A stretch of DNA of 64,000 nucleotides from positions 2,339,001-2,403,000 of the forward strand of contig NZ_CP031188.1 in the NCBI RefSeq assembly GCF_003344925.1, written 5' to 3'. The DNA is from Flavobacterium arcticum. GTDB taxonomy: Bacteria; Bacteroidota; Bacteroidia; Flavobacteriales; Flavobacteriaceae. The first letter of the stretch is position 1, and each line of letters starts with the position of its first letter. Shown here piece by piece: positions 1 through 64,000 of the stretch. The position numbers were made by a program, and so were the translations under genes. Under the pieces are notes generated by a model, which did not search any database, was not told the origin of the DNA, and saw only the letters and a list, made by a program, of their open reading frames with translations.

Positions 1-2
1 GT

Positions 3-485
3 ACTAGCGGATATGAAGGTTTTTATCATGTAGTAGGTATTACAGGAAGTATTGAAGAAAGTACAGTACAACTTATTATACGTGATCATGACAAAGCAAA
101 ATTTGAGGCTAGAAAAGAAAATGTAGCAAGAATTGCTGAAGAAATGAATGCAAGCTACCTTAAACAATTTGGCGAACCTATTGTAATTGCTGATATAAAA
201 GATCAATATTATAACATGAAAGAAAAGGTAGTACCTGTATTTCATATTGTGGATATTGCCGAACAAGCAATGAAAGATTTAGGAATAGCTCCACTTATCA
301 AGCCAATACGTGGCGGTACTGATGGTTGCCAATTATCATACATGGGCTTACCTTGCCCTAACATATTTGCTGGTGGTCATAACTTTCATGGTAAATATGA
401 GTATGTACCTGCAGAGAGTATGCAAAAGGCTACTGATGTAATTGTAAAAATTGCTGAACTTACTGCTATAAAATACAATGGATAA
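3..485 (+). CDS. pepT: Peptidase T (tripeptide aminopeptidase), 3' part only
   Basis: About 160 C-terminal residues are present; the frame is open from the window edge, so the 5' end lies outside. The family is a zinc M20 exopeptidase that removes N-terminal residues from tripeptides in the cytoplasm. The visible end carries the family signature [16 protein letters not shown] followed by [13 protein letters not shown], whose first His is the expected C-terminal metal ligand. The upstream part ([18 protein letters not shown], then a helix rich in Lys and Glu) fits the lid domain. The stop overlaps the next gene's ATG by 8 bp, so the two are probably translationally coupled. Identity is secure; activity cannot be judged from a fragment. 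Confidence 0.93.
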
Positions 486-1056
486 AAAAGGAAAAAGCTT
501 GGATAGCTCGCACTTATGGGCAGAAGAGCTTGATTTTTTAAAATCTATAATACATAAAACGGGGCTAGTTGAAACCACAAAATGGGATAGTCCTGTTTTT
601 ACTTATAATAATAAGAATGTTTTAGGTGTAAACGGGTTTAAAGATTTTTTTACTATCTGGTTCTTTAAAGGTGTTTTTCTTAAAGACGAGGGCGGCTTAT
701 TAATTAATGCTAATGAAGAAAACACTAAATCGCTTCGTCAATGGCGTTTTACATCTAAAGATGAGATAAACGAAAAGCTGGTTTTACAATATATTTATGA
801 AGCTATCGAAGTGGAAAAAAATGGATTAGAAATAAAACCCGAAAAAAAACAGACAGTAGTACCCGAACATTTACAAATAGTTCTTGATAATTCTACTGAG
901 TTAAATAAGGCTTTCGATGCTTTATCACCATATAAACAACGTGAGTATTGCGAATATATAGATAGTGCAAAAAGAGAGGCTACTAAACTTTCTAGAATTG
1001 AAAAGTGTAGTCTTATGATATTAGAAGGTAAAGGGCTAAATGATAAATACAGATAA
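478..1056 (+). CDS. YdeI/OmpD-associated family protein (DUF1801 plus OmdA-like C-terminus)
   Basis: 192 residues. Residues about 15-115 resemble the DUF1801 fold ([21 protein letters not shown]). Residues about 130-190 match the OmdA-like tail ([21 protein letters not shown], then [15 protein letters not shown]), which ends this family. Members are described as YdeI/OmpD-associated or bacteriocin-protection proteins, but the biochemical role is not established. There is no signal peptide or membrane segment, so it is expected in the cytoplasm. It overlaps pepT by 8 bp and is followed by a strong hairpin at 1101-1138, so it is the last gene of the pepT transcript. Confidence 0.8.
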
Positions 1057-1100
1057 TATTAACCTTATTAATAATACCTATATCCCCTCATTACAATAAT

Positions 1101-1138
1101 ATAAAAAGTCCTCATCATTTCTGATGAGGACTTTTTAT
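1101..1138. terminator. Bidirectional Rho-independent terminator
   Basis: Perfect 17-bp inverted repeat (1101-1117 and 1122-1138) with a 4-nt loop. Runs of A on the left and T on the right give a U-tract in both directions. It separates the convergent pepT/YdeI transcript and the yajC transcript. Confidence 0.9.
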
Positions 1139-1155
1139 ATTTAATTGTATTAATC

Positions 1156-1434
1156 TTATTTTGCAGGAGCGTTTAATTTTTGGCTAAGTTCTAGCGATAT
1201 TGCCGAGCGCTCCATTTTTAACTTCCCTGCCATAGTTTCTATTACCGTAGCAGTTTCTGTAAGCTCAGCTATCTTGCCGTGAATACCACTTTTAGTAATA
1301 ATCTTATCTCCTACTTTAAGGTCTCTTTCAAATTGTTTTTCTTGTTTTTGCCTTTTCTGTTGTGGTCTAATCATTAAAAAATAGATAACCACAAACATTA
1401 GTAATAACGGGGCAAACTGTGATAATTGATCCAT
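1156..1434 (-). CDS. yajC: Preprotein translocase subunit YajC
   Basis: 92 residues, the usual size for YajC, an inner-membrane accessory of the SecDF-SecYEG translocon. One N-terminal membrane helix (about residues 7-22, LLLMFVVIYFLMIRPQ) is followed by the family hallmark RPQQKRQK and a cytoplasmic domain with VGDKIITKSGIHGKI. It lies 3 bp after the DUF1573 gene and downstream of nusB, forming a compact leftward group that ends at the terminator at 1101-1138. Confidence 0.95.
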   Translation of the reverse strand: MDQLSQFAPLLLMFVVIYFLMIRPQQKRQKQEKQFERDLKVGDKIITKSGIHGKIAELTETATVIETMAGKLKMERSAISLELSQKLNAPAK

Positions 1435-1437
1435 ATA

Positions 1438-1917
1438 TTATTTTTTCTCTTGTTTAACGCCTACACCAGCTTTTGGTGTAACATCAGCAGTAAATTTAAG
1501 TACTTCACTACCACTCTCTGTATTTGCTGTAACAGTTACAGATTTGTTTTGTTTTCCGCTTTTTCCTGCAGAGTTAAAAGATACTTTTATCTCACCAGTA
1601 TCACCCGGTTTTACAGCCGTTTTAGTATAACTCGGTACAGTACAACCGCAACTTGCTTTAGCTTCACTTATAAGAAGATCAGATGAACCTGCATTAGTAA
1701 AAGTAAAAGTATGCTCTACTACATCACCAGAATTGATAGTCCCAAAGTCAAAATTTGTATCTTCAAACTTCATTACGGCTACTTTACCTGCTTCTGCATG
1801 TGCTAATTCAGCCTCTTTAGCTGTTTCTTCGTCAATACGCAAAGCTGCATTTTCTTTACATGATGTTGTAAGTACTAAAGATGCTATGGCGAACATAGCT
1901 GCTGTTCTTTTTATCAT
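1438..1917 (-). CDS. DUF1573 domain lipoprotein
   Basis: 159 residues. The N-terminus has a lipoprotein signal (MIKRTAAMFAIASLVLTTSC) with the lipobox Cys at residue 20. The mature part contains a DUF1573 Ig-like domain: FDFGTINSGDVVEHTFTFTN, SCGCTVPSY, then PGDTGEIKVSFNSAGKSG. DUF1573 proteins are common periplasmic or surface proteins of Bacteroidota with no defined biochemical role. The SCGC motif is typical of the family. Placement between nusB and yajC suggests co-expression, not shared function. Confidence 0.88.
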   Translation of the reverse strand: MIKRTAAMFAIASLVLTTSCKENAALRIDEETAKEAELAHAEAGKVAVMKFEDTNFDFGTINSGDVVEHTFTFTNAGSSDLLISEAKASCGCTVPSYTKTAVKPGDTGEIKVSFNSAGKSGKQNKSVTVTANTESGSEVLKFTADVTPKAGVGVKQEKK

Positions 1918-1937
1918 AACTATAGTTTTAAAATTGT

Positions 1938-2879
1938 TTACATTAAACCTCTTCCGGTTTTTATTAATTTATTATTGGTTTGATAATCCTTAATTAAGTT
2001 ATCTAATATTCCGTTGATAAAAATACTACTTTTTGGTGTAGAATATTCTTTTGCTATCTCAAGATATTCGTTTATAGTAACTTTTACTGGTATCGACGGA
2101 AATTTTAAAAATTCGCATATTGCCATTTTTAATATTATAGCATCTACTTCGGCTATACGCTCAGTATCCCAGTTTGGGGTTTTATCTATAAATTCCTTTG
2201 CTAGCTCTCTGTCATTAAGTACTGTTTTTCTAAACAAGCTTTTTACAAAATCCTTATCATCAGCATCTTTATATAACCTTGGCACAAAAAATGAGTTACC
2301 GTCTGGCTTTATTTGTTTTAGCTGCTTGGCTATCATTGTATTTACTAACGGAATATCGTCTACCCAAGTTAACTTATAATCTTCTAGGTACTCATACAAC
2401 TTCTCATTAGGCGCAATAACTTCTGTAAAAAGTAAAGCTATAAAGTCTCTGTCTTTTTCAAAACTACTTTCGCTGTCCTTTATATAGTCATTATATACTT
2501 CACTTTGCTTAATTGCTTCAAGCAAAACCAGTATATAATCGTCATTCTGTTTCCAGTTATTTATCTTACGTTCTGCCATTGCAACACTTAGCGAATTGTT
2601 CTCTTCTAGCAGTTGCAATACTTCGTTATTAATAAATTTTTTATTAGGATTACGCTCTTCGCTTGTAGCAAGATGCTTTTTAGACGATTTTTCAATATAA
2701 TCTTCCTCGCTAACTCTTATCTCTACAAGAGCCGAAATCATTATAAGATATAAGTCTCGAATGTTCTCTATACTGTGAAAAAGGAATTTTTCTTCCTTTT
2801 CCATATTGTCTGAATCATTTTGATGCATAGCATATATTGACTGCATCACTTTAACTCGAATATGTCTTCTGTTTAACAT
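1938..2879 (-). CDS. nusB: Transcription antitermination factor NusB (long form)
   Basis: 313 residues, about twice the size of enterobacterial NusB. The start (MLNRRHIRVKVMQSIYAM) and end (NWDTERIAEVDAIILKMAICEFLKFPSIPVK split around VTINEYLEIAKEYSTPKSS, FINGILD) carry the NusB core, which binds boxA RNA with NusE/S10 in rRNA antitermination. The extra middle region (about residues 55-190) is charged and helical. A long NusB like this is, to my knowledge, the normal form in Bacteroidota. First gene of the nusB-DUF1573-yajC group. Confidence 0.9.
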   Translation of the reverse strand: MLNRRHIRVKVMQSIYAMHQNDSDNMEKEEKFLFHSIENIRDLYLIMISALVEIRVSEEDYIEKSSKKHLATSEERNPNKKFINNEVLQLLEENNSLSVAMAERKINNWKQNDDYILVLLEAIKQSEVYNDYIKDSESSFEKDRDFIALLFTEVIAPNEKLYEYLEDYKLTWVDDIPLVNTMIAKQLKQIKPDGNSFFVPRLYKDADDKDFVKSLFRKTVLNDRELAKEFIDKTPNWDTERIAEVDAIILKMAICEFLKFPSIPVKVTINEYLEIAKEYSTPKSSIFINGILDNLIKDYQTNNKLIKTGRGLM

Positions 2880-2899
2880 TCGTCTATAAGAACTTTAAA

Positions 2900-2933
2900 A
2901 ATTAAAGAAGCGAAAGAAAAATTCTTTCGCTTC
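2900..2933 (-). terminator. Terminator after leucine dehydrogenase
   Basis: 12-bp perfect stem (2907-2918 with 2922-2933) and a 3-nt loop, just past the leucine dehydrogenase stop in the leftward direction. It is followed on the minus strand by a T-rich run. It separates this gene from nusB. Confidence 0.7.
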
Positions 2934-2967
2934 GCAAAATTAAAAATAATATTTTTTTTATCGCTAA

Positions 2968-4071
2968 TTATTTAGCGGTTTCTTTCTTTCTTTCGTCAAT
3001 TCTTTTTTGTGCTATAGACATTGCAGCTTTTTGAGTAGTAATACCATTAGCTTCTGCATGACTAAATATCTCTAACGTAGTGTTATATATATTTTCTGTT
3101 CTACGCATTGCTTCTGCTTTATCATATCCTACAATTTCAGCATATACATTTATGATACCTCCAGCATTAATCAAGAAATCAGGAGCATAAGCAATACCTT
3201 TTTCTTTTAATATTCTACCATGTATCTCATCATTAGCTAACTGGTTATTGGCAGCACCTGCTATAACTTTAGCTTTTAGCCTCTCTATCGTTTCATCATT
3301 AACTGTAGCGCCAAGAGCACATGGAGCATAAATATCTACATCGGCGCTATAAATATCTTCGCCTGTATATATATGAGCACCATATTTGGCTGCTACTTCT
3401 TGCATTTTCACTTCATTAATATCAGTAATTTCTACATGAGCGCCTTCTTTAGCAAGATAACTTATAAGTGTTTCTCCTACGTGACCTGTACCTTGTACTA
3501 ATACTTTTTTACCTTGTAGCTTATCTGTACCAAACTTGTACATAGCAGCAGCTTTCATACCCATATATACACCATAAGCTGTTACAGGAGATGGGTTACC
3601 CGATCCTCCTTTAGCTTCTGATATACCTGTTACATGAGGTGTAACTTCGCGAATAATATCCATATCTGGTGTAGTAGTACCTACATCTTCGGCTGTTATA
3701 TATTTACCGCTAAGTGAGTGTATGAACTGCCCAAAACGTGTCATCATCTCAGGAGTTTTCTCTGTTTTAGCATCACCAATAATAACTGCTTTACCACCAC
3801 CTAGATTTAATCCAGAAATAGCAGATTTATATGTCATTCCTCTTGATAGCCTTAAAACATCATTTAGAGCTTCCCATTCGTTAGCATATTTCCACATCCT
3901 CGTACCACCAAGTGCGGGTCCTAAAACGGTATTATGAATACCAATTATTGCTTTTAATCCAGTATCTTTGTCATGACAAAAAACAATTTGTTCGTGGTCA
4001 TTAAATGATGCCTGCCCAAAAACAGGATCAACTTTTGCAAGATCGTTGGCTTTAATAACTTCTGCTATCAT
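2968..4071 (-). CDS. Leucine dehydrogenase (Glu/Leu/Phe/Val dehydrogenase family)
   Basis: 367 residues, the length of NAD-dependent leucine dehydrogenases, which deaminate branched-chain amino acids to 2-oxo acids. The substrate pocket motif GPALGGTRMW is at 51-60, with catalytic-type lysines at 82 (MTYKSAISGLNLGGGK) and 94. The Rossmann domain has GTGHVGETLISYL and the family segments AGAANNQLA and PDFLINAGGIINVY. The length and GGGKAVI favour leucine over glutamate dehydrogenase. Transcribed alone: flavobacterial promoter upstream, hairpin downstream. Confidence 0.9.
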   Translation of the reverse strand: MIAEVIKANDLAKVDPVFGQASFNDHEQIVFCHDKDTGLKAIIGIHNTVLGPALGGTRMWKYANEWEALNDVLRLSRGMTYKSAISGLNLGGGKAVIIGDAKTEKTPEMMTRFGQFIHSLSGKYITAEDVGTTTPDMDIIREVTPHVTGISEAKGGSGNPSPVTAYGVYMGMKAAAMYKFGTDKLQGKKVLVQGTGHVGETLISYLAKEGAHVEITDINEVKMQEVAAKYGAHIYTGEDIYSADVDIYAPCALGATVNDETIERLKAKVIAGAANNQLANDEIHGRILKEKGIAYAPDFLINAGGIINVYAEIVGYDKAEAMRRTENIYNTTLEIFSHAEANGITTQKAAMSIAQKRIDERKKETAK

Positions 4072-4114
4072 GATAATAATTTTAAATATTGAAATTTATT
4101 CAAAAAACAAGTCA

Positions 4115-4145
4115 CAAAAATACATATATAATTAAAATATAGCAA
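4115..4145 (-). promoter_or_regulatory. Flavobacterial-type promoter for leucine dehydrogenase
   Basis: On the minus strand a TATTTTTG box (4115-4122; consensus TAnnTTTG) is preceded by TTG (4143-4145) with a 20-bp spacer, matching the Bacteroidota housekeeping promoter. It sits 43 bp before the start codon. Confidence 0.65.
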
Positions 4146-4267
4146 TATAAACGCTTTTTTTTATGTATTCAATAATTTAAAGCATTATTTACTGATAGCT
4201 ACAATTAATAAAAAAACCTTTATTTTAACATTAATAAACAAAAAAACACCTTTATATTAACATTTAA

Positions 4268-6028
4268 ATGAAAGAACTACAGTATTTAAACAAGTATTTT
4301 GTAAAATATAAATTTCGATTTTTTATAGGAATCTCCATTACTATAATAGCACAGATATTTTCATTATTCACCCCTGAACTTATTGGTAATTCTATTAAAT
4401 CGATTGAAGAATTCACAAATAAAGGAGGAATATCTGCCGAAGTAATAAAAAATGAACTACTAACTAACATATTACTTATTATTGCCACCACCCTTATTGC
4501 TGGTGCGCTTACTTTCTTGATGCGTCAGACACTTATCGTAATGTCGCGCCATGTAGAGTTTGATCTTAAAAATGAAATTTTCAGGCAATATGAGAACCTA
4601 TCTCAAAGTTTTTATAAACGTAACCGTACAGGCGACTTAATGAACCGTATTAGCGAAGATGTTAACAAGGTGCGTATGTATGTAGGGCCTGCGGTAATGT
4701 ACTCTTTAAATACAATAATACGATTTGCGGTGGTAATGACACAGATGTACATTATATCGCCAAAGCTAACATTATATAGTCTACTCCCCCTACCTATACT
4801 ATCGTATAGTATTTTTAAAATAAGTAAAGAAATTAATAAACGTAGTACATCATACCAGCAAAACTTATCAAACCTGTCTACATTTACCCAAGAAATGTTT
4901 TCGGGGATAAGAGTTATAAAAGCCTATGCTTTAGAAAAGCAAAAGCAAACCGATTTTACTGAGCTATCACGCGATAGCAAAAAGAAAAATATGCGCCTTG
5001 CTAAAGTTAATGCACAGTTTGGACCGTTAATGATATTACTAATAGGTATTAGCAACCTTGTAGTGATATATGCAGGTGGCGTAATGTATATAAATGGTAG
5101 TATACCTGACATTGGAGTTATTGCAAAGTTCATCCTTTATATTAATATGCTTACTTGGCCTGTAGCATCGCTAGGCTGGATATCATCTATGGTACAAGAG
5201 GCAGAAGCATCGCAAAAAAGGATTAATGAATTTTTAAAAACTGAACCAGATATTAAAAATAATCAAGAGAAACACATTACTATAGAAGGAAAAATTGCTT
5301 TTGATAATGTCTCTTTTACTTATGATGATACTAATATCACAGCATTAAAAGATGTATCTTTTACCGTAAACAAAGGTGAAACTCTCGCTATATTAGGAAA
5401 AACAGGTTCGGGAAAATCTACAATACTATCATTAATAAGCCGATTGTATGATGTAGAAAAAGGAGCGATACTCGTTGATAACGAAAATATAAAAGACATT
5501 AACCTTAACGATTTGCGGAACAGCGTGGGTTTTGTACCCCAAGATGCCTTTTTATTCTCTGACAGCATTGAAAACAATATTAAATTTGGTAATGAATATG
5601 CTACAGACGATGAAATAGTTACTGTTGCTAAAAAAGCAGTAGTACACGACAATATTATTAATTTTAATAAACAATACAAAACAGTATTAGGAGAGCGAGG
5701 TATAACCCTATCAGGTGGGCAAAAACAAAGAGTATCTATAGCCAGAGCCATGATAAAAGATGCTCCTATACTATTACTAGACGATTCACTATCGGCAGTA
5801 GATACTGAAACTGAAGAAGCTATACTAAATAACTTACTAGAATTTTGTAAAGATAAAACCACAATAATTGTAAGCCATAGAGTATCATCTGCTAAAAATG
5901 CCGATAAAATAATTATACTAGAAGGTGGTAAAATAGTACAACAAGGTACTCACAACCAAATGGTAAACACCGAAGGTTATTATAAAGAATTATACCTAAA
6001 ACAACTTTCAGAAAAAGAAATTCAGTAA
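4268..6028 (+). CDS. ABC transporter, fused permease and ATPase (exporter type)
   Basis: 586 residues, a half-size type IV exporter that works as a dimer in the inner membrane. Residues about 1-310 hold the six-helix permease with the coupling region FYKRNRTGDLMNRISEDV. The ATPase domain has Walker A GKTGSGKST at 378-386, signature LSGGQ from 481, Walker B ILLLDDSLSAVD and the H-loop SHR. All catalytic motifs are intact. The cargo cannot be read from sequence; MsbA-like lipid or a drug are the usual possibilities. Transcribed divergently from leucine dehydrogenase, with no substrate-binding or second permease gene alongside. Confidence 0.88.
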   Translation: MKELQYLNKYFVKYKFRFFIGISITIIAQIFSLFTPELIGNSIKSIEEFTNKGGISAEVIKNELLTNILLIIATTLIAGALTFLMRQTLIVMSRHVEFDLKNEIFRQYENLSQSFYKRNRTGDLMNRISEDVNKVRMYVGPAVMYSLNTIIRFAVVMTQMYIISPKLTLYSLLPLPILSYSIFKISKEINKRSTSYQQNLSNLSTFTQEMFSGIRVIKAYALEKQKQTDFTELSRDSKKKNMRLAKVNAQFGPLMILLIGISNLVVIYAGGVMYINGSIPDIGVIAKFILYINMLTWPVASLGWISSMVQEAEASQKRINEFLKTEPDIKNNQEKHITIEGKIAFDNVSFTYDDTNITALKDVSFTVNKGETLAILGKTGSGKSTILSLISRLYDVEKGAILVDNENIKDINLNDLRNSVGFVPQDAFLFSDSIENNIKFGNEYATDDEIVTVAKKAVVHDNIINFNKQYKTVLGERGITLSGGQKQRVSIARAMIKDAPILLLDDSLSAVDTETEEAILNNLLEFCKDKTTIIVSHRVSSAKNADKIIILEGGKIVQQGTHNQMVNTEGYYKELYLKQLSEKEIQ

Positions 6029-6099
6029 ATCGTTGGATTATATAGTTTTTTTTTAGATTTTTGGTTGGTACATAAATCATACAAACCAAACCAAGGATT

Positions 6100-6471
6100 A
6101 TGAGAGAAAATGATATGTTGGAAAAGGAAGAGATCTTTTCTAAAGTTCTAAGGGCAGGAAGAAGAACTTACTTTTTTGATGTAAGAGCTACAAAAGCTGA
6201 CGACTATTACATTACCATTACCGAAAGTAAAAAGTTTACTGAAGAAGATGGTTCTTTCCATTTCAAAAAGCACAAAATCTATCTTTACAAAGAAGACTTT
6301 ACTGCATTCAAAGAAATTCTTGAAGAGATGACTACTTACGTGCTAGACCATAAAGGCGAAGAAGTAATATCTGAAAGACATCAAAAAGACTTTAAAAAGT
6401 TATTTGGTGAAAAAAATGAAGAAACGGTTACTACAGAAAGCTTTACAGATATAAGCTTTGATGATATATAA
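6100..6471 (+). CDS. PUR family DNA/RNA-binding protein (DUF3276)
   Basis: 123 residues. The bulk is a single PUR domain: EEIFSKVLRAGRRTYFFDVR, then ATKADDYYITITESKK, then FKKHKIYLYKEDF. In Bacteroidota, DUF3276 proteins resemble eukaryotic Pur-alpha, which binds single-stranded nucleic acid. The C-terminal 30 residues are acidic and probably disordered. A second in-frame ATG at 6115 (MLEKEE) could be the real start. Ends just before a bidirectional terminator. Confidence 0.85.
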   Translation: MRENDMLEKEEIFSKVLRAGRRTYFFDVRATKADDYYITITESKKFTEEDGSFHFKKHKIYLYKEDFTAFKEILEEMTTYVLDHKGEEVISERHQKDFKKLFGEKNEETVTTESFTDISFDDI

Positions 6472-6474
6472 ATA

Positions 6475-6500
6475 AAAAAACTGCCATATGGCAGTTTTTT
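6475..6500. terminator. Bidirectional terminator between PUR gene and csaA
   Basis: Inverted repeat 6475-6485 / 6490-6500 (A6-CTGCC, ATAT loop, GGCAG-T6). It serves the converging PUR and csaA transcripts. Confidence 0.85.
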
Positions 6501-6506
6501 GTTTTT

Positions 6507-6839
6507 TTATAATATCCGTAACCCATTTTCTACCCTAAGGTCTGGGGCGAGTAATATTACATCGCCTTCTGTTCCTACAGCTCCTAAAACAAGGCATTCG
6601 CTCATGAATTTTCCTATTTGTTTTTTAGGAAAGTTTACTACTGCTACAATTTGCCTGTTTAGCAGACCTTCTTTAGTATATCGTTTTGTAATCTGTGCCG
6701 ACGATTTACGAATACCTATTTCTGTACCAAAGTCTATTGTTAATTGATATGCTGGCTTTCGTGCTTCAGGAAAATCATTTACATCAATAATAGTCCCTAC
6801 ACGCATTTCTGTTTTTTCAAATTCTTCCCAAGTAAGCAT
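6507..6839 (-). CDS. csaA: tRNA-binding protein CsaA
   Basis: 110 residues, full length for CsaA, a homodimeric OB-fold protein related to the tRNA-binding domain of methionyl- and phenylalanyl-tRNA synthetases and proposed to act as a secretion chaperone. Diagnostic stretches are MRVGTIIDVNDFPEARKPAY, FGTEIGIRKSSAQIT and GRQ-like NRQIVAVVNFPKKQIG, then SECLVLGAVG. No signal peptide. It probably starts its own short transcript ending at the hairpin at 6475-6500. Confidence 0.92.
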   Translation of the reverse strand: MLTWEEFEKTEMRVGTIIDVNDFPEARKPAYQLTIDFGTEIGIRKSSAQITKRYTKEGLLNRQIVAVVNFPKKQIGKFMSECLVLGAVGTEGDVILLAPDLRVENGLRIL

Positions 6840-6890
6840 AATACTATTTAATTATTCTGTTTTTATTAATTTAATACTAGAAAAAAACAA

Positions 6891-7433
6891 CTACTCTTTT
6901 TCTACTACTACATCTATAGGTCGGTTCATTTTACGCCCAAATTTCACCGCTGCTTGCTGGCTTTCGTTAGAGCATAACACATACATGTTATAACTATATA
7001 ATGGCACCGTTACAGATTTAAATGCACCTCCATTATTTGCCCCATCAATGTCTTCAATTTTTATACTAAAATTATCGGCAGGAAAAGTATTGGCTACAGA
7101 AAGCAGGTAGTTATCTTTAGCAAAAGGGAAAAACCAACGTTCTTTTTTGGCTACTTCATCCTCTTTAAGTCTTTTATTATCATCCCCTATTTTATAGTTC
7201 GATGTAAATTGTAATGGAGCATTAGCATTTTTAAAACTATAAAGGTTGTTAACATTTATAACGTTCCTGCCAAGACTATCTACAATGGTTATTTTTAAAT
7301 TCTTAATGTTTTCTGTTTTTCCTGCTTCATGCACATCAAGTACAATATAAGATGTGAAATCGTAACCACAGTGCATTACCTGCGCCTTGGCAGAGAACGT
7401 AAATAATAACAAAAATATAATAATGTATCGCAT
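6891..7433 (-). CDS. Secreted protein of unknown function
   Basis: 180 residues. A clear signal peptide (MRYIIIFLLLFTFSAKA, cleavage near AQV) predicts periplasmic or surface location. The mature part has few charged clusters and alternating beta-type stretches (YIVLDVHEAG, LKITIVDSLG, FKSVTVPLYSYNMYVLC), suggesting one or two beta-sandwich domains. I do not recognise a family. It has two Cys residues (22 and 154 approximately) that could form a disulfide. It sits between csaA and the PPIase, both also leftward, and follows the PPIase terminator, so it likely has its own promoter. Confidence 0.7.
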   Translation of the reverse strand: MRYIIIFLLLFTFSAKAQVMHCGYDFTSYIVLDVHEAGKTENIKNLKITIVDSLGRNVINVNNLYSFKNANAPLQFTSNYKIGDDNKRLKEDEVAKKERWFFPFAKDNYLLSVANTFPADNFSIKIEDIDGANNGGAFKSVTVPLYSYNMYVLCSNESQQAAVKFGRKMNRPIDVVVEKE

Positions 7434-7497
7434 AGCTTATAATAAATATTGGTAAAAATAGTACTATAAATGCTTACTTTCAAAAAGTATTCCAAAT

Positions 7498-7525
7498 AAA
7501 AAGCCGCCATCACTGGCGGCTTTTT
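7498..7525. terminator. Terminator after the peptidyl-prolyl isomerase
   Basis: 12-bp perfect stem (7498-7509 / 7514-7525) with a GC-rich core and TCAC loop, flanked by A5 and T5. It ends leftward transcription from the PPIase gene. Confidence 0.88.
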
Positions 7526-7545
7526 AAATATAATTGTATCGATGT

Positions 7546-8478
7546 TTATTTTACATCCATTAATTCTACATCAAAAATAAGTGTAGCATCTGGAGGTATA
7601 ACACCACCTGCACCACGTGAACCATAAGCAAGATCTGATGGTATTACAAAACGAGCTTTATCACCTACATGCAATAAAGATACACCTTCATCCCAACCTG
7701 GTATAACCTGACCTACTCCTAATTGAAACTCAATAGGTTGTTTTCTTTGGTAAGATGAATCAAATACTTGCCCATCATCAAGCGTTCCTTTATAGTGCAC
7801 AGATACTTTGTTACCTTTCTCTGCTTTTTTACCGTCACCTTTTTGTATTATTTTATAACGAAGTCCACTATCTGTTTTATCAAAACCAGCAGCTAGCTTT
7901 TCCATTTCTGCTTCTGCCATTTGTTTAGCTTCAGCAAGACGTTTCTCACGCGAACCTTCAAATGTTCTAAAAGCTTCTATAGCATTCCAGTTTTTAGCTT
8001 CTTCTCCTTCTCTTACTATTTCAAGGTTCTCTATAGTATCGCCTTGTGCAATAGCATCAACAATATCTTGTCCTTCTATTACATGACCAAAAACAGTATG
8101 CTTATTATCTAACCAAGGAGTTTCTACATGCGTAATAAAAAACTGAGAACCATTAGTACCAGGTCCTGCATTAGCCATAGAAAGTACTCCAGGCTTGTCA
8201 TGTTTTAATTCTGGGTGAAATTCATCATCAAAGTTGTACCCTGGTCCGCCAGTACCACTACTCTGTGGGCATCCACCTTGTATCATAAAATCAGGTATAA
8301 CACGGTGAAATTTCAATCCGTCATAATAGGGTTTACCCTGTGGCTTTTCATTATTCTCAAGGTTACCTTCAGCAAGTCCTACAAAATTACCCACTGTACC
8401 AGGGGTTTTATCATATGTAAGTTTTACCAGTATAGCACCTTTTGTAGTATTGAATTTTGCGTAAATTCCGTTTTCCAT
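7546..8478 (-). CDS. Peptidyl-prolyl cis-trans isomerase, cyclophilin-FKBP fusion
   Basis: 310 residues with two unrelated prolyl isomerase domains. Residues about 1-165 are cyclophilin ([49 protein letters not shown]). Residues about 215-310 are FKBP ([57 protein letters not shown]). A short charged linker separates them. There is no signal peptide, so it is probably a cytoplasmic folding catalyst. A TAAATTTG -7 box lies at 8504-8511 on the minus strand, 26 bp before the ATG, without a clear TTG at -33. Confidence 0.92.
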
Positions 8479-8503
8479 TATGAATGTTTTTGTTTGTAAA
8501 CCG

Positions 8504-8511
8504 CAAATTTA
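8504..8511 (-). promoter_or_regulatory. Probable -7 box for the PPIase gene
   Basis: TAAATTTG on the minus strand fits TAnnTTTG and lies 26 bp from the start codon. No TTG is found at the usual 17-23 bp upstream, so support is partial. Confidence 0.4.
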
Positions 8512-8586
8512 CGAATAAAATTCCTACCTGCCCAGTCGATAAATCATAACAATAATGTAAATTTGAATGTACTTATTTACATTATT

Positions 8587-9381
8587 ATGGAAAAAGATTA
8601 TTTAGCTATCAATAAAAAAGCTTGGAACAGCAAAACAGCTATACATGTTGATTCTGATTTTTATGATATGCCCTCTTTCATGGCAGGCAAATCTAGTTTA
8701 AATAGTATTGAACTTGACTTACTTGGAGATATTAAAGATAAAAGGATATTGCACCTATAATGTCACTTTGGGCAAGATACACTATCCTTAGCCCGAATGG
8801 GAGCTATAGTAACAGGAGTAGATTTATCTGACAAAGCAATTGAAAAAGCTGAAGAACTTTCTGCCTCGCTAAATATACCTGCACGTTTTATTTGTTGTGA
8901 TATTTATAGCCTTCCCGACTATCTGGATGAAGAATTTGATATTGTTTTTACCAGTTACGGCACTATCGGCTGGCTACCTGATATTGAAAAATGGACAGGT
9001 ATTATAAACCGTTACCTAAAAACAGGAGGACAATTTGTTTTTGCAGAGTTTCACCCTGTAGTTTGGATGTTTGATGATAATTTTGATTCGATTGTTTACA
9101 GTTATTTTAATAAAGAAATCATTTATGAAACAGTAAACGGGACTTATACTGATAATGAAGCTAATATTACTACCGAAATTATATCTTGGAACCATAGTAT
9201 AGCCGAAGTTGTAGGTAACTTGATAAGTAAAGGGTTACAAATAAAAGTACTTAATGAGTATGATTATAGTCCTTATAATTGCCTTGAAGGTATGGAAGAA
9301 GTAGAAAAAGGAAAATTTAGGATTAAAAAAATGGTAGATAAATTACCCTTAGTATATGCCCTACTCGCTAAAAAACCATAG
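8587..9381 (+). pseudogene. Class I SAM-dependent methyltransferase broken by one in-frame stop
   Basis: The frame from ATG 8587 runs 57 codons (MEKDYLAINKKAWN ... KRILHL), meets TAA at 8758-8760, then continues in the same frame without shift as CHFGQDTLSLARMGA, VTGVDLSDKAIEKAEEL and on to 9381. Together they give a normal 264-residue methyltransferase. The stop falls in the SAM-binding loop, where this subfamily has HLQCHFGQD, so CAA to TAA (one C-to-T change) explains it. The downstream ATG at 8797 would give a protein lacking the first strand and glycine loop. A sequencing error is possible. The intact enzyme's substrate is unknown. Confidence 0.88.
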
Positions 9382-9417
9382 TAATAATTCATTATATTTG
9401 ACTCAAAAATTATACTT

Positions 9418-9867
9418 ATGGAAAGTGTTTTCGATACTCAGGGTAATCAAAAAATAGTTGCAAGAATAGAAAAACTAACCCCTATTACACTATCACAGTG
9501 GGGTAAAATGACTGTTAGTCAAATGATGGAACATTGCCAGCAACCTATAAAGGTGGCTAATGGCACACTTAACTTAAAGTCTAACTGGATGAGTTTTCTT
9601 TTTGGTAAAATGATGAAAAAAAAGCTGTTAGAGTCAAAACCATTTGCACATGGTATGCCAACCGTAAAAGAATTTAGAATAGCACATGAGCCTGACTTTG
9701 AATCTACTAAAAAAGAATTGATTGATTTAATTATAGCCTTTACTAACGAAGGACACGCAAGTATAAAAAACCCGAAACATCCATTTTTTGGAGAGATGAC
9801 TATGGAAGAATGGGATATATTACAATGGAAACACCTTGACCATCATCTAAAACAATTTGGGGTTTAA
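9418..9867 (+). CDS. DUF1569 domain protein (DinB-like fold)
   Basis: 149 residues matching DUF1569: an N-terminal helix with LSQWGKMTVSQMMEHCQQPI, a central HGMPTVKEFRI segment, and the C-terminal HPFFGEMTMEEWDILQWKHLDHH, whose histidines with His38 resemble the three-His metal site of DinB/YfiT-like four-helix bundles. Cytoplasmic; biochemical activity unknown. It stands 36 bp after the broken methyltransferase and may share its transcript. Confidence 0.82.
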   Translation: MESVFDTQGNQKIVARIEKLTPITLSQWGKMTVSQMMEHCQQPIKVANGTLNLKSNWMSFLFGKMMKKKLLESKPFAHGMPTVKEFRIAHEPDFESTKKELIDLIIAFTNEGHASIKNPKHPFFGEMTMEEWDILQWKHLDHHLKQFGV

Positions 9868-9909
9868 ACGTAATAACTAATCAACTTCTTAATGTAGCTA
9901 CAGAATTGT

Positions 9910-9917
9910 TACATTTG
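9910..9917 (+). promoter_or_regulatory. Probable -7 box for trmD
   Basis: TACATTTG fits TAnnTTTG and ends 31 bp before the trmD ATG at 9949. No TTG is present at the expected -33 distance. Confidence 0.4.
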
Positions 9918-9948
9918 CAAATTATAAAATTTTTTGATTAAAAATAAT

Positions 9949-10623
9949 ATGCGCATTGATATAATTACTGTACTGCCCGAATTAATAAAAAGTCCTTTTG
10001 AAACCTCTATATTAAAAAGAGCTATAGATAAAGGACTTGTAGAAGTACACTTTCATAATTTAAGAGAATATAGCACCAACAAACAAAAAAGTATCGATGA
10101 TTACCAGTTTGGCGGTGGCGCAGGTATGGTAATGATGGTAGAACCTATAGACCTATGCATTAGCAAACTAAAAGCAGAGCGCGAGTATGACGAGGTAATT
10201 TATATGACACCTGATGGCGAAACCCTAAACCAAGGAATGGCAAACCAAATGTCATTACTAAAAAACATTATTATACTTTGTGGTCATTATAAAGGAGTAG
10301 ATCAGCGTGTGCGTGACCATTATATAACTAAAGAGATTTCTATTGGAGATTTTGTGCTATCAGGTGGTGAGCTTGCAGCAGCCGTAGTATCTGACGCTAT
10401 TATTAGGCTTATACCAGGTGTGTTGAGTAACGAAACATCGGCACTTACTGATAGTTTTCAGGATGATTTGCTCTCCCCTCCTATCTACACACGCCCTTCA
10501 GAGTATAAAGGTTGGAAAGTTCCAGATGTATTACTTAGTGGTAACTTTGCTAAGATAGACCAATGGCGCGAAGATAAAGCACTAGAACACACTAAGAACC
10601 GACGACCTGACTTACTAGAGTAA
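9949..10623 (+). CDS. trmD: tRNA (guanine-N1-)-methyltransferase
   Basis: 224 residues. TrmD methylates G37 of tRNAs using SAM and prevents +1 frameshifting. Family motifs are [13 protein letters not shown], the [10 protein letters not shown] loop, [12 protein letters not shown] and [14 protein letters not shown] of the SPOUT trefoil knot, and the C-terminal [20 protein letters not shown] chose ATG 9949 because the protein family begins MRIDI; a TTG five codons upstream would add only MIKNN. The next gene is rplS, the conserved neighbour in many bacteria, here with its own promoter. Confidence 0.96.
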
Positions 10624-10672
10624 TCGATCAAAAAGTGTTCTTAAAAGTTTAAAAACTAATATAAAAACTTCT

Positions 10673-10701
10673 TTGTTGCTTTAAAATAATTTATATATTT
10701 G
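10673..10701 (+). promoter_or_regulatory. Flavobacterial promoter for rplS
   Basis: TTG at 10673-10675, 18-bp spacer, TATATTTG at 10694-10701: a full match to TTG-N17-23-TAnnTTTG. It leaves an untranslated leader of roughly 65 nt before rplS. Confidence 0.75.
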
Positions 10702-10705
10702 CACC

Positions 10706-10772
10706 CAATTCGGACTAACCTCTGGCGAGACTCGTGAATGTTACTCTGATTCAAACTTAAACAATTAGCAAA
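10706..10772 (+). other. rplS 5' leader, possible ribosomal protein autoregulatory RNA
   Basis: About 65 nt between the promoter and the L19 start, noticeably more GC-rich (CGGACTAACCTCTGGCGAG, ACTCGTGAATG) than the surrounding intergenic DNA, as expected of structured RNA. I recall L19 leaders being proposed in Flavobacteria, but I could not fold it into a long convincing helix by eye, so this is tentative. Confidence 0.35.
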
Positions 10773-11123
10773 ATGTCTGATTTAGTAAAATTTGTACAAG
10801 ACGAATTTGTAACAAAAAAAGATTTCCCAGAATTTAATGCAGGTGACACAATAACTGTGTACTACGAAATTAAAGAGGGTGAAAAAACAAGAACTCAGTT
10901 CTTTAAAGGAGTAGTTATCCAAAAAAGAGGTGCAGGTATCACACAAACCTTCACAATCCGTAAAATGTCAGGTTCTGTAGGTGTAGAGCGTATCTTCCCT
11001 ATGAATATGCCAGCATTACAAAAAGTTGAAGTTAACCAAAGAGGTAAAGTACGTAGAGCTCGTATCTTCTACTTTAGAGAACTTACTGGTAAAAAAGCAA
11101 AAATTAAAGAAAGAAGAAGATAA
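10773..11123 (+). CDS. rplS: 50S ribosomal protein L19
   Basis: 116 residues, the standard length. Recognisable segments are FNAGDTITVYYEIKEGEKTR, QFFKGVVIQKRGAGITQTFT, VGVERIFPMNMP and the C-terminal RRARIFYFRELTGKKAKIKE. L19 sits at the 30S-50S interface. It has its own promoter at 10673 and a strong terminator at 11146-11174, so it is monocistronic with a leader that could carry feedback control. Confidence 0.98.
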   Translation: MSDLVKFVQDEFVTKKDFPEFNAGDTITVYYEIKEGEKTRTQFFKGVVIQKRGAGITQTFTIRKMSGSVGVERIFPMNMPALQKVEVNQRGKVRRARIFYFRELTGKKAKIKERRR

Positions 11124-11145
11124 TTTTTCTTTTTGCAATCTATAT

Positions 11146-11174
11146 AAAATCCCTTCGCAATGCGAAGGGATTTT
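11146..11174 (+). terminator. Terminator after rplS
   Basis: 13-bp perfect stem (11146-11158 / 11162-11174) with a 3-nt loop, followed by more T residues to 11177. Confidence 0.92.
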
Positions 11175-11281
11175 TTTATTGTTTTTAATTTAAGTAAAAA
11201 AAACAAGGAATATTAAAAATAGTAATCTAACTACAACGTTTTTTTGCCATATTCGCACTACGCAATATGCTGATATTTTGC

Positions 11282-11289
11282 TATATTTG
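11282..11289 (+). promoter_or_regulatory. Probable -7 box for idh
   Basis: TATATTTG, the same box as in the rplS promoter, 139 bp before the idh start; no TTG at the usual spacing. It would give a leader of about 130 nt, in which I see no recognised RNA element. Confidence 0.4.
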
Positions 11290-11368
11290 CGAGCCTTGCT
11301 TTTAGTTTAAGTTTTTTATCATTATATAAAATACTTATTTCTAAAAACTGCTAAAAAACAATATCTAA

Positions 11369-13654
<2,286 letters not shown>

Positions 13655-13677
13655 TAATCGCATACTTTAATAACACT

Positions 13678-13705
13678 AAAAAGACAGTCTTAAGACTGTC
13701 TTTTT
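13678..13705 (+). terminator. Terminator after idh
   Basis: Palindromic stem AAAAAGACAGTCTT / AAGACTGTCTTTTT (13678-13691 / 13692-13705) with a T-tract to 13707. Confidence 0.88.
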
Positions 13706-13729
13706 TTATGATAACAATACCTTGTTTTA

Positions 13730-13776
13730 ATATACGTTTGTACTATCATCAATCAATAATCAATCAAAACGTATAT
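13730..13776 (+). promoter_or_regulatory. Inverted repeat spanning the start of the Crp-like gene
   Basis: ATATACGTTT (13730-13739) is repeated in perfect inverted orientation as AAACGTATAT (13767-13776). The left arm overlaps a TACGTTTG -7 box (13733-13740) and the right arm contains the first two bases of the ATG. It could be a paired operator for the Crp-like protein encoded just downstream; no experiment supports this. Confidence 0.4.
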
Positions 13777-14347
13777 GTATATTAATCCAAATAATCAATT
13801 TGACAGTATAGGAGACGTTGTTTCTTTAAAAATAATTAATTTACTTAAAGAAGCAGGAACCGAAATGACTATTGAGTCAGGACAAACAATTATAAAAGAG
13901 GGACAGTTATGCGACTTTTTTTTTATTGTTGTTTCGGGTTCGTTTAGAGCATATAGATATATTAATGATCATGAAGTAATTATAGGCTTTTCATTTAAAG
14001 GAGATATAGACACAGCTCCCTATGCATTTGTTAATAAACAGCATAGTACAGAGAATATTGAAGCTATTACAAAAAGTAAGATTATAAAAATACATCGAAG
14101 TACTTTTGATAATTTGGCAGCAGAAAATCCTGAAATGGATAATTTTATACTGAACTTGCTTGCCAGATATACCGAGATATTAATAAAAAGACACCTCGAA
14201 TTTAAAATTTATACTGCCGAACATATATATCTTTTATTACATAAAAGGCAACAAGAGGAAATACATAAAATTCCATTAAAGTATATCGCATCTTATTTAG
14301 GTATTTCTCCTCAACGTTTAAGTCGTATAAGAAATAAATTAAAATAA
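13775..14347 (+). CDS. Crp/Fnr family transcriptional regulator
   Basis: 190 residues. An N-terminal cyclic-nucleotide-binding-type barrel (about 25-120; IIKEGQLCDFFFIVVSGSFRAYRY) is joined by a dimer helix to a C-terminal helix-turn-helix (about 164-190; IPLKYIASYLGISPQRLSRI). The barrel lacks the conserved RxS cAMP-binding motif, having FKGDIDTAPYAFV there, so cAMP is unlikely to be its ligand. No Fnr-type Cys cluster. Many Bacteroidota homologues are of this kind. Target unknown; its nearest downstream unit is the TonB receptor pair at 14750, 402 bp away. Confidence 0.85.
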   Translation: MYINPNNQFDSIGDVVSLKIINLLKEAGTEMTIESGQTIIKEGQLCDFFFIVVSGSFRAYRYINDHEVIIGFSFKGDIDTAPYAFVNKQHSTENIEAITKSKIIKIHRSTFDNLAAENPEMDNFILNLLARYTEILIKRHLEFKIYTAEHIYLLLHKRQQEEIHKIPLKYIASYLGISPQRLSRIRNKLK

Positions 14348-14749
14348 AAACCTAAAATTAATATAAGTCAATTCTCACTTTTAATTTTTATTTTACATTT
14401 GCTCCTAAATATAAAAGTGGTTTATTATAATGCAATACCCCTATGCTATTTATAATAAATAATAAGATTATGTCGCAATGATACTGTAAATAGATTATTC
14501 ATTCTATACAGTTTATCTCAAGTATTATACAACTTGTCTATTAAATATAACAAATGAGTAATAATAATCGAGTATAATAAATCTTAACTTATAGTATTTT
14601 ATAATTTTGCGCTGCATTTATAATATATTAAAATTGTAAGATAATATTTAACCTAAAAAGTACAACAAATAGTTTATGAGACCGTTAGGAATTCTAATAA
14701 TTTAAAAATCAATCATTAATCAAAAAACGAAACAAACAATCAAATCATC
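14348..14749 (+). other. 402-bp AT-rich intergenic region
   Basis: No coding frame, hairpin terminator or known riboswitch is apparent. A TAATTTTG box at 14602-14609 could be the -7 element for the TonB receptor, giving a leader of about 135 nt; there is no TTG at -33. Confidence 0.5.
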
Positions 14750-17128
14750 ATGACATTATTAAAACAGAGGTACTTAACTGTACTTTTTATGCTTATTTTC
14801 TCTGTAGCATTTGCTCAGGAAAAATTTACACTCAGCGGCACAATATCTGATGTCGGAAGTAACGAAACACTTATCGGGGCAAGTGTTTACATTGTAGAAG
14901 TACAAAAAGCAGTTTCTACCAACGAATATGGGTTTTACTCTATATCGCTACCCGAAGGTACTTATACTATACAAATAAGCTATGTTAGTTTTAGTACAAT
15001 ACAAAAAACTGTAATACTTAACCAAAACATTCGTGAAAACTACCAGCTTACTACAGACACTCAAGAACTTAATGAAGTAGTTATCACTGAAAATAAAAAG
15101 AGAGCAAACATTAGAAAGCCTCAAATGAGTGTTAACACACTATCTGTAGAAGAAATAAAAAAAATGCCTGTAGTACTCGGAGAGGTAGATGTATTAAAAT
15201 CGTTATTACAACTACCTGGAGTTACCAATGCTGGTGAAGGAGCATCGGGCTTTAATGTACGTGGTGGTGGTGCAGACCAAAACCTTATTTTACTAGATGA
15301 GGCTACCATATTTAATTCTTCTCACCTATTTGGTTTTTTCTCTGTATTTAACTCAGATGCTATTAAAGATATTAAACTTTATAAAGGTGGTATTCCTGCA
15401 CGCTTTGGAGGAAGAACATCATCTGTATTAGAAATATACCAAAAAGAAGGTAATAGTAAAGAATTTCACATGAATGGTGGTATAGGTCTAATATCTAGTA
15501 GGGTTATGGCAGAAGGTCCTATCTCTAAAGATAGAGGATCGTTTCTTATTGCCGGAAGAGCCTCTTATGCGCATCTGTTTTTAAAACTAGCTAATCAAGA
15601 TAACTCTGCTTATTTTTATGACCTTAACACTAAACTAAGTTATAAACTTAACGAAAATAACAACTTATACCTATCAGGATATTTTGGTAGAGACCTTTTT
15701 GAAATTGATGATTTATTCTCTAATACATACGGTAATACTGTAGTAAACTTACGTTGGAATCACTTATTTAGCGATAGGTTGTTCTCAAATTTTTCTACTA
15801 TATATAGCGATTATTACTACGGGCTAGAACTTGGAATTTTAGACTTTAAATGGGATTCTGGAATTAAAAATTATAATTTCAAGTACGACCTAAAGCATTA
15901 CATCTCTAACAATTTTAAATTAAAATATGGTGTTAATGCTATTTATTATGACTTTAACCCAGGTAAAATAACCCCAACGGGCAGTCAATCATCTATAAAC
16001 GAGAGACAACTGGAAAAGAAATATGCTTTTGAGCCCGCTATATACCTTGAGGCAGAGCATAGGCTGAGTGATAAAATAACCATGAGTTATGGTGTTCGTT
16101 ATAGTATGTTTTATAGACTAGGTGCTCAAACTATTAACTTATATGAAAACAATCAGGCAGTTAATTATGACTCTGATCTCAAAATATACGAAAAAGCAGA
16201 CCCGATAGGCAATAAAAGATATAGTAGTGGACAAACTATTGCTGATTTTAATAATCTAGAACCACGGGCAACATTTGCTTATGAGTTAAACAACAATCAG
16301 TCAATAAAAGCAAGTTATAACCGAATGGTTCAATACCTTAACTTAGTATCGAACACTTCATCCCCTACTCCTCTCGATATCTGGACTCCTAGTGGTTTAT
16401 ATATAGATCCTCAAATACTTGATCAAGTAGCACTAGGCTATTTCAGAAACTTTAGTGATGATAAATACAGTCTGGAAGTAGAAACATTTTACAAAAAGAC
16501 AAAAAATAGATTAGACTATATTGATGGGGCTGACTTAATTGCTAATGAAGCTATAGAACAAGTGATACTTAATGGTGAAGCAAGAGCTTATGGACTTGAG
16601 CTATTATTACGCAAAAACGAAGGTAAATTAACTGGTTTTATTGCTTATACATTATCGCGTTCAGAACAAAGAACACCGGGGCGTACTGCTGAAGAAGTAG
16701 GTATAAACAATGGTGACTGGTATAGAACAGGGTTTGATAAACTACATGATCTTTCGGTTACAGCTTCTTATGAGTTAGATAAAAAATGGTCGTTTGGAAC
16801 AACATTTTCATTACAGTCTGGGCGAGCTACCACTTACCCTAAAGGACAATACACCTATGGAGATGTAAACATCCCTATTTACGGAAATAGAAATGGAGAC
16901 GCCCTTCCTGCATATCATCACTTAGATATTTCTGCAACCTATACTCCAAAACCTGAAAAGAAAAAAGGATGGCAAGGCGAATGGGTGTTTAGTATCTATA
17001 ATTTATACAACAGGCAAAATGCTGCTTCTATGACATTTAGACAAAATGAGAATACAGGGATAAACGAATCTGTTAAAACATCTATTTTTGGAGTTGTGCC
17101 TAGTATAACTTATAATTTTAAATTTTAA
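14750..17128 (+). CDS. TonB-dependent outer-membrane receptor
   Basis: 792 residues. Signal peptide (1-23, ending VAFAQ), a carboxypeptidase-regulatory-like beta domain (about 27-112; GTISDVGSNETLIGASVYI), a plug domain (about 125-235; GVTNAGEGASGFNVRGGGAD, QNLILLDEATIFNSSHLFGF) and a 22-strand barrel ending in Phe (SITYNFKF). It imports a ligand across the outer membrane using TonB energy. The ligand is not evident: no SusD partner is present. Instead a DUF4249 lipoprotein follows 64 bp downstream, a recurrent pairing in Flavobacteriia. Confidence 0.93.
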   Translation: MTLLKQRYLTVLFMLIFSVAFAQEKFTLSGTISDVGSNETLIGASVYIVEVQKAVSTNEYGFYSISLPEGTYTIQISYVSFSTIQKTVILNQNIRENYQLTTDTQELNEVVITENKKRANIRKPQMSVNTLSVEEIKKMPVVLGEVDVLKSLLQLPGVTNAGEGASGFNVRGGGADQNLILLDEATIFNSSHLFGFFSVFNSDAIKDIKLYKGGIPARFGGRTSSVLEIYQKEGNSKEFHMNGGIGLISSRVMAEGPISKDRGSFLIAGRASYAHLFLKLANQDNSAYFYDLNTKLSYKLNENNNLYLSGYFGRDLFEIDDLFSNTYGNTVVNLRWNHLFSDRLFSNFSTIYSDYYYGLELGILDFKWDSGIKNYNFKYDLKHYISNNFKLKYGVNAIYYDFNPGKITPTGSQSSINERQLEKKYAFEPAIYLEAEHRLSDKITMSYGVRYSMFYRLGAQTINLYENNQAVNYDSDLKIYEKADPIGNKRYSSGQTIADFNNLEPRATFAYELNNNQSIKASYNRMVQYLNLVSNTSSPTPLDIWTPSGLYIDPQILDQVALGYFRNFSDDKYSLEVETFYKKTKNRLDYIDGADLIANEAIEQVILNGEARAYGLELLLRKNEGKLTGFIAYTLSRSEQRTPGRTAEEVGINNGDWYRTGFDKLHDLSVTASYELDKKWSFGTTFSLQSGRATTYPKGQYTYGDVNIPIYGNRNGDALPAYHHLDISATYTPKPEKKKGWQGEWVFSIYNLYNRQNAASMTFRQNENTGINESVKTSIFGVVPSITYNFKF

Positions 17129-17140
17129 ATAACACCCCTC

Positions 17141-17171
17141 TTCTTCGATTAAATAATATAAAATCGAAGAA
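17141..17171 (+). other. Intercistronic hairpin between receptor and DUF4249 genes
   Basis: Perfect 10-bp stem (17141-17150 / 17162-17171) with an 11-nt loop, not followed by a T-tract, so it is probably not a terminator. It may set mRNA stability or relative expression of the two genes. Confidence 0.55.
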
Positions 17172-17192
17172 AAGGATTTCAAATATATAACT

Positions 17193-18023
17193 ATGAAAAA
17201 TATTAAACTCATCTTATTATTTGTAACTACTATACTCTTCATTTCGTGTGAAGAAGTAGTTCATCTTGATTTAGATACCGAAGACCCAAAACTTGTAATA
17301 GATGCGTCTATAATATGGGTTAAAGGTACAACTGGTAATGAGCAAGTAGTAAAACTTACAACCTCTGCTGGTTATTACGAAACCACAGTACCTACTGTTT
17401 CAGATGCAACCGTTTTTATTGTTAATACTGATAACGGAGCTGTTTTTAACTTTGTTGAAACAGTACTGGGTACAGGAGAATATGTATGTACTAACTTTGA
17501 ACCTATTATAAATAATAATTATGAACTCACCGTTATATATGACGGCGAAACATATATAGCTACCGAAAAAATGTATCCTGTGCCTAGTATAGAAAATATA
17601 ACACAAGACGACGAAAGTGGTTTTGATGGTAGTTCTATGGAAATCGAAGTGTTTTTTCAAGATGATGCTATAACAGAAAATTATTATCTAGCACGATTTG
17701 ACACCGATATATATCCTTATCCTGAATATACTGCACTAGATGATGAGTTTAACAATGGTAACTTAATGTCGGTACTTTATATTGATGATGATTTAGAAAC
17801 AGGTGATGTGTTAGATATTAGACTAGCAGGAACATCTAGAAGGTATTATGACTATATGGAATTAGTTATTACCATTATAGAAGGAGGAGCTGGTAGCGGA
17901 CCATTCCAAACAACTCCTGCTGCTGTTCGCGGAAACTTTGTAAACCAAACAAATACAAATAACTATCCTTACGGTTATTTCCATATTTCAGAAGTAGATT
18001 ATATACAATATACTGTACAATAA
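17193..18023 (+). CDS. DUF4249 domain lipoprotein
   Basis: 276 residues. Lipoprotein signal with lipobox ILFISC (Cys 19), then DUF4249 hallmarks: HLDLDTEDPKLVIDASI, YELTVIYDGETYIATEKMYP, VPSIENITQDD and FHISEVDYIQYTV. DUF4249 proteins are beta-rich envelope lipoproteins found next to TonB receptors; a role as surface partner of the receptor is inferred from this conserved linkage, not shown. Slightly short for the family but both ends look complete. Confidence 0.85.
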   Translation: MKNIKLILLFVTTILFISCEEVVHLDLDTEDPKLVIDASIIWVKGTTGNEQVVKLTTSAGYYETTVPTVSDATVFIVNTDNGAVFNFVETVLGTGEYVCTNFEPIINNNYELTVIYDGETYIATEKMYPVPSIENITQDDESGFDGSSMEIEVFFQDDAITENYYLARFDTDIYPYPEYTALDDEFNNGNLMSVLYIDDDLETGDVLDIRLAGTSRRYYDYMELVITIIEGGAGSGPFQTTPAAVRGNFVNQTNTNNYPYGYFHISEVDYIQYTVQ

Positions 18024-18056
18024 ATAGTACTATTCAAAATACTTTTGTATCAAAAA

Positions 18057-18090
18057 AACGGCTATTATCAATAAATTGGTAATAGCCGTT
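18057..18090 (+). terminator. Probable terminator after the DUF4249 gene
   Basis: Stem AACGGCTATTA / TAATAGCCGTT (18057-18067 / 18080-18090), extended inward through a T-G wobble and CAAT/ATTG pairing. The following T-tract is weak (TTATAG). Confidence 0.6.
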
Positions 18091-18139
18091 ATAGTATATA
18101 GAATTTTATTTGTATTATTTTTACAAAAACTAAACAAAT

Positions 18140-18802
18140 ATGTCATCTCACCACATAGTACGCGACGACCAAGAACCCGCATTAATAATAGCTAATGGGG
18201 CCGAATGCAGTGAAGAACTCATGGGGCAATTACTAGAGTGGTCACCTTTAGTTATTGTGCTAGATAGCGCTATAAAACGCGTGATAAACTTAGGTATTAA
18301 AATAGATGTTCTACTAGGTGATTTTGATCGGGATTTTGACCCTGAACAGTATCGCGACATGCAATACCCACTTGAAATAGTACATACACCTGATCAAAAT
18401 AAAACCGATCTCGAAAAAGCCTTTGATTATCTTATAAATCGTGGTTTTCCTGCCGTAAATGTAATATGGGCAACAGGACGTCGTGCTGACCATACTATTA
18501 CTAATATTACGAATATAGTACGCTATCGCGAAAAATTAAAAATTGTAATGCTAGACGATCACAGCAAAATTTTTCAACTTCCTAAAAAGTTCGAAAAATG
18601 GTACACTGCTGCTACACCAATATCACTAATACCCATTGGTAAAGCAGAAGGTATTATAACAAAAAACCTAAAATATCCGCTTAATGATGAAGCCTTAACC
18701 ATAGGGCATCGCACAGGCAGTAGCAACGAAGCTTTAAACGATGGTATTGTTACAATAGAACATCGTGAGGGTAACTTATTACTTATGGAGTGCTTTGACT
18801 AA
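18140..18802 (+). CDS. Thiamine pyrophosphokinase
   Basis: 220 residues. The enzyme transfers pyrophosphate from ATP to thiamine to form the cofactor TPP. Motifs fit the family: ALIIANGAE at the N-terminus, VLLGDFDRDFD (the GDxD site), DQNKTDLEKAFDYL, and WATGRRADHTITNI (a variant of the GGRxDH loop). The C-terminal small domain carries RTGSSNEA. Cytoplasmic, single gene; no TPP riboswitch is visible in the short gap upstream, which is filled mostly by a terminator. Confidence 0.9.
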   Translation: MSSHHIVRDDQEPALIIANGAECSEELMGQLLEWSPLVIVLDSAIKRVINLGIKIDVLLGDFDRDFDPEQYRDMQYPLEIVHTPDQNKTDLEKAFDYLINRGFPAVNVIWATGRRADHTITNITNIVRYREKLKIVMLDDHSKIFQLPKKFEKWYTAATPISLIPIGKAEGIITKNLKYPLNDEALTIGHRTGSSNEALNDGIVTIEHREGNLLLMECFD

Positions 18803-18854
18803 AAAACCATTTACTGTTACTTAAAACTGACTACTACAACTATAAACTATTCGC

Positions 18855-18862
18855 TATCTTTG
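18855..18862 (+). promoter_or_regulatory. Probable -7 box for uvrB
   Basis: TATCTTTG fits TAnnTTTG, 22 bp before the uvrB ATG. No TTG at -33. No LexA-like palindrome was recognised nearby. Confidence 0.45.
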
Positions 18863-18884
18863 TTCTAAAGCACGAAAAGAAAAT

Positions 18885-20870
18885 ATGAAATTTCAGGTAG
18901 TATCAGATTATAAACCTACGGGCGATCAGCCTACGGCAATAAAACAACTAAGCGCAGGCATCGATACAGGAGAAAAATTCCAGACACTATTAGGGGTTAC
19001 AGGGTCAGGTAAAACCTTTACTATGGCAAATGTTATAGAAGAGGTACAAAAACCCACACTGGTACTGGCACACAACAAAACACTGGCTGCCCAGTTATAT
19101 AGTGAGTTCAAACAGTTTTTCCCGAATAATGCCGTAGAATATTTTGTATCCTACTACGACTACTACCAACCCGAAGCCTACATACCCGTTAGCGGATTAT
19201 ATATAGAAAAAGACCTTTCGATAAACGAAGAGCTAGAGAAAATGCGACTTAGCACGACCTCTTCCCTACTTTCAGGGCGTAGAGATATAATTGTAGTCGC
19301 ATCAGTATCCTGTTTATATGGTATTGGTAACCCTGTCGAGTTTCAAAAAAACGTAGTTTCTATAGAGCGTGACCAAGTAATAAGCCGTACCAAACTACTG
19401 CACCGTTTAGTACAAAGTTTATACTCCCGTACGGAAGCTGACTTTTTACCAGGTACATTCCGTATAAAAGGCGATACTGTTGAGGTTTTCCCAAGTTATG
19501 CTGACGACCCGTTCCGTGTTCATTTTTTTGGCGATGAAATCGAAGAAATCGAAGCTTTTGATGCAAAAACATCACAGGTAATCGAGAAATATGAAAAACT
19601 AAACATCTACCCTGCCAATATGTTCGTAACAAGCCCCGATGTATTGCAGGGGGCAATATGGGAAATACAACAGGATTTAGTAAAACAAGTCGATTATTTT
19701 AAAGAAATAGGCAAACACCTCGAAGCAAAACGCCTTGAAGAACGTACCAATTTTGACCTCGAAATGATACGCGAACTAGGCTACTGCTCGGGTATCGAAA
19801 ATTACTCACGTTATCTGGACAGGAGGCAACCCGGTACACGTCCGTTCTGTTTGCTGGATTACTTCCCTGACGATTATTTAATGGTTATTGATGAAAGCCA
19901 CGTAACCATTAGCCAAGTACACGCCATGTATGGCGGCGACCGTTCCCGTAAGGAAAACTTGGTTGAATATGGTTTCCGCTTGCCTGCGGCTATGGATAAC
20001 CGCCCTTTAAAATTTGAGGAGTTTGAAGCCATGCAAAACCAAGTGGTTTATGTAAGTGCCACTCCTGCCGATTATGAGCTGCAAAAAAGCGGTGGTGTGT
20101 ATGTAGAGCAGATAATTCGACCTACAGGATTACTTGACCCTATTATAGAAATACGCCCCAGCCTAAACCAGATAGACGACCTTATTGAAGAAATACAACA
20201 ACGTGTAGAACTCGACGAGCGTGTATTGGTAACCACACTTACCAAACGTATGGCGGAAGAGCTTGCCAAATACCTTACGAAATTGTCAATACGCTGTCGA
20301 TACATACACAGCGAAGTAGATACACTAGAGCGGGTAGAAATTATGCAAGATTTACGTAAAGGAATATTCGATGTACTAATTGGGGTAAACTTACTACGAG
20401 AAGGGTTAGATTTACCTGAAGTATCATTAGTAGCAATACTGGATGCCGATAAAGAGGGCTTTTTGCGTAGTACACGCTCATTAACGCAAACCGTTGGGCG
20501 TGCGGCACGTAACGTGAACGGTAAAGCCATAATGTATGCCGACAAAATTACCGACAGTATGCAACGCACTATGGATGATACCACCTACAAACGCGAAAAA
20601 CAGCATAACTATAACATTGAACACGGATTAGTGCCTATGGCATTAAACAAAAAAATAGAAAACTCACTGGGTAGGAATAGTGTGGCTTATAATTATGACA
20701 GTAGCCCAAAAGTTGCTGCCGAACCCGACACTACCTATATGGCTAAAGGCGATATAGAAAAGCTGATACGCGAAAAGCGTAAAAGCATGGAAAAAGCCGC
20801 TAAAGACCTTGACTTTTTACAAGCTGCTAAGTTGCGAGATGAGATTAAAGAGTTACAGGAGAAGATTTAA
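18885..20870 (+). CDS. uvrB: UvrABC excinuclease subunit B
   Basis: 661 residues, complete. UvrB is the helicase-like damage-verifying subunit of nucleotide excision repair. It has Walker A GVTGSGKT at 37-44, the beta-hairpin YYDYYQPEAYIP, DEEx-type Walker B MVIDESHVTISQ, helicase motif VLIGVNLLREGLDLPEVS, motif VI QTVGRAARN, and the C-terminal UVR domain (AAKDLDFLQAAKLRDEIK) that contacts UvrC. The GC content and codon use are higher than in neighbours. An unknown lipoprotein gene follows after 6 bp. Confidence 0.98.
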   Translation: MKFQVVSDYKPTGDQPTAIKQLSAGIDTGEKFQTLLGVTGSGKTFTMANVIEEVQKPTLVLAHNKTLAAQLYSEFKQFFPNNAVEYFVSYYDYYQPEAYIPVSGLYIEKDLSINEELEKMRLSTTSSLLSGRRDIIVVASVSCLYGIGNPVEFQKNVVSIERDQVISRTKLLHRLVQSLYSRTEADFLPGTFRIKGDTVEVFPSYADDPFRVHFFGDEIEEIEAFDAKTSQVIEKYEKLNIYPANMFVTSPDVLQGAIWEIQQDLVKQVDYFKEIGKHLEAKRLEERTNFDLEMIRELGYCSGIENYSRYLDRRQPGTRPFCLLDYFPDDYLMVIDESHVTISQVHAMYGGDRSRKENLVEYGFRLPAAMDNRPLKFEEFEAMQNQVVYVSATPADYELQKSGGVYVEQIIRPTGLLDPIIEIRPSLNQIDDLIEEIQQRVELDERVLVTTLTKRMAEELAKYLTKLSIRCRYIHSEVDTLERVEIMQDLRKGIFDVLIGVNLLREGLDLPEVSLVAILDADKEGFLRSTRSLTQTVGRAARNVNGKAIMYADKITDSMQRTMDDTTYKREKQHNYNIEHGLVPMALNKKIENSLGRNSVAYNYDSSPKVAAEPDTTYMAKGDIEKLIREKRKSMEKAAKDLDFLQAAKLRDEIKELQEKI

Positions 20871-20876
20871 ACTAAT

Positions 20877-21473
20877 ATGAGAAATATGAATATTCCAAAA
20901 CCATCTTTAATTTTTATTTTTTTAACGAGTCTTTCTTCACTCTTTGGTTGTTCAGGAAAATCCAATAGCAAAAAAGAAGAGGGAAAATCCGCAGAAGCAT
21001 CTCTTAAAGAAGATAATTCTTATAATGAAATGAGAAATGGAGCACTTACTGTTAAACCTGAACAATTGGGCATTGATATTCCGGAAGATTCCATAGTTGT
21101 TTATGGTATAGTAATGGATTGGGGAATAGATGATAATACCATTGCTACAATTGTTTCTTTTAAAAATGGAGATGCAAGCCTCTATTTAAGTTCTGGAGGA
21201 GGTATTATCGGAGGAGGGCAACACACTAATGTTAATTTTGCTGCTAAAAAATTCGTAGAATTAGCGGAAAACTATATAGTAGAACAAAAACCTGCTATAA
21301 AGATGCCACTACCTGTAAAAGACTATATAATATTTTATATACTTACTAATAAAGGTATTTTTATGCTACATGAAGAAATGAGAAATTTCGAAAATAGTTC
21401 TTCTTTATTACTTCCTCTATTTGAAGAAGGTAATATTGTATTAAGTGAATTAAGAAGTATAAGTGATAAATAA
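20877..21473 (+). CDS. Putative lipoprotein of unknown function
   Basis: 198 residues. The N-terminus (MNIPKPSLIFIFLTSLSSLFGC if started at the ATG 20886) is a lipoprotein signal with Cys at the lipobox, followed by a Ser/Lys/Glu-rich linker. The mature domain contains VYGIVMDWGIDDNTIATIVS, SFKNGDASLYLSSGGGIIGG and a C-terminal helical half. I know similar uncharacterised proteins only as hypothetical. It begins 6 bp after uvrB, so it may be co-transcribed, though lower GC suggests separate history. Confidence 0.7.
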   Translation: MRNMNIPKPSLIFIFLTSLSSLFGCSGKSNSKKEEGKSAEASLKEDNSYNEMRNGALTVKPEQLGIDIPEDSIVVYGIVMDWGIDDNTIATIVSFKNGDASLYLSSGGGIIGGGQHTNVNFAAKKFVELAENYIVEQKPAIKMPLPVKDYIIFYILTNKGIFMLHEEMRNFENSSSLLLPLFEEGNIVLSELRSISDK

Positions 21474-21485
21474 TTATTCAACAAA

Positions 21486-21545
21486 AATCTGTGCTCATCT
21501 GCCTGATCCGTGTTATCTGCGTTCCACAATATCCGCAATCCCGTT
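21486..21545. repeat. Short degenerate repeat element (ATCTGYGTT-like units)
   Basis: Four successive imperfect copies of a 9-11 bp unit (ATCTGTGCTC, ATCTGCCTG, ATCCGTGTT, ATCTGCGTTCC) followed by ATCCGCAATCCCG. The composition is unlike the AT-rich flanks. Similar short ATCTGTGTT-type blocks occur between genes in other Bacteroidota as far as I recall; function unknown. Confidence 0.45.
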
Positions 21546-21635
21546 TGCAGAAAAATTAAAAAAATGCAATTTAGTTAGCATATAATTTACATATACCTAA
21601 TAAAATTTCTTTAATTTGTAAGAAATACAAAGTAT

Positions 21636-22244
21636 ATGCAAATTGACCCGTCGCAAACAAGTCAAAGAAACATCTATAAAATCCTGTCAGGAGCTATAAT
21701 TCCGCGCCCCATAGCATGGGTATCCAGCATCAGCGAAGAAGGGATAACCAACCTTGCCCCGTTTTCATTTTTTAATATGGTAGGCGACGATCCGCCACAT
21801 ATTATGTTCTCTACTGTACGCACGGGCGACAAAAACAAAGACACACTTAATAACGTACTTGCCACAAAGCAATTTGTAGTCAATTTAGCAACGGTAGACC
21901 TTGTCGAGAAAATGAATGATACTTCGGCAAACTTACCTCCTAACGAAAGCGAATTCGATTTTGCAGGGCTTACTCCTGCGCCATCAGTAGTTATAAAACC
22001 ACCCAGAGTACAGGAAAGCCCTGTAAGTATGGAGTGCGAACTGGTACACCATTACAGCCTTGAAGGGCATCAAAACGGTGGTGCTACAATAATGATAGGC
22101 AGGATTGTAATGATTCATATAGATGAATTGATACTGCTAGATGACTTTAAAATAAACATGGAAACCTACAAACCTGTTGCCCGATTAGCAGGGTCTAACT
22201 ACTCAGGTTTGGGAGATATTTTTTCAATAAAAAGACCAATATAA
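21636..22244 (+). CDS. Flavin reductase-like FMN-binding split-barrel protein
   Basis: 202 residues with the flavin reductase-like fold: YKILSGAIIPRPIAWVSS, NLAPFSFFNMVGDDPP, FSTVRTGDKNKDTLNN, then ESPVSMECELVHH. Such proteins either reduce free flavin for a partner oxygenase or bind FMN themselves. It is the first gene of the aromatic operon and ends 4 bp before the monooxygenase gene, so supplying or handling reduced flavin for that enzyme is a reasonable inference. Electron donor cannot be read from sequence. Confidence 0.82.
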   Translation: MQIDPSQTSQRNIYKILSGAIIPRPIAWVSSISEEGITNLAPFSFFNMVGDDPPHIMFSTVRTGDKNKDTLNNVLATKQFVVNLATVDLVEKMNDTSANLPPNESEFDFAGLTPAPSVVIKPPRVQESPVSMECELVHHYSLEGHQNGGATIMIGRIVMIHIDELILLDDFKINMETYKPVARLAGSNYSGLGDIFSIKRPI

Positions 22245-22248
22245 CACA

Positions 22249-24561
22249 ATGAAAATAACAGTAATAGGCGGAGGTCCCGGAGGTTTATATTTCTCCATTC
22301 TTTTGAAAAAGGCAATGCCTGATTATGATGTAAGTGTTTACGAACGTAACAAAGCCGATGATTCTTTTGGTTTTGGCGTAGTATTCTCTGATGAAACCCT
22401 AAGTGAATTCCTTACCCGAGACCCTGATTCGTATGACCTCATTCGCAGTCGCTTTGCCTATTGGGACGAACTGGATGTGGCACGCGATGGCGAAAAAGTA
22501 CGCATTACCGGTAACGGTTTTTGTGGGTGTTCGCGTAAAACCTTATTACAATTATTACAGCAACGTTGTAAAGAGGTAGGTGTTAACCTCAATTTTGAAG
22601 CTAATGTAAAAGATTTATCTCAATTCTCAGATTCTGATATTATTGTGGCTGCCGATGGTATAAATAGTAACATCCGCGAGAAATATGCTGACGATTTTGG
22701 CACAGAAGTACAAATGAAAAGCAATCGCTTTGTATGGATGGGTTCTACTCGCCCATTGGATGCGTTTACCTATTTTTTCAGAAGTACACCTTATGGTACA
22801 TTTGTAGCCCATACCTACCAATATGAAGAAGGTATGAGTACGTGGATATTTGAAACTACAGACGAAACATGGCAAAAAGCTGGTTTTGATGTTACCAATG
22901 AAGAAGACACCATTGCCAAATTATCAGAACTATTTAAAGAAGAGTTAGACGGACACGGTTTAATATCTAATCATTCACATTGGAGACAATTTCCTGCCGT
23001 TACTAATAAAAATTGGCATAAAGACAATATAGTATTACTAGGCGATGCCAAGGCTACGGCGCACTACTCTATAGGCTCGGGTACTAAGCTGGCTATGGAA
23101 TGCGCTATTGCACTAGCCGATTCAGTAATAAAACATACAAATGATATACCCGCTGTTTTTGAAAATTACGAAAAACTACGCCGTAATCGTGTAGAAATGA
23201 TACAGCACGCTGCTAACGTATCGCTTGACTGGTTTGAGCATATGGATAGGCACATGCAACACGATTTTATGAAGTTTGCTTTTAGCACCATGACACGTGC
23301 TAAAAAAGTAACTTTCGAAAACTTAGGTTTGCGCGATGCTTTGTTTACTCAAAAAGTACTGGCAGAATTTAACGAGAAAGAAGGGAATAAAAACCCTAAT
23401 ACAACAGCAGCATTCACACCATTTTCATTACGAGATATGACGCTTGACAACCGTATTGTAATGAGCCCGATGGAGCAATATTCTGCTGAAGAAGGCTTGG
23501 TTAACGACTGGCATTTAATGCATTATGGTTCGCGCGCTACAGGTGGTTTGAGTCTAATTTTAACCGAAGCTACTGCCATATCTCCTACTGGTAGAATAAC
23601 TTTAGGCTGTGCAGGCATATGGTCTAAAGAACAGGTTATTGCATGGAAACGAACTGTTGATTTCGTACATCAAAATAGTACTGCTAAAATAGGGGTACAA
23701 ATTGGGCATTCTGGTCGAAAAGGCGCAATGCAATTTTATTGGGATGCTAAAAATAAAGCTATCGATAATGCTTGGGAATTACTATCAGCTTCCCCTATTC
23801 CATTTAGTGATACCATGGCTATTCCTAGAGAGATGACTATAGCTGATATGGATACTATAACTGCTGAGTTTGTTAACGCTGCTAAAAATGCAGATGAAGC
23901 AGGTTTTGATATGATAGAGCTACAGGCGCATCATGGATTTTTATTAGCCTCTTTCTTATCTCCATTAACTAATATTCGAGCGGATGAGTTTGGTGGAAGT
24001 ATCGAAAACCGATTAAAATTCCCATTACGAGTATTTAACGCCATGCGAGAAATATTCCCAAAAGGAAAGCCTATGTCTGTACGTATTTCGGCATCTGATT
24101 GGGCTGAAAATGGTATAACAGAAGATGATGTCCTAGCTATTGCCGAAGCTTTTAAACAAGTTGGGGCAGATATAATAAATGTATCTACAGGATTAACTGT
24201 AGAAAATGAAAAACCAGCTATTGGTAGAATGTGGCAAACACCATTCTCTGATATGGTACGTAATGAGGTAAATGTACCTACTATTACCGCAGGATACATA
24301 CAAGATATAGATCAAATTAACACTATATTACTTAATGGTCGTGCTGATTTAGTAGCATTAGGTAAAACACTGTTATTAGATCCTTATTTTGTGCGTAATG
24401 CACAAGCTTATGAACAGCATAAGGCTAAAAACTTAGAAGAGCTAGGAATACCTAAACCATATATGTCGGCAACACCTCACTTGTACCCATATATAGCGGG
24501 ACAACGTAGAAATGCTGAAAACATGAAAAAAGCATTGAAACCATTAACGCATAAAAAGTAA
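22249..24561 (+). CDS. 2-aminobenzoyl-CoA / salicylyl-CoA 5-monooxygenase fused to Old Yellow Enzyme domain
   Basis: 770 residues, the size of 2-aminobenzoyl-CoA monooxygenase/reductase and salicylyl-CoA 5-hydroxylase. Residues about 1-375 are a FAD aromatic hydroxylase (VIGGGPGG at 5-12; LLGDAKATAHYSIGSGTKLA). Residues about 383-740 are a YqjM-like FMN domain (FTPFSLRDMTLDNRIVMSPM, GVQIGHSGRKG, FLSPLTNIRADEFGGS). Expected chemistry is 5-hydroxylation of the CoA-activated ring. Odd: in the reductase domain the usual HAAHGY is QAHHGF, so Gln559 replaces the first substrate-binding His and Phe564 the proton-donor Tyr (YqjM His164 and Tyr169). The domain may therefore not reduce the ring, keeping it aromatic for the downstream dioxygenase. 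Confidence 0.88.
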   Translation: MKITVIGGGPGGLYFSILLKKAMPDYDVSVYERNKADDSFGFGVVFSDETLSEFLTRDPDSYDLIRSRFAYWDELDVARDGEKVRITGNGFCGCSRKTLLQLLQQRCKEVGVNLNFEANVKDLSQFSDSDIIVAADGINSNIREKYADDFGTEVQMKSNRFVWMGSTRPLDAFTYFFRSTPYGTFVAHTYQYEEGMSTWIFETTDETWQKAGFDVTNEEDTIAKLSELFKEELDGHGLISNHSHWRQFPAVTNKNWHKDNIVLLGDAKATAHYSIGSGTKLAMECAIALADSVIKHTNDIPAVFENYEKLRRNRVEMIQHAANVSLDWFEHMDRHMQHDFMKFAFSTMTRAKKVTFENLGLRDALFTQKVLAEFNEKEGNKNPNTTAAFTPFSLRDMTLDNRIVMSPMEQYSAEEGLVNDWHLMHYGSRATGGLSLILTEATAISPTGRITLGCAGIWSKEQVIAWKRTVDFVHQNSTAKIGVQIGHSGRKGAMQFYWDAKNKAIDNAWELLSASPIPFSDTMAIPREMTIADMDTITAEFVNAAKNADEAGFDMIELQAHHGFLLASFLSPLTNIRADEFGGSIENRLKFPLRVFNAMREIFPKGKPMSVRISASDWAENGITEDDVLAIAEAFKQVGADIINVSTGLTVENEKPAIGRMWQTPFSDMVRNEVNVPTITAGYIQDIDQINTILLNGRADLVALGKTLLLDPYFVRNAQAYEQHKAKNLEELGIPKPYMSATPHLYPYIAGQRRNAENMKKALKPLTHKK

Positions 24562-24572
24562 CACTCAAAGTG

Positions 24573-26189
24573 ATGAAACATTACGACGATAATTTTACGC
24601 ATGATAATTTACCGCCCGCTTCATTACAAGCAGAGTGTTTTACAGGGCATTCAGATTTTGAATTTCCTGATAACTTAAATTGTGTAGAGCAATTACTAGA
24701 CAGACATATTGCTGAAGGCAATGGAGATAAAGTTGCTATTCGCACTTTTGATATTACATGGACATATAACGATTTATATGAAAAAGCGAATCAAATTGCA
24801 CATGTATTAAAAGACGATCTTGGTTTTGTTTCAGGAAACAGAGTATTGATACGTTCAGCTAATAACCCTATGTATGTAGCCTGTTGGTTTGGTATATTAA
24901 AAGCTGGCGGAGTTGTAGTAGCAACGATGCCTTTGTTACGCGAAAAAGAACTTAGCGTAATGACTGAAAGTGCCAAAATATCGCATGCCTTTAGTGATTA
25001 TAGACTCGAAGATGATATACTTGCCGTAAAATCGCCTTTTTTAAAGCATGTTATTTCTTTTAATGGTACTGGACAAGGAACTTCAAAACTAGAGGTTTTA
25101 ATGGGTAATAAACCCAAAACGTTTAATAACTACACTACAAAATCAGATTCGGTTGCGATAATCGGTTTTACATCGGGTACTACAGGGAAACCTAAAATGA
25201 CAGCGCATTATCATAAAGATATTTTATTGATATGTGAGGCATTCCCTAAATATTCGTTACAGCCCACAACAGAAGATGTATTTATAGGCAGCCCGCCACT
25301 TGGTTTTACCTTCGGACTTGGCGGATTGGTATTGTTTCCATTTTATTTTGGGGCATCTACTTTTTTACTAGAAAAACCATCGCCTGATTCATTGCTTCAA
25401 GCAATACAAGATTATAAGGTAACGATTTGTTTTACCGCCCCTACTGCTTGGCGTGTAATTACTACTAAGGTAGTTGATTATGATATTTCGTCATTACGAA
25501 AATGTGTATCGGCAGGTGAAACATTACCAATAAAAGTTTGGGATGACTGGCACGATGCCACAGGATTAAAAATAATAGATGGTATTGGTGCTACCGAGAT
25601 ACTCCATATCTTTATATCTTCGAACGAAGAAACGATGCGAAAAGGAGCCACAGGCTTGCCTATTCGTGGATATGAAGCCAAAATTGTAGATGCTAAAGGT
25701 AATGAAGCCCCTACAGGAGAAGCAGGACGGCTTGCCGTGCGTGGCGTTACAGGCTGTAAATACCTAGCTAATGAAGAGCGACAGCAAAAATATGTAGAAA
25801 ACGGATGGAATATTACAGGAGATATTTTCCGTAAAGACGAAGATGGTTATTACTGGTTTGTAGCACGTGGCGACGATATGATTATCTCGTCAGGTTATAA
25901 TATTTCGGCAATAGAGGTAGAAAATGTGTTACTAATGCACGATGCCATTACAGAGTGTGCTGTTGTAGGAATACCTGATGAGGAACGCGGTATGCTAGTA
26001 TGTGCTTATATAGTACTTAAAGAAAAGGACAAGGCTAACGATGTATTTACAAAAGAAATACAAGACTGGTTTAAAGCATCGGCAGCACCTTATAAATATC
26101 CGCGAAAGATATGTTATATGGAAGCATTACCAAAAACAGAGACAGGAAAAATTCAACGATTTAAACTTAAAAAAATAATACAAGCGTAA
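24573..26189 (+). CDS. Aryl-CoA ligase, probably 2-aminobenzoate-CoA or salicylate-CoA ligase
   Basis: 538 residues from ATG 24573; a GTG one codon earlier is also possible. Acyl-adenylate enzyme of the benzoate-CoA ligase type: ATP loop FTSGTTGKPK (near 200), IDGIGATEIL, RGDDMIISSGYNIS, and the C-terminal catalytic Lys526 in TETGKIQR. The N-terminal LNCVEQLLDRHIAEGNGDK is typical of 2-aminobenzoate-CoA ligases. It would activate the free acid with ATP and CoA for the monooxygenase encoded immediately upstream. Its stop overlaps the thioesterase ATG (TAATG). Substrate choice between anthranilate and salicylate is inference. Confidence 0.87.
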   Translation: MKHYDDNFTHDNLPPASLQAECFTGHSDFEFPDNLNCVEQLLDRHIAEGNGDKVAIRTFDITWTYNDLYEKANQIAHVLKDDLGFVSGNRVLIRSANNPMYVACWFGILKAGGVVVATMPLLREKELSVMTESAKISHAFSDYRLEDDILAVKSPFLKHVISFNGTGQGTSKLEVLMGNKPKTFNNYTTKSDSVAIIGFTSGTTGKPKMTAHYHKDILLICEAFPKYSLQPTTEDVFIGSPPLGFTFGLGGLVLFPFYFGASTFLLEKPSPDSLLQAIQDYKVTICFTAPTAWRVITTKVVDYDISSLRKCVSAGETLPIKVWDDWHDATGLKIIDGIGATEILHIFISSNEETMRKGATGLPIRGYEAKIVDAKGNEAPTGEAGRLAVRGVTGCKYLANEERQQKYVENGWNITGDIFRKDEDGYYWFVARGDDMIISSGYNISAIEVENVLLMHDAITECAVVGIPDEERGMLVCAYIVLKEKDKANDVFTKEIQDWFKASAAPYKYPRKICYMEALPKTETGKIQRFKLKKIIQA

Positions 26190-26614
26190 TGGAAAACGCA
26201 TTTATAAAAAAAGAAAAAGTACGCTTTCAGCATGTAGATTATGCAGGGATAGTTTTTTATCCTCGCTTTTTAGAGATGTTGAACTGCTTAGTAGAAGATT
26301 TTTATGAAGAGGCTTTAAATATGCCTTTCAAAAATTTACATGAAACAGGCGGAATACCTACCGTCGATTTAAAAATACAATTTAAAAAAGCAGCACGATT
26401 AGGCGATGAACTAACAAAGTCTCTTTGGATTAAGAATCTTGGTGGAGCTTCTATGCATTGTGGGTTTAAATTTGAACATGAAGATGGTTCTACTTGTCTT
26501 GAAGGAGAAGTAACCCTAGTTCGTGTAGAGTTTTCAGATGATAGAAAAGGCATAAAAGCAAGCGGATTCCCTGATGATATGCGTACAATATTAGAAAAAT
26601 ATATTATTACTTAA
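26189..26614 (+). CDS. Hotdog-fold acyl-CoA thioesterase (4-hydroxybenzoyl-CoA thioesterase family)
   Basis: 141 residues. The N-terminal VRFQHVDYAGIVFYPRFLEM carries the family catalytic Asp17 and the hotdog helix start; later VDLKIQFKKAARLGDEL matches the central strand. In this operon it most likely removes CoA from the 5-hydroxylated ring acid, giving free gentisate or 5-hydroxyanthranilate for the dioxygenase. Overlaps the ligase stop by one base, implying coupled translation. Confidence 0.88.
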   Translation: MENAFIKKEKVRFQHVDYAGIVFYPRFLEMLNCLVEDFYEEALNMPFKNLHETGGIPTVDLKIQFKKAARLGDELTKSLWIKNLGGASMHCGFKFEHEDGSTCLEGEVTLVRVEFSDDRKGIKASGFPDDMRTILEKYIIT

Positions 26615-26676
26615 TAGTGATAAAAATAATAGTACCACGAATACAGTTCGATGGTATGATTTAAAATTTATAATCA

Positions 26677-27657
26677 ATGTTAGATTTACCAAAATTTAAA
26701 GCTGCCGCAGTACAAGCTTCTTCTGTTTTTCTTGATGTAGATGCAACGGTAGAAAAATCGTGTGCTATAATAGCCGAAGCAGCAAGAAATGGGGCTTCGT
26801 TAGTAGCATTTCCTGAAGTATTTGTAGCAGGCTATCCCTACTGGAACTGGATTATGACACCTATACAGGGTAGCAAATGGTATGAAAAGTTATATCTAAA
26901 TTCTATAACGGTACCAGGTCCTGAAACAGACAGACTTTGCGAAGCTGCAAAAGAACATAATTGCCATGTGGTAATTGGTGTTAATGAACGCGGGCAAAGT
27001 ATGGGCGAAATATATAACACCAACCTTATTATAGATAATAAAGGAAAACTAATAGGCAAGCACCGCAAGTTAGTACCTACTTGGGCAGAAAAATTAACAT
27101 GGACAGGTGGCGATGGTTCGTCACTTAAAGTATATAACACAGAGATTGGTCCTATAGGAACATTAGCTTGTGGAGAGAATACCAATACCTTGGCACGCTA
27201 TGCGCTGCTTTCACAAGGCGAATTAATACATGTAGCTAATTATATTTCATTACCAGTTGCTCCGCCAGATTATAATATGGCAGAGGCTATAAAAATACGC
27301 GCGGCAGCGCACTCTTTTGAAGGTAAACTATTCACAATAGTGTCCTGTTCTACTATCACAAAAGAGATTATAGACGAAATGAAGGAAGACGTACCTAACG
27401 CAGAGGAATTATTGACACGTAAAAATAGTGCTTTTACTGGTTTTCTTGGTCCTAATGGAGCTACTATAGGAGAACCGCTTATTGATGATGAAGGTATTGT
27501 ATATGCTGATATTGATTTATCTAAATGTATACAACCAAAGCAAATGCACGATATACTAGGGCATTACAACCGCTTTGATATTTTTGACTTACGCGTAAAT
27601 ACTGCGCCAAAGAAGAATATTACTTTTATGGATGGTGATACATCCGAAGAAAAATAA
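26677..27657 (+). CDS. Nitrilase-superfamily carbon-nitrogen hydrolase
   Basis: 326 residues with the complete catalytic set: Glu47 (AFPEVFVAGYPYW), Lys131 (GKHRKLVPTWAE) and Cys165 (GTLACGENTNTLARYAL). The family hydrolyses nitriles or amides through a Cys thioester. The CGENTN variant resembles nitrilases more than typical omega-amidases. No nitrile-forming enzyme is in the operon. Two roles fit: releasing ammonia from an amide made when an amino-substituted ring is cleaved next to its NH2 group (preferred, since it uses every gene), or converting an aromatic nitrile to the acid that enters the pathway. Sits between thioesterase and dioxygenase genes. Confidence 0.85.
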   Translation: MLDLPKFKAAAVQASSVFLDVDATVEKSCAIIAEAARNGASLVAFPEVFVAGYPYWNWIMTPIQGSKWYEKLYLNSITVPGPETDRLCEAAKEHNCHVVIGVNERGQSMGEIYNTNLIIDNKGKLIGKHRKLVPTWAEKLTWTGGDGSSLKVYNTEIGPIGTLACGENTNTLARYALLSQGELIHVANYISLPVAPPDYNMAEAIKIRAAAHSFEGKLFTIVSCSTITKEIIDEMKEDVPNAEELLTRKNSAFTGFLGPNGATIGEPLIDDEGIVYADIDLSKCIQPKQMHDILGHYNRFDIFDLRVNTAPKKNITFMDGDTSEEK

Positions 27658-27688
27658 ATTTTGCTAACTACTATAAACTAAACTTAGT

Positions 27689-28792
27689 ATGGAAACAAAA
27701 CATGATGATAGTGTAATAGGTCGTGCTAGAGTACAAGACACTCCAGAACTAGAAGCTTATTATAAAGAATTAGAAAATCTTGGCGCAGGAGCGCTATGGA
27801 CAGTTGCTAATGATATTGAACCTTGGGAACCCCGCCCGTCATCTATACCAATGTTGTGGAAATATGATGATTTACGTAGTCTTGTAATAAAATCGTCAGA
27901 ACTGGTAACACCAGAGCAAGCAGGGCGTCGTGTGGTATATCTTGTTAATGATAAGCGTAAGGATGTAAGTGCCGCTGTGGGCTGGTTATATACTGGTATA
28001 CAGGTAACACGCCCTGGCGAAAGTACTCCTGCACATAAACACAAAGCTGCTGCACTCCGTTTTATTATGGAAGGCGAAGGTGGTTATACCGTTGTAGATG
28101 GTAATAGAATAACGCTTGAGGTAAACGATTTTGTTATTACCCCAAACAGCACTTGGCACGAGCATGGTGTTGCAGAAGATGGTAAAACCTGTATTTGGCA
28201 AGATGGGTTAGATATACCATTAATAAACGCCTTAGAAGCTAATGATTATGCAGTACTAGATGGTAAACAAGAGCTTACAGCACCTGAAAATTTTTCACCA
28301 TTAGTTTATGGTGGTGTGGGGCTTGTACCTGCCGACCAAGAATGGGATAAACCTTACTCTCCCCTATTTAAATATTCATGGAAAAAAGTATATCCTGCCT
28401 TATTAGAAGCTGCCCAAGTGCACGAAGGTTCGCCTTTTGATGGTATTTTAATGCAGTACACTAATCCTGCTACTGGAGGTCATGTAATGCAAACTATGGG
28501 GGCGTCTATGCAACTATTACGCGCAGGCGAACACACTAAGGCACACAAACATACAGGATCTTTTGTATATCAATGTGCCAAAGGAAAAGGTTACTCAATA
28601 ATAGGCGGGAAACGCTTTGACTGGAAAGAGCGCGATATTTTTTGCGTTCCATCATGGGTATATCATGAACATGTAAACTTATCTGAAACAGAAGATGCTT
28701 GTTTATTCTCGTTTAATGATTTACCAGTTATTACTTCACTAGGATTGTACCAAGAAAAAACACACCCTGACGGATATCAAACTGTTGAGTAA
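27689..28792 (+). CDS. Gentisate 1,2-dioxygenase-type bicupin ring-cleavage enzyme
   Basis: 367 residues, the length of gentisate dioxygenases. Two cupins: the first holds HKH at 116-118 (ESTPAHKHKAAALRFIMEGE) and WHEHG at 156-160 as the Fe(II) ligand set; the second has KAHKHTGSFVYQCAKGKG and YHEHVN. The family cleaves the ring between the carboxyl-bearing C1 and the adjacent C2. With gentisate the product is maleylpyruvate; with 5-hydroxyanthranilate, C2 carries nitrogen and an amide would be expected. The N-terminal PELEAYYKELENLGAGALW is typical of the family. Confidence 0.88.
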   Translation: METKHDDSVIGRARVQDTPELEAYYKELENLGAGALWTVANDIEPWEPRPSSIPMLWKYDDLRSLVIKSSELVTPEQAGRRVVYLVNDKRKDVSAAVGWLYTGIQVTRPGESTPAHKHKAAALRFIMEGEGGYTVVDGNRITLEVNDFVITPNSTWHEHGVAEDGKTCIWQDGLDIPLINALEANDYAVLDGKQELTAPENFSPLVYGGVGLVPADQEWDKPYSPLFKYSWKKVYPALLEAAQVHEGSPFDGILMQYTNPATGGHVMQTMGASMQLLRAGEHTKAHKHTGSFVYQCAKGKGYSIIGGKRFDWKERDIFCVPSWVYHEHVNLSETEDACLFSFNDLPVITSLGLYQEKTHPDGYQTVE

Positions 28793-28878
28793 ATCACGTT
28801 TACAGGATTCAGTCACAGTTATTAGTTCAAATACAATAAACACAACTTAATAATAAGCATAACACACAAACTTAAAAA

Positions 28879-29796
28879 ATGAAATTAGTTACTTACAAAA
28901 TAAATGATACTACACATCAGCTAGGTTTTATAAAAGATGATGTTATTATAAATGCAGAGCAATTAGGGCAACTTAAAAACAATGCATTACCTGCTACTAT
29001 GCTCGAGTTTATCGATCTTGGTAAAGAAGGTATTGAAAAAGCTACAACGCTTATAGCCACTGCTACAACTGAGGAGTTAAAAAAGTGTTCTGTATCGCTT
29101 GCGGGTGCTAAACTTATGGCGCCAATACCTAAACCTAGAAAAAACATTATAGGTATTGGATTAAATTATACAGAGCACGTTGCCGAATCGGCACGTACAT
29201 TAGATACTTCTAAAGATTTACCACAACAACCTGTTATTTTTTCAAAACCACCTACAGCAGTTACAGGTACAGGAGAAAATATCGTTCATAATCAAGACAT
29301 CACTAAACAACTGGATTATGAAGTTGAGCTTGCTGTAATAGTAAGTAAAAGAGGTAAAAACGTACCTAAAAAAGACGCTATGGACTATGTATATGGTTAT
29401 AGTGTTATAAACGATATTAGCGCAAGAGATTGCCGTCGTTCTGGGCAATGGATAGTGTCTAAAGGACAAGACACCTTTGCTCCTATGGGACCTATTCTTG
29501 TTACTGCCGATGAAGTAGCAGACCCACACAATTTAAATCTTTCATTAAAGTTGAACGGAGAAGAGCGTCAAAACTCAAATACTAAGTTTATGCTTTTTAA
29601 TATCAATGATTTAATTAATGATATTAGTACAGTATTCACTATAGAAGCCGGCGATATTATAGCAACAGGTACACCTGCTGGTGTAGGTGCAGGTAGAAAC
29701 CCACAAGCTTTTATGTGGCCTGGTGATATTGTAGAAGCTACTGTAGAAGGTATTGGTACAATTACAAATACTATTGTAGATTCTAAGGATATTTAA
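28879..29796 (+). CDS. Fumarylacetoacetate hydrolase-family protein (acylpyruvate hydrolase)
   Basis: 305 residues: an N-terminal domain of about 95 residues, then the FAH fold (PRKNIIGIGLNYTEHVAES). Metal ligands are visible as Glu148 and Glu150 (DYEVELAVIV) and Asp179 (VINDISARDCR). KGQDTFAPMGP and AGDIIATGTPAGVGAGR are family signatures. It should split an acylpyruvate into pyruvate plus a C4 acid. Because the next gene encodes a maleate isomerase and no maleylpyruvate isomerase is present, the substrate may be the maleyl or maleamyl form. Confidence 0.87.
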   Translation: MKLVTYKINDTTHQLGFIKDDVIINAEQLGQLKNNALPATMLEFIDLGKEGIEKATTLIATATTEELKKCSVSLAGAKLMAPIPKPRKNIIGIGLNYTEHVAESARTLDTSKDLPQQPVIFSKPPTAVTGTGENIVHNQDITKQLDYEVELAVIVSKRGKNVPKKDAMDYVYGYSVINDISARDCRRSGQWIVSKGQDTFAPMGPILVTADEVADPHNLNLSLKLNGEERQNSNTKFMLFNINDLINDISTVFTIEAGDIIATGTPAGVGAGRNPQAFMWPGDIVEATVEGIGTITNTIVDSKDI

Positions 29797-29861
29797 GAGT
29801 CATTTACAGCCTACAAAATTGTACTATAAGAAAATAATAAACTAAAGCTATACTTTAAGTA

Positions 29862-30617
29862 ATGTCAGTTAAACGATACAAAATAGGACAAATAGTACCC
29901 AGCTCTAACATAACAATGGAGACTGAGATACCAGCACTTTTACACTCACGCGAAACCATAACACCAGAGCGATTTACATTCCACTCTAGTCGAATGCGAA
30001 TGAAAAAAGTGACTAAAGAAGAGCTAGAAGCAATGGATGCTCAAAGCTTAAAATGCGCACAAGAACTGAGCGATGCCCGTGTAGATGTTATGGGCTATGC
30101 CTGCCTTGTAGCCATCATGAGTATGGGGCGTGGTTATCACTGCGTATCCGAAACTAATTTACACGAAGAAACTGTAAAAAATGATGCCCCTACACCTATC
30201 GTTACTAGTGCAGGTGCATTAATAAACGGGCTAAAAGTATTAGGGGCTAAAAAAGTGGCTGTAATAACACCATACATGAAGCCACTTACACAAATGGTGG
30301 TAGACTATATAGAACATCAAGGCTTTGAGGTGGTAGACTTTATTGCGCTCGAAATACCTGATAATTTAGAAGTCGCAGCTCAAGACCCAATGAACCTCTT
30401 GGATATTTACAAAAAACTGAATCTTGAAGGCGTAGATGTACTTGTAGCTTCAGCTTGTGTACAAATGCCCTCTCTTGAAGCTATAGATGCTATTGAGAAA
30501 GAAATTGGTATACCTGTTACCTCTGCAGCCGTTTGTACCACCTATGAAATGCTAAAGAAGCTAAATTTAGATACTAAAATACCTATAGGCGGTGCTTTAT
30601 TGAGTGGTAAGTATTAA
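29862..30617 (+). CDS. Maleate cis-trans isomerase (Asp/Glu racemase superfamily)
   Basis: 251 residues. Two active-site cysteines are at Cys81 (MGYACLVAIMSMG) and Cys199 (LVASACVQMPSLEAID), 118 residues apart, the same spacing I recall for Cys76/Cys194 of Nocardia maleate isomerase. The family converts maleate to fumarate by transient thiolate addition; NicE of nicotinate breakdown is a member. As the last operon gene it would feed fumarate to the TCA cycle. The related arylmalonate decarboxylases normally lack one of these cysteines, so maleate isomerase is preferred. Confidence 0.88.
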   Translation: MSVKRYKIGQIVPSSNITMETEIPALLHSRETITPERFTFHSSRMRMKKVTKEELEAMDAQSLKCAQELSDARVDVMGYACLVAIMSMGRGYHCVSETNLHEETVKNDAPTPIVTSAGALINGLKVLGAKKVAVITPYMKPLTQMVVDYIEHQGFEVVDFIALEIPDNLEVAAQDPMNLLDIYKKLNLEGVDVLVASACVQMPSLEAIDAIEKEIGIPVTSAAVCTTYEMLKKLNLDTKIPIGGALLSGKY

Positions 30618-31097
30618 AAGTTATTATAATACAATTAAAAAAAGCTATTTGGATCATTAAAACAGCAAAACACTTCTTATATCATTTAATTTAAGTAGTC
30701 TTAAATTATTTTTTAAAAGATTCTTAATCAATTGATTGCAGGAAAGCACTTCCTCTCTTTTGGTTTCTTTCTCAAATTCAATAGCAGCTTTCTCAAAAGA
30801 TACTGTATCCCTTGCATTAACACTTGATTCATAGTGCACTAAACGTTCCATAGCAATAGTATATTAATTGTTGTTTATGTACGCTAAATTTACAAACTAA
30901 AAATGGTTTATAATGCTAATTATTCTATAACAGATCATTAAATAATCAACAATTTTAAATGATTATTTCAGTTATTCGCTTCTAAAGAAATAATAATGAT
31001 TATACCAGAGATAAATTTACAATTCTAGCTTTACTAAAATTACTACAATATGACATAAGAAACAAAATAGTTATGTTAAACAACATTACTTTAACAT
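30618..31097. other. 480-bp sparse region between catabolic operon and menC
   Basis: AT-rich convergence zone holding only a possible 64-residue minus-strand ORF. I found no strong terminator hairpin for either the catabolic operon or menC and no RNA gene. Confidence 0.5.
30657..30851 (-). CDS. Possible small protein, 64 residues, unknown
   Basis: Begins MERLVHYESSVNARDTVSFE and continues as a highly charged, helix-prone sequence with a leucine-rich C-terminus (LIKNLLKNNLRLLKL). Codon use is ordinary for this genome and the ATG lies in a stretch otherwise free of features. I recognise no family. No good promoter or ribosome-binding site was found, so this may be a remnant or a chance frame. 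Confidence 0.35.
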   Translation of the reverse strand: MERLVHYESSVNARDTVSFEKAAIEFEKETKREEVLSCNQLIKNLLKNNLRLLKLNDIRSVLLF

Positions 31098-32132
31098 TTA
31101 TAAATTTACTCTCCAATTAACTTCGGGATTATACCGCAATGTACCACTAAAAACCTCTAGAGGTGCAGCAAAATTATTAGTATATAAACCACCCGTACCT
31201 AACCCTTGTGGCATTGGACTGTTTTTCAAAAACGTCCACTGCGCAATAGCGTTTAACCCTATATTGCTTTCTAGCGCTGAGGTTACCCACCAACCAATAT
31301 TTAATGCTTCGGCTATTGTAATCCATTCTTGTGTACCATGAAAACCACCTACCAAACTAGGCTTTAAAATAATGTATTGTGGCTTTATTTTTTGTAACAA
31401 CGCCTTTTTATCATCATTACCAAACACACCTATCAACTCTTCATCTAAAGCAATGGGTATTGGGGCACTTAAACATAGTACTGACATGCTGTCATACTGC
31501 TTTTTTTTAATCGGCTGTTCTATACTATGTATTTTAAATTCAGATAATTGTATTATTTTACTTAAAGCATTATTTGCACCGAAAGCGCCGTTAGCATCTA
31601 CACGAATTTCGATAGTTTCAGCATCAAAATTAGCTCTAATAGCAGCTAATAAATCGAGTTCTTTTTGAAAATCGATTGCTCCAATTTTTAATTTTATACA
31701 ATTAAAACCTTGTTGTATTTTTTCCTCTATCTGCTGCTTCATAAACTGCTCATCGCCCATCCAAACCAAACCGTTAATAGAAATATTTTTCTTTCCTTTT
31801 GTAAAATCTGAAGGAAATAAAAGGTAGGGTGATTCACTCTCTAACGAATGAAAAGCCATTTCAACTCCAAACTGTATTGAAGGGAATTCTATCAATTCTT
31901 GCCATAATTGTTCTACCCCCAAATGAATATTATCACACGTCCATTTTAGCTTCTCTTCATAGTCGGGTCTGTCATCAATACTAAGCGAACGTAATATGCC
32001 ACACTCCCCTATTCCGCGCTTACCATTTTGTTCAAGAATAATAAACCAAGTTTCCTTTTCAGTCAAAACGCCCCGCGAAGTTCCGCTAGGGCGTTTAAAG
32101 TTGAGTGTATATTTTTTATAACTTGCTTTCAT
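31098..32132 (-). CDS. menC: o-Succinylbenzoate synthase
   Basis: 344 residues, enolase superfamily. It dehydrates SHCHC to o-succinylbenzoate in menaquinone synthesis. Visible: KxK motif in NCIKLKIGAID, metal ligands in IRVDANGAFG, IHSIEQPIKK and IALDEELIG, and the second catalytic Lys in YIILKPSLVGG. The N-terminal capping domain begins with FKRPSGTSRGVLTEKETW, typical of Bacteroidota MenC. Last gene of the leftward menB-PH-PH-menA-MBL-menC group. Confidence 0.93.
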   Translation of the reverse strand: MKASYKKYTLNFKRPSGTSRGVLTEKETWFIILEQNGKRGIGECGILRSLSIDDRPDYEEKLKWTCDNIHLGVEQLWQELIEFPSIQFGVEMAFHSLESESPYLLFPSDFTKGKKNISINGLVWMGDEQFMKQQIEEKIQQGFNCIKLKIGAIDFQKELDLLAAIRANFDAETIEIRVDANGAFGANNALSKIIQLSEFKIHSIEQPIKKKQYDSMSVLCLSAPIPIALDEELIGVFGNDDKKALLQKIKPQYIILKPSLVGGFHGTQEWITIAEALNIGWWVTSALESNIGLNAIAQWTFLKNSPMPQGLGTGGLYTNNFAAPLEVFSGTLRYNPEVNWRVNL

Positions 32133-32160
32133 GTAAATTATGAATTCCTAATTTTAATTA

Positions 32161-32838
32161 TTACAATTCAATAGAGGAGCCTATTTCTAAAAGCATAAGA
32201 TCTTTGTCTTTATCATAGAATTTCTTTTTGGCTTCTTCATGGTTTATTTCAATGTAACCAAAAGTATCATAGTGATAGCCTAATATTTTATCGCACTCTA
32301 AAAAATCTGACGCTATAATAGCATCATCTACATCCATAGTAAAATTACTACCTATAGGCAGTATAGCAAGGTCGAGCTTAGTGCTCAATGGTATCAGCTT
32401 CATGTCATAAGTAAGTGCCGTATCGCCTGCTATATAAATGTTTTTGTGCTCACCTTCTATTACAAAACCACCTTGATTTCCTCCATATGTGCCATCTGGA
32501 AACGAACTAGAATGTACTGCATTTACATATTTTACTTTCCCAAAATCAAACTGCCAGCTACCACCATGGTTCATTGGGTGTACCTTAAAGCCTTTATTTT
32601 CATAATATTCTGCTATTTCGGCATTTGATACTATGGTAGCGCTAGTGTTTTTGGCTATTGCTTCAACATCTAATATATGATCGCCATGCGCATGAGTAAT
32701 TAATATATAATCAGCTTCTAGTTTATTAATATCAATATTTTTTGCTAATTCATTAGCCGAAATAAAAGGATCTACTATAATTTTTTTACCGCCTACCTTT
32801 ATACCAAGGCTTGCATGTCCGTAAAATGTAATTTTCAT
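32161..32838 (-). CDS. UPF0173-type metal-dependent hydrolase (metallo-beta-lactamase fold)
   Basis: 225 residues. Zinc motif HAHGDH at 49-54, later MNHGGSW and AGDTALTYDMKLI, and a C-terminal LGYHYDTFGY, matching UPF0173/YtkL-like proteins. Substrate unknown. Its position between menA and menC (28 bp and 31 bp gaps) suggests a menaquinone-linked role, for example as the missing 1,4-dihydroxynaphthoyl-CoA or SHCHC-step hydrolase, but that is only guilt by association. Confidence 0.87.
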   Translation of the reverse strand: MKITFYGHASLGIKVGGKKIIVDPFISANELAKNIDINKLEADYILITHAHGDHILDVEAIAKNTSATIVSNAEIAEYYENKGFKVHPMNHGGSWQFDFGKVKYVNAVHSSSFPDGTYGGNQGGFVIEGEHKNIYIAGDTALTYDMKLIPLSTKLDLAILPIGSNFTMDVDDAIIASDFLECDKILGYHYDTFGYIEINHEEAKKKFYDKDKDLMLLEIGSSIEL

Positions 32839-32869
32839 ATCGCTATAATTTTAGGTTTATTGTTCATGA

Positions 32870-33772
32870 TTAAAACTGTAATACTATAGATAATAACACT
32901 GATAGTAAAAACGTACTCAATGCTACTTTTTTCAACTCTGGGTCTAATGCTTTTGGCTTTTTATTTTTAGCTACTGTTTTTAAGTGTATTAAAAATGGCA
33001 CATAAGCTATTAAGAACAAGTATTGCAATGGCTTAAAACCATACAAGACAGCAAATAGCATGGTTAAAAATAATGCTATTAGTATTATAGCATAATGATA
33101 TCCTTTTGCTTTTTCTGCTCCTAGTTTTACTACTAGGGTATTTTTACCCGACATAGCATCTGATATTTGATCGCGCATATTATTAAGGTTTAATACCGCT
33201 ACACTAAGCAATCCTATACTTATTGCGGGTAATATAATAAACATATCGAGTTGTTTTGCAAACAAAAAGTAACACCCTAAAACACTAACCAACCCAAAGA
33301 ATATAAATACAAACAAGTCACCTAATCCTCTATAGCCATATGCCGAGTTACCTACTGTATATTTTATTGCAGCAGCTATAGCTGCCAAACCTAAAAAGAA
33401 AAACAATAATGAATATCCGAAATTTTCTTTCCCAAAAGAAAGGTAAATTAAAACTATCGCTGTAATTAATGTAAGTACTGATGTTAATATAATACCTCGT
33501 TTCATTTCTAAAACGGTTATTGCACCACTCTGTATGGCTCGTTGTGGTCCTATTCGGTTTTCGTTATCAGTACCTTTTACACCATCTCCATAATCATTGG
33601 CAAAATTAGAAAGTACTTGTAAGCCTAATGTAGTAAGCAATGCAAACGAAAGTATCCACCAGTTTACCATACCTTGCGAAAAGGCATAAAAACAACCTAC
33701 CAAAATACCCGAAACCGATAATGGAAGTGTTCGTAAACGTGCAGCACTTAACCATGCTTTTATATTTGCCAT
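32870..33772 (-). CDS. menA: 1,4-Dihydroxy-2-naphthoate polyprenyltransferase
   Basis: 300 residues, UbiA family membrane enzyme with about nine helices. It attaches the isoprenoid tail to DHNA, giving demethylmenaquinone. The two Asp-rich prenyl-diphosphate motifs are intact: NFANDYGDGVKGTDNENR (about 57-74) and LNNMRDQISDAMSGKNTL. The start MANIKAWLSAARLRTLPLSV and QRAIQSGAI are typical of MenA. It follows the larger PH-domain gene by 18 bp. Confidence 0.95.
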   Translation of the reverse strand: MANIKAWLSAARLRTLPLSVSGILVGCFYAFSQGMVNWWILSFALLTTLGLQVLSNFANDYGDGVKGTDNENRIGPQRAIQSGAITVLEMKRGIILTSVLTLITAIVLIYLSFGKENFGYSLLFFFLGLAAIAAAIKYTVGNSAYGYRGLGDLFVFIFFGLVSVLGCYFLFAKQLDMFIILPAISIGLLSVAVLNLNNMRDQISDAMSGKNTLVVKLGAEKAKGYHYAIILIALFLTMLFAVLYGFKPLQYLFLIAYVPFLIHLKTVAKNKKPKALDPELKKVALSTFLLSVLLSIVLQF

Positions 33773-33790
33773 AATTTTATTTTAATGTAG

Positions 33791-35293
33791 TTACATCCAA
33801 TTTTTATCGGTTGTTTCTACCTGATATAACCAATAGTTTGTTAACTGTTTAAGTCGTGTATAATCTGCCAGTCCAAAAGTAAGTGTACCACCTGCTGTAT
33901 AGAGTGTAACGCGTCCAATGTCTGACTTTTTATGCCAAAAATTTTGTTTTAGACTTATTGCCTGTATTTTATGCGGAGCCAAAAAATGGTTATCAATATC
34001 CCAAGCACCATTTTGTTTTATAATAAATTCGTTATTTACAAATAGTCTACTATTCCTGTACGCAAAATAAATTAGTGTAACTACAAACAGAAGGTATAGC
34101 GGAAGGAAAATAACATAATTATACAATTCACTATATCCTAAATAAGCAAACAAAAAGAAAATTCCGAAAGGGACGATTAAAAATTTAATAACCTGTACAA
34201 TTACTTTTCTTATACTAAGTTTAAGCATCACACCACGCTCGGGTATTTTTCCTAAAAGAAACTTAATCAATACGTCTTTTTCCTTTTCACTACAACCAGG
34301 AATTTCTATTGCTAGTTTTCGTTGTTCTTTACTATTTGTGTCTAGATTAGATGCCTGTCGGATTCTTATATCCTGAATATTCATCTTTTTCTGAAAGTAA
34401 TTTCTGCCTACTGTAACTATTTGTACTCTTTCGGGTCTTATTATAGTATTGTGAGTATTCAGCAAACCATATGATAGTAATAAAGAATTTTGCTGCTGTG
34501 TAATCTTATAATTAAAATACTTAAGTATTGTACGCGAAAGGTTTACTAATAATGTAAGCACTATAATAGCTAGGATAATAAACCCAACAAATTGAAATAA
34601 TACAGTAGGGTTTATATATTCTTCAAGCGAACCAGTATCATAACCACTAGCATCAATATAATCTTCTATGTTTTGATATACCGTTATTACAAAAGCAAAT
34701 AGCAGTGCAAAACTTCTAGCATAATTAGAGGTAATACCTGTTTTTAATAAACTAAGTAAACTAATTTGTATAAAAGGATATTCTTCTTTAGTAGTACCCT
34801 CTTCAGTAACAGTATCTTTATCAATATTTTTCTTCGATTCTAGCAAGTGTTCTTTAAGTGCCACAGCAAGATTATGCGAAATAGCCTTTATAGTAACCTC
34901 TTTTTTACTACTTCCTGCTGTATCTACTTCAAGTTCATGAACACCTATAAATCTTTGTATTAAAGACTGGTTAATATTTACCTGCTGTATCTTATCTAGA
35001 GGAATAGCGATACGGCTTTTATTAAGTATTCCTTTCCGAATAACAAACTCTTCATTATCCTCATCAAGAAAAAAAGTAAAATTATAATATTTAAGATAGG
35101 CTATAATACCTATAAGCAACATTACAGCTGCAACACCTAAGCCTAAGTAAATCTTATTCATTTCGTTAATACGAAAAACCCAAACCAGTAATATAGGCCA
35201 AAGAGAGCGTACAACCCCCTGTAGCGTATCGGTAAACATAACCACTACACCAACAAGCGATTGCCTTTGCGGACTATTGAAACTACGCTTCAT
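33791..35293 (-). CDS. Membrane protein with bacterial PH-like domains (YdbT type)
   Basis: 500 residues with several paired membrane helices (for example about 18-64, 190-255 and 365-405) and repeated bPH2 domains: FVIRKGILNKSRIAIPLDKI with QQVNINQSLIQRFIGVHELE, then a second set LLSYGLLNTHNTIIRPERVQ, and a C-terminal AGGTLTFGLADY copy. Members occur with a smaller YdbS-like partner, as here (11-bp overlap). In Bacillus, YdbS/YdbT have been linked to envelope stress resistance; a role here is unknown. Confidence 0.85.
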   Translation of the reverse strand: MKRSFNSPQRQSLVGVVVMFTDTLQGVVRSLWPILLVWVFRINEMNKIYLGLGVAAVMLLIGIIAYLKYYNFTFFLDEDNEEFVIRKGILNKSRIAIPLDKIQQVNINQSLIQRFIGVHELEVDTAGSSKKEVTIKAISHNLAVALKEHLLESKKNIDKDTVTEEGTTKEEYPFIQISLLSLLKTGITSNYARSFALLFAFVITVYQNIEDYIDASGYDTGSLEEYINPTVLFQFVGFIILAIIVLTLLVNLSRTILKYFNYKITQQQNSLLLSYGLLNTHNTIIRPERVQIVTVGRNYFQKKMNIQDIRIRQASNLDTNSKEQRKLAIEIPGCSEKEKDVLIKFLLGKIPERGVMLKLSIRKVIVQVIKFLIVPFGIFFLFAYLGYSELYNYVIFLPLYLLFVVTLIYFAYRNSRLFVNNEFIIKQNGAWDIDNHFLAPHKIQAISLKQNFWHKKSDIGRVTLYTAGGTLTFGLADYTRLKQLTNYWLYQVETTDKNWM

Positions 35294-35846
35294 CGGGTTG
35301 CTGGTTTAATACTTTACCTACAAGCAATTGTTTTATTTTTTCGGCGTGCGATTTTTCTAAACCTGGAATTTTCAAATCGCTACTATTACCTCCTGCCGTA
35401 AATATTTCTATTGTAGCAAGCCCCAGTTTACGCGATAGTAAACCTTCATGAAGTGCTACGTGCTGTACTCTGTTATAGGGTATAATTATAGTATTAACAG
35501 TAATAACACCACTACGGTAAACAACATCGTGTGTGCGAAAAGCAAACCCTCGTTTCTTAAAACTTATTTTAGAAATAAGCAATGAAACACAAAGTAAGAA
35601 TGCAATAACAGCAACAGGTATATACCAATAAGGTTGAAGCTCTTCTATAAAATAAAATGCACAACCTGCTCCTAACATTAATAATAAATAGAACAAACCT
35701 ATATTAAAAAGCATTACTTTATAATAACTTACTTGTAATGATGAAAGTTGTACCTCTTCAAACTTAGGTAACAAAAGGGTGTCTATAGGATTATTAATAT
35801 ATCTGTTATCTTCTAAATTATTAGATTCATTTGTTATGGTATCCAT
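35283..35846 (-). CDS. Membrane protein with one bacterial PH-like domain (YdbS type)
   Basis: 187 residues: two central membrane helices (about 48-68 and 74-94), then a bPH2 domain with YRSGVITVNTIIIPYNRVQ, HVALHEGLLSRKLGLATIEI and FTAGGNSSDLKIPGL. It overlaps menB by 13 bp upstream and the larger PH gene by 11 bp downstream, so all three are translationally linked. Likely forms a complex with the downstream protein; substrate or ligand unknown. Confidence 0.85.
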   Translation of the reverse strand: MDTITNESNNLEDNRYINNPIDTLLLPKFEEVQLSSLQVSYYKVMLFNIGLFYLLLMLGAGCAFYFIEELQPYWYIPVAVIAFLLCVSLLISKISFKKRGFAFRTHDVVYRSGVITVNTIIIPYNRVQHVALHEGLLSRKLGLATIEIFTAGGNSSDLKIPGLEKSHAEKIKQLLVGKVLNQQPDEA

Positions 35847-36676
35847 TTGATATCTTTAAAGTTAGGCTTCCTCTTTTCAAGGAAAGCATCACGCCCCTCT
35901 TTAGCTTCTTCCGTCATATAAGTTAAGCGTGTCGCTTCGCCTGCAAATACCTGTTGCCCTACCATACCGTCATCGGTAAGATTAAAGGCAAACTTTAGCA
36001 TTTTTATTGAGGTAGGCGATTTTTCTAATATTTCTTGTGCCCATTCATAAGCTGTATCTTCAAGCTCGGCATGAGGAATAACAGCGTTTACCATACCCAT
36101 TTCATAAGCATCTTGCGCCGAATAATTTCTACCCAAAAAGAATATTTCTCTTGCACGCTTTTGCCCTACCATCTTGGCAAGGTAAGCTGAGCCATAACCA
36201 CCATCAAAACTGGTAACATCGGCATCAGTTTGTTTAAATATAGCATGTTCTTTACTAGCAAGGGTAAGGTCGCACACTACATGCAGGCTATGCCCACCAC
36301 CTACTGCCCAGCCTGGCACTACAGCTATAACTACCTTTGGCATAAAACGAATAAGACGTTGTACTTCTAGTATATTTAGCCTGTGCATACCGTCTTCGCC
36401 TACATAACCTTGATCGCCACGTGCTTTTTGGTCACCACCACTACAAAACGAATATATTCCATCTTTAGATGATGGACCTTCGGCAGATAGCAACACTACC
36501 CCTATTGAAGTATCTTCTCGAGCATCAACGAAAGCTTCAAAAAGTTCGCTGGTCGTTTTAGGGCGAAAAGCATTTCGCACATCGGGTCTATTAAAGGCAA
36601 TACGGGCTACGCCATCGCATTTTTTATAGGTTATATCTTCAAATTCCTTTACGGTTTTCCATTCAATATTGCTCAT
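35834..36676 (-). CDS. menB: 1,4-Dihydroxy-2-naphthoyl-CoA synthase
   Basis: 280 residues from ATG 36676 (MSNIEWKTVKEFEDITYKK). An upstream in-frame ATG at 36799 would add 41 residues unlike any MenB and is rejected. Crotonase fold: oxyanion segments FCSGGDQKARGDQGY and VPGWAVGGGHSLHVVCDL, then ADVTSFDGGYGSAYLAKMVG with the catalytic Asp and the typical C-terminal FLEKRKPNFK. It closes the naphthoyl ring of o-succinylbenzoyl-CoA. Confidence 0.96.
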   Translation of the reverse strand: MSNIEWKTVKEFEDITYKKCDGVARIAFNRPDVRNAFRPKTTSELFEAFVDAREDTSIGVVLLSAEGPSSKDGIYSFCSGGDQKARGDQGYVGEDGMHRLNILEVQRLIRFMPKVVIAVVPGWAVGGGHSLHVVCDLTLASKEHAIFKQTDADVTSFDGGYGSAYLAKMVGQKRAREIFFLGRNYSAQDAYEMGMVNAVIPHAELEDTAYEWAQEILEKSPTSIKMLKFAFNLTDDGMVGQQVFAGEATRLTYMTEEAKEGRDAFLEKRKPNFKDIKWIP

Positions 36677-36837
36677 AAGTATAACTAATTTACCGTAAAA
36701 ATAAGTCATTTTTTGCACACCCCAATAAAAATAAGCACAATGAAAATAGGGTATTGATAACCTTCTTTTATTCATAACATTATCTTCTAATAATGTCACA
36801 AACCATTTTTTTATTGTTAAACCTTAAAAAAAAATCA

Positions 36838-36866
36838 TTGTAAAAAGACCGAGTTAGTTATATTTG
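36838..36866 (+). promoter_or_regulatory. Flavobacterial promoter for the serine hydrolase gene
   Basis: TTG (36838-36840), 18-bp spacer, TATATTTG (36859-36866). It supports the ATG at 36888 as start, with a leader of roughly 15 nt. Confidence 0.75.
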
Positions 36867-36887
36867 CGCTCTTACGTCCTATATATA

Positions 36888-38072
36888 ATGAAGTTTTTTA
36901 AAATATACCCCTACATATTTACACTACTACTATTGTTATCCTGTAAAAAGGAAACACCAATGTTTGCCGAACATATACCGGTAGCAAAAGTTAAAGATAC
37001 CCTACCCAGTGTAAATCCATTTCAACCAAAACTAAATAAATTAAGTCCCATATATAAAAATTTAAAAACCAATTTGGTAGATAATTTTTATAAAAAGAAC
37101 TGGAAAAGAAGTAACCTTAGTGGTGGTTTTTTAGTAGCAAAAAATGGTGAAATTTTATATGAAACTTATGGTGGATTAGCTAATAGAGCTACTAAAGAAG
37201 AAATAAATGCTCACACTGCGCTACATTTAGCATCGGTAAGTAAGGTGCTTACGGCTACTGCAGTACTAAAACTTATTGACTCTGGTAAACTGGCACTTGA
37301 CCAAAAAATAAATACTATACTTCCTGAATTTCCTTATGAGAAAATAACTGTAAAAATGTTACTTACACATCGTAGCGGGTTGCCTAAGTATGAATATTTT
37401 TGTTATGATACCAAATTGTGGAATGGTGGTATGGTTACCAATCAGGATGTGTTAGATATTATGGCAAAGCATAAAATAAACCTATACTGTCGCCCCGATA
37501 GGAAATTTAGCTACTGTAATACCAATTATGTAATGTTGGCTCTTGTTATAGAGAAGTTAACCAACATGAATTACAGGGATGCTATGAAAAAAATGATTTT
37601 CGACCCACTAGACATGAATGACACTTATGTTTTTGATTATGAAAAACATAAAGAAAGTGCAAGCCTATCTTACAAAGGTAATAACGTGCTATATGACTTT
37701 GAATTTTTGGATAATGTATATGGTGATAAAAATATCTACTCTACCCCACGTGACTTACTAAAATTTGATATTGCTACTTACTCTGAAAACTTTTTAAGCT
37801 CTGAAATAAAAGAGCTAATCTATAAAGGCTACAGTAACGAAACAAGGGGAATTAAAAACTACGGATTAGGTATTCGCCTTAATGAATGGAAAACAGGCGA
37901 AAAAATGGCGTACCATAACGGTTGGTGGCATGGTAACACATCATCATACGTGACGCTTAAAAAAGATACTGTTACTATTATAGCCTTGTCGAATAAGTTT
38001 TCTAAAAAACCGTACAGCGTGTATAAGCTTGCTTCTGATTTTGGATCTTATCCTATAAAGAAAAAAAGATAA
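36888..38072 (+). CDS. Serine hydrolase lipoprotein, beta-lactamase/penicillin-binding fold
   Basis: 394 residues from ATG 36888; a TTG start eight codons upstream lies inside the promoter and is rejected. Lipoprotein signal with lipobox LLLLSC (Cys 19). Class C beta-lactamase/esterase fold: nucleophile motif SVSK at 116-119 (LHLASVSKVLTA), YCN in KFSYCNTNY, and YHNGWWHG near the C-terminus replacing KTG. It probably acts as an envelope peptidase or esterase; antibiotic hydrolysis is not implied. Single-gene unit reading opposite to its neighbours. Confidence 0.9.
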   Translation: MKFFKIYPYIFTLLLLLSCKKETPMFAEHIPVAKVKDTLPSVNPFQPKLNKLSPIYKNLKTNLVDNFYKKNWKRSNLSGGFLVAKNGEILYETYGGLANRATKEEINAHTALHLASVSKVLTATAVLKLIDSGKLALDQKINTILPEFPYEKITVKMLLTHRSGLPKYEYFCYDTKLWNGGMVTNQDVLDIMAKHKINLYCRPDRKFSYCNTNYVMLALVIEKLTNMNYRDAMKKMIFDPLDMNDTYVFDYEKHKESASLSYKGNNVLYDFEFLDNVYGDKNIYSTPRDLLKFDIATYSENFLSSEIKELIYKGYSNETRGIKNYGLGIRLNEWKTGEKMAYHNGWWHGNTSSYVTLKKDTVTIIALSNKFSKKPYSVYKLASDFGSYPIKKKR

Positions 38073-38303
38073 TCACTCTTCTTTCTCTTTATTTATCTCT
38101 ACTTTTATCATTTTAAAAAGGTCTGCAGCTACGTAAAGTAAAATAACAAAAGCTATAAAGGCAAATGGTGATATTTTTTTCACTAACCTTGATGGAAATA
38201 ATTCAACATTATACCTCTTAGTTAAATAGCTTGTTATATATACTACAAGTACAGGTAGTCCTACCCTAGTTAGTAATCTTTTAAGAAACTTTTTATTACT
38301 CAT
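38073..38303 (-). CDS. Small membrane protein of unknown function
   Basis: 76 residues. Two hydrophobic helices (about 13-27, VGLPVLVVYITSYL; and 44-64, SPFAFIAFVILLYVAADLF) with basic flanks and a charged Lys/Glu tail. No family recognised. It starts directly after the cvfB stop with no gap, so the two are co-transcribed. Its own stop abuts that of the convergent serine hydrolase. Confidence 0.65.
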   Translation of the reverse strand: MSNKKFLKRLLTRVGLPVLVVYITSYLTKRYNVELFPSRLVKKISPFAFIAFVILLYVAADLFKMIKVEINKEKEE

Positions 38304-39134
38304 CTACTTCACAAGATAAATACCATCATCTTTAATTTCGATAAGCTTTTGCTTATACAGGCTACCTATAGCTTTTTTAAATGTTTTTTTACTCATTTTG
38401 AGTACCGTCTTTATATCTTCGGGATGGCTTTTATCGTTAAGGCGTAAAAAACCTCGACTGGCACGCAGCTCGTCTAGTATTTTTTCGGCATTAGGTTCTA
38501 CTCCTTCATAACCTTGCTTTTGCAGGCTTACATCTATTTTATTTTCGGGTCTAATAAGTTTAATGTAACCTTTCATTCTGTCACCGGTACGCAGGTCTTC
38601 ATATACTTCATCTTTGTACATTAAACCTTTATGCTTCTCATTAATAATCACATTAATGCCCATATCAGTAATATGCGAAATAATAAGATCGACCTCCTCA
38701 CCTTCTTCTACCGTGAGCTCTTCATTACTTAAAAATCTATTTATCTTACTTGTACCTACTAATCTATTGGTTTTCTCGTCAAGATACATATGTACTAAAT
38801 ATCGCTTACCTTCTTCCATTGGGCGTGCTTGCTCGCGGAAGGGTACAAACAAATCTTTCTCTAACCCAATATTAAGGAATGCACCAAAATTATTGATATA
38901 ACTTACACGTAATAACGCAAATTCATTCAAGTAAATATACGGTTCTAGCGTAGTCGCAACAGGACGTTCTTCCTGATCGAGATATACAAAAACAATAAGC
39001 TCTTCACCTATTTCAAATTCGTTAGGCACATATTTATTGGGTAGTAATATATCATCTTTACCATCTGTAAGGTATAGCCCTACTTGGGTATCGCGCACTA
39101 TTTTTAGTGTATTGTATTTTCCTATTTCAATCAT
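38304..39134 (-). CDS. CvfB-family S1-like RNA-binding protein
   Basis: 276 residues: three S1-like OB domains (first MIEIGKYNTLKIVRDTQVGL; second LRVSYINNFGAFLNIGLEKD; third ITDMGINVIINEKHKGLMY) and a C-terminal winged helix (LKMSKKTFKKAIGSLYKQKL). This is the full CvfB/YitL architecture, known in staphylococci as an RNA-binding virulence regulator. Cytoplasmic; the RNA targets here are unknown. Confidence 0.9.
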   Translation of the reverse strand: MIEIGKYNTLKIVRDTQVGLYLTDGKDDILLPNKYVPNEFEIGEELIVFVYLDQEERPVATTLEPYIYLNEFALLRVSYINNFGAFLNIGLEKDLFVPFREQARPMEEGKRYLVHMYLDEKTNRLVGTSKINRFLSNEELTVEEGEEVDLIISHITDMGINVIINEKHKGLMYKDEVYEDLRTGDRMKGYIKLIRPENKIDVSLQKQGYEGVEPNAEKILDELRASRGFLRLNDKSHPEDIKTVLKMSKKTFKKAIGSLYKQKLIEIKDDGIYLVK

Positions 39135-39145
39135 GAGTGTAATTT

Positions 39146-39760
39146 GTGGTGGTAAAGGTACGAAGATATAAATACAATAAAATTATTAGTTTTACAGGAA
39201 ATTATATAACAGTGGCAGAGATACAATATAAAGGATATTCAATAATCCTCAAAGATGAGATAGCACATATCAACGGTATTGACTCTTTGGAAAAGTATGA
39301 CATAATATATAGTGACGATTCTGAGTATGCACCTACCTCATTTATAGGTATTGTAGCTGAAACCATTGATTTTAAACGCACTATTGGAATTAGCGCTTCC
39401 ATGGGAGCAACAGGACTCCATGCAGACAGCTATATTATTTATGATGATAAAATTTTAATTTGCTGTTCTGACTATATCTTCTGCCTGCATTTAACATCTT
39501 TAGATTTGATATGGAAAATCAAAGCTGATGTAATTACTTGTTTTGGAATTTATATGGCTAATAAAACGATTATTATACATGGAGAACTTGAGATATCATG
39601 TATTGATATTAAAGGTGAGATTAAATGGCAAAAATCAGGTACCGACATTTTCGTAACAAATAATGGGAATACAGCTTTATATATTGAAGACAATTATATA
39701 TTCGCTGAAGACTGGAGCGAAAAAAAATATAAATTTGACTTAAAAGGTAACAGTGCTTAA
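39146..39760 (+). CDS. Protein of unknown function, beta-propeller-like repeats
   Basis: Up to 204 residues; no ATG is near the 5' end. The start could be GTG 39146 or, more likely, GTG 39212 (VAEIQYKGYSI), because the upstream part overlaps the likely cvfB promoter region. The C-terminal half has repeated strands (ILICCSDYIFCLHL, LIWKIKADVITCFGIYM, ISCIDIKGEIKWQ) like blades of a PQQ-type propeller. No signal peptide. Its stop overlaps that of the convergent menD by 4 bp. Function unknown. Confidence 0.6.
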   Translation: MVVKVRRYKYNKIISFTGNYITVAEIQYKGYSIILKDEIAHINGIDSLEKYDIIYSDDSEYAPTSFIGIVAETIDFKRTIGISASMGATGLHADSYIIYDDKILICCSDYIFCLHLTSLDLIWKIKADVITCFGIYMANKTIIIHGELEISCIDIKGEIKWQKSGTDIFVTNNGNTALYIEDNYIFAEDWSEKKYKFDLKGNSA

Positions 39761-41415
39761 ATAAGTTCCTTAAAATACTGCAATAATATCCTGTCGTTCT
39801 CCAGCATTGGGGTAAATACTTCGAGTAGTTGTGGTTTATTATTGGTTTGTATAACCTCTTGTAAACTAAGTTTCAATGTAGCTTCATCGGTTGCGGTATG
39901 ATATTCAAAACCATACATTTTAGCTAAATGTTCTGCGGTAAGGTTATGACTGGTTTCAAAATATGTATTGAATACAGGGGTTTCGTCATGACCCGGTAAT
40001 ATCCTGAAAATACCGCCACCACCATTATTAACAAGTATTATTTTAAAATTTTCAGGAATATAGTTATTCCACAAGGCATTGCTGTCGTATAAAAAGCTGA
40101 TATCGCCTGTAAGCATTATAGTTTCTTTACCACTTGCTACAGCTGCACCTATGGCTGTAGATGTACTACCATCTATACCACTTGTACCACGATTACAAAA
40201 TACTTCTATACTTGGTTTGATATTAAATAGCTGTGCATAGCGTATTGCCGAACTATTACTAATTTGTAACTGTGAATTATCGGGTAAAGTAGGTAATATA
40301 ATTTCAAATGCTTTAAAGTCAGAAAAAGGGATATTAGCCAAATACTCGTCATGCTTTTGCTTACGTACTACTTTTAAACCCTGAGCCTTTGCGTTATAAT
40401 CGCTTTCTACCGTTACCGATTGCGACAATAATCTACCAAGTAATTCACTAGGTTTTGCTCTAAAATGCTTTGTTAATGCTCCAAAAGTATCATAAGCCCG
40501 TAACTTATCAATATGCCAATGCTCTTGTGGTTTATACTTACGTAGCCAAGCTTTTACCCTTTTCGAAACAACCATACCACCAAAAGTAATCAGTATTTCT
40601 GGGCGGTATGCTTCAAAATCTTCTTGAGTAAATGGTGTAATAATCGTATCTATATTATTTAAAAAACTATCATGATGTAGGTTCGACGTAGATTCGGTCA
40701 TTACCACTACCGATGGGTCGGCAGCAAGTTGTTCTATAATTGCTGTATCAATAGTATCAGGGTTATTAACCCCTACTAGTATTAACTTCTTTTTGGCTCT
40801 GTTCCATAAAAAAACAGATGTTGTTATATCTTCTCTAAACTCTCTTTTCGCAACTACAGCATCGGCTATTACTGGCTCTACCGTTAGTTCTTTAACTGTT
40901 TCATATAAAGGTTCTTCAAAAGGAACATTAATATGCACAGGACCTTTATGGCGTGCAGAAGCTGTAATAGCAGCATCTATCTTTTTATCATTATCAATAG
41001 AAGCTCCTTCTATAAGGTTAGCGCTATATAGTATATGATTAGCATATACATTTTCCTGACGTATGGTTTGCCCATCGCCAATATCTATTTTATCATGCGG
41101 TCTATCTGCAGAGATAACAATAAATGGTATTTGGCTATAAAAAGCCTCTGCGACAGCAGGGTAATAATTAAGTAATGCCGAACCCGAGGTACATACTACC
41201 GCAACGGGTTTTTTGATCTGCTGCGCCATACCCATTGCAAAAAATGCAGCGCAACGCTCATCGGCTATACTATAACATGTAAAAGCAGGATTATTGGCAA
41301 AGCCAATAGTAAGGGGAGCATTTCGCGACCCTGGAGATATTACTATATTAGTGACTCCTTTAGCAAGGCAAATTTCGATGACACTTTGTGCTAAAGGTAT
41401 TTTAGGATAAATCAT
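39757..41415 (-). CDS. menD: SEPHCHC synthase (MenD), TPP-dependent
   Basis: 552 residues. MenD joins isochorismate and 2-oxoglutarate using thiamine diphosphate. N-terminal ISPGSRNAPLTIGFA, SADRPHDKIDIGDGQTIRQE, the NRGTSGIDGSTSTAIGAA segment and the TPP/Mg motif GDISFLYDSNALWN are diagnostic. It lies 2 kb from menB, separated by unrelated genes, and is probably transcribed with nothing else. No menF or menE is adjacent. Confidence 0.96.
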   Translation of the reverse strand: MIYPKIPLAQSVIEICLAKGVTNIVISPGSRNAPLTIGFANNPAFTCYSIADERCAAFFAMGMAQQIKKPVAVVCTSGSALLNYYPAVAEAFYSQIPFIVISADRPHDKIDIGDGQTIRQENVYANHILYSANLIEGASIDNDKKIDAAITASARHKGPVHINVPFEEPLYETVKELTVEPVIADAVVAKREFREDITTSVFLWNRAKKKLILVGVNNPDTIDTAIIEQLAADPSVVVMTESTSNLHHDSFLNNIDTIITPFTQEDFEAYRPEILITFGGMVVSKRVKAWLRKYKPQEHWHIDKLRAYDTFGALTKHFRAKPSELLGRLLSQSVTVESDYNAKAQGLKVVRKQKHDEYLANIPFSDFKAFEIILPTLPDNSQLQISNSSAIRYAQLFNIKPSIEVFCNRGTSGIDGSTSTAIGAAVASGKETIMLTGDISFLYDSNALWNNYIPENFKIILVNNGGGGIFRILPGHDETPVFNTYFETSHNLTAEHLAKMYGFEYHTATDEATLKLSLQEVIQTNNKPQLLEVFTPMLENDRILLQYFKELI

Positions 41416-41456
41416 ATTAAGTAGTCCAAAACCCTATATAGAGTTAAAAATGGTTT

Positions 41457-42056
41457 TTATTCTTTAATCCAGTTTACAATTTCAAGGTCTGTAGGTAGTG
41501 TTTTAGGGCTTATCACTTTCACTAATTCTCCACTCTCATTTATCAGGTATTTCTGGAAATTCCATTCTACCTCACTATCCTGTAACCCGTTTTTACTTTT
41601 CTGAGTAAGAAACTGATATATCGGTGCCATATCATCACCCTTTACCGATATTTTATCCATCATTGGGAAAGTAACCCCATAGTTTTTCTCACAAAAAGCC
41701 GCAATTTCTTCGTTAGTGCCCGGCTCTTGCCCCGCAAAGTTGTTAGCAGGAAAACCTATAATAACAAAATCGTTATCTTTATATTCTTTATATATCGCTT
41801 CTAAACCTTCATATTGCGGTGTAAGCCCACATTTTGAAGCAGTATTTACAATCATTACTTTTTTACCTTTTAGGGTAGCAAAGTCGAAATCTTTACCATA
41901 AAGGTCTTTTACTTTAAACTGATATATTGTTGATTTTGTCATAGGTTGAGTAGTTTCGGTTTCAGTAGTATTAGTATCTGCAACTTCATTTTTTGTTTTG
42001 TCTTGGCAACTTGCTAAAAGTACCAATCCTGATATAAGGAATACTATTTTCTTCAT
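41457..42056 (-). CDS. Glutathione peroxidase-family thiol peroxidase, lipoprotein
   Basis: 199 residues from ATG 42056 (MKKIVFLISGLVLLASC), chosen because it gives a lipoprotein signal with Cys17; an upstream ATG would add 30 unlikely residues. The mature part has the peroxidatic Cys76 (NTASKCGLTPQYEGL), Gln110 (ANNFAGQEPG) and Trp165-Asn166 (VEWNF). Cys122 (AAFCEKNYGVTFP) is at the resolving position of thioredoxin-dependent enzymes. Expected to reduce peroxides at the envelope; glutathione is probably not the donor. Confidence 0.92.
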   Translation of the reverse strand: MKKIVFLISGLVLLASCQDKTKNEVADTNTTETETTQPMTKSTIYQFKVKDLYGKDFDFATLKGKKVMIVNTASKCGLTPQYEGLEAIYKEYKDNDFVIIGFPANNFAGQEPGTNEEIAAFCEKNYGVTFPMMDKISVKGDDMAPIYQFLTQKSKNGLQDSEVEWNFQKYLINESGELVKVISPKTLPTDLEIVNWIKE

Positions 42057-42155
42057 CTTATTATTTTGGCATAAATTTACGCATTTTTGCGCAGTATTTC
42101 TGGCAAGCCCCATATTTAGCTTATATTTAACCATTGTTAATATCACATCTATATC

Positions 42156-42473
42156 ATGTTATTTTTTAGAACTATACTTACATTTATCAATAATAAGGAA
42201 TACCGCGATTTGCTCTATACTACCGCTATCGTACTATTTATTGGTACAATAGCTTATCATTTTATAGAGGGATGGAGTTATATTGACTCTTTATACTTCT
42301 CTGTCGTTACACTTACTACTATAGGCTTTGGCGATTTTGCTCCACAAACCGATTCTGGTAAACTGTTTACCGTATTTTATATTGTAATGGGCATAGGTGT
42401 AATACTTACATTTATTAATACATTACAAAACCATTATAACGAATCGAGAGAATCAAAAAAGAAGAAAAAATAA
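42156..42473 (+). CDS. Minimal two-helix potassium channel
   Basis: 105 residues: helix 1 about 20-37, pore helix, selectivity filter TTIGFGD at 54-60, helix 2 about 70-90, and a short basic tail ending in five Lys. TIGFGD is the K+-selective filter of TrkA-less Kcs/Kv-type pores; four copies would be needed. No RCK or sensor domain is present, so gating input is unclear. Divergent from the peroxidase gene, with a terminator immediately downstream. Confidence 0.9.
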   Translation: MLFFRTILTFINNKEYRDLLYTTAIVLFIGTIAYHFIEGWSYIDSLYFSVVTLTTIGFGDFAPQTDSGKLFTVFYIVMGIGVILTFINTLQNHYNESRESKKKKK

Positions 42474-42500
42474 GCCCCACAAACTGTGAGGCTATTTTAT
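42473..42500. terminator. Bidirectional terminator between K+ channel and ccsBA
   Basis: AGCCcCACA / TGTGaGGCT stem (42473-42481 / 42485-42493) with one mismatch and AAC loop. T-rich sequence follows in both directions. Confidence 0.7.
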
Positions 42501-45500
42501 TATTTTTTCAAATGTTTCTTATATTGTATAAAGGAGAAGATACCTAGTATAAATACGAGAAGTCCCATCCATAAAAAGTACATTGGTGTTCTTACCTCTC
42601 CACTAGCATATGAGTGTAAACCTGTAAGGTAGAAATTCACCCCAAAGTAGGTCATTAATATAGATGCAAATGCTAGTACACTAAAAAAGTTATACACCCA
42701 TGTACCACGTAATTTAGGTACAAAACGCATATGTATTACAAAAGCATATACCATAATACTTACTAATGCCCATGTTTCTTTTGGGTCCCAGCCCCAGTAG
42801 CGACCCCAACTCTCGTTAGCCCATTGCCCTCCAAGGAAGTTACCTATGGTAAGCATTACAAGCCCTACAGTAAGCGCCATTTCGTTAATATAGGTAAGCT
42901 CTTTTATAGTCAAGTCCATTTTTTGCTTGTTGTTTTTGTTGGTAAACAACATCAATATCAAAGCGACTAAACCGAGTATCATACCTAGCGTAAATGGACC
43001 ATAACTACCTACAATAACGGCAACGTGTATCATTAACCAATAGGAGTTTAATACAGGAACAAGATTACCAATTTCAGGATCAGTCCAGTTCCAGTGTGCT
43101 ACCATAAGTACCATAGCAGCTACAAAAGCAGTCGCAGCAACTGTAAGTTCTGACTTTCGTCCGAAAGCAAGACCAAAAAACATAGTTGCCCAACCTACAT
43201 ATATAACAGATTCATAAGCATTACTCCATGGTGCGTGACCTGAAATGTACCAACGCGCAATAAGACCTGCGGTATGAAGTGCAAATAATAAACCTATTAT
43301 AATATGGAAGGTTTTTACACCTGTAGTTACCCATTTTTGGGTATTAAATATTTTTACTATTACAAAAATAAACATCAATAAGCCCGCATACATGTACCAC
43401 GAAAACAGTTTTTTAAAGATATCATATTTATTATATAATATCTCAGCCTCAACCTTATCATCACTAGGCATTATCTTTCCACCATATTTATGCTGATAAT
43501 CGCTAAGTCCTTGAAGGAAACTATCCGAAAGCTCATAGTCATTATCTTTTGTTGCTTTAGATAACGATTGTAAGTAAACAGGTAATACATTTTTAATAGT
43601 ATCGAGCGTTGTTCCTTTATATTGATCTGCTTCTAAATAAGAAACCCATTTATTATTTTCATCATTCGGTATAGGGAATATTTTTAATATCTGACCTGTT
43701 AATGCTGAATATAGTAGATTTATCTTTCTATCTATATCCATAAAATCTTTTTGAAACTGATTAGGTACAGGTTCACGATATGCCTCATCTAAAATTCCTG
43801 ATAATTTGTAATTACCTTGACCATCAAAAAAATTGGCTAGAGCCGCATATTTCACTGTTTTGTCTAGCCCCGCAACCTTACGTAAACTATCGTTACCACG
43901 CTTCATGTAAATTATAGGAACGTTATACCATGCTTGGTCAAACATAGCCATAGACAAGAATACTTGGTCGGCATTCATATCTTTATAGGTATCGCTTTTA
44001 CTTACTTTACGCAATAACTCTGAAGAGAAAGTATTTACGGGTTTCATTCTACCTCCTGCATCTTGAATAATAACACGACCAAATTTAGCAGCGTGCTCTT
44101 CACTAACTTTATAATGTTGTATAAGTGAGTCTATTTGTTTTATAGAGGGTTGTTGTGAATGAGAATGTTCTTGCGAATATCCTGTAAAACCTAAGAAAAG
44201 TAATGATATAGTAAGTGCTGCTCTTTTGGCTTTTACTTTGTCTAATTTCTTTTTTAAATCATTAAAACGAGTGTTTTTATCAAACAATATTGCCATCAAT
44301 CCAAAGTACAAAAGGAAGTAACCTATATAAGTAATCCATGTTCCCCAAAAATCGTGATTTACAGAAAGTACTGTACCCTTTTCATCTGGATCAAAAGACG
44401 ATTGAAAAAAGCGATATCCTTTATAATCTAATACATGGTTCATATAAATATGAGCATCAAATGTTTTATTATCTTCATTATCAATAACAGTAGTTTTGCT
44501 CTCAAAAGAAGCATAACTTGACTCTGTTCCTGGATATTTTTTAGCAATAAAATCGTCTAATTTTATTGCAAAAGGTAGCTCATGTATTTTACTACCATAC
44601 ATAAGGGTATACTCTAAATCGCCAATTTTAAAAGCCTGCGGAATACCCATTTTACCTTTTTTCCCTAACAAGACTACTTCTTTCTCCTGCCCTTCTGATT
44701 TTACAGTAACTGTTAGAGCATTATCTTCTTTAGTTTTGTAATCGTTATTGGACTCGTATACTATTTTCCCTTTTATAGCAGGTTCAGGAAACACAAAACG
44801 TGTACCTGCCATACTATACAAAGAGCGCATCATTAAGGGTTGTACAGAGTCTTTTACAAATGCACCTTTAAACTGGTCTGCCATTCGCATAAAATCGCCT
44901 TCAAAGGGAGCTTTAATAGTATAATCTTTACCATCTGTAGTAATATTTATAGCACCATCTGTAGGCTTGTTTAATGCAAATAATATATTATGTATACTTT
45001 GAACCTCACCTCCTTTAAGGTAATGCTCATGCCTACCTCCATCGCCAGCTTCAACTAATTTTATATAGAATTGCCCCGCAGGATCTTCTTTTACAACCTC
45101 TTTAGCTCCTAATGTGAAATCTTTATAAGATATCTCAAACGGAATAGTATTAAACTCATCTGATACCGTGAAATTATTGTTAGCTACAGGTGATAGTAAT
45201 AATTGCTTTGTAAAAGTTTTACGGCGCATTTCGCCTTCATATTCGCCATCTACAAAAGCAGTAAGGTAGGTTCTATCAGAGTAAAAAACATTCTCGGTAG
45301 CTCCCTCTCTAATCGGCATCATACCCTCAAAACTAATATAACGTGTTACAAATGCACCTATAATAATAAGTATAAACGAAAGGTGTAACAATAATGTAGC
45401 CCACTTTTCTTTTTTATGAAGCTGATAACGTTTCATGTTACCAAAAAAGTTAATAACGAATATTAGCATTATAGCTTCGAACCACCATGCGTTATAAATA

Positions 45501-45628
45501 AATATTCGTGCAGTATCAGTATTATAAGCATCCTCTATAAACGTACCTATACCCATTGCTGCTGCAAAAACAATAAAAAGAGTAGCCATTAAACGTGTAG
45601 AAGAAAAGAAAGATATTATTTTATCCAT
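42500..45628 (-). CDS. Cytochrome c biogenesis protein, ResB/CcsB-CcsA fusion
   Basis: 1042 residues. The N-terminal half is ResB/CcsB-like (four helices; first MDKIISFFSSTRLMATLFIV; large periplasmic loop about 100-430). A second signal-like helix near 470-490 starts a second periplasmic region. The C-terminal 270 residues are CcsA with the haem-binding WGRYWGWDPKETW and HAPWSNAYESVIYVGWAT. The fused system II synthetase carries haem out and ligates it to apocytochrome c. Such fusions are known in Bacteroidota and epsilonproteobacteria. Confidence 0.93.
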   Translation of the reverse strand: MDKIISFFSSTRLMATLFIVFAAAMGIGTFIEDAYNTDTARIFIYNAWWFEAIMLIFVINFFGNMKRYQLHKKEKWATLLLHLSFILIIIGAFVTRYISFEGMMPIREGATENVFYSDRTYLTAFVDGEYEGEMRRKTFTKQLLLSPVANNNFTVSDEFNTIPFEISYKDFTLGAKEVVKEDPAGQFYIKLVEAGDGGRHEHYLKGGEVQSIHNILFALNKPTDGAINITTDGKDYTIKAPFEGDFMRMADQFKGAFVKDSVQPLMMRSLYSMAGTRFVFPEPAIKGKIVYESNNDYKTKEDNALTVTVKSEGQEKEVVLLGKKGKMGIPQAFKIGDLEYTLMYGSKIHELPFAIKLDDFIAKKYPGTESSYASFESKTTVIDNEDNKTFDAHIYMNHVLDYKGYRFFQSSFDPDEKGTVLSVNHDFWGTWITYIGYFLLYFGLMAILFDKNTRFNDLKKKLDKVKAKRAALTISLLFLGFTGYSQEHSHSQQPSIKQIDSLIQHYKVSEEHAAKFGRVIIQDAGGRMKPVNTFSSELLRKVSKSDTYKDMNADQVFLSMAMFDQAWYNVPIIYMKRGNDSLRKVAGLDKTVKYAALANFFDGQGNYKLSGILDEAYREPVPNQFQKDFMDIDRKINLLYSALTGQILKIFPIPNDENNKWVSYLEADQYKGTTLDTIKNVLPVYLQSLSKATKDNDYELSDSFLQGLSDYQHKYGGKIMPSDDKVEAEILYNKYDIFKKLFSWYMYAGLLMFIFVIVKIFNTQKWVTTGVKTFHIIIGLLFALHTAGLIARWYISGHAPWSNAYESVIYVGWATMFFGLAFGRKSELTVAATAFVAAMVLMVAHWNWTDPEIGNLVPVLNSYWLMIHVAVIVGSYGPFTLGMILGLVALILMLFTNKNNKQKMDLTIKELTYINEMALTVGLVMLTIGNFLGGQWANESWGRYWGWDPKETWALVSIMVYAFVIHMRFVPKLRGTWVYNFFSVLAFASILMTYFGVNFYLTGLHSYASGEVRTPMYFLWMGLLVFILGIFSFIQYKKHLKK

Positions 45629-45659
45629 GAGTAATTGGAACGATAGTTATAAATTCCTG

Positions 45660-45667
45660 CAAAAGTA
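45660..45667 (-). promoter_or_regulatory. Probable -7 box for ccsBA
   Basis: TACTTTTG on the minus strand fits TAnnTTTG, 31 bp before the start codon; no TTG at -33. Confidence 0.4.
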
Positions 45668-45813
45668 CTCAAAACTTCATTTTCATGGACTATTTAAATA
45701 CTTAAAAATTACCTAAAATGATCATCAAAGTATAGTTTGTTCGACTAAAAGAGAATTATACCGAATAAATAACTGATAATTATTCTTTTTTATGAATATC
45801 CGATAATGTGATA

Positions 45814-45821
45814 TATATTTG
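45814..45821 (+). promoter_or_regulatory. Probable -7 box for the secreted protein gene at 45842
   Basis: TATATTTG, 20 bp before the ATG; -33 TTG not found. Confidence 0.4.
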
Positions 45822-45841
45822 GCTTTTAATTTTCCTAAAAA

Positions 45842-46438
45842 ATGAGGCTTTTCATTTACTTACTTTTATGCTTGTTTACTTCTATGGCTGCTTACTCTCA
45901 AATAGAAGCCAAAACTAAAGATGGTAGAGAAGTTATACTAAACAAAAATGGCACTTGGATTTATACCGACAGTCTATGTAACTTTTTTACTCATACTAAG
46001 ACATATACTAATGGTAAGAGTGTAATATATGCTAATAACACTATTAAAGTTAAAGGCGAAGAAGGCAAAACAGGTTTAGAAATTATGTTGCTAAAAACAT
46101 CTCAATCTATAGTAATGAATATTACTATATTAGATAAAGATATATGGTGTGTAAATAAAGAAACAAGAGCCAATATCACCTTTACCGATGGTAGGAAAAT
46201 AGAACTTCAAAATATGGGGGAAGATAATTGCAGAGGTAATTTTTCTTGTTTTTTAGGCAATATTATGGGAAACAAAAAAGAGCTAGAGAAACTAAGCAAA
46301 AAACTAATTAAAAGTATTTCTATATCATATACAATAAATAATAGTGAAACATCCGTTACCAATACTGTAGAAACTTTTTTTAATACAGGAGAAGCATATA
46401 GAGTAAAAACCATAACCGAATGTCTTTCGGACAAATAA
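45842..46438 (+). CDS. Secreted protein of unknown function
   Basis: 198 residues. Signal peptide 1-19 (LLLCLFTSMAAYSQ), then AKTKDGREVILNKNGTWIYT, a short module seen at the start of many flavobacterial secreted proteins, and a beta-rich domain with MLLKTSQSIVMNITILDKDI and ANITFTDGRKIELQ. Three Cys residues lie in CVNKET and the DNCRGNFSCF segment. Function unknown. Ends 10 bp before the M1 peptidase gene, suggesting co-transcription. Confidence 0.7.
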   Translation: MRLFIYLLLCLFTSMAAYSQIEAKTKDGREVILNKNGTWIYTDSLCNFFTHTKTYTNGKSVIYANNTIKVKGEEGKTGLEIMLLKTSQSIVMNITILDKDIWCVNKETRANITFTDGRKIELQNMGEDNCRGNFSCFLGNIMGNKKELEKLSKKLIKSISISYTINNSETSVTNTVETFFNTGEAYRVKTITECLSDK

Positions 46439-46448
46439 TAATGAATCA

Positions 46449-48383
46449 ATGAAATTACAAAAACTAAAAATAGTATTCCTTGTTAGTTTATTAGGCTATA
46501 TAGGTTTTGCACAAGAGGCTGCACCAACTAACCAATCAAAATTTGATGATATAGGCTACAGACGTGGTAATGTATATCGTTCGGCATCAGGAGTACCAGG
46601 ACCGCAGTATTGGCAAAACAACGCTGACTATGCTATTGAAGCAGAACTAGACGATAAAAACAATATCCTTAAAGGTAAGTTAACTATGACTTACTATAAC
46701 AATAGTCCTGAAGACCTTAACTATATATGGATGTATGTAGAGCAAAATCGCTTTACCAAAGATTCACGAGGTACACTTACTACCCCTACAGGAGGTAACC
46801 GTTATGACGGCGATGTAGATGGCGGTATAACCATTACAAACCTATCGGCAAAAACAAGTGGTAATGCATCCTCTAAGCATTTAATATCTGATACTCGAAT
46901 GCAGGTTTTCTTTAATGAACCATTAAAAGCCAAAGGTGGAAAAGCAACAGTTTCTATGAACTTTGAGTTTAAAATACCTGCCGAAGGTATGGACAGAATG
47001 GGACAACTTGATACTAAGAATGGGACAGTATACTCTATAGCACAATGGCACCCACGAGTAGCTGTTTTTGACGATGTGGTAGGCTGGAATACAGAACCTT
47101 ATCTTGGTGCGGGTGAATTTTATCTTGAATATGGTAATTTTGATTATAAAATAACCGTACCTTATGACCATATCGTAGTAGGATCAGGAGAATTAGTAAA
47201 CGTAAAAGAGGTACTCTCTAAAGAATTGCAAAAACGATGGGAAAAAGCGACTAAAAGCGATAAAACCACCTATCTTATAGCACCTAACGAAATAGGAAAC
47301 ACTAAACTTACACGCCCGTCGCAAAGCGGAAAAACAACATGGCATTATAAAATGACAAATACCCGTGATGTAGCATTCGCCTCATCAAAAGCATTCATTT
47401 GGGATGCTGCACGAATCAACTTACCAAATGGTAAAAAAGCAATGGCACAATCAGCTTACCCTATAGAGACTGGTGGGAATGAAGCTTGGAGCCGATCTAC
47501 CGAATATACCAAAGCCTCTATAGAGCACTACTCTACTATGTGGTTTGAATATCCTTATCCTAATGCAGTTAATGTAGCTTCGAATGTGGGCGGAATGGAA
47601 TACCCAGGGCTTTCCTTTTGTGGTGCTGATAGTGTAGGTGCTGATCTTTGGGATGTAACTGACCATGAATTTGGGCACAACTGGTTCCCGATGATAGTAG
47701 GCTCTAACGAGCGTCGCTATGCTTGGATGGACGAAGGCTTTAATACCTTTATCAACTACTATAGTACTGTTGCTTTTAATGATGGTGAATATACATCGGA
47801 TGTAGCAAAAAGCCTTAACCGTGTTATGTGGTTTAAATGGAGAAATAGAGAGAGTATAGACACTTATCCTGACGTAGCAAAAGGCATGAACCTTGCTTTT
47901 ACTGCTTACTATAAACCTGCGACAGGAATGATAATGCTTCGCGAATATATACTGGGGCATGAGCGTTTTGATAATGCTTTTAGAGCTTATATAAAAGCAT
48001 GGGCATATAAACACCCACAACCATCAGACTTTTATAACTGTATGGAAAACGTAGCTGGAGAAAACCTTAACTGGTTTTGGAGAGGATGGTTTACTGGTAC
48101 AGGCAATATAGATGTAGGTATCACTAAAGTAATTGATAATAAAAATTATACCACTATCAGTTTTATTAATAAAGGAGAAATACCTATGCCTATAACCTTT
48201 AGAGTAACATATGAAGATAATTCATCTGAAACGAAAACGCTGCCTGTAGAAGTATGGCAACGTCAAAACGACTGGGATTATATAATAGATTCTCCTAAAA
48301 AAATAAAAACGGTAGATATAGATCCGCAACGCTACCTACCAGATGTCGATATGACAGATAATTCTTGGATAAGAGATAAATAA
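46449..48383 (+). CDS. M1-family zinc aminopeptidase, secreted
   Basis: 644 residues. Signal peptide 1-21 (LLGYIGFAQ). An N-terminal beta domain precedes the catalytic domain with NVGGMEYPGLSF (the aminopeptidase GxMEN motif, here with Tyr), zinc motif HEFGH at 406-410 and Glu429 (MDEGFNTF), the HExxH-x18-E arrangement of gluzincins. A C-terminal beta segment ends the protein; no sorting domain is visible, so it is probably periplasmic. It would trim peptides for nutrition. Confidence 0.92.
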   Translation: MKLQKLKIVFLVSLLGYIGFAQEAAPTNQSKFDDIGYRRGNVYRSASGVPGPQYWQNNADYAIEAELDDKNNILKGKLTMTYYNNSPEDLNYIWMYVEQNRFTKDSRGTLTTPTGGNRYDGDVDGGITITNLSAKTSGNASSKHLISDTRMQVFFNEPLKAKGGKATVSMNFEFKIPAEGMDRMGQLDTKNGTVYSIAQWHPRVAVFDDVVGWNTEPYLGAGEFYLEYGNFDYKITVPYDHIVVGSGELVNVKEVLSKELQKRWEKATKSDKTTYLIAPNEIGNTKLTRPSQSGKTTWHYKMTNTRDVAFASSKAFIWDAARINLPNGKKAMAQSAYPIETGGNEAWSRSTEYTKASIEHYSTMWFEYPYPNAVNVASNVGGMEYPGLSFCGADSVGADLWDVTDHEFGHNWFPMIVGSNERRYAWMDEGFNTFINYYSTVAFNDGEYTSDVAKSLNRVMWFKWRNRESIDTYPDVAKGMNLAFTAYYKPATGMIMLREYILGHERFDNAFRAYIKAWAYKHPQPSDFYNCMENVAGENLNWFWRGWFTGTGNIDVGITKVIDNKNYTTISFINKGEIPMPITFRVTYEDNSSETKTLPVEVWQRQNDWDYIIDSPKKIKTVDIDPQRYLPDVDMTDNSWIRDK

Positions 48384-48395
48384 AAACAAAGCATT

Positions 48396-48428
48396 AGCCC
48401 GGCATTATTTTATAAGCCGGGTTTATTT
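48396..48428 (+). terminator. Terminator after M1 peptidase
   Basis: GC-rich stem CCCGGC / GCCGGG (48398-48403 / 48416-48421), extended by TTAT/ATAA inside and AG/TT outside, followed by a T-rich run. Confidence 0.75.
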
Positions 48429-48443
48429 TATAATTTAGCATCC

Positions 48444-49199
48444 ATGTTAAAAGTAGTGGTTATCGGCTCTGGCAATGTAGCACAACACCTAATTACCGTT
48501 TTTGGTAAGTCAAGTACTATACATCTTGTGCAGGTCTATGCACGTAATGTAGATGTATTAGCTCATTTAGTCCCAAAAGAAAAAATAACAGATGACTTTA
48601 ACACACTCGAAGAAGCTGATATCTATATCATATCAATAACTGATGGGTCTATACCCGAAGTATCTGCACTTCTCCCTTTTTCGGGCAAACTGGTAGTACA
48701 TACGTCTGGAAGTGTGGCTTTAGAGCAAATTAATAACAAAAACAGACGTGGTGTGTTTTATCCTTTGCAAACATTTTCTAAAAATAAAGCAATCGATTTT
48801 AAACAAGTACCTCTGTGTTTAGAGAGCGAAAAAGAAGCAGATTATACTATATTAGAAACTTTAGCACAGTCCATTTCAAATAGTGTATATAATATTAACT
48901 CACAACAAAGAAAATCATTGCACGTTGCTGCTGTTTTTGTGAGTAATTTTGCTAATTATATGTATAGCATTGGTTATGATATTTGTGAACAAAACAATGT
49001 GCCTTTTGACATCCTTAAGCCTTTAATACAGGAAACAGCCGAAAAAGTACAAACGCTATCGCCTAAACAGGCACAAACAGGACCTGCAAGGCGCAATGAT
49101 ATAACAACAATGGAAAAACATCTAGCTTTTCTTACAGATGAAAAAATAAAAACAATATACACCCTATTATCACAATCGATACAAAACAACAATGAGTAA
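48444..49199 (+). CDS. Rossmann-fold DUF2520 protein
   Basis: 251 residues. N-terminal NAD(P)-binding fold MLKVVVIGSGNVAQHLI, VVHTSGSVALEQ, then the all-helical DUF2520 domain (HVAAVFVSNFANYMYSI, GPARRNDITTMEKHL). Related to pyrroline-carboxylate and F420-type reductases; the reaction is unknown. It overlaps kdsC by 8 bp and heads a five-gene group conserved in flavobacteria as far as I recall. Confidence 0.87.
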   Translation: MLKVVVIGSGNVAQHLITVFGKSSTIHLVQVYARNVDVLAHLVPKEKITDDFNTLEEADIYIISITDGSIPEVSALLPFSGKLVVHTSGSVALEQINNKNRRGVFYPLQTFSKNKAIDFKQVPLCLESEKEADYTILETLAQSISNSVYNINSQQRKSLHVAAVFVSNFANYMYSIGYDICEQNNVPFDILKPLIQETAEKVQTLSPKQAQTGPARRNDITTMEKHLAFLTDEKIKTIYTLLSQSIQNNNE

Positions 49200-49719
49200 A
49201 ACCTATAAAGAACTAATGAACGACATTACCACATTTATTCTTGATGTGGATGGCGTACTTACCGATGGCAGTATACACGTCACCCCTACAGGCGAAATGC
49301 TACGTAATATGAATATCCGCGATGGTTATGCCATGAAAGCCGCAGTAGAAAATGGCTATACCGTTTGCATCATCTCTGGCGGTTCTAACGAAGGAGTTCG
49401 TGTGCGACTAAGAAATCTTGGCATTACCGATATCCATCTTGGCGTGTCTGACAAAGTAGAAACATTTGAAGAATTTACTGATATATACAAAATTAAACCT
49501 GAGCAGGTGTTATATATGGGTGACGATTTACCTGACTACTGGGTAATGCAACGTGTGGGGCTACCTACCTGCCCACAAGATGCAGCTCCAGAAATTAAAG
49601 CTATTAGTAAATATATTTCGCATAAAAATGGAGGTACAGGTTGTGTACGCGATGTTATAGAACAAGTAATGAAAGTACAAGGAAAATGGATGGAACACTT
49701 TAATGCTAAATACGACTAA
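49192..49719 (+). CDS. KdsC-type HAD phosphatase (KDO 8-phosphate phosphatase)
   Basis: 175 residues, capless HAD of the C0 class. Nucleophile Asp18 and general acid Asp20 in FILDVDGVLTDGSIHVT, CIISGGSNEGVRVRLRNLG as motif II, and MGDDLPDYWVMQRVGLPTCP as motif IV. KdsC frees KDO for lipopolysaccharide inner core. Motif IV is GDDLPD instead of the usual GDDxxD-LP order, still conserving the two acidic positions. Role in LPS synthesis is likely. Confidence 0.88.
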   Translation: MSKTYKELMNDITTFILDVDGVLTDGSIHVTPTGEMLRNMNIRDGYAMKAAVENGYTVCIISGGSNEGVRVRLRNLGITDIHLGVSDKVETFEEFTDIYKIKPEQVLYMGDDLPDYWVMQRVGLPTCPQDAAPEIKAISKYISHKNGGTGCVRDVIEQVMKVQGKWMEHFNAKYD

Positions 49720-49780
49720 ACTATCTCACAAAATAACTACTAGCCTATTCAACTTTTAAACACACACCTTTTTTACATAT

Positions 49781-50665
49781 ATGGAATTTTTAAAACGCTT
49801 CAGTTTAAACAATTTATTATTACTAGCCTTTGGGTTATTTATATTTCGCTACGGTTTTTTAGATCAACAACCAGGACTTCCGCTAGCGCTTAACCATTGG
49901 CAATATGCCCTTATGGTTTTGGCAACAGTTTTAGTTGCTGCAGGTGGTTTTTTTATATATAATTATCATTCTAGTGATTATCAATCGCATGAAGGCAAGG
50001 CATATAACATATACGCATTATTAACACTCGCTGGTGTAGGTATAGGTTACTATCTTAGTGACCATATAGGTAAGCCTATGATAGTAGCTGTACTTATTAT
50101 TGCTGCTGCTATAATTTATCTTTATGCTACCAGCCTTAAACAAATGTTACTGGTTAGTAATTTTATAGTGGCCACTGCTGTAGCTATGAGTATTATTGTT
50201 ATAGGGGTATATAATCTTTATCCTATTATATTGCCAGGCAATAAAGTATACCTTGCTACTGTATTCGAATTAATGCTCGACTATACATTGTTCATATTCA
50301 TAATAACTTTTATACTAACATTAGTATATAACTTAAGAAATGCTAATACTGATTACAACTCAGGTAATACTACACTACCTATTGTTATAGGAAAAGACAG
50401 AACTATTAAGGTTGTATTTTTTACTATGTTTATACCACTTGCGCTATTAGCTTATTATGGTAATAAATATTTGTTAAACCTTACTTTCGCATTAGGTTAC
50501 GGCTTATTTTTTGTAGCTGCACCTATAATCTATTTTTTGGTAAAAATTTGGACTGCAAAAACAACAAAAGATTTTAACCATTTAATATTTATTTTAAAAC
50601 TAATATTATTTTTCACCATTATATCTATTGCAGCTATAACATACAATATTCAGCACAATGCTTAA
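49781..50665 (+). CDS. UbiA-like prenyltransferase homologue with degenerate Asp motifs
   Basis: 294 residues with about nine membrane helices and the topology of UbiA-family enzymes; homologues at this locus are often labelled geranylgeranylglycerol-phosphate geranylgeranyltransferase. Motif 1, normally NDxxDxxxD, reads FIYNYHSSDYQSHEG, and motif 2 reads LRNANTDYNSGNTTLPIVIG, so most metal-binding Asp residues are replaced while the flanking TLPIVIGK is kept. Compare menA in this window, where both motifs are intact. Catalysis may be lost or changed. Confidence 0.78.
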   Translation: MEFLKRFSLNNLLLLAFGLFIFRYGFLDQQPGLPLALNHWQYALMVLATVLVAAGGFFIYNYHSSDYQSHEGKAYNIYALLTLAGVGIGYYLSDHIGKPMIVAVLIIAAAIIYLYATSLKQMLLVSNFIVATAVAMSIIVIGVYNLYPIILPGNKVYLATVFELMLDYTLFIFIITFILTLVYNLRNANTDYNSGNTTLPIVIGKDRTIKVVFFTMFIPLALLAYYGNKYLLNLTFALGYGLFFVAAPIIYFLVKIWTAKTTKDFNHLIFILKLILFFTIISIAAITYNIQHNA

Positions 50666-51251
50666 AGAGAAACTAAAAGAGTATAAAATTATATTGGCTT
50701 CGGGGTCTCCACGTAGACAACAATTTATGAAGGATTTGGATATTGATTTTGAAATCCGATTAAAAGAAGTTGAAGAAATTTATCCTGAAAAATTAAAAGG
50801 AACTGAGATAACAGATTATTTAGCCGAACTAAAAGCAAACTCTCTAAAAGAATCGCTTACTGATAACGAAATTGTTATTACTAGCGATACTATTGTTTGG
50901 CATGAAGATAAAGCATTAGGTAAACCCACAGATTATGAAGATGCCTTTACTATGTTACAATCATTATCTGGCAAAACACATAAAGTAATAACATCAGTAA
51001 GCCTAATGAGTAATACCCATATAGAAACGTTTAACGATACTACTCTTGTTACTTTTCATCCATTAAAAGATGAAGAAATAAAATATTATATTGACAACTT
51101 TAAACCTTTTGATAAAGCAGGTGCCTATGGTATACAAGAATGGATAGGGCTGGTAGCTATTGCAAAAGTAGAAGGATCGTATGCTAACGTTGTAGGTATG
51201 CCAGTAGATAAAGTATATAGACACCTGATTAATTTTGTAGTAAAAAAATAG
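50658..51251 (+). CDS. Maf-family nucleotide pyrophosphatase
   Basis: 197 residues. IILASGSPRRQQFMKDLDI is the Maf nucleotide-binding signature; then ITSDTIVWHEDKALGKP, LSGKTHKVITSVSL, and DKAGAYGIQEWIGLVAIAKV with catalytic-type Lys and Glu. Maf proteins hydrolyse dTTP, UTP or modified NTPs and some affect septation. The overlap of 8 bp with the UbiA-like gene indicates one transcript. Confidence 0.93.
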   Translation: MLKEKLKEYKIILASGSPRRQQFMKDLDIDFEIRLKEVEEIYPEKLKGTEITDYLAELKANSLKESLTDNEIVITSDTIVWHEDKALGKPTDYEDAFTMLQSLSGKTHKVITSVSLMSNTHIETFNDTTLVTFHPLKDEEIKYYIDNFKPFDKAGAYGIQEWIGLVAIAKVEGSYANVVGMPVDKVYRHLINFVVKK

Positions 51252-51253
51252 TA

Positions 51254-51784
51254 ATGTTCATTAAAGATCATTTTCAAGAAGGATTATTTACAGTAATAGC
51301 CTTACTGGTTTTTATATCGCTACGAATGATAATTCGTAAAGTGACGAAAAGCTATGCTAGTAAATCACATTTAAGCGACTATAGAGCACATTTAGTAAGT
51401 AAGAGTATAGATATTTTTATGTCTATTTTTTTAATACTCGCAATATCTGCTATATGGGGCGTTAACTCTAAAGACCTTTTTGTAGTAATGTCATCTGTAT
51501 TTGCTATCATTGGTGTTGGTCTATTCGCGCAGTGGTCTATATTAAGTAATATAACATCAGGGGTAATATTATTTTTCTCTTTCCCTTTCCGAATTGGCGA
51601 TTTTATAAAAATACACGATAAAGATTTTCCTATAGAAGCACAAATTCAGGACATAAAAGCATTTCATACCTTATTAAGAACTCGTGAAGGCGAAATGTTA
51701 ACCTACCCTAATAACTTACTTTTACAAAAAGGAATAACAATAGTAACACTCGAAAAAGAACAAGAAAAAGAATTTCACGATTAA
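51254..51784 (+). CDS. Small mechanosensitive channel (MscS family)
   Basis: 176 residues: an N-terminal helix (about 12-28), a second at about 50-65, and the pore-lining third helix SSVFAIIGVGLFAQWSILSN, followed by the short MscS beta domain (FRIGDFIKIHD; ILSNITSGVILFF). The large cytoplasmic cage of full MscS is missing beyond LLLQKGITIV. It probably releases solutes under osmotic down-shock. Starts 2 bp after maf. Confidence 0.88.
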   Translation: MFIKDHFQEGLFTVIALLVFISLRMIIRKVTKSYASKSHLSDYRAHLVSKSIDIFMSIFLILAISAIWGVNSKDLFVVMSSVFAIIGVGLFAQWSILSNITSGVILFFSFPFRIGDFIKIHDKDFPIEAQIQDIKAFHTLLRTREGEMLTYPNNLLLQKGITIVTLEKEQEKEFHD

Positions 51785-51808
51785 AACGCAGATAGATTTA
51801 TACAAGCC

Positions 51809-54307
51809 ATGCAAAAAAAAATAGTAGCACTATTATTACTAACTTTATATACGGTATGCCAAGCACAGCCTGAGTTGCCTGAAAAACCAACATCAGCAGA
51901 AATTTATGCTAAAATAGAAAAACTCAACTTTCTCGGTTCGGCACTCTATATTGCAGCACACCCCGACGATGAAAACACAAGACTTATATCTTTTTTATCT
52001 AATAATGTAAAAGCAAGAACAGGCTATCTATCGCTTACACGAGGTGACGGAGGGCAAAACCTTATAGGGCTTCAGCTTAGAGAGTTATTGGGTGTAATAA
52101 GAACACAAGAACTTATAGAAGCTCGTAAAGTAGATGGCGGCGAGCAATTTTTTAGCCGAGCTAATGATTTTGGTTACTCTAAAGTACCCAATGAAACATT
52201 AGAAATATGGGATAAAGATAAAGTACTGCAAGACATGGTTTGGATAATCCGTAAATTTCAACCCGATGTTATTATTAACCGCTTTGACCATAGATCGCCT
52301 GGCACAACACACGGGCATCATACCTCTTCGGCTATATTAACACAAGATGCCTATACATTAGCTAATGACCCAAAATATGAACCTAACCAGCTAAACTATG
52401 TAAGCACTTGGCAGCCTAAGCGTGTACTGTTCAACACATCATGGTGGTTTTTTGGAGGTAGAGAAAATTTTGAAAAAGCCGATAAATCAAAATACGTTAA
52501 CCTTTCTACAGGAGTATATTACCCGTTAATAGGGAAATCTAATCAGGAAATAGCCGCCCTTAGCCGCAGTAAGCACAAATCGCAGGGCTTTGGCTCTACA
52601 GGAGCACGTGGCGAGGACATGGAATATCTAGAATTAATAAAGGGTAGCGACATGAAAGATAAGCAAAACCTTTTTGAAGGTATTGATACATCTTGGAATC
52701 GTGTAAAAGGTGGCAAACCTATAGGCCAAGCTATAACAGCTATTATAAAAAACTATGATTTTAAAAATCCTTCAAAGTCAGTACCTGCACTTATAGAAGT
52801 TTACAAACAAATAAGCCAACTTAATGAAACTCATTGGAAAGCAATAAAACTACAGGAAATAAAAGAGATTATAGCCTGTAGTAGTGGTTTGTATCTTGAA
52901 GCTTATTCAGAAAGCCAGTCGGTAACGCCAAACGATGCTATAACCATGCATTGGGAAGCTATAAATAGATGTAGTGTGCCAATGACTCTAAAAAACATTA
53001 CATTATTACCTGAAAATAAAACTATTTCTCAGAATGTAGAACTGGTAAATAATATAGACCAAAGTAATATTATAACTATACAAATTCCAGAAGATGCAAA
53101 CTATACATCGCCTTATTGGTTAACCGAAAAAGGGACATCTGGAATGTATAAAGTAGATGATTTACAAAACATTGGTAAACCTGATATTATACGCGAAATG
53201 AAAGCCGTTTTTGAAATAGAAATTGGGGGTACACTTATCTCTTTCGAAAAAAATATAGTACATAAATATAATGACCCTGTTAAGGGCGAAGTATGTGAGC
53301 CATTAGATATTGTACCTGCTGTTACTACTCAAATACTTAATAAAGTGCAATTATTTAAAGATAATGAGCCACAAACAGTAATAGTTAAAGTAAAAGCTGG
53401 GAAAGATAATTGCAAAGGAATAGTAAATTTAGAACTTCCTAAAGGCTGGAAAATATCGCCTGCTACTATACCATTTGACATAAAAACAAAAGATAGCGAG
53501 GTAACTTTTAATTTTGATGTGACTCCACCTCCCTACCCTACCGAAGCTACTGCTAAAAGTATAGCTATTATTGGTACTACAGCATACGACCGTGAACAAG
53601 TCATAATAGACTATCCTCACATTGCTAAACAACAAGTATTATTGCCATCTACTGCTAAATTTACAAAAGCTGACCTTAAAATTAAAGGCGAAAAAATAGC
53701 TTATATAATGGGAGCTGGTGATAATGTTCCTGAAAGTCTTAAACAAATGGGTTATGAAGTAACATTACTTACTCCCGAAAATATCTCTACTGAAACTTTA
53801 AAAAGTTTTGACGCAGTAATTATGGGAATTAGAGCATATAATGTATTAGAAGAGCTAGAACTAAAACAAAATATATTATTTGATTTTGTAAAGAATGGTG
53901 GTAATATGATAGTACAGTATAATACTACTGGGCATCTAACTATAAAAAATATAGCACCCTACTCACTACATATATCGCGCGATAGGGTAACCGAAGAAGA
54001 TGCAAAAGTTACTTTTCTTGACGCAACCCATCCTGTTTTAAATCATCCTAATAAGATAACAACCAATGATTTTAAAGGTTGGGTTCAGGAACAGGGGCTC
54101 TATTATCCTGACGAATGGGATGCAGCGTTTTCTCCTATAATATCTGCTCATGATACGGGCGAAAACCCTAAAAATGGTGCTTTGTTGGTAGCCCAGTACG
54201 GTAAAGGTTACTATATTTATACTGGATTAAGTTTTTTTAGAGAACTACCCGAAGGTGTTTCGGGAGCATACAGGTTATTAGCAAATATAATTGCAGTAGG
54301 TAAATAA
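51809..54307 (+). CDS. PIG-L/LmbE-family deacetylase, secreted, multidomain
   Basis: 832 residues. Signal peptide 1-19. The PIG-L domain (about 40-290) has the zinc motif AAHPDDENT with His51, Asp53 and Asp54, plus TTHGHHTSSA for the third ligand. The family removes N-acetyl groups from sugars. The remaining 540 residues hold beta-sandwich regions (NEW3-like, LELPKGWKISPATIPFDIK) and a C-terminal glutamine-amidotransferase-like fold (FDAVIMGIRAYNV, VKNGGNMIVQYNTTG). Substrate unknown; surface glycan turnover is plausible. Confidence 0.88.
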   Translation: MQKKIVALLLLTLYTVCQAQPELPEKPTSAEIYAKIEKLNFLGSALYIAAHPDDENTRLISFLSNNVKARTGYLSLTRGDGGQNLIGLQLRELLGVIRTQELIEARKVDGGEQFFSRANDFGYSKVPNETLEIWDKDKVLQDMVWIIRKFQPDVIINRFDHRSPGTTHGHHTSSAILTQDAYTLANDPKYEPNQLNYVSTWQPKRVLFNTSWWFFGGRENFEKADKSKYVNLSTGVYYPLIGKSNQEIAALSRSKHKSQGFGSTGARGEDMEYLELIKGSDMKDKQNLFEGIDTSWNRVKGGKPIGQAITAIIKNYDFKNPSKSVPALIEVYKQISQLNETHWKAIKLQEIKEIIACSSGLYLEAYSESQSVTPNDAITMHWEAINRCSVPMTLKNITLLPENKTISQNVELVNNIDQSNIITIQIPEDANYTSPYWLTEKGTSGMYKVDDLQNIGKPDIIREMKAVFEIEIGGTLISFEKNIVHKYNDPVKGEVCEPLDIVPAVTTQILNKVQLFKDNEPQTVIVKVKAGKDNCKGIVNLELPKGWKISPATIPFDIKTKDSEVTFNFDVTPPPYPTEATAKSIAIIGTTAYDREQVIIDYPHIAKQQVLLPSTAKFTKADLKIKGEKIAYIMGAGDNVPESLKQMGYEVTLLTPENISTETLKSFDAVIMGIRAYNVLEELELKQNILFDFVKNGGNMIVQYNTTGHLTIKNIAPYSLHISRDRVTEEDAKVTFLDATHPVLNHPNKITTNDFKGWVQEQGLYYPDEWDAAFSPIISAHDTGENPKNGALLVAQYGKGYYIYTGLSFFRELPEGVSGAYRLLANIIAVGK

Positions 54308-54363
54308 CGTAACAAAAAAATAAGTTAACAGTCTTATATAAAAAAGACACCATATAATAAGGT

Positions 54364-54468
54364 ATGAAAAACAACCCTACATCGTGGAAAAAGAGCTACT
54401 CATTGGTATTATTACTCAATGCGATTTACATAATAGTGTTTTATTTTTTAATGCAAATATATTCTTAA
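54364..54468 (+). CDS. 34-residue single-helix membrane protein upstream of symporter
   Basis: ATG at 54364 to TAA at 54466-54468 encodes MKNNPTSWKKSYSLVLLLNA followed by IYIIVFYFLMQIYS. It has a short basic N-terminus, then one membrane helix of about 20 residues. It ends one base before the symporter ATG at 54470, so the two are tightly coupled. Small helical proteins preceding SSS-family symporters are known (for example the DUF485/DUF4212-type partners, which are longer). A symporter-accessory role is inferred from position only. Confidence 0.7.
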   Translation: MKNNPTSWKKSYSLVLLLNAIYIIVFYFLMQIYS

Positions 54469-54469
54469 T

Positions 54470-56173
54470 ATGCAGTTAATTGACTGGGTAATTCTGTGTG
54501 CTACACTGCTATTTATTGTTGTATATGGATCATTAAAAACACTTGGAAGCAAAAACGTAGAAGAGTACATACTTGGCGGTAATAATACCCCTTGGTGGAC
54601 AGTAGGATTATCTGTTATGGCTACCCAAGCTAGTGCTATTACATTTCTATCTACACCAGGACAAGCCTATCATGATGGTATGGGGTTTGTTCAGTTCTAT
54701 TTCGGTTTGCCTTTAGCTATGGTTGTTATATGTATTACTTTCATCCCTATTTATCATAGGTTAAAAGTATTTACTGCCTATGAGTTCTTAGAACAACGTT
54801 TTGATATAAAAACTCGTACACTGGCTTCGCTCCTGTTCCTTATACAGCGAGGTTTAGGTACAGGACTTACTATATATGCTCCTGCTATAATTATGTCGTC
54901 ATTACTGGGTTGGAATCTTAATTTAATGACTTTTATTATAGGCGTTATGGTCATTATTTATACTGTATCTGGTGGTACAAAGGCAGTAAACATGACTCAA
55001 AAACAGCAAATGTTTATTATAATGAGTGGTTTGTTTATCACTTTCTATATCATTCTTAGCTATTTACCCGAAGAACTTAGCTTCGATAATATTTTACATA
55101 TAGCTGGTGCTAATGATAAAATGAATATTGTCGATTTTTCTTTCGATCCTGAAAAACGTTATACGATATGGAGTGGTGTAGCAGGTGGTTTCTTTTTAGC
55201 ACTTGCCTATTTTGGTACAGATCAATCTCAGGTGCAACGTTATTTATCTGGTAAATCAGTACGCGAAAGCCAAATGGGATTAATAATGAATGGTTTGCTA
55301 AAAGTACCTATGCAGTTTTTTATACTACTTATAGGTGTTATGGTATTTATATTCTTTCAATTCCATTCTGCTCCACTTCACTTTAATCCTAATAATGTAG
55401 AGAGCGTTAACAACTCTATATATAAAAATGATTACCACGCATTAGAAGGACAACTTGAAGAACTAGCCAATGAAAAGAAAGAGATTAGCATGTTATATGT
55501 AAATCAGCTTAATCAGGACTATGATAACAAAGAACTACACAACCGTGTAGTATCGCTAAACAGCAGAGAAAAAGAGCTTAGAGATCAAGCGAAAGAACTT
55601 ATTGTTAAAGCAAATAACGGAGCAGAGACTAATGATAAAGACTATGTTTTTCTATACTTTATACTTAACTTTCTACCAAAAGGACTGGTAGGGCTATTAC
55701 TAGCTGTAATATTTTCGGCAGCAATGTCATCATCTGCATCAGGATTAAATGCCTTAGCTTCTACCACAGCTATAGATTTGTATAAACGTAATGTATCTAA
55801 AGATAAATCTGATAAACATTTTGTAGATGCTACAAAGGTATTTACATTACTATGGGGTATTATTGCCATACTTTTTGCCTATGTAGGCTCATTGGTAGAA
55901 AACCTTATACAATTAGTAAATATTGTAGGATCTATATTTTATGGTACAGTACTAGGTATATTCCTTGTGGCTTTCTACATTAAATATATTAAAGCCGAAG
56001 CCATCTTTTTTGGTGCAGTAATAAGTCAGCTTGCTATATTTTACATTTACTATATAGATGTGGTTAGTTTCCTTTGGTTAAACGTTATAGGTGCTGCATT
56101 AACTATTATAACATCTGCAATAATACAGTTTTTTATAAATAGTACTGGAAGTAGTGTTATTGAAGTAGAATAG
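54470..56173 (+). CDS. Sodium:solute symporter (SSS family)
   Basis: 567 residues, about 13 membrane helices. SSS features: LGGNNTPWWTVGLSVMATQA, SAITFLSTPGQAYHDGMGFV, the conserved TVSGGTKAVNMTQKQQMFI, and MSSSASGLNALASTTAIDLY with the Na2-site serines. Between helices at about residues 305-388 sits a hydrophilic, coiled-coil-like insertion (LEGQLEELANEKKEISM, NSREKELRDQAKELIVKA) that ordinary SSS transporters lack. Substrate unknown; it follows a PIG-L deacetylase gene, so a sugar or amino-sugar is possible. Confidence 0.9.
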   Translation: MQLIDWVILCATLLFIVVYGSLKTLGSKNVEEYILGGNNTPWWTVGLSVMATQASAITFLSTPGQAYHDGMGFVQFYFGLPLAMVVICITFIPIYHRLKVFTAYEFLEQRFDIKTRTLASLLFLIQRGLGTGLTIYAPAIIMSSLLGWNLNLMTFIIGVMVIIYTVSGGTKAVNMTQKQQMFIIMSGLFITFYIILSYLPEELSFDNILHIAGANDKMNIVDFSFDPEKRYTIWSGVAGGFFLALAYFGTDQSQVQRYLSGKSVRESQMGLIMNGLLKVPMQFFILLIGVMVFIFFQFHSAPLHFNPNNVESVNNSIYKNDYHALEGQLEELANEKKEISMLYVNQLNQDYDNKELHNRVVSLNSREKELRDQAKELIVKANNGAETNDKDYVFLYFILNFLPKGLVGLLLAVIFSAAMSSSASGLNALASTTAIDLYKRNVSKDKSDKHFVDATKVFTLLWGIIAILFAYVGSLVENLIQLVNIVGSIFYGTVLGIFLVAFYIKYIKAEAIFFGAVISQLAIFYIYYIDVVSFLWLNVIGAALTIITSAIIQFFINSTGSSVIEVE

Positions 56174-56208
56174 AGAAGTAAGATGTAGTTCTCTATTAGT
56201 TTTTTTAA
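56169..56208 (+). terminator. Terminator after the symporter
   Basis: 9-bp stem AATAGAGAA / TTCTCTATT (56169-56177 / 56189-56197) with an 11-nt loop that includes the end of the stop codon, then TAG-T7 tract. Confidence 0.65.
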
Positions 56209-56480
56209 TTAAATAAAATATCTATTCTTATTCTCTCTTTATTGTTAATATACTGTAAGTAATATAACCCTTTAAGCCTAATTAACATAATAATTTAACA
56301 CCTATTATTTTACGTTCTTATGTTTCATATAGAGCTTACTAACTTATTCTAAATTTTATTATACAATATAATAACATTATATTTACATTGAATCCATTGT
56401 TAAATAATGTTTTAATAATAGTCACAATCAAAATATCTTTTAATTTTGGGCTGTTAAAAACGTCCTAAACAAACAAAGAA
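56209..56480 (+). other. AT-rich upstream region of the adhesin gene
   Basis: No coding frame. A TAATTTTG -7 box lies at 56441-56448, 32 bp before the ATG, without a TTG at -33. The gap between genes totals 307 bp including the symporter terminator. Confidence 0.5.
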
Positions 56481-59400
56481 ATGCTATTGAATGACAATGC
56501 TTTAACCAGTAAAAAAAATGCTGTTCTGTTTTTTTTTGCTTTAATATTATCTGTAAGTGCTACAGCACAGGTATACCAACATAACTTTGGCAGCACCCCT
56601 ATTACTGCTAATCCATATACAGGAACCCCCAACATATTAGACACTGACCTTTCTGGTTCATCTTGGACACATAATAGCGCAGGTCCTTGGCTTGATTTAG
56701 ACGGATCGTCAGGTAGTACCGCTCTAAGTGTAACCGCCCCTACGACAACGACAACAGCTTATACCGATTTTACACTTACATTTAATGTAGCATCGGGTAA
56801 ACAGCTCGATATAACTTCTTTTAACTTTTGGAGACGTAGAACATCTGGCTTTGTGGCACCAACATGGAGCATGACAATTAATGGTATTGCTGTAGGTAAC
56901 GGCTCAGTACCCACTACAGGATTAGAAATAGGAGAAACTATTGTACTTAATCCAGTAACAGGACTTGAAGGAACTGTAACTATAATTGTACGATTTAATA
57001 ATTCTACTAATGGTACTGGTGGTGTTACTATAGATGATTTTACCCTAAACGGTACTGTAACTAACTTAGCTCCACCATGCTCACTAGATGTCACATCTTT
57101 TTCTCCTACAACAGGACCCGAAAACACACTAGTAACGCTAACAGGTACAGGTTTTACCGATGCTACAGGAGTTACATTTGACGGAGTTACTGCCACTTTT
57201 TCATCATTATCAGATACTGAAATTATTGCTTTAGTACCTGCTGGTGTTACTGCTGGTAATATCGTAGTAACTGCACCAGGTTGTACAGAAAACGTTACAG
57301 GTAATTTTGACTTAATAACACCTGAATGTCAAGGTGAGATATACATATCAGAAATATATGATAATAATGGAGGTAGTTATGGTGTTATTGAACTTTACAA
57401 TCCAACTTCTAACACTATTAACTTTGGAGGTCAATATGTATTAGAACGTTATGGAAATATAGGAGATCCTACCCCTTCTGGTGGGTATACACTAACATTA
57501 CCTGGCTCAATAGATCCATATTCAACCTATCTTGTAAGTAGTTCTACGTCAGGACCTGCTGGATGTCCATCATCATTTGATAGTAACATTGGTAATGGTA
57601 TAAATGCTAATGATGAATTAAAACTAAAAAAAAGCGGAACTATTATTGATGTCGCATATACACCTACTTATATAGGATATACCGTAAAAAGAAATCCTAA
57701 TGCTATAGCACCCTCAGTTACTCAAAGCTGGTCAGACTGGACTACTACCTCAAACACTTGTGCCGATTTAGGGTCACACACTGCAGATCCAAGTAGTGGT
57801 ATTGTACCAAATATAACCCACCCTATTACACAATATGTTTGCGAAAATGCTACAGCAACATTTTCTGTTTCAGTATCAGGAACAGAAACATACAGTTACC
57901 AATGGAAAGTGCTTAATAGTATAGGGAACTGGGTAAATGTAACAAATAACACTAATTATTCAGGCGCAACAACCAATACTCTGGATATACAAAATATACC
58001 TTTCTCTTTTAATGGAAACCAGTACTACTGTGAAATCACTTCATCTAGTTGTGATTTGATAAGTAATGCCGCTCAACTTAATATAACCGAAGCTCCAGAG
58101 ATTGATACAGCTATACCTACTGCTACAGGTTGTGCCACAGGAGATACAGGAACAATTACAATAACTGCAGTAACTTCAGAATTTGGACTATCATACAGTG
58201 TTGATGGAATAAACTATTCATTTACAAATGTGTTTACAAACCTTTCTGCTGGAAATTATACTGTTACAATCAAAAATTTATCAGGATGTGTATCAGAATC
58301 TGTAGTTGTAACCGTAGGAGCTGGAGGAGCTCCAGATGAAGCAATCATAACAATTACTCAACCCACTTGTACTACACCTACAGGAACAATTACCATAACC
58401 CCTCAAACAGGTAGTGGTATTGAGTATAGTATTGATAACGGTGCTACCTATCAAACATCTAATATATTTGCTGGTTACGCTGCAGGAAATTATACTGTGT
58501 TAGTACGTAATGATGCTGGATGTGTTTCTAATCCTGTATCGACAACTATTGATGCTACTCCTGATGCGCCTGCAGATGCTACTATTACCAGTATAACACA
58601 ACCTACTTGTACTACACCTACAGGTACTATTACTATAGCAACACAAACAGGTAGTGGTATTGAGTATAGTATTGATAACGGTGCTACCTATCAAACATCT
58701 AATATATTTGCTGGATATGTTCCTGACACTTATACTGTGTTAGTACGTAATGATGCTGGATGTGTTTCTAATCCTTTATCGGTTACTATTGATGCTACTC
58801 CTGATGCGCCTGCAGATGCTACTATTACCAGTATAACACAACCTACTTGTACTACACCTACAGGTACTATTACTATAGCAACACAAACAGGTAGCGGTAT
58901 TGAGTATAGTATTGATAACGGTGCTACCTATCAAACATCTAATATATTTGCTGGTTACGCTGCAGGAAATTATACAGTAGTAGTACGTAATGATGCTGGA
59001 TGTGTTTCTAATCCTGTATCGGCAACTATCAATGCTACTCCTGATGCGCCTGCAGATGCTTCTATTACCAGTATAACACAACCTACTTGTACTACACCTA
59101 CAGGTACTATTACTATAGCAACACAAACAGGTAGCGGTATTGAGTATAGTATTGATAACGGTGCTACCTATCAAACATCTAATATATTTGCTGGTTACGC
59201 TGCAGGAAATTATACAGTAGTAGTACGTAATGATGCTGGATGTGTTTCTAATCCTGTATCGGTTACTATTGATGCTACTCCTGATGCGCCTGCAGATGCT
59301 TCTATTACCAGTATAACACAACCTACTTGTACTACACCTACAGGTACTATTACTATAGCAACACAAACAGGTAGCGGTATTGAGTATAGTATTGATAACG

Positions 59401-61901
59401 GTGCTACCTATCAAACATCTAATATATTTGCTGGATATGTTCCTGACACTTATACTGTGTTAGTACGTAATGATGCTGAGTGTGTATCAAACCCTGTATC
59501 GGTTACTATTGATAATGTACCCACTATACCAACACCTCAATTTCAAATAACTCCGTTAGGATGTAACGAAACAACTGGAACTATAGAAATTACAGCACCA
59601 CTTGGTCTTGACTACACCTATCGTATTGATAATGGTACTTATCAATCATCAACCACATTTGCTGGTTATAGCGCAGGTAATTATACCATCACTGCTAAAA
59701 ATACTGATGGATGTACTTCTACTATTACAGCTACAATAAACCCTGCTCCTGCTATCCCTGCTGATGCTGATGTATCATTTACACAACCTAGCTGTACTAC
59801 CCTTGGTAATATAACTATAAACTCGCCTATAGGTGCTGGTTTAAATTATAGTATTAATAACGGTGCTACATATCAGAGTAGTACTAACTATACAAGTTTA
59901 CCTGCAGGAAATTATACTGTACTAGTTAAAAACGCAGCAGGTTGTATATCGGCTAATCCGCAAACAGTAACTATCAACCCTACTCCTACTGTACCTACAG
60001 CCGCAGGATATACTAGTACAAACCCCACATGTGCCACCCCTACAGGCTCTATAACTATTACATCGCCTATAGATACTAACTTAGAATATAGTATTGATAA
60101 TGAAAATACATATAGTACTAACTTAGTATATAATAATCTTGCTCCAAATCTTTATCAAATAGTAGTACGAAATACAGTAACAGGGTGTACATCTACAACT
60201 ATAAACGTAACTATAAATACTGCGCCAAATATACCAGATGATGCAGTTGTTATAACCAATCAGCCTGGATGTACCATTTCTACAGGGAGTATAACAATAC
60301 AGTCACCTCTTGGAGCGGGCTATACATATAGTATAGATGGTGTGAACTATCAACCACTAACTACTTTTTATGGTATAACTCCTGGAAGTTATTTTGCTTA
60401 TGTAAAAAATGCAGCAGGATGTGTTTCGGCCATACCTACACCATTCACTATTAATAGTGCTCCTGTAATTCCTAATACTGCCACAGTTGTTATTACAAAC
60501 CCTGACTGTACAACTGCCACAGGAAGTATAGAGGTTACAGCTCCTTTAGGCGCAGACCTCACTTATACTATAGATGGTATAACTTATCAAACAAGCCCTA
60601 TTTTCACTAATCTTACATCTGGTAATTATACAATCAGGATACAAAATAGTGCTGGATGTATATCACTGCCAGTAACAAAAACAATACAACCTCAACCAGC
60701 AACTCCTACTGTACCCGAACTTGTAGTTACACAGACTGATTGTTTTAACGATACAGGAAGAATAGTTGTTACTAGCCCATTAGGTGTATATACCTATAGT
60801 ATAGATGGTGGAGTGACCTATCAGGCTACAACTACGTTTACAAACCTTGTGCCTGACGATTATGTTATAACTGTAAGAAATAATGCAGGTTGTACCGAAG
60901 TATCTGAATCAATAACTATAAATCCTCCTCCTGCTCCGGCACCCGACCCTGGAGTAATAACCGGTAACACTACAATTTGTGAAGGAGAAACTACTCAATT
61001 AGCAAATGATGTTTTAGACGGAACTTGGTCAACTAGTAATGATTTTATTGCTACAGTAGATGAAAATGGTCTTGTAACAAGTTTATCATCAGGTGTAGTA
61101 ACCATAAGCTATACGGTAGGGACAGAATGCACAGATACTGCTACAACGATAGTTCGTATTAACCCTATACCTAACCCTAGACTTGAAGATGTGTATTATA
61201 TATGTCAAAATCTCGAAACAGAAGAGTATAGCGGCGTAATGATAAATAGTGGACTATCTGTAGGAAATCACAGTTTTGTATGGAAAAAAGGAGAAACAGT
61301 ATTGCCTTTTGTTTCAGCTTTTCTTATTGTCGACGAACCTGGTGAATATAGCGTAGAAGCTACTAATCTTACAACAGGGTGTGTGGGCATAAGTACTACT
61401 ACTGTAAGTGTATCTTCCATAGCTGTTGCTACTGCCGAAGTAGCTACAGATTTTAGCTATAAACAAACCATAACTGTAAATGTAACAGGTGGCTCTGGCA
61501 ATTATGAGTTTAGCCTAAATGATGGTCCTTATCAGGATGAAAATATATTTAGTAATATAACCGAAGGTGTATATACAATAACAATTAACGATAAAAACGG
61601 ATGTGATCCGCTTGTACTAGAAGTATATGCTTTAAACTACCCTCGCTACTTTACGCCTAATGGCGATGGAGCGCATGAAACATGGAATATTAAGGGATTG
61701 AGTAACCAACAAGATGCTATTATTTATATATTTGACCGTTACGGAAAAGTAATATCTGTAATAAAGCCTGGGCAAGTTGGCTGGGATGGCACATACAATG
61801 GAGAAAGAGTTCCTGCTACTGATTATTGGTTTAAACTATTATATCAATCATCTAACGGGACAAATAAAGAATTTAAAGCACACTTTTCACTATTAAGATA
61901 A
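56481..61901 (+). CDS. Large repeat adhesin with SprB-like repeats and type B T9SS sorting domain
   Basis: 1806 residues. Signal peptide to about 29 (SVSATAQ). Then a cell-surface beta domain (about 40-190), an IPT/TIG domain (about 198-280; SFSPTTGPENTLVTLTGTGF), a lamin-tail domain (about 285-415), an Ig-like domain (about 435-535) and about 12 SprB-like repeats of 78-80 residues (about 536-1490; YSIDNGATYQ, AGNYTVxVRNxAGC). Further Ig-like parts lead to the gliding-motility-associated CTD (about 1720-1806; YFTPNGDGAHETWNIKG, YIFDRYGKVI, GWDGTYNGERVPATDYWF). It should be exported by type IX secretion and held on the surface, where SprB-type proteins mediate adhesion or gliding. Confidence 0.92.
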   Translation: MLLNDNALTSKKNAVLFFFALILSVSATAQVYQHNFGSTPITANPYTGTPNILDTDLSGSSWTHNSAGPWLDLDGSSGSTALSVTAPTTTTTAYTDFTLTFNVASGKQLDITSFNFWRRRTSGFVAPTWSMTINGIAVGNGSVPTTGLEIGETIVLNPVTGLEGTVTIIVRFNNSTNGTGGVTIDDFTLNGTVTNLAPPCSLDVTSFSPTTGPENTLVTLTGTGFTDATGVTFDGVTATFSSLSDTEIIALVPAGVTAGNIVVTAPGCTENVTGNFDLITPECQGEIYISEIYDNNGGSYGVIELYNPTSNTINFGGQYVLERYGNIGDPTPSGGYTLTLPGSIDPYSTYLVSSSTSGPAGCPSSFDSNIGNGINANDELKLKKSGTIIDVAYTPTYIGYTVKRNPNAIAPSVTQSWSDWTTTSNTCADLGSHTADPSSGIVPNITHPITQYVCENATATFSVSVSGTETYSYQWKVLNSIGNWVNVTNNTNYSGATTNTLDIQNIPFSFNGNQYYCEITSSSCDLISNAAQLNITEAPEIDTAIPTATGCATGDTGTITITAVTSEFGLSYSVDGINYSFTNVFTNLSAGNYTVTIKNLSGCVSESVVVTVGAGGAPDEAIITITQPTCTTPTGTITITPQTGSGIEYSIDNGATYQTSNIFAGYAAGNYTVLVRNDAGCVSNPVSTTIDATPDAPADATITSITQPTCTTPTGTITIATQTGSGIEYSIDNGATYQTSNIFAGYVPDTYTVLVRNDAGCVSNPLSVTIDATPDAPADATITSITQPTCTTPTGTITIATQTGSGIEYSIDNGATYQTSNIFAGYAAGNYTVVVRNDAGCVSNPVSATINATPDAPADASITSITQPTCTTPTGTITIATQTGSGIEYSIDNGATYQTSNIFAGYAAGNYTVVVRNDAGCVSNPVSVTIDATPDAPADASITSITQPTCTTPTGTITIATQTGSGIEYSIDNGATYQTSNIFAGYVPDTYTVLVRNDAECVSNPVSVTIDNVPTIPTPQFQITPLGCNETTGTIEITAPLGLDYTYRIDNGTYQSSTTFAGYSAGNYTITAKNTDGCTSTITATINPAPAIPADADVSFTQPSCTTLGNITINSPIGAGLNYSINNGATYQSSTNYTSLPAGNYTVLVKNAAGCISANPQTVTINPTPTVPTAAGYTSTNPTCATPTGSITITSPIDTNLEYSIDNENTYSTNLVYNNLAPNLYQIVVRNTVTGCTSTTINVTINTAPNIPDDAVVITNQPGCTISTGSITIQSPLGAGYTYSIDGVNYQPLTTFYGITPGSYFAYVKNAAGCVSAIPTPFTINSAPVIPNTATVVITNPDCTTATGSIEVTAPLGADLTYTIDGITYQTSPIFTNLTSGNYTIRIQNSAGCISLPVTKTIQPQPATPTVPELVVTQTDCFNDTGRIVVTSPLGVYTYSIDGGVTYQATTTFTNLVPDDYVITVRNNAGCTEVSESITINPPPAPAPDPGVITGNTTICEGETTQLANDVLDGTWSTSNDFIATVDENGLVTSLSSGVVTISYTVGTECTDTATTIVRINPIPNPRLEDVYYICQNLETEEYSGVMINSGLSVGNHSFVWKKGETVLPFVSAFLIVDEPGEYSVEATNLTTGCVGISTTTVSVSSIAVATAEVATDFSYKQTITVNVTGGSGNYEFSLNDGPYQDENIFSNITEGVYTITINDKNGCDPLVLEVYALNYPRYFTPNGDGAHETWNIKGLSNQQDAIIYIFDRYGKVISVIKPGQVGWDGTYNGERVPATDYWFKLLYQSSNGTNKEFKAHFSLLR
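58326..59520 (+). repeat. Five tandem 240-bp coding repeats
   Basis: Period of exactly 240 bp (80 codons), with unit edges recurring at about 58321, 58561, 58801, 59041 and 59281. Copies 2-5 are near-identical in DNA; the first and the outer parts of the array differ more. Two alternative versions of one segment (GYAAGNYTV and GYVPDTYTV) are shuffled among copies, which points to recombination between units. Confidence 0.93.
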
Positions 61902-62944
61902 TGACAAAAATGAAGATAGCAAAGACACTAGCCCTTTTACTACTACCCTTTTATTGTTTTTCACAAATACCCGAATATTATAATTCTATAAACTTTAGTT
62001 TAACGGGCGATGCTTTAAAAGATGAACTTGCAGTACTAATTACTGAAACACATACAAACGAATTAGTATATACTCCAGAGGTATGGAATGCTCTAAAACT
62101 AGGAGATCTTGATCCTGAAAATAGCGAAAATGTCTTGTTAGTATATGGTTACAATGATGAAGATGATGATCCTGATAACGATAGAACAAGAGATAAAGAC
62201 CTTAGCTGTCATAATACAAGTTGTACAGGAAAATGGGTTAGAGAACACGTGTATCCACGCTCTCTAGGAAACCCTAATTTAGAATTTGAAGGCCCAGGAT
62301 CAGATGCTCATCATTTACGTTCTGTAGATTATTATATGAATAATTCGCGAAGCAATAAACGTTTTGCTGATGGCTCAGGAAATGCTTCTGTAATAACAGG
62401 AGGTTATTTTTATCCTGGCGATGAATGGAAGGGTGATGTAGCACGAATGATGATGTATATGTATGTACGCTATCAATCTCGATGCCTACCTGTAGTAGTT
62501 GGATCTGGTAGTACAAGTTATAGTGAAGATATGCCTGACATTTTTTTAGAGTGGAATACTGAAGACCCTGTAAGTGAGTATGAAATGAATAGAAATAATG
62601 TATTAAATGATATGCAGGGTAATAGAAACCCTTTTATAGATAACCCCTACTTAGCTACTATTATATGGGGCGGGGCTGATGCCGAAGACACATGGCTATT
62701 AGATAATGAAGATTTTACAAGTACAGATTTAGTTGTTTACCCTACAGTTACTACAGGTACTATTTATATTGATAATATTAATGGTCTAAATTATACTTAT
62801 ACTATATACAATATGATGGGGCAAGAAATTAAAAGTACTATTATTGATAATAAAATTGAAATGAATAGTTACCAATCTGGGATTTATATTTTAAATATAA
62901 AAATAAAAAATAAAATAAAGTCTTTCAGAATTTTGTTAAAATAG
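61901..62944 (+). CDS. Secreted endonuclease I with type A T9SS sorting domain
   Basis: 347 residues; ATG 61901 overlaps the adhesin stop (TAATG), with an alternative ATG at 61910. Signal peptide ending FYCFSQ. The EndA/NucM-type ββα-metal nuclease has the core WVREHVYPRSLGNP with His116, GPGSDAHHLRSVDYYMNNSR and GDVARMMMYMYVRY. The last 75 residues (VVYPTVTTGTIYIDN ... IYNMMGQEI ... YQSGIYILNIK) form a type A sorting domain. It would degrade extracellular DNA or RNA for nutrient use or matrix turnover. Co-transcribed with the adhesin. Confidence 0.92.
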   Translation: MTKMKIAKTLALLLLPFYCFSQIPEYYNSINFSLTGDALKDELAVLITETHTNELVYTPEVWNALKLGDLDPENSENVLLVYGYNDEDDDPDNDRTRDKDLSCHNTSCTGKWVREHVYPRSLGNPNLEFEGPGSDAHHLRSVDYYMNNSRSNKRFADGSGNASVITGGYFYPGDEWKGDVARMMMYMYVRYQSRCLPVVVGSGSTSYSEDMPDIFLEWNTEDPVSEYEMNRNNVLNDMQGNRNPFIDNPYLATIIWGGADAEDTWLLDNEDFTSTDLVVYPTVTTGTIYIDNINGLNYTYTIYNMMGQEIKSTIIDNKIEMNSYQSGIYILNIKIKNKIKSFRILLK

Positions 62945-62973
62945 TATAGAGAATATATAAAATTATATTTTCT

Positions 62974-63007
62974 AAGAAAACTCCATTAATCATAATGGAG
63001 TTTTCTT
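62974..63007 (+). terminator. Terminator after endonuclease I
   Basis: 15-bp perfect stem (62974-62988 / 62993-63007) with ATCA loop and T-rich 3' side; ends the adhesin-nuclease operon. Confidence 0.9.
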
Positions 63008-63142
63008 ATTTTTAAGCAGTTAACATTATAGTAACGGTCTTTTGATATATAAGACATCATTAGTTAATATAGGAATTGAAACTTTGTAGTCGGTTGAAAA
63101 TCAATCCCCTTAAAGGTATTCAAATATTAATTAATACAAACT

Positions 63143-64000
63143 ATGATGAAACTTTTCCAAAAAAAATTACTGTTTAAAATTTTTACAACAGTACTGCTCC
63201 TCTTTAATTGTATACTATGGGCACAAGGCAACGAGACATTTACTAATGTTTCTATTGTAAGTACTAATAGTTCTTATCAAACTAGATCTTGGACAGGAGA
63301 TAACGGAATATCTTGGACAGCTACAGAAGCAAGAAGAGATATCTATTTTAACACTTCTAACAGTAGTAGTACATATACTAGTAGTGATGGTGATGGTAAC
63401 ACTATTTGTATAAATAGTGGTGGATATGTTGAAAATACAACTACTATTTCAGGGGGTGTAGGTACATTAAGTTTTGAGTATGCAAGAGCATATTCAGGAA
63501 ACTCTACACTTAAAGTATATGTAAATGATGTACAATATGGTGGTACTATAACAGTATCAAGTGTAACTCCTACTACTTTTAGTGTAGATGTAAACGTAAC
63601 TGGCGACGCAGTTATAAGACTTGAAAACAGTGCTAAAAGAACTATTATTGATAACCTTGAATGGACAGCAGGAGCAGCTCCACCAACAGTTACTACTACT
63701 GAAATAATAACTACTGATATTACCACTACATCTGCTACAAGTGGCGGTAATGTTACAAGTACTGGCGATACAAGTACAGAACGTGGTGTAGTATGGAGTA
63801 CTTCTGTCAATCCTACTGTAAGTCTTTCTACTAAAACAAGCGATGGTACAAGTACTACTACAGGTATATACAGCAGTACTATTACAGGGCTTAACTCTAA
63901 TACTCAATATTATTATAGAGCCTATGCTACAAATGCTGGTGGCACTGCTTATGGTACTGAATACAGTTTTTACACAAGAGCTATTACTCCTGCCGTTCCT
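63143..64000 (+). CDS. Secreted multidomain protein, 3' end outside window
   Basis: ATG 63143 opens a frame that stays open to the window end (286 codons, no stop). Signal peptide MMKLFQKKLLFKIFTTVLLL with cleavage near WAQG. Residues about 30-175 form a beta-sandwich 'choice-of-anchor' type domain (ISGGVGTLSFEYARAYSGNS, VIRLENSAKRTIIDNLEW). Then a fibronectin-type module, TSATSGGNVTSTGDTSTERG ending in YYYRAYATNAGGTAYGTEYS, common in flavobacterial T9SS cargo. A C-terminal sorting domain is expected but not visible. Function unknown. Confidence 0.85.
   Translation, partial: MMKLFQKKLLFKIFTTVLLLFNCILWAQGNETFTNVSIVSTNSSYQTRSWTGDNGISWTATEARRDIYFNTSNSSSTYTSSDGDGNTICINSGGYVENTTTISGGVGTLSFEYARAYSGNSTLKVYVNDVQYGGTITVSSVTPTTFSVDVNVTGDAVIRLENSAKRTIIDNLEWTAGAAPPTVTTTEIITTDITTTSATSGGNVTSTGDTSTERGVVWSTSVNPTVSLSTKTSDGTSTTTGIYSSTITGLNSNTQYYYRAYATNAGGTAYGTEYSFYTRAITPAVP

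Follow-up and report, generated by a model that had tools for sequence, protein, structure and literature searches.

A stretch of 64,000 nucleotides of Flavobacterium arcticum (contig NZ_CP031188.1, positions 2,339,001 to 2,403,000), referred to here as the window, carries an operon of eight genes (Table 1). The intergenic distances from FRed through MaiA are, in order, 4, 8, -1, 62, 31, 86 and 65 bases, and the coordinates of the open reading frames bear out the original prediction of eight same-strand genes at 21636-30617 with gaps of -1 to 86 bp. Promoter-like sites were in no excess (26 found, 34.5 expected), no terminator-like site was found on the plus strand behind the last gene, and no match to TTG-TAnnTTTG was noticed within 21301-21640.

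Table 1. Genes of the operon and selected codons of MO_OYE, in window coordinates
Feature	Position	Strand	Remarks
FRed, flavin reductase-like split-barrel protein	21636..22244	+	202 aa; PF01613 90 bits; role uncertain
MO_OYE, predicted anthraniloyl-CoA 5-monooxygenase fused to old-yellow-enzyme (OYE) half	22249..24561	+	770 aa
Codon 559 of MO_OYE	23923..23925	+	Gln where TsOYE has His172
Codon 561 of MO_OYE	23929..23931	+	second context-dependent OYE position, H/N/G vs A
Codon 649 of MO_OYE	24193..24195	+	third context-dependent OYE position, L/N/Y/E vs Q
Lig, aryl-CoA ligase, predicted anthranilate-CoA ligase	24570..26189	+	539 aa; GTG start; PDB relatives
TE, 4HBT hotdog thioesterase, predicted 5-hydroxyanthraniloyl-CoA thioesterase	26189..26614	+	141 aa; PF13279
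Nit, nitrilase-superfamily hydrolase, predicted maleamate (or maleamoylpyruvate) amidase	26677..27657	+	326 aa; PF00795
GDO, gentisate-type bicupin dioxygenase, predicted 5-hydroxyanthranilate 1,2-dioxygenase	27689..28792	+	367 aa; PDB 3bu7
FAH, fumarylacetoacetate-hydrolase-fold C-C hydrolase	28879..29796	+	305 aa; PF01557 235 bits
MaiA, predicted maleate cis-trans isomerase	29862..30617	+	251 aa; PDB 4fq7, 4fq5

Gene families and conservation of the operon

The family given earlier for each gene was confirmed by Pfam, NCBIfam and PDB relatives. The Pfam and NCBIfam assignments are Flavin_Reduct in the first gene, FAD_binding_3 and Oxidored_FMN in the second, AMP-binding in the third, and 4HBT, CN_hydrolase, gentisate dioxygenase, FAA_hydrolase and the Amdase/Asp-Glu racemase family in the last five. 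The NCBIfam scores quoted here all fall below their cut-offs, so the names hold at family level: MO_OYE reaches 994.1 bits for PRK08255 (NF006101, salicylyl-CoA 5-hydroxylase/oxidoreductase; cut-off 1078), Lig 344 for the benzoate-CoA ligase family model (375), GDO 296 bits for TIGR02272 gentisate 1,2-dioxygenase (curated cut-off 442) and Nit 246 bits for TIGR04048 Nit6803 nitrilase (curated cut-off 502.6). The N-terminus of TE carries an HxDxxGxV-type motif. Among solved structures GDO is closest to 3bu7 (best PDB match, 545 bits), a protein that was published under the name gentisate dioxygenase and is identical to Ruegeria pomeroyi SPO_RS20405, which lies in a related cluster; His-rich cupin motifs stand at residues 114, 155, 284 and 325 of GDO, and the enzyme may turn over gentisate too. 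The best PDB match of FAH is 8sky, and those of MaiA are the maleate cis-trans isomerases 4fq7 (347 bits) and 4fq5 (343 bits). The Glu-Lys-Cys triad of Nit (E47/K131/C165) is kept in all 106 aligned copies, some loci being counted twice, and its closest solved relatives are nitrilases, not maleamate amidases. FRed matches 3bpk best and then 4z85, a 2-nitrobenzoate nitroreductase. Its place may be with the ring-cleavage genes, since a FRed-like gene adjoins GDO and FAH in three 21-kb loci (L171-L173) where a monooxygenase was not detected.

The genome search for the eight-gene set that had been called for earlier recovered all eight genes, in one order and on one strand, in 18 of 20 loci of relatives and in 67 of 80 named loci, two sets that overlap by at least 4 loci; this recurrence of order and strand places the set above chance. 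Seven genomes with an incomplete locus were searched as a whole (seven further incomplete loci sit on stretches shorter than 10 kb), and Nit, MO_OYE, FRed and GDO were found in every one of them; in four genomes they share a contig and keep their order, though with wider gaps, and in three they are spread over two or three contigs. The apparent losses of FRed alone (L126, L144) and of MO_OYE together with FRed (L117, L127, L128) were thereby refuted, these genes being present elsewhere in the genomes; Lig is also missing at the L117 locus and kept at the other two. The same holds for the larger apparent losses at L162 and G412, as both genomes possess the four sought genes. In F. piscinae (L162/G1014) Nit lies about 10 kb from GDO on one 65.8-kb contig with unrelated genes between, and no amidase was found among the five intervening ORFs scanned. 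A nitrilase orthologue is present in 122 of 299 sampled Flavobacterium genomes. Extra genes in the operons of relatives (glutamate synthase-domain, alpha/beta hydrolase, aspartyl protease, transposase-like and methyltransferase-like) give no functional clue.

The OYE active site of the fusion protein

MO_OYE joins an FAD monooxygenase to a domain of the OYE family, as does 2-aminobenzoyl-CoA monooxygenase/reductase. In the Azoarcus-type enzyme, ring reduction is ascribed to the OYE half. His172 and His175 of TsOYE, presumably the substrate-binding (carbonyl-binding) histidine pair of the family, are not both retained in MO_OYE, where Gln559 and His562 are found. The residue at the His172 site follows gene context: it is Gln in 93 of 93 loci with a ring-cleavage context (88 of 88 distinct sequences, mostly from Flavobacterium, with some genomes counted twice and only three proteobacterial loci) and His in all 13 loci, and all 13 distinct sequences, with a beta-oxidation context. 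Among 42 comparable partitions, the one between ring cleavage and beta-oxidation alone yielded a strict one-letter column. Of 15 disjoint columns, 12 were set aside for their many gaps, a residue being present in fewer than 26 of 28 rows. The TsOYE Cys25 site was rejected as a marker of context, being variable in both and thus uninformative. On the MO_OYE tree the His/Gln change requires at least three events, and a single clade of all Gln rows is rejected (p-AU 6e-10). Given the split by context and these repeated changes, the reductase half has probably been disabled in parallel, as judged from sequence, and the replacement may alter rather than abolish reduction.

An active OYE half would dearomatise the product, and ring cleavage would then be blocked. 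Genes for enoyl-CoA hydratase, acyl-CoA dehydrogenase or hydroxyacyl-CoA dehydrogenase are absent from the eight, and beta-oxidation gene homologues are absent from 90 of the 93 ring-context loci, a lone one occurring somewhere in each of the other three stretches. Of 11 annotated loci in which a relative of MO_OYE sits in a beta-oxidation cluster, 3 have a tryptophan dioxygenase (TDO) gene, a kynureninase gene or both nearby. The anthranilate scheme of the original prediction is supported; the OYE half as an obstacle, and its altered active site, had been overlooked.

Substrate and proposed pathway

Anthranilate is much better supported as the substrate than salicylate by the sequence comparisons. 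This preference is based on what the ligase resembles, on genes of other taxa that probably supply anthraniloyl-CoA, on the nitrilase being inherited along with the set, and on the change in the OYE half. The best PDB match of Lig is the anthranilate-CoA ligase 4wv3 (309 bits), benzoate-CoA ligases reaching at most 239. Lig is also 49% identical to a ligase of Arthrobacter Rue61a that adjoins a MO_OYE there and, equated by its position with the enzyme described in PMC3534580, is reported in the available text of that paper to be active on anthranilate.

In other taxa different entry genes are found. The Caballeronia SBC1 cluster reads IOR alpha/beta-TE-MO_OYE-GDO-FAH-Nit-MaiA, plus a cyclase-family gene, and in genome G135 genes for a StyA-like monooxygenase, a StyB-like reductase, an SDR, a cyclase and an IOR-alpha-like protein lie beside MO_OYE, with no ligase homologue in 60 kb. 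The StyA-type and SDR-type genes resemble those of indole routes. In Caballeronia, as in one further genus of flavobacteria, cyclase (isatin-hydrolase-like) and 2-oxoacid-oxidoreductase genes stand where the ligase would be, and could deliver anthraniloyl-CoA.

Nit accompanies GDO-FAH-MaiA in three phyla, including clusters with other entry genes. GDO-FAH pairs devoid of a close Nit occur in Novosphingobium, Tistrella and Aminobacter, where distant CN hydrolases are present, and in S. alexandrii and Cupriavidus, where no CN hydrolase was found. Three ring-context MO_OYE loci are proteobacterial, and the one of Caballeronia alone has Nit and MaiA; Nit, MaiA and TE are missing within 21 kb in Cupriavidus, with transposase genes alongside, and MaiA, Lig and IOR homologues are missing within 29 kb in Novosphingobium. 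A Polaromonas locus (L169) has a nitrilase 55% identical to Nit and no GDO.

Judging from the genes, the likely task of the operon is to break anthranilate down, with fumarate, pyruvate and ammonia as the end products. Lig would form anthraniloyl-CoA, which the monooxygenase half of MO_OYE would hydroxylate at C5, the product staying aromatic because the OYE half is altered at its active site. TE would free 5-hydroxyanthranilate, and GDO would cleave it between the carboxyl- and amino-bearing carbons, the amine becoming a primary amide (maleamoylpyruvate). FAH would then split off pyruvate to leave maleamate, and Nit would hydrolyse the amide to maleate and ammonia, although these two steps may occur in reverse order; MaiA would convert maleate to fumarate. 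As a guess, FRed could hold the p-aminophenol intermediate, which oxidises easily, in its reduced form.

Anthranilate arises when tryptophan or indole is broken down, and it could come from tryptophan (via TDO and kynureninase) or from outside. The host genome carries TDO and kynureninase genes as well as a 3-hydroxyanthranilate dioxygenase gene. Across the genus TDO occurs in 271 and kynureninase in 276 of 299 genomes; among the 122 nitrilase carriers the figures are 120 and 121, counted by eye with the last 8 and 3 negative genomes inferred by absence from the positive lists. The pair was rejected as a mark of operon carriers because it is near-universal in the genus, and in 100 loci the surroundings of the operon yielded no kynureninase gene.

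Other schemes were weighed against this route. Anthranilate might be used but lose its ammonia before cleavage, 5-hydroxyanthranilate becoming gentisate as for Nocardia opaca while the nitrilase acts elsewhere. Nitrilase-fold enzymes fit amides, not aryl amines, and the operon holds no family known to deaminate aryl amines, so that this course appears unlikely, even though a 2015 review draws the Nocardia route via gentisate (PMC4539516) and gentisate is reported in an indole degrader (PMC6221969), as far as the available parts of both go. A salicylate route through salicylyl-CoA, gentisyl-CoA, gentisate and maleylpyruvate to maleate plus pyruvate, and then fumarate, would give a step to six of the eight genes, Nit and FRed being the exceptions, and would agree with the NCBI name of the fusion family and with that of 3bu7. 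It seems quite improbable: Nit, which has a task only with an amino substrate, would be idle although all 7 genomes searched for a broken operon carry it and the complete loci do too, the fusion scores under the PRK08255 cut-off (994 against 1078), Lig is nearest to an anthranilate-CoA ligase, and entry genes elsewhere point to isatinate or anthraniloyl-CoA; the salicylate alternative left open by the original prediction is thus not supported. It is very unlikely that a related 2-amino aromatic acid or a nitrile-bearing aromatic is the substrate with the nitrilase acting first, for although Nit resembles true nitrilases, it sits in the ring-cleavage part, recurs with GDO-FAH-MaiA across phyla and behind other entry genes, and no gene of the operon hints at a nitrile.

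Comparison with known pathways and significance

The Azoarcus-type 2-aminobenzoyl-CoA pathway likewise employs a ligase and a fused monooxygenase-OYE on an anthraniloyl-CoA-type substrate, but it continues with beta-oxidation genes, whereas TE, a ring-cleavage dioxygenase, FAH, a nitrilase and maleate isomerase follow here and the OYE histidine is replaced by glutamine. The hbz gentisate pathway of Pseudomonas alcaligenes shares the gentisate-type dioxygenase followed by C-C hydrolysis; it uses a FAH-family maleylpyruvate hydrolase and maleate hydratase, while here a nitrilase and maleate isomerase follow. The lower nicotinate (nic) pathway also leads from maleamate to maleate and fumarate, and MaiA is close to 4fq7, but the nic maleamate amidase is isochorismatase-fold and the one predicted here is nitrilase-fold. 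As cited in two reviews (PMC4539516, PMC6221969), Cain (1968) put forward a gentisate-type anthranilate route for Nocardia opaca, and Claus and Kutzner (1983) did so for Alcaligenes In3, with gentisate-type ring cleavage and, in Nocardia, a 5-hydroxyanthranilate intermediate; CoA activation and amide removal after cleavage are additions here, and the available text of these reviews names no genes for the route. Parts of the iif/ipo-dho indole and iad auxin routes resemble the G135 and Caballeronia entry genes, the IOR subunits being named IadA/IadB (PMC9613470), but as far as the accessible text goes those routes end at anthranilate or continue by catechol (PMC12538310, PMC9613470), whereas the lower pathway here would lead to ring cleavage of a 5-hydroxylated acid. 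No description of the gene set was found in the literature searched, most subscription papers lying outside it. The altered OYE half is new, and the proposed pathway would be a variant of known chemistry.

A broader reading, which we hold to be moderately probable from the sequences, combines these points. Anthranilate would keep its nitrogen until the ring is open and then lose it, as an amide, to a maleamate amidase of the nitrilase fold, and the His-to-Gln switch, at least partly parallel in Flavobacteriaceae, Novosphingobium and Caballeronia/Cupriavidus, would make the fusion a plain 5-hydroxylase that sends anthraniloyl-CoA to ring cleavage and not to beta-oxidation. The cassette would then be shared by anthranilate, indole/isatin and perhaps 5-hydroxyindoles.

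According to the available part of a 2018 review (PMC6221969), no enzyme had been reported and no genes had been revealed for the gentisate-type anthranilate route. The operon provides candidate genes for that route, proposed from biochemistry in 1968, as a complete and testable set, and the genus that carries it can be cultivated. To read the name salicylyl-CoA 5-hydroxylase as evidence for a salicylate pathway is unsafe. If the proposal is true, 3bu7, deposited as a gentisate dioxygenase, gains another likely physiological substrate, and a change in one half may have been enough to redirect a fusion enzyme.

Layout and inheritance of the operon

The original prediction placed eight genes on one strand with gaps of -1 to 86 bp, and this is borne out by the ORF list and the measured gaps. 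Judging from the spacing, the operon genes are probably co-transcribed; scans for promoters and terminators at the operon gave nothing exceeding chance. The genome containing the window is a single contig of 2.97 Mb, and the nearest named relatives of Nit come from Flavobacterium.

Features of the operon and its immediate surroundings
Feature	Product	Position	Strand
Upstream ORF	198 aa	ends 162 bases away from operon	
Whole operon	eight ORFs	21636-30617	+
FRed	flavin reductase-like	first	+
MO_OYE	flavin monooxygenase-old yellow enzyme (OYE) fusion	second	+
Lig	aryl-CoA ligase	third	+
TE	hotdog thioesterase	fourth	+
Nit	nitrilase-superfamily hydrolase	fifth	+
GDO	gentisate-type dioxygenase	sixth	+
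FAH	FAH-fold hydrolase	seventh	+
MaiA	maleate isomerase	last	+
Convergent gene		31098-32132, beyond operon	

A Nit orthologue (E 1e-90 or better) occurs in 122 of the 299 genus genomes sampled. Around such hits all eight genes, with order and strand kept, are present in 18 of 20 loci, the exceptions being L079 (genome G412), where just TE and Nit are present, and L061, which belongs to a different genus. The window's flanking genes are common to only two complete loci (L062, L063) of the 18, thus the operon is retained while its surroundings change. Among 80 named loci fetched with GDO, a set sharing at least four genomes with the first, 67 hold all eight genes in one order. Seven of the 13 incomplete named loci lie on stretches shorter than 10 kb. 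The genomes of the other six (L117, L126, L127, L128, L144, L162) and G412 were searched whole for Nit, MO_OYE, FRed and GDO, and all four were found in each of the seven. In the genomes of L126, L127, L144 and L162 they share a single contig and keep their usual order at wider spacing (Nit-GDO distance about 10 kb in L162); they are split over two contigs in L117 and L128 and over three in G412. Since the set stays in the genome though the operon is stretched or split, the four genes likely serve one pathway.

Several loci show local variation. In F. piscinae (L162 and L207, G1014:C7:33001-53000) the genes separating Nit from GDO over some 10 kb encode an epimerase, an alpha/beta hydrolase, DUF418 and MBOAT proteins, apparently unrelated. 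A gene for a 526-aa glutamate synthase-domain protein (PF01645) lies between Lig and TE in 5/20 loci (L067-L069, L071, L073). The divergent copy L080 (G526) in the genus sample (MO_OYE 56%, Lig 54%, TE 47%) keeps all eight genes and the glutamine of MO_OYE treated below. The records of the Flavobacterium-like operon contigs L101, L139, L158 and L159 bear the names Bifidobacterium breve, Sphingobacterium or Chryseobacterium; these MAG titles may be wrong.

Substrate and entry genes

The case for ANTHRANILATE as substrate rests on the relatives of Lig, alternative entry genes, the neighbours of MO_OYE relatives and the task of Nit. Among solved structures Lig scores highest against the anthranilate-CoA ligase 4wv3 (309 bits, benzoate-CoA ligases reaching at most 239). 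It also shares 49% identity with a ligase whose gene adjoins MO_OYE on a plasmid of Arthrobacter Rue61a; since this gene stands ahead of ARUE_113p00230, it is matched to ARUE_113p00220, for which a passage of PMC3534580 gives anthranilate-CoA ligase activity.

Caballeronia sp. SBC1 (L164) carries genes for alpha and beta subunits of the indolepyruvate-oxidoreductase (IOR) type together with TE, MO_OYE, GDO, FAH, Nit, MaiA, MarR and a cyclase-family protein. Genome G135 (L061, L082), which belongs to a different genus within the family, encodes a StyA-like monooxygenase, StyB-like reductase, SDR, MO_OYE, cyclase, IOR-alpha-like enzyme and TE, and on the divergent side a MetA-type outer-membrane protein, Nit, GDO, FAH, MaiA, a luciferase-like oxygenase, IclR and FRed. 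Its StyA, StyB and IOR matches are under curated cut-offs, and a ligase homologue was not found in the 60 kb examined. Both organisms appear to supply the same cassette by other entry genes. The cyclase-family gene presumably encodes an isatin hydrolase. In these taxa indole would pass through isatin to isatinate, and oxidative decarboxylation by the IOR-like enzyme would lead straight to anthraniloyl-CoA, so that the ligase would be dispensable. Isatin, isatinic acid and anthranilic acid are reported in auxin degradation by iad loci, IadA and IadB being IOR subunits (PMC9613470), and genes taking indole to anthranilate, accompanied by a MetA-type porin, are described in PMC12538310. The G135 loci hold an apparently complete gene set from indole to fumarate; it includes two flavin reductase-like genes, and the IOR-like enzyme replaces the CoA ligase.

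In Ruegeria, Thalassospira and Aminobacter (3/11 annotated beta-oxidation loci), genes for tryptophan dioxygenase (TDO) or kynureninase are found close to MO_OYE relatives that belong to beta-oxidation clusters. Nit has a task only with an amino substrate, because cleavage next to the amino-bearing carbon gives a primary amide. All 106 aligned copies of Nit keep the Glu-Lys-Cys triad. TDO, kynureninase and 3-hydroxyanthranilate dioxygenase genes are all in the genome. The first two are near-universal within the genus and therefore neither support nor oppose the reading on ANTHRANILATE; no kynureninase gene was seen near the operon in 100 loci.

Probable ring-cleavage genes in other taxa

The CoA route of Azoarcus is already known. 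A gentisate-type anthranilate route is known from biochemistry, its genes being "unrevealed" according to a passage of a 2018 review (PMC6221969). No paper with this gene set was found in the literature searched, which covers a minority of subscription journals. Gene content, conservation, joint inheritance and the residue pattern of MO_OYE are shown by the sequence data, and every reaction of the pathway is a prediction.

Nit, GDO, FAH and MaiA occur together in Ruegeria pomeroyi, whose MO_OYE, of the His type, is part of a distinct beta-oxidation cluster, in Sulfitobacter THAF37, in Shinella and on an Embleya plasmid. Over 374 residues PDB 3bu7, named gentisate 1,2-dioxygenase and reportedly the subject of Chen et al. 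2008, has the same sequence as the GDO of R. pomeroyi (SPO_RS20405). The GDO in the window shares 62% identity with it, so activity on gentisate is likely possible; 5-hydroxyanthranilate is the predicted substrate. The neighbours of the 3bu7 gene (L163:15045-16169) suggest 5-hydroxyanthranilate as its natural substrate. L163 (NC_006569.1, 104868-133794) and the Sulfitobacter locus L168 combine TE, IOR, aldehyde dehydrogenase and class III aminotransferase genes with Nit-GDO-FAH-MaiA; a monooxygenase is absent from both clusters, which might degrade an already 5-hydroxylated indole, e.g. serotonin or 5-hydroxyindole-acetate.

Several loci count against a universal module. Beside MO_OYE-GDO-FAH of Cupriavidus no Nit, MaiA or TE was found in 21 kb; near GDO-FAH of Novosphingobium, Aminobacter and Tistrella an FRed-like gene adjoins that of a distant CN hydrolase (33-36%), MaiA not being found at these loci; S. 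alexandrii has GDO-FAH-FRed without the CN hydrolase. On Polaromonas naphthalenivorans plasmid pPNAP04 (L169) a 55%-identical nitrilase stands beside IclR and a branched-chain ABC transporter, with no GDO, FAH or MaiA in the stretch, and likely has another substrate. The Rue61a (L179) and Rhodococcus NJ-530 (L203, also with TDO) loci place a His-type MO_OYE near FAH-family, small cupin, acyl-CoA thioesterase-domain and RidA genes, seemingly a third, different lower pathway.

FRed occurs in three 21-kb loci without a detected MO_OYE (L171-L173), which suggests that it works with the dioxygenase; at a guess, it could re-reduce the quinone imine that arises when a p-aminophenol is exposed to air.

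The old yellow enzyme half of the fusion

Passages of PMC3534580 and PMC4539516 give a ring-reduced product for the Azoarcus-type enzyme. This reduction is presumably due to the OYE half, and an active OYE half would leave a ring-cleavage dioxygenase without use. In TsOYE, His172 is one of two residues holding the substrate carbonyl oxygen. In the OYE alignment Gln559 of MO_OYE stands opposite His172, and His175 is retained as His562.

Gene context was typed in the 115 of 137 loci where MO_OYE was found. With GDO and FAH (93 loci, 88 distinct sequences) the residue is always Gln, a stray beta-oxidation homologue being present in three of these stretches and absent from 90; in the 13 loci with beta-oxidation genes it is always His. 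Of the nine other loci, five, on short Flavobacterium stretches, have Gln; the remaining four have His and are those of Rue61a and Rhodococcus, a stretch from Gemmatirosa and a short duplicate of G1009. Bacteroidota account for all but three of the 93 (the exceptions being Caballeronia, Novosphingobium and Cupriavidus), hence 93 is not a count of independent events. A separate stretch, L200 (G843:C15:750099-751325), matches the monooxygenase half only, with in-frame stops, the OYE half not being matched.

In an unrooted tree of 28 sequences Gln appears at three separate points: Flavobacterium plus G135, Novosphingobium next to the Thalassospira-Paracoccus group, and Caballeronia plus Cupriavidus among other beta-oxidation types. 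A single clade of all Gln rows is rejected (p-AU 6e-10), and at least three changes at residue 559 are required; because the root was not inferred, two are firmly parallel, the third falling on the branch that divides the Flavobacterium group from all other sequences. Three of the 730 well-filled columns separate the contexts (559, 561, 649), all within the OYE half. As a control, 42 partitions were compared, each combining the Flavobacterium group with a further tip and a further pair: a strict one-letter-against-one-letter column occurs in the true partition only, and loosely separating columns are more numerous in three others (13, 6 and 4 against 3), so the strict column alone is telling. 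The altered OYE half may still bind FMN or hold the fold. Taken from sequence, the pattern suggests that the reductase half is inactivated or altered wherever the product has to stay aromatic.
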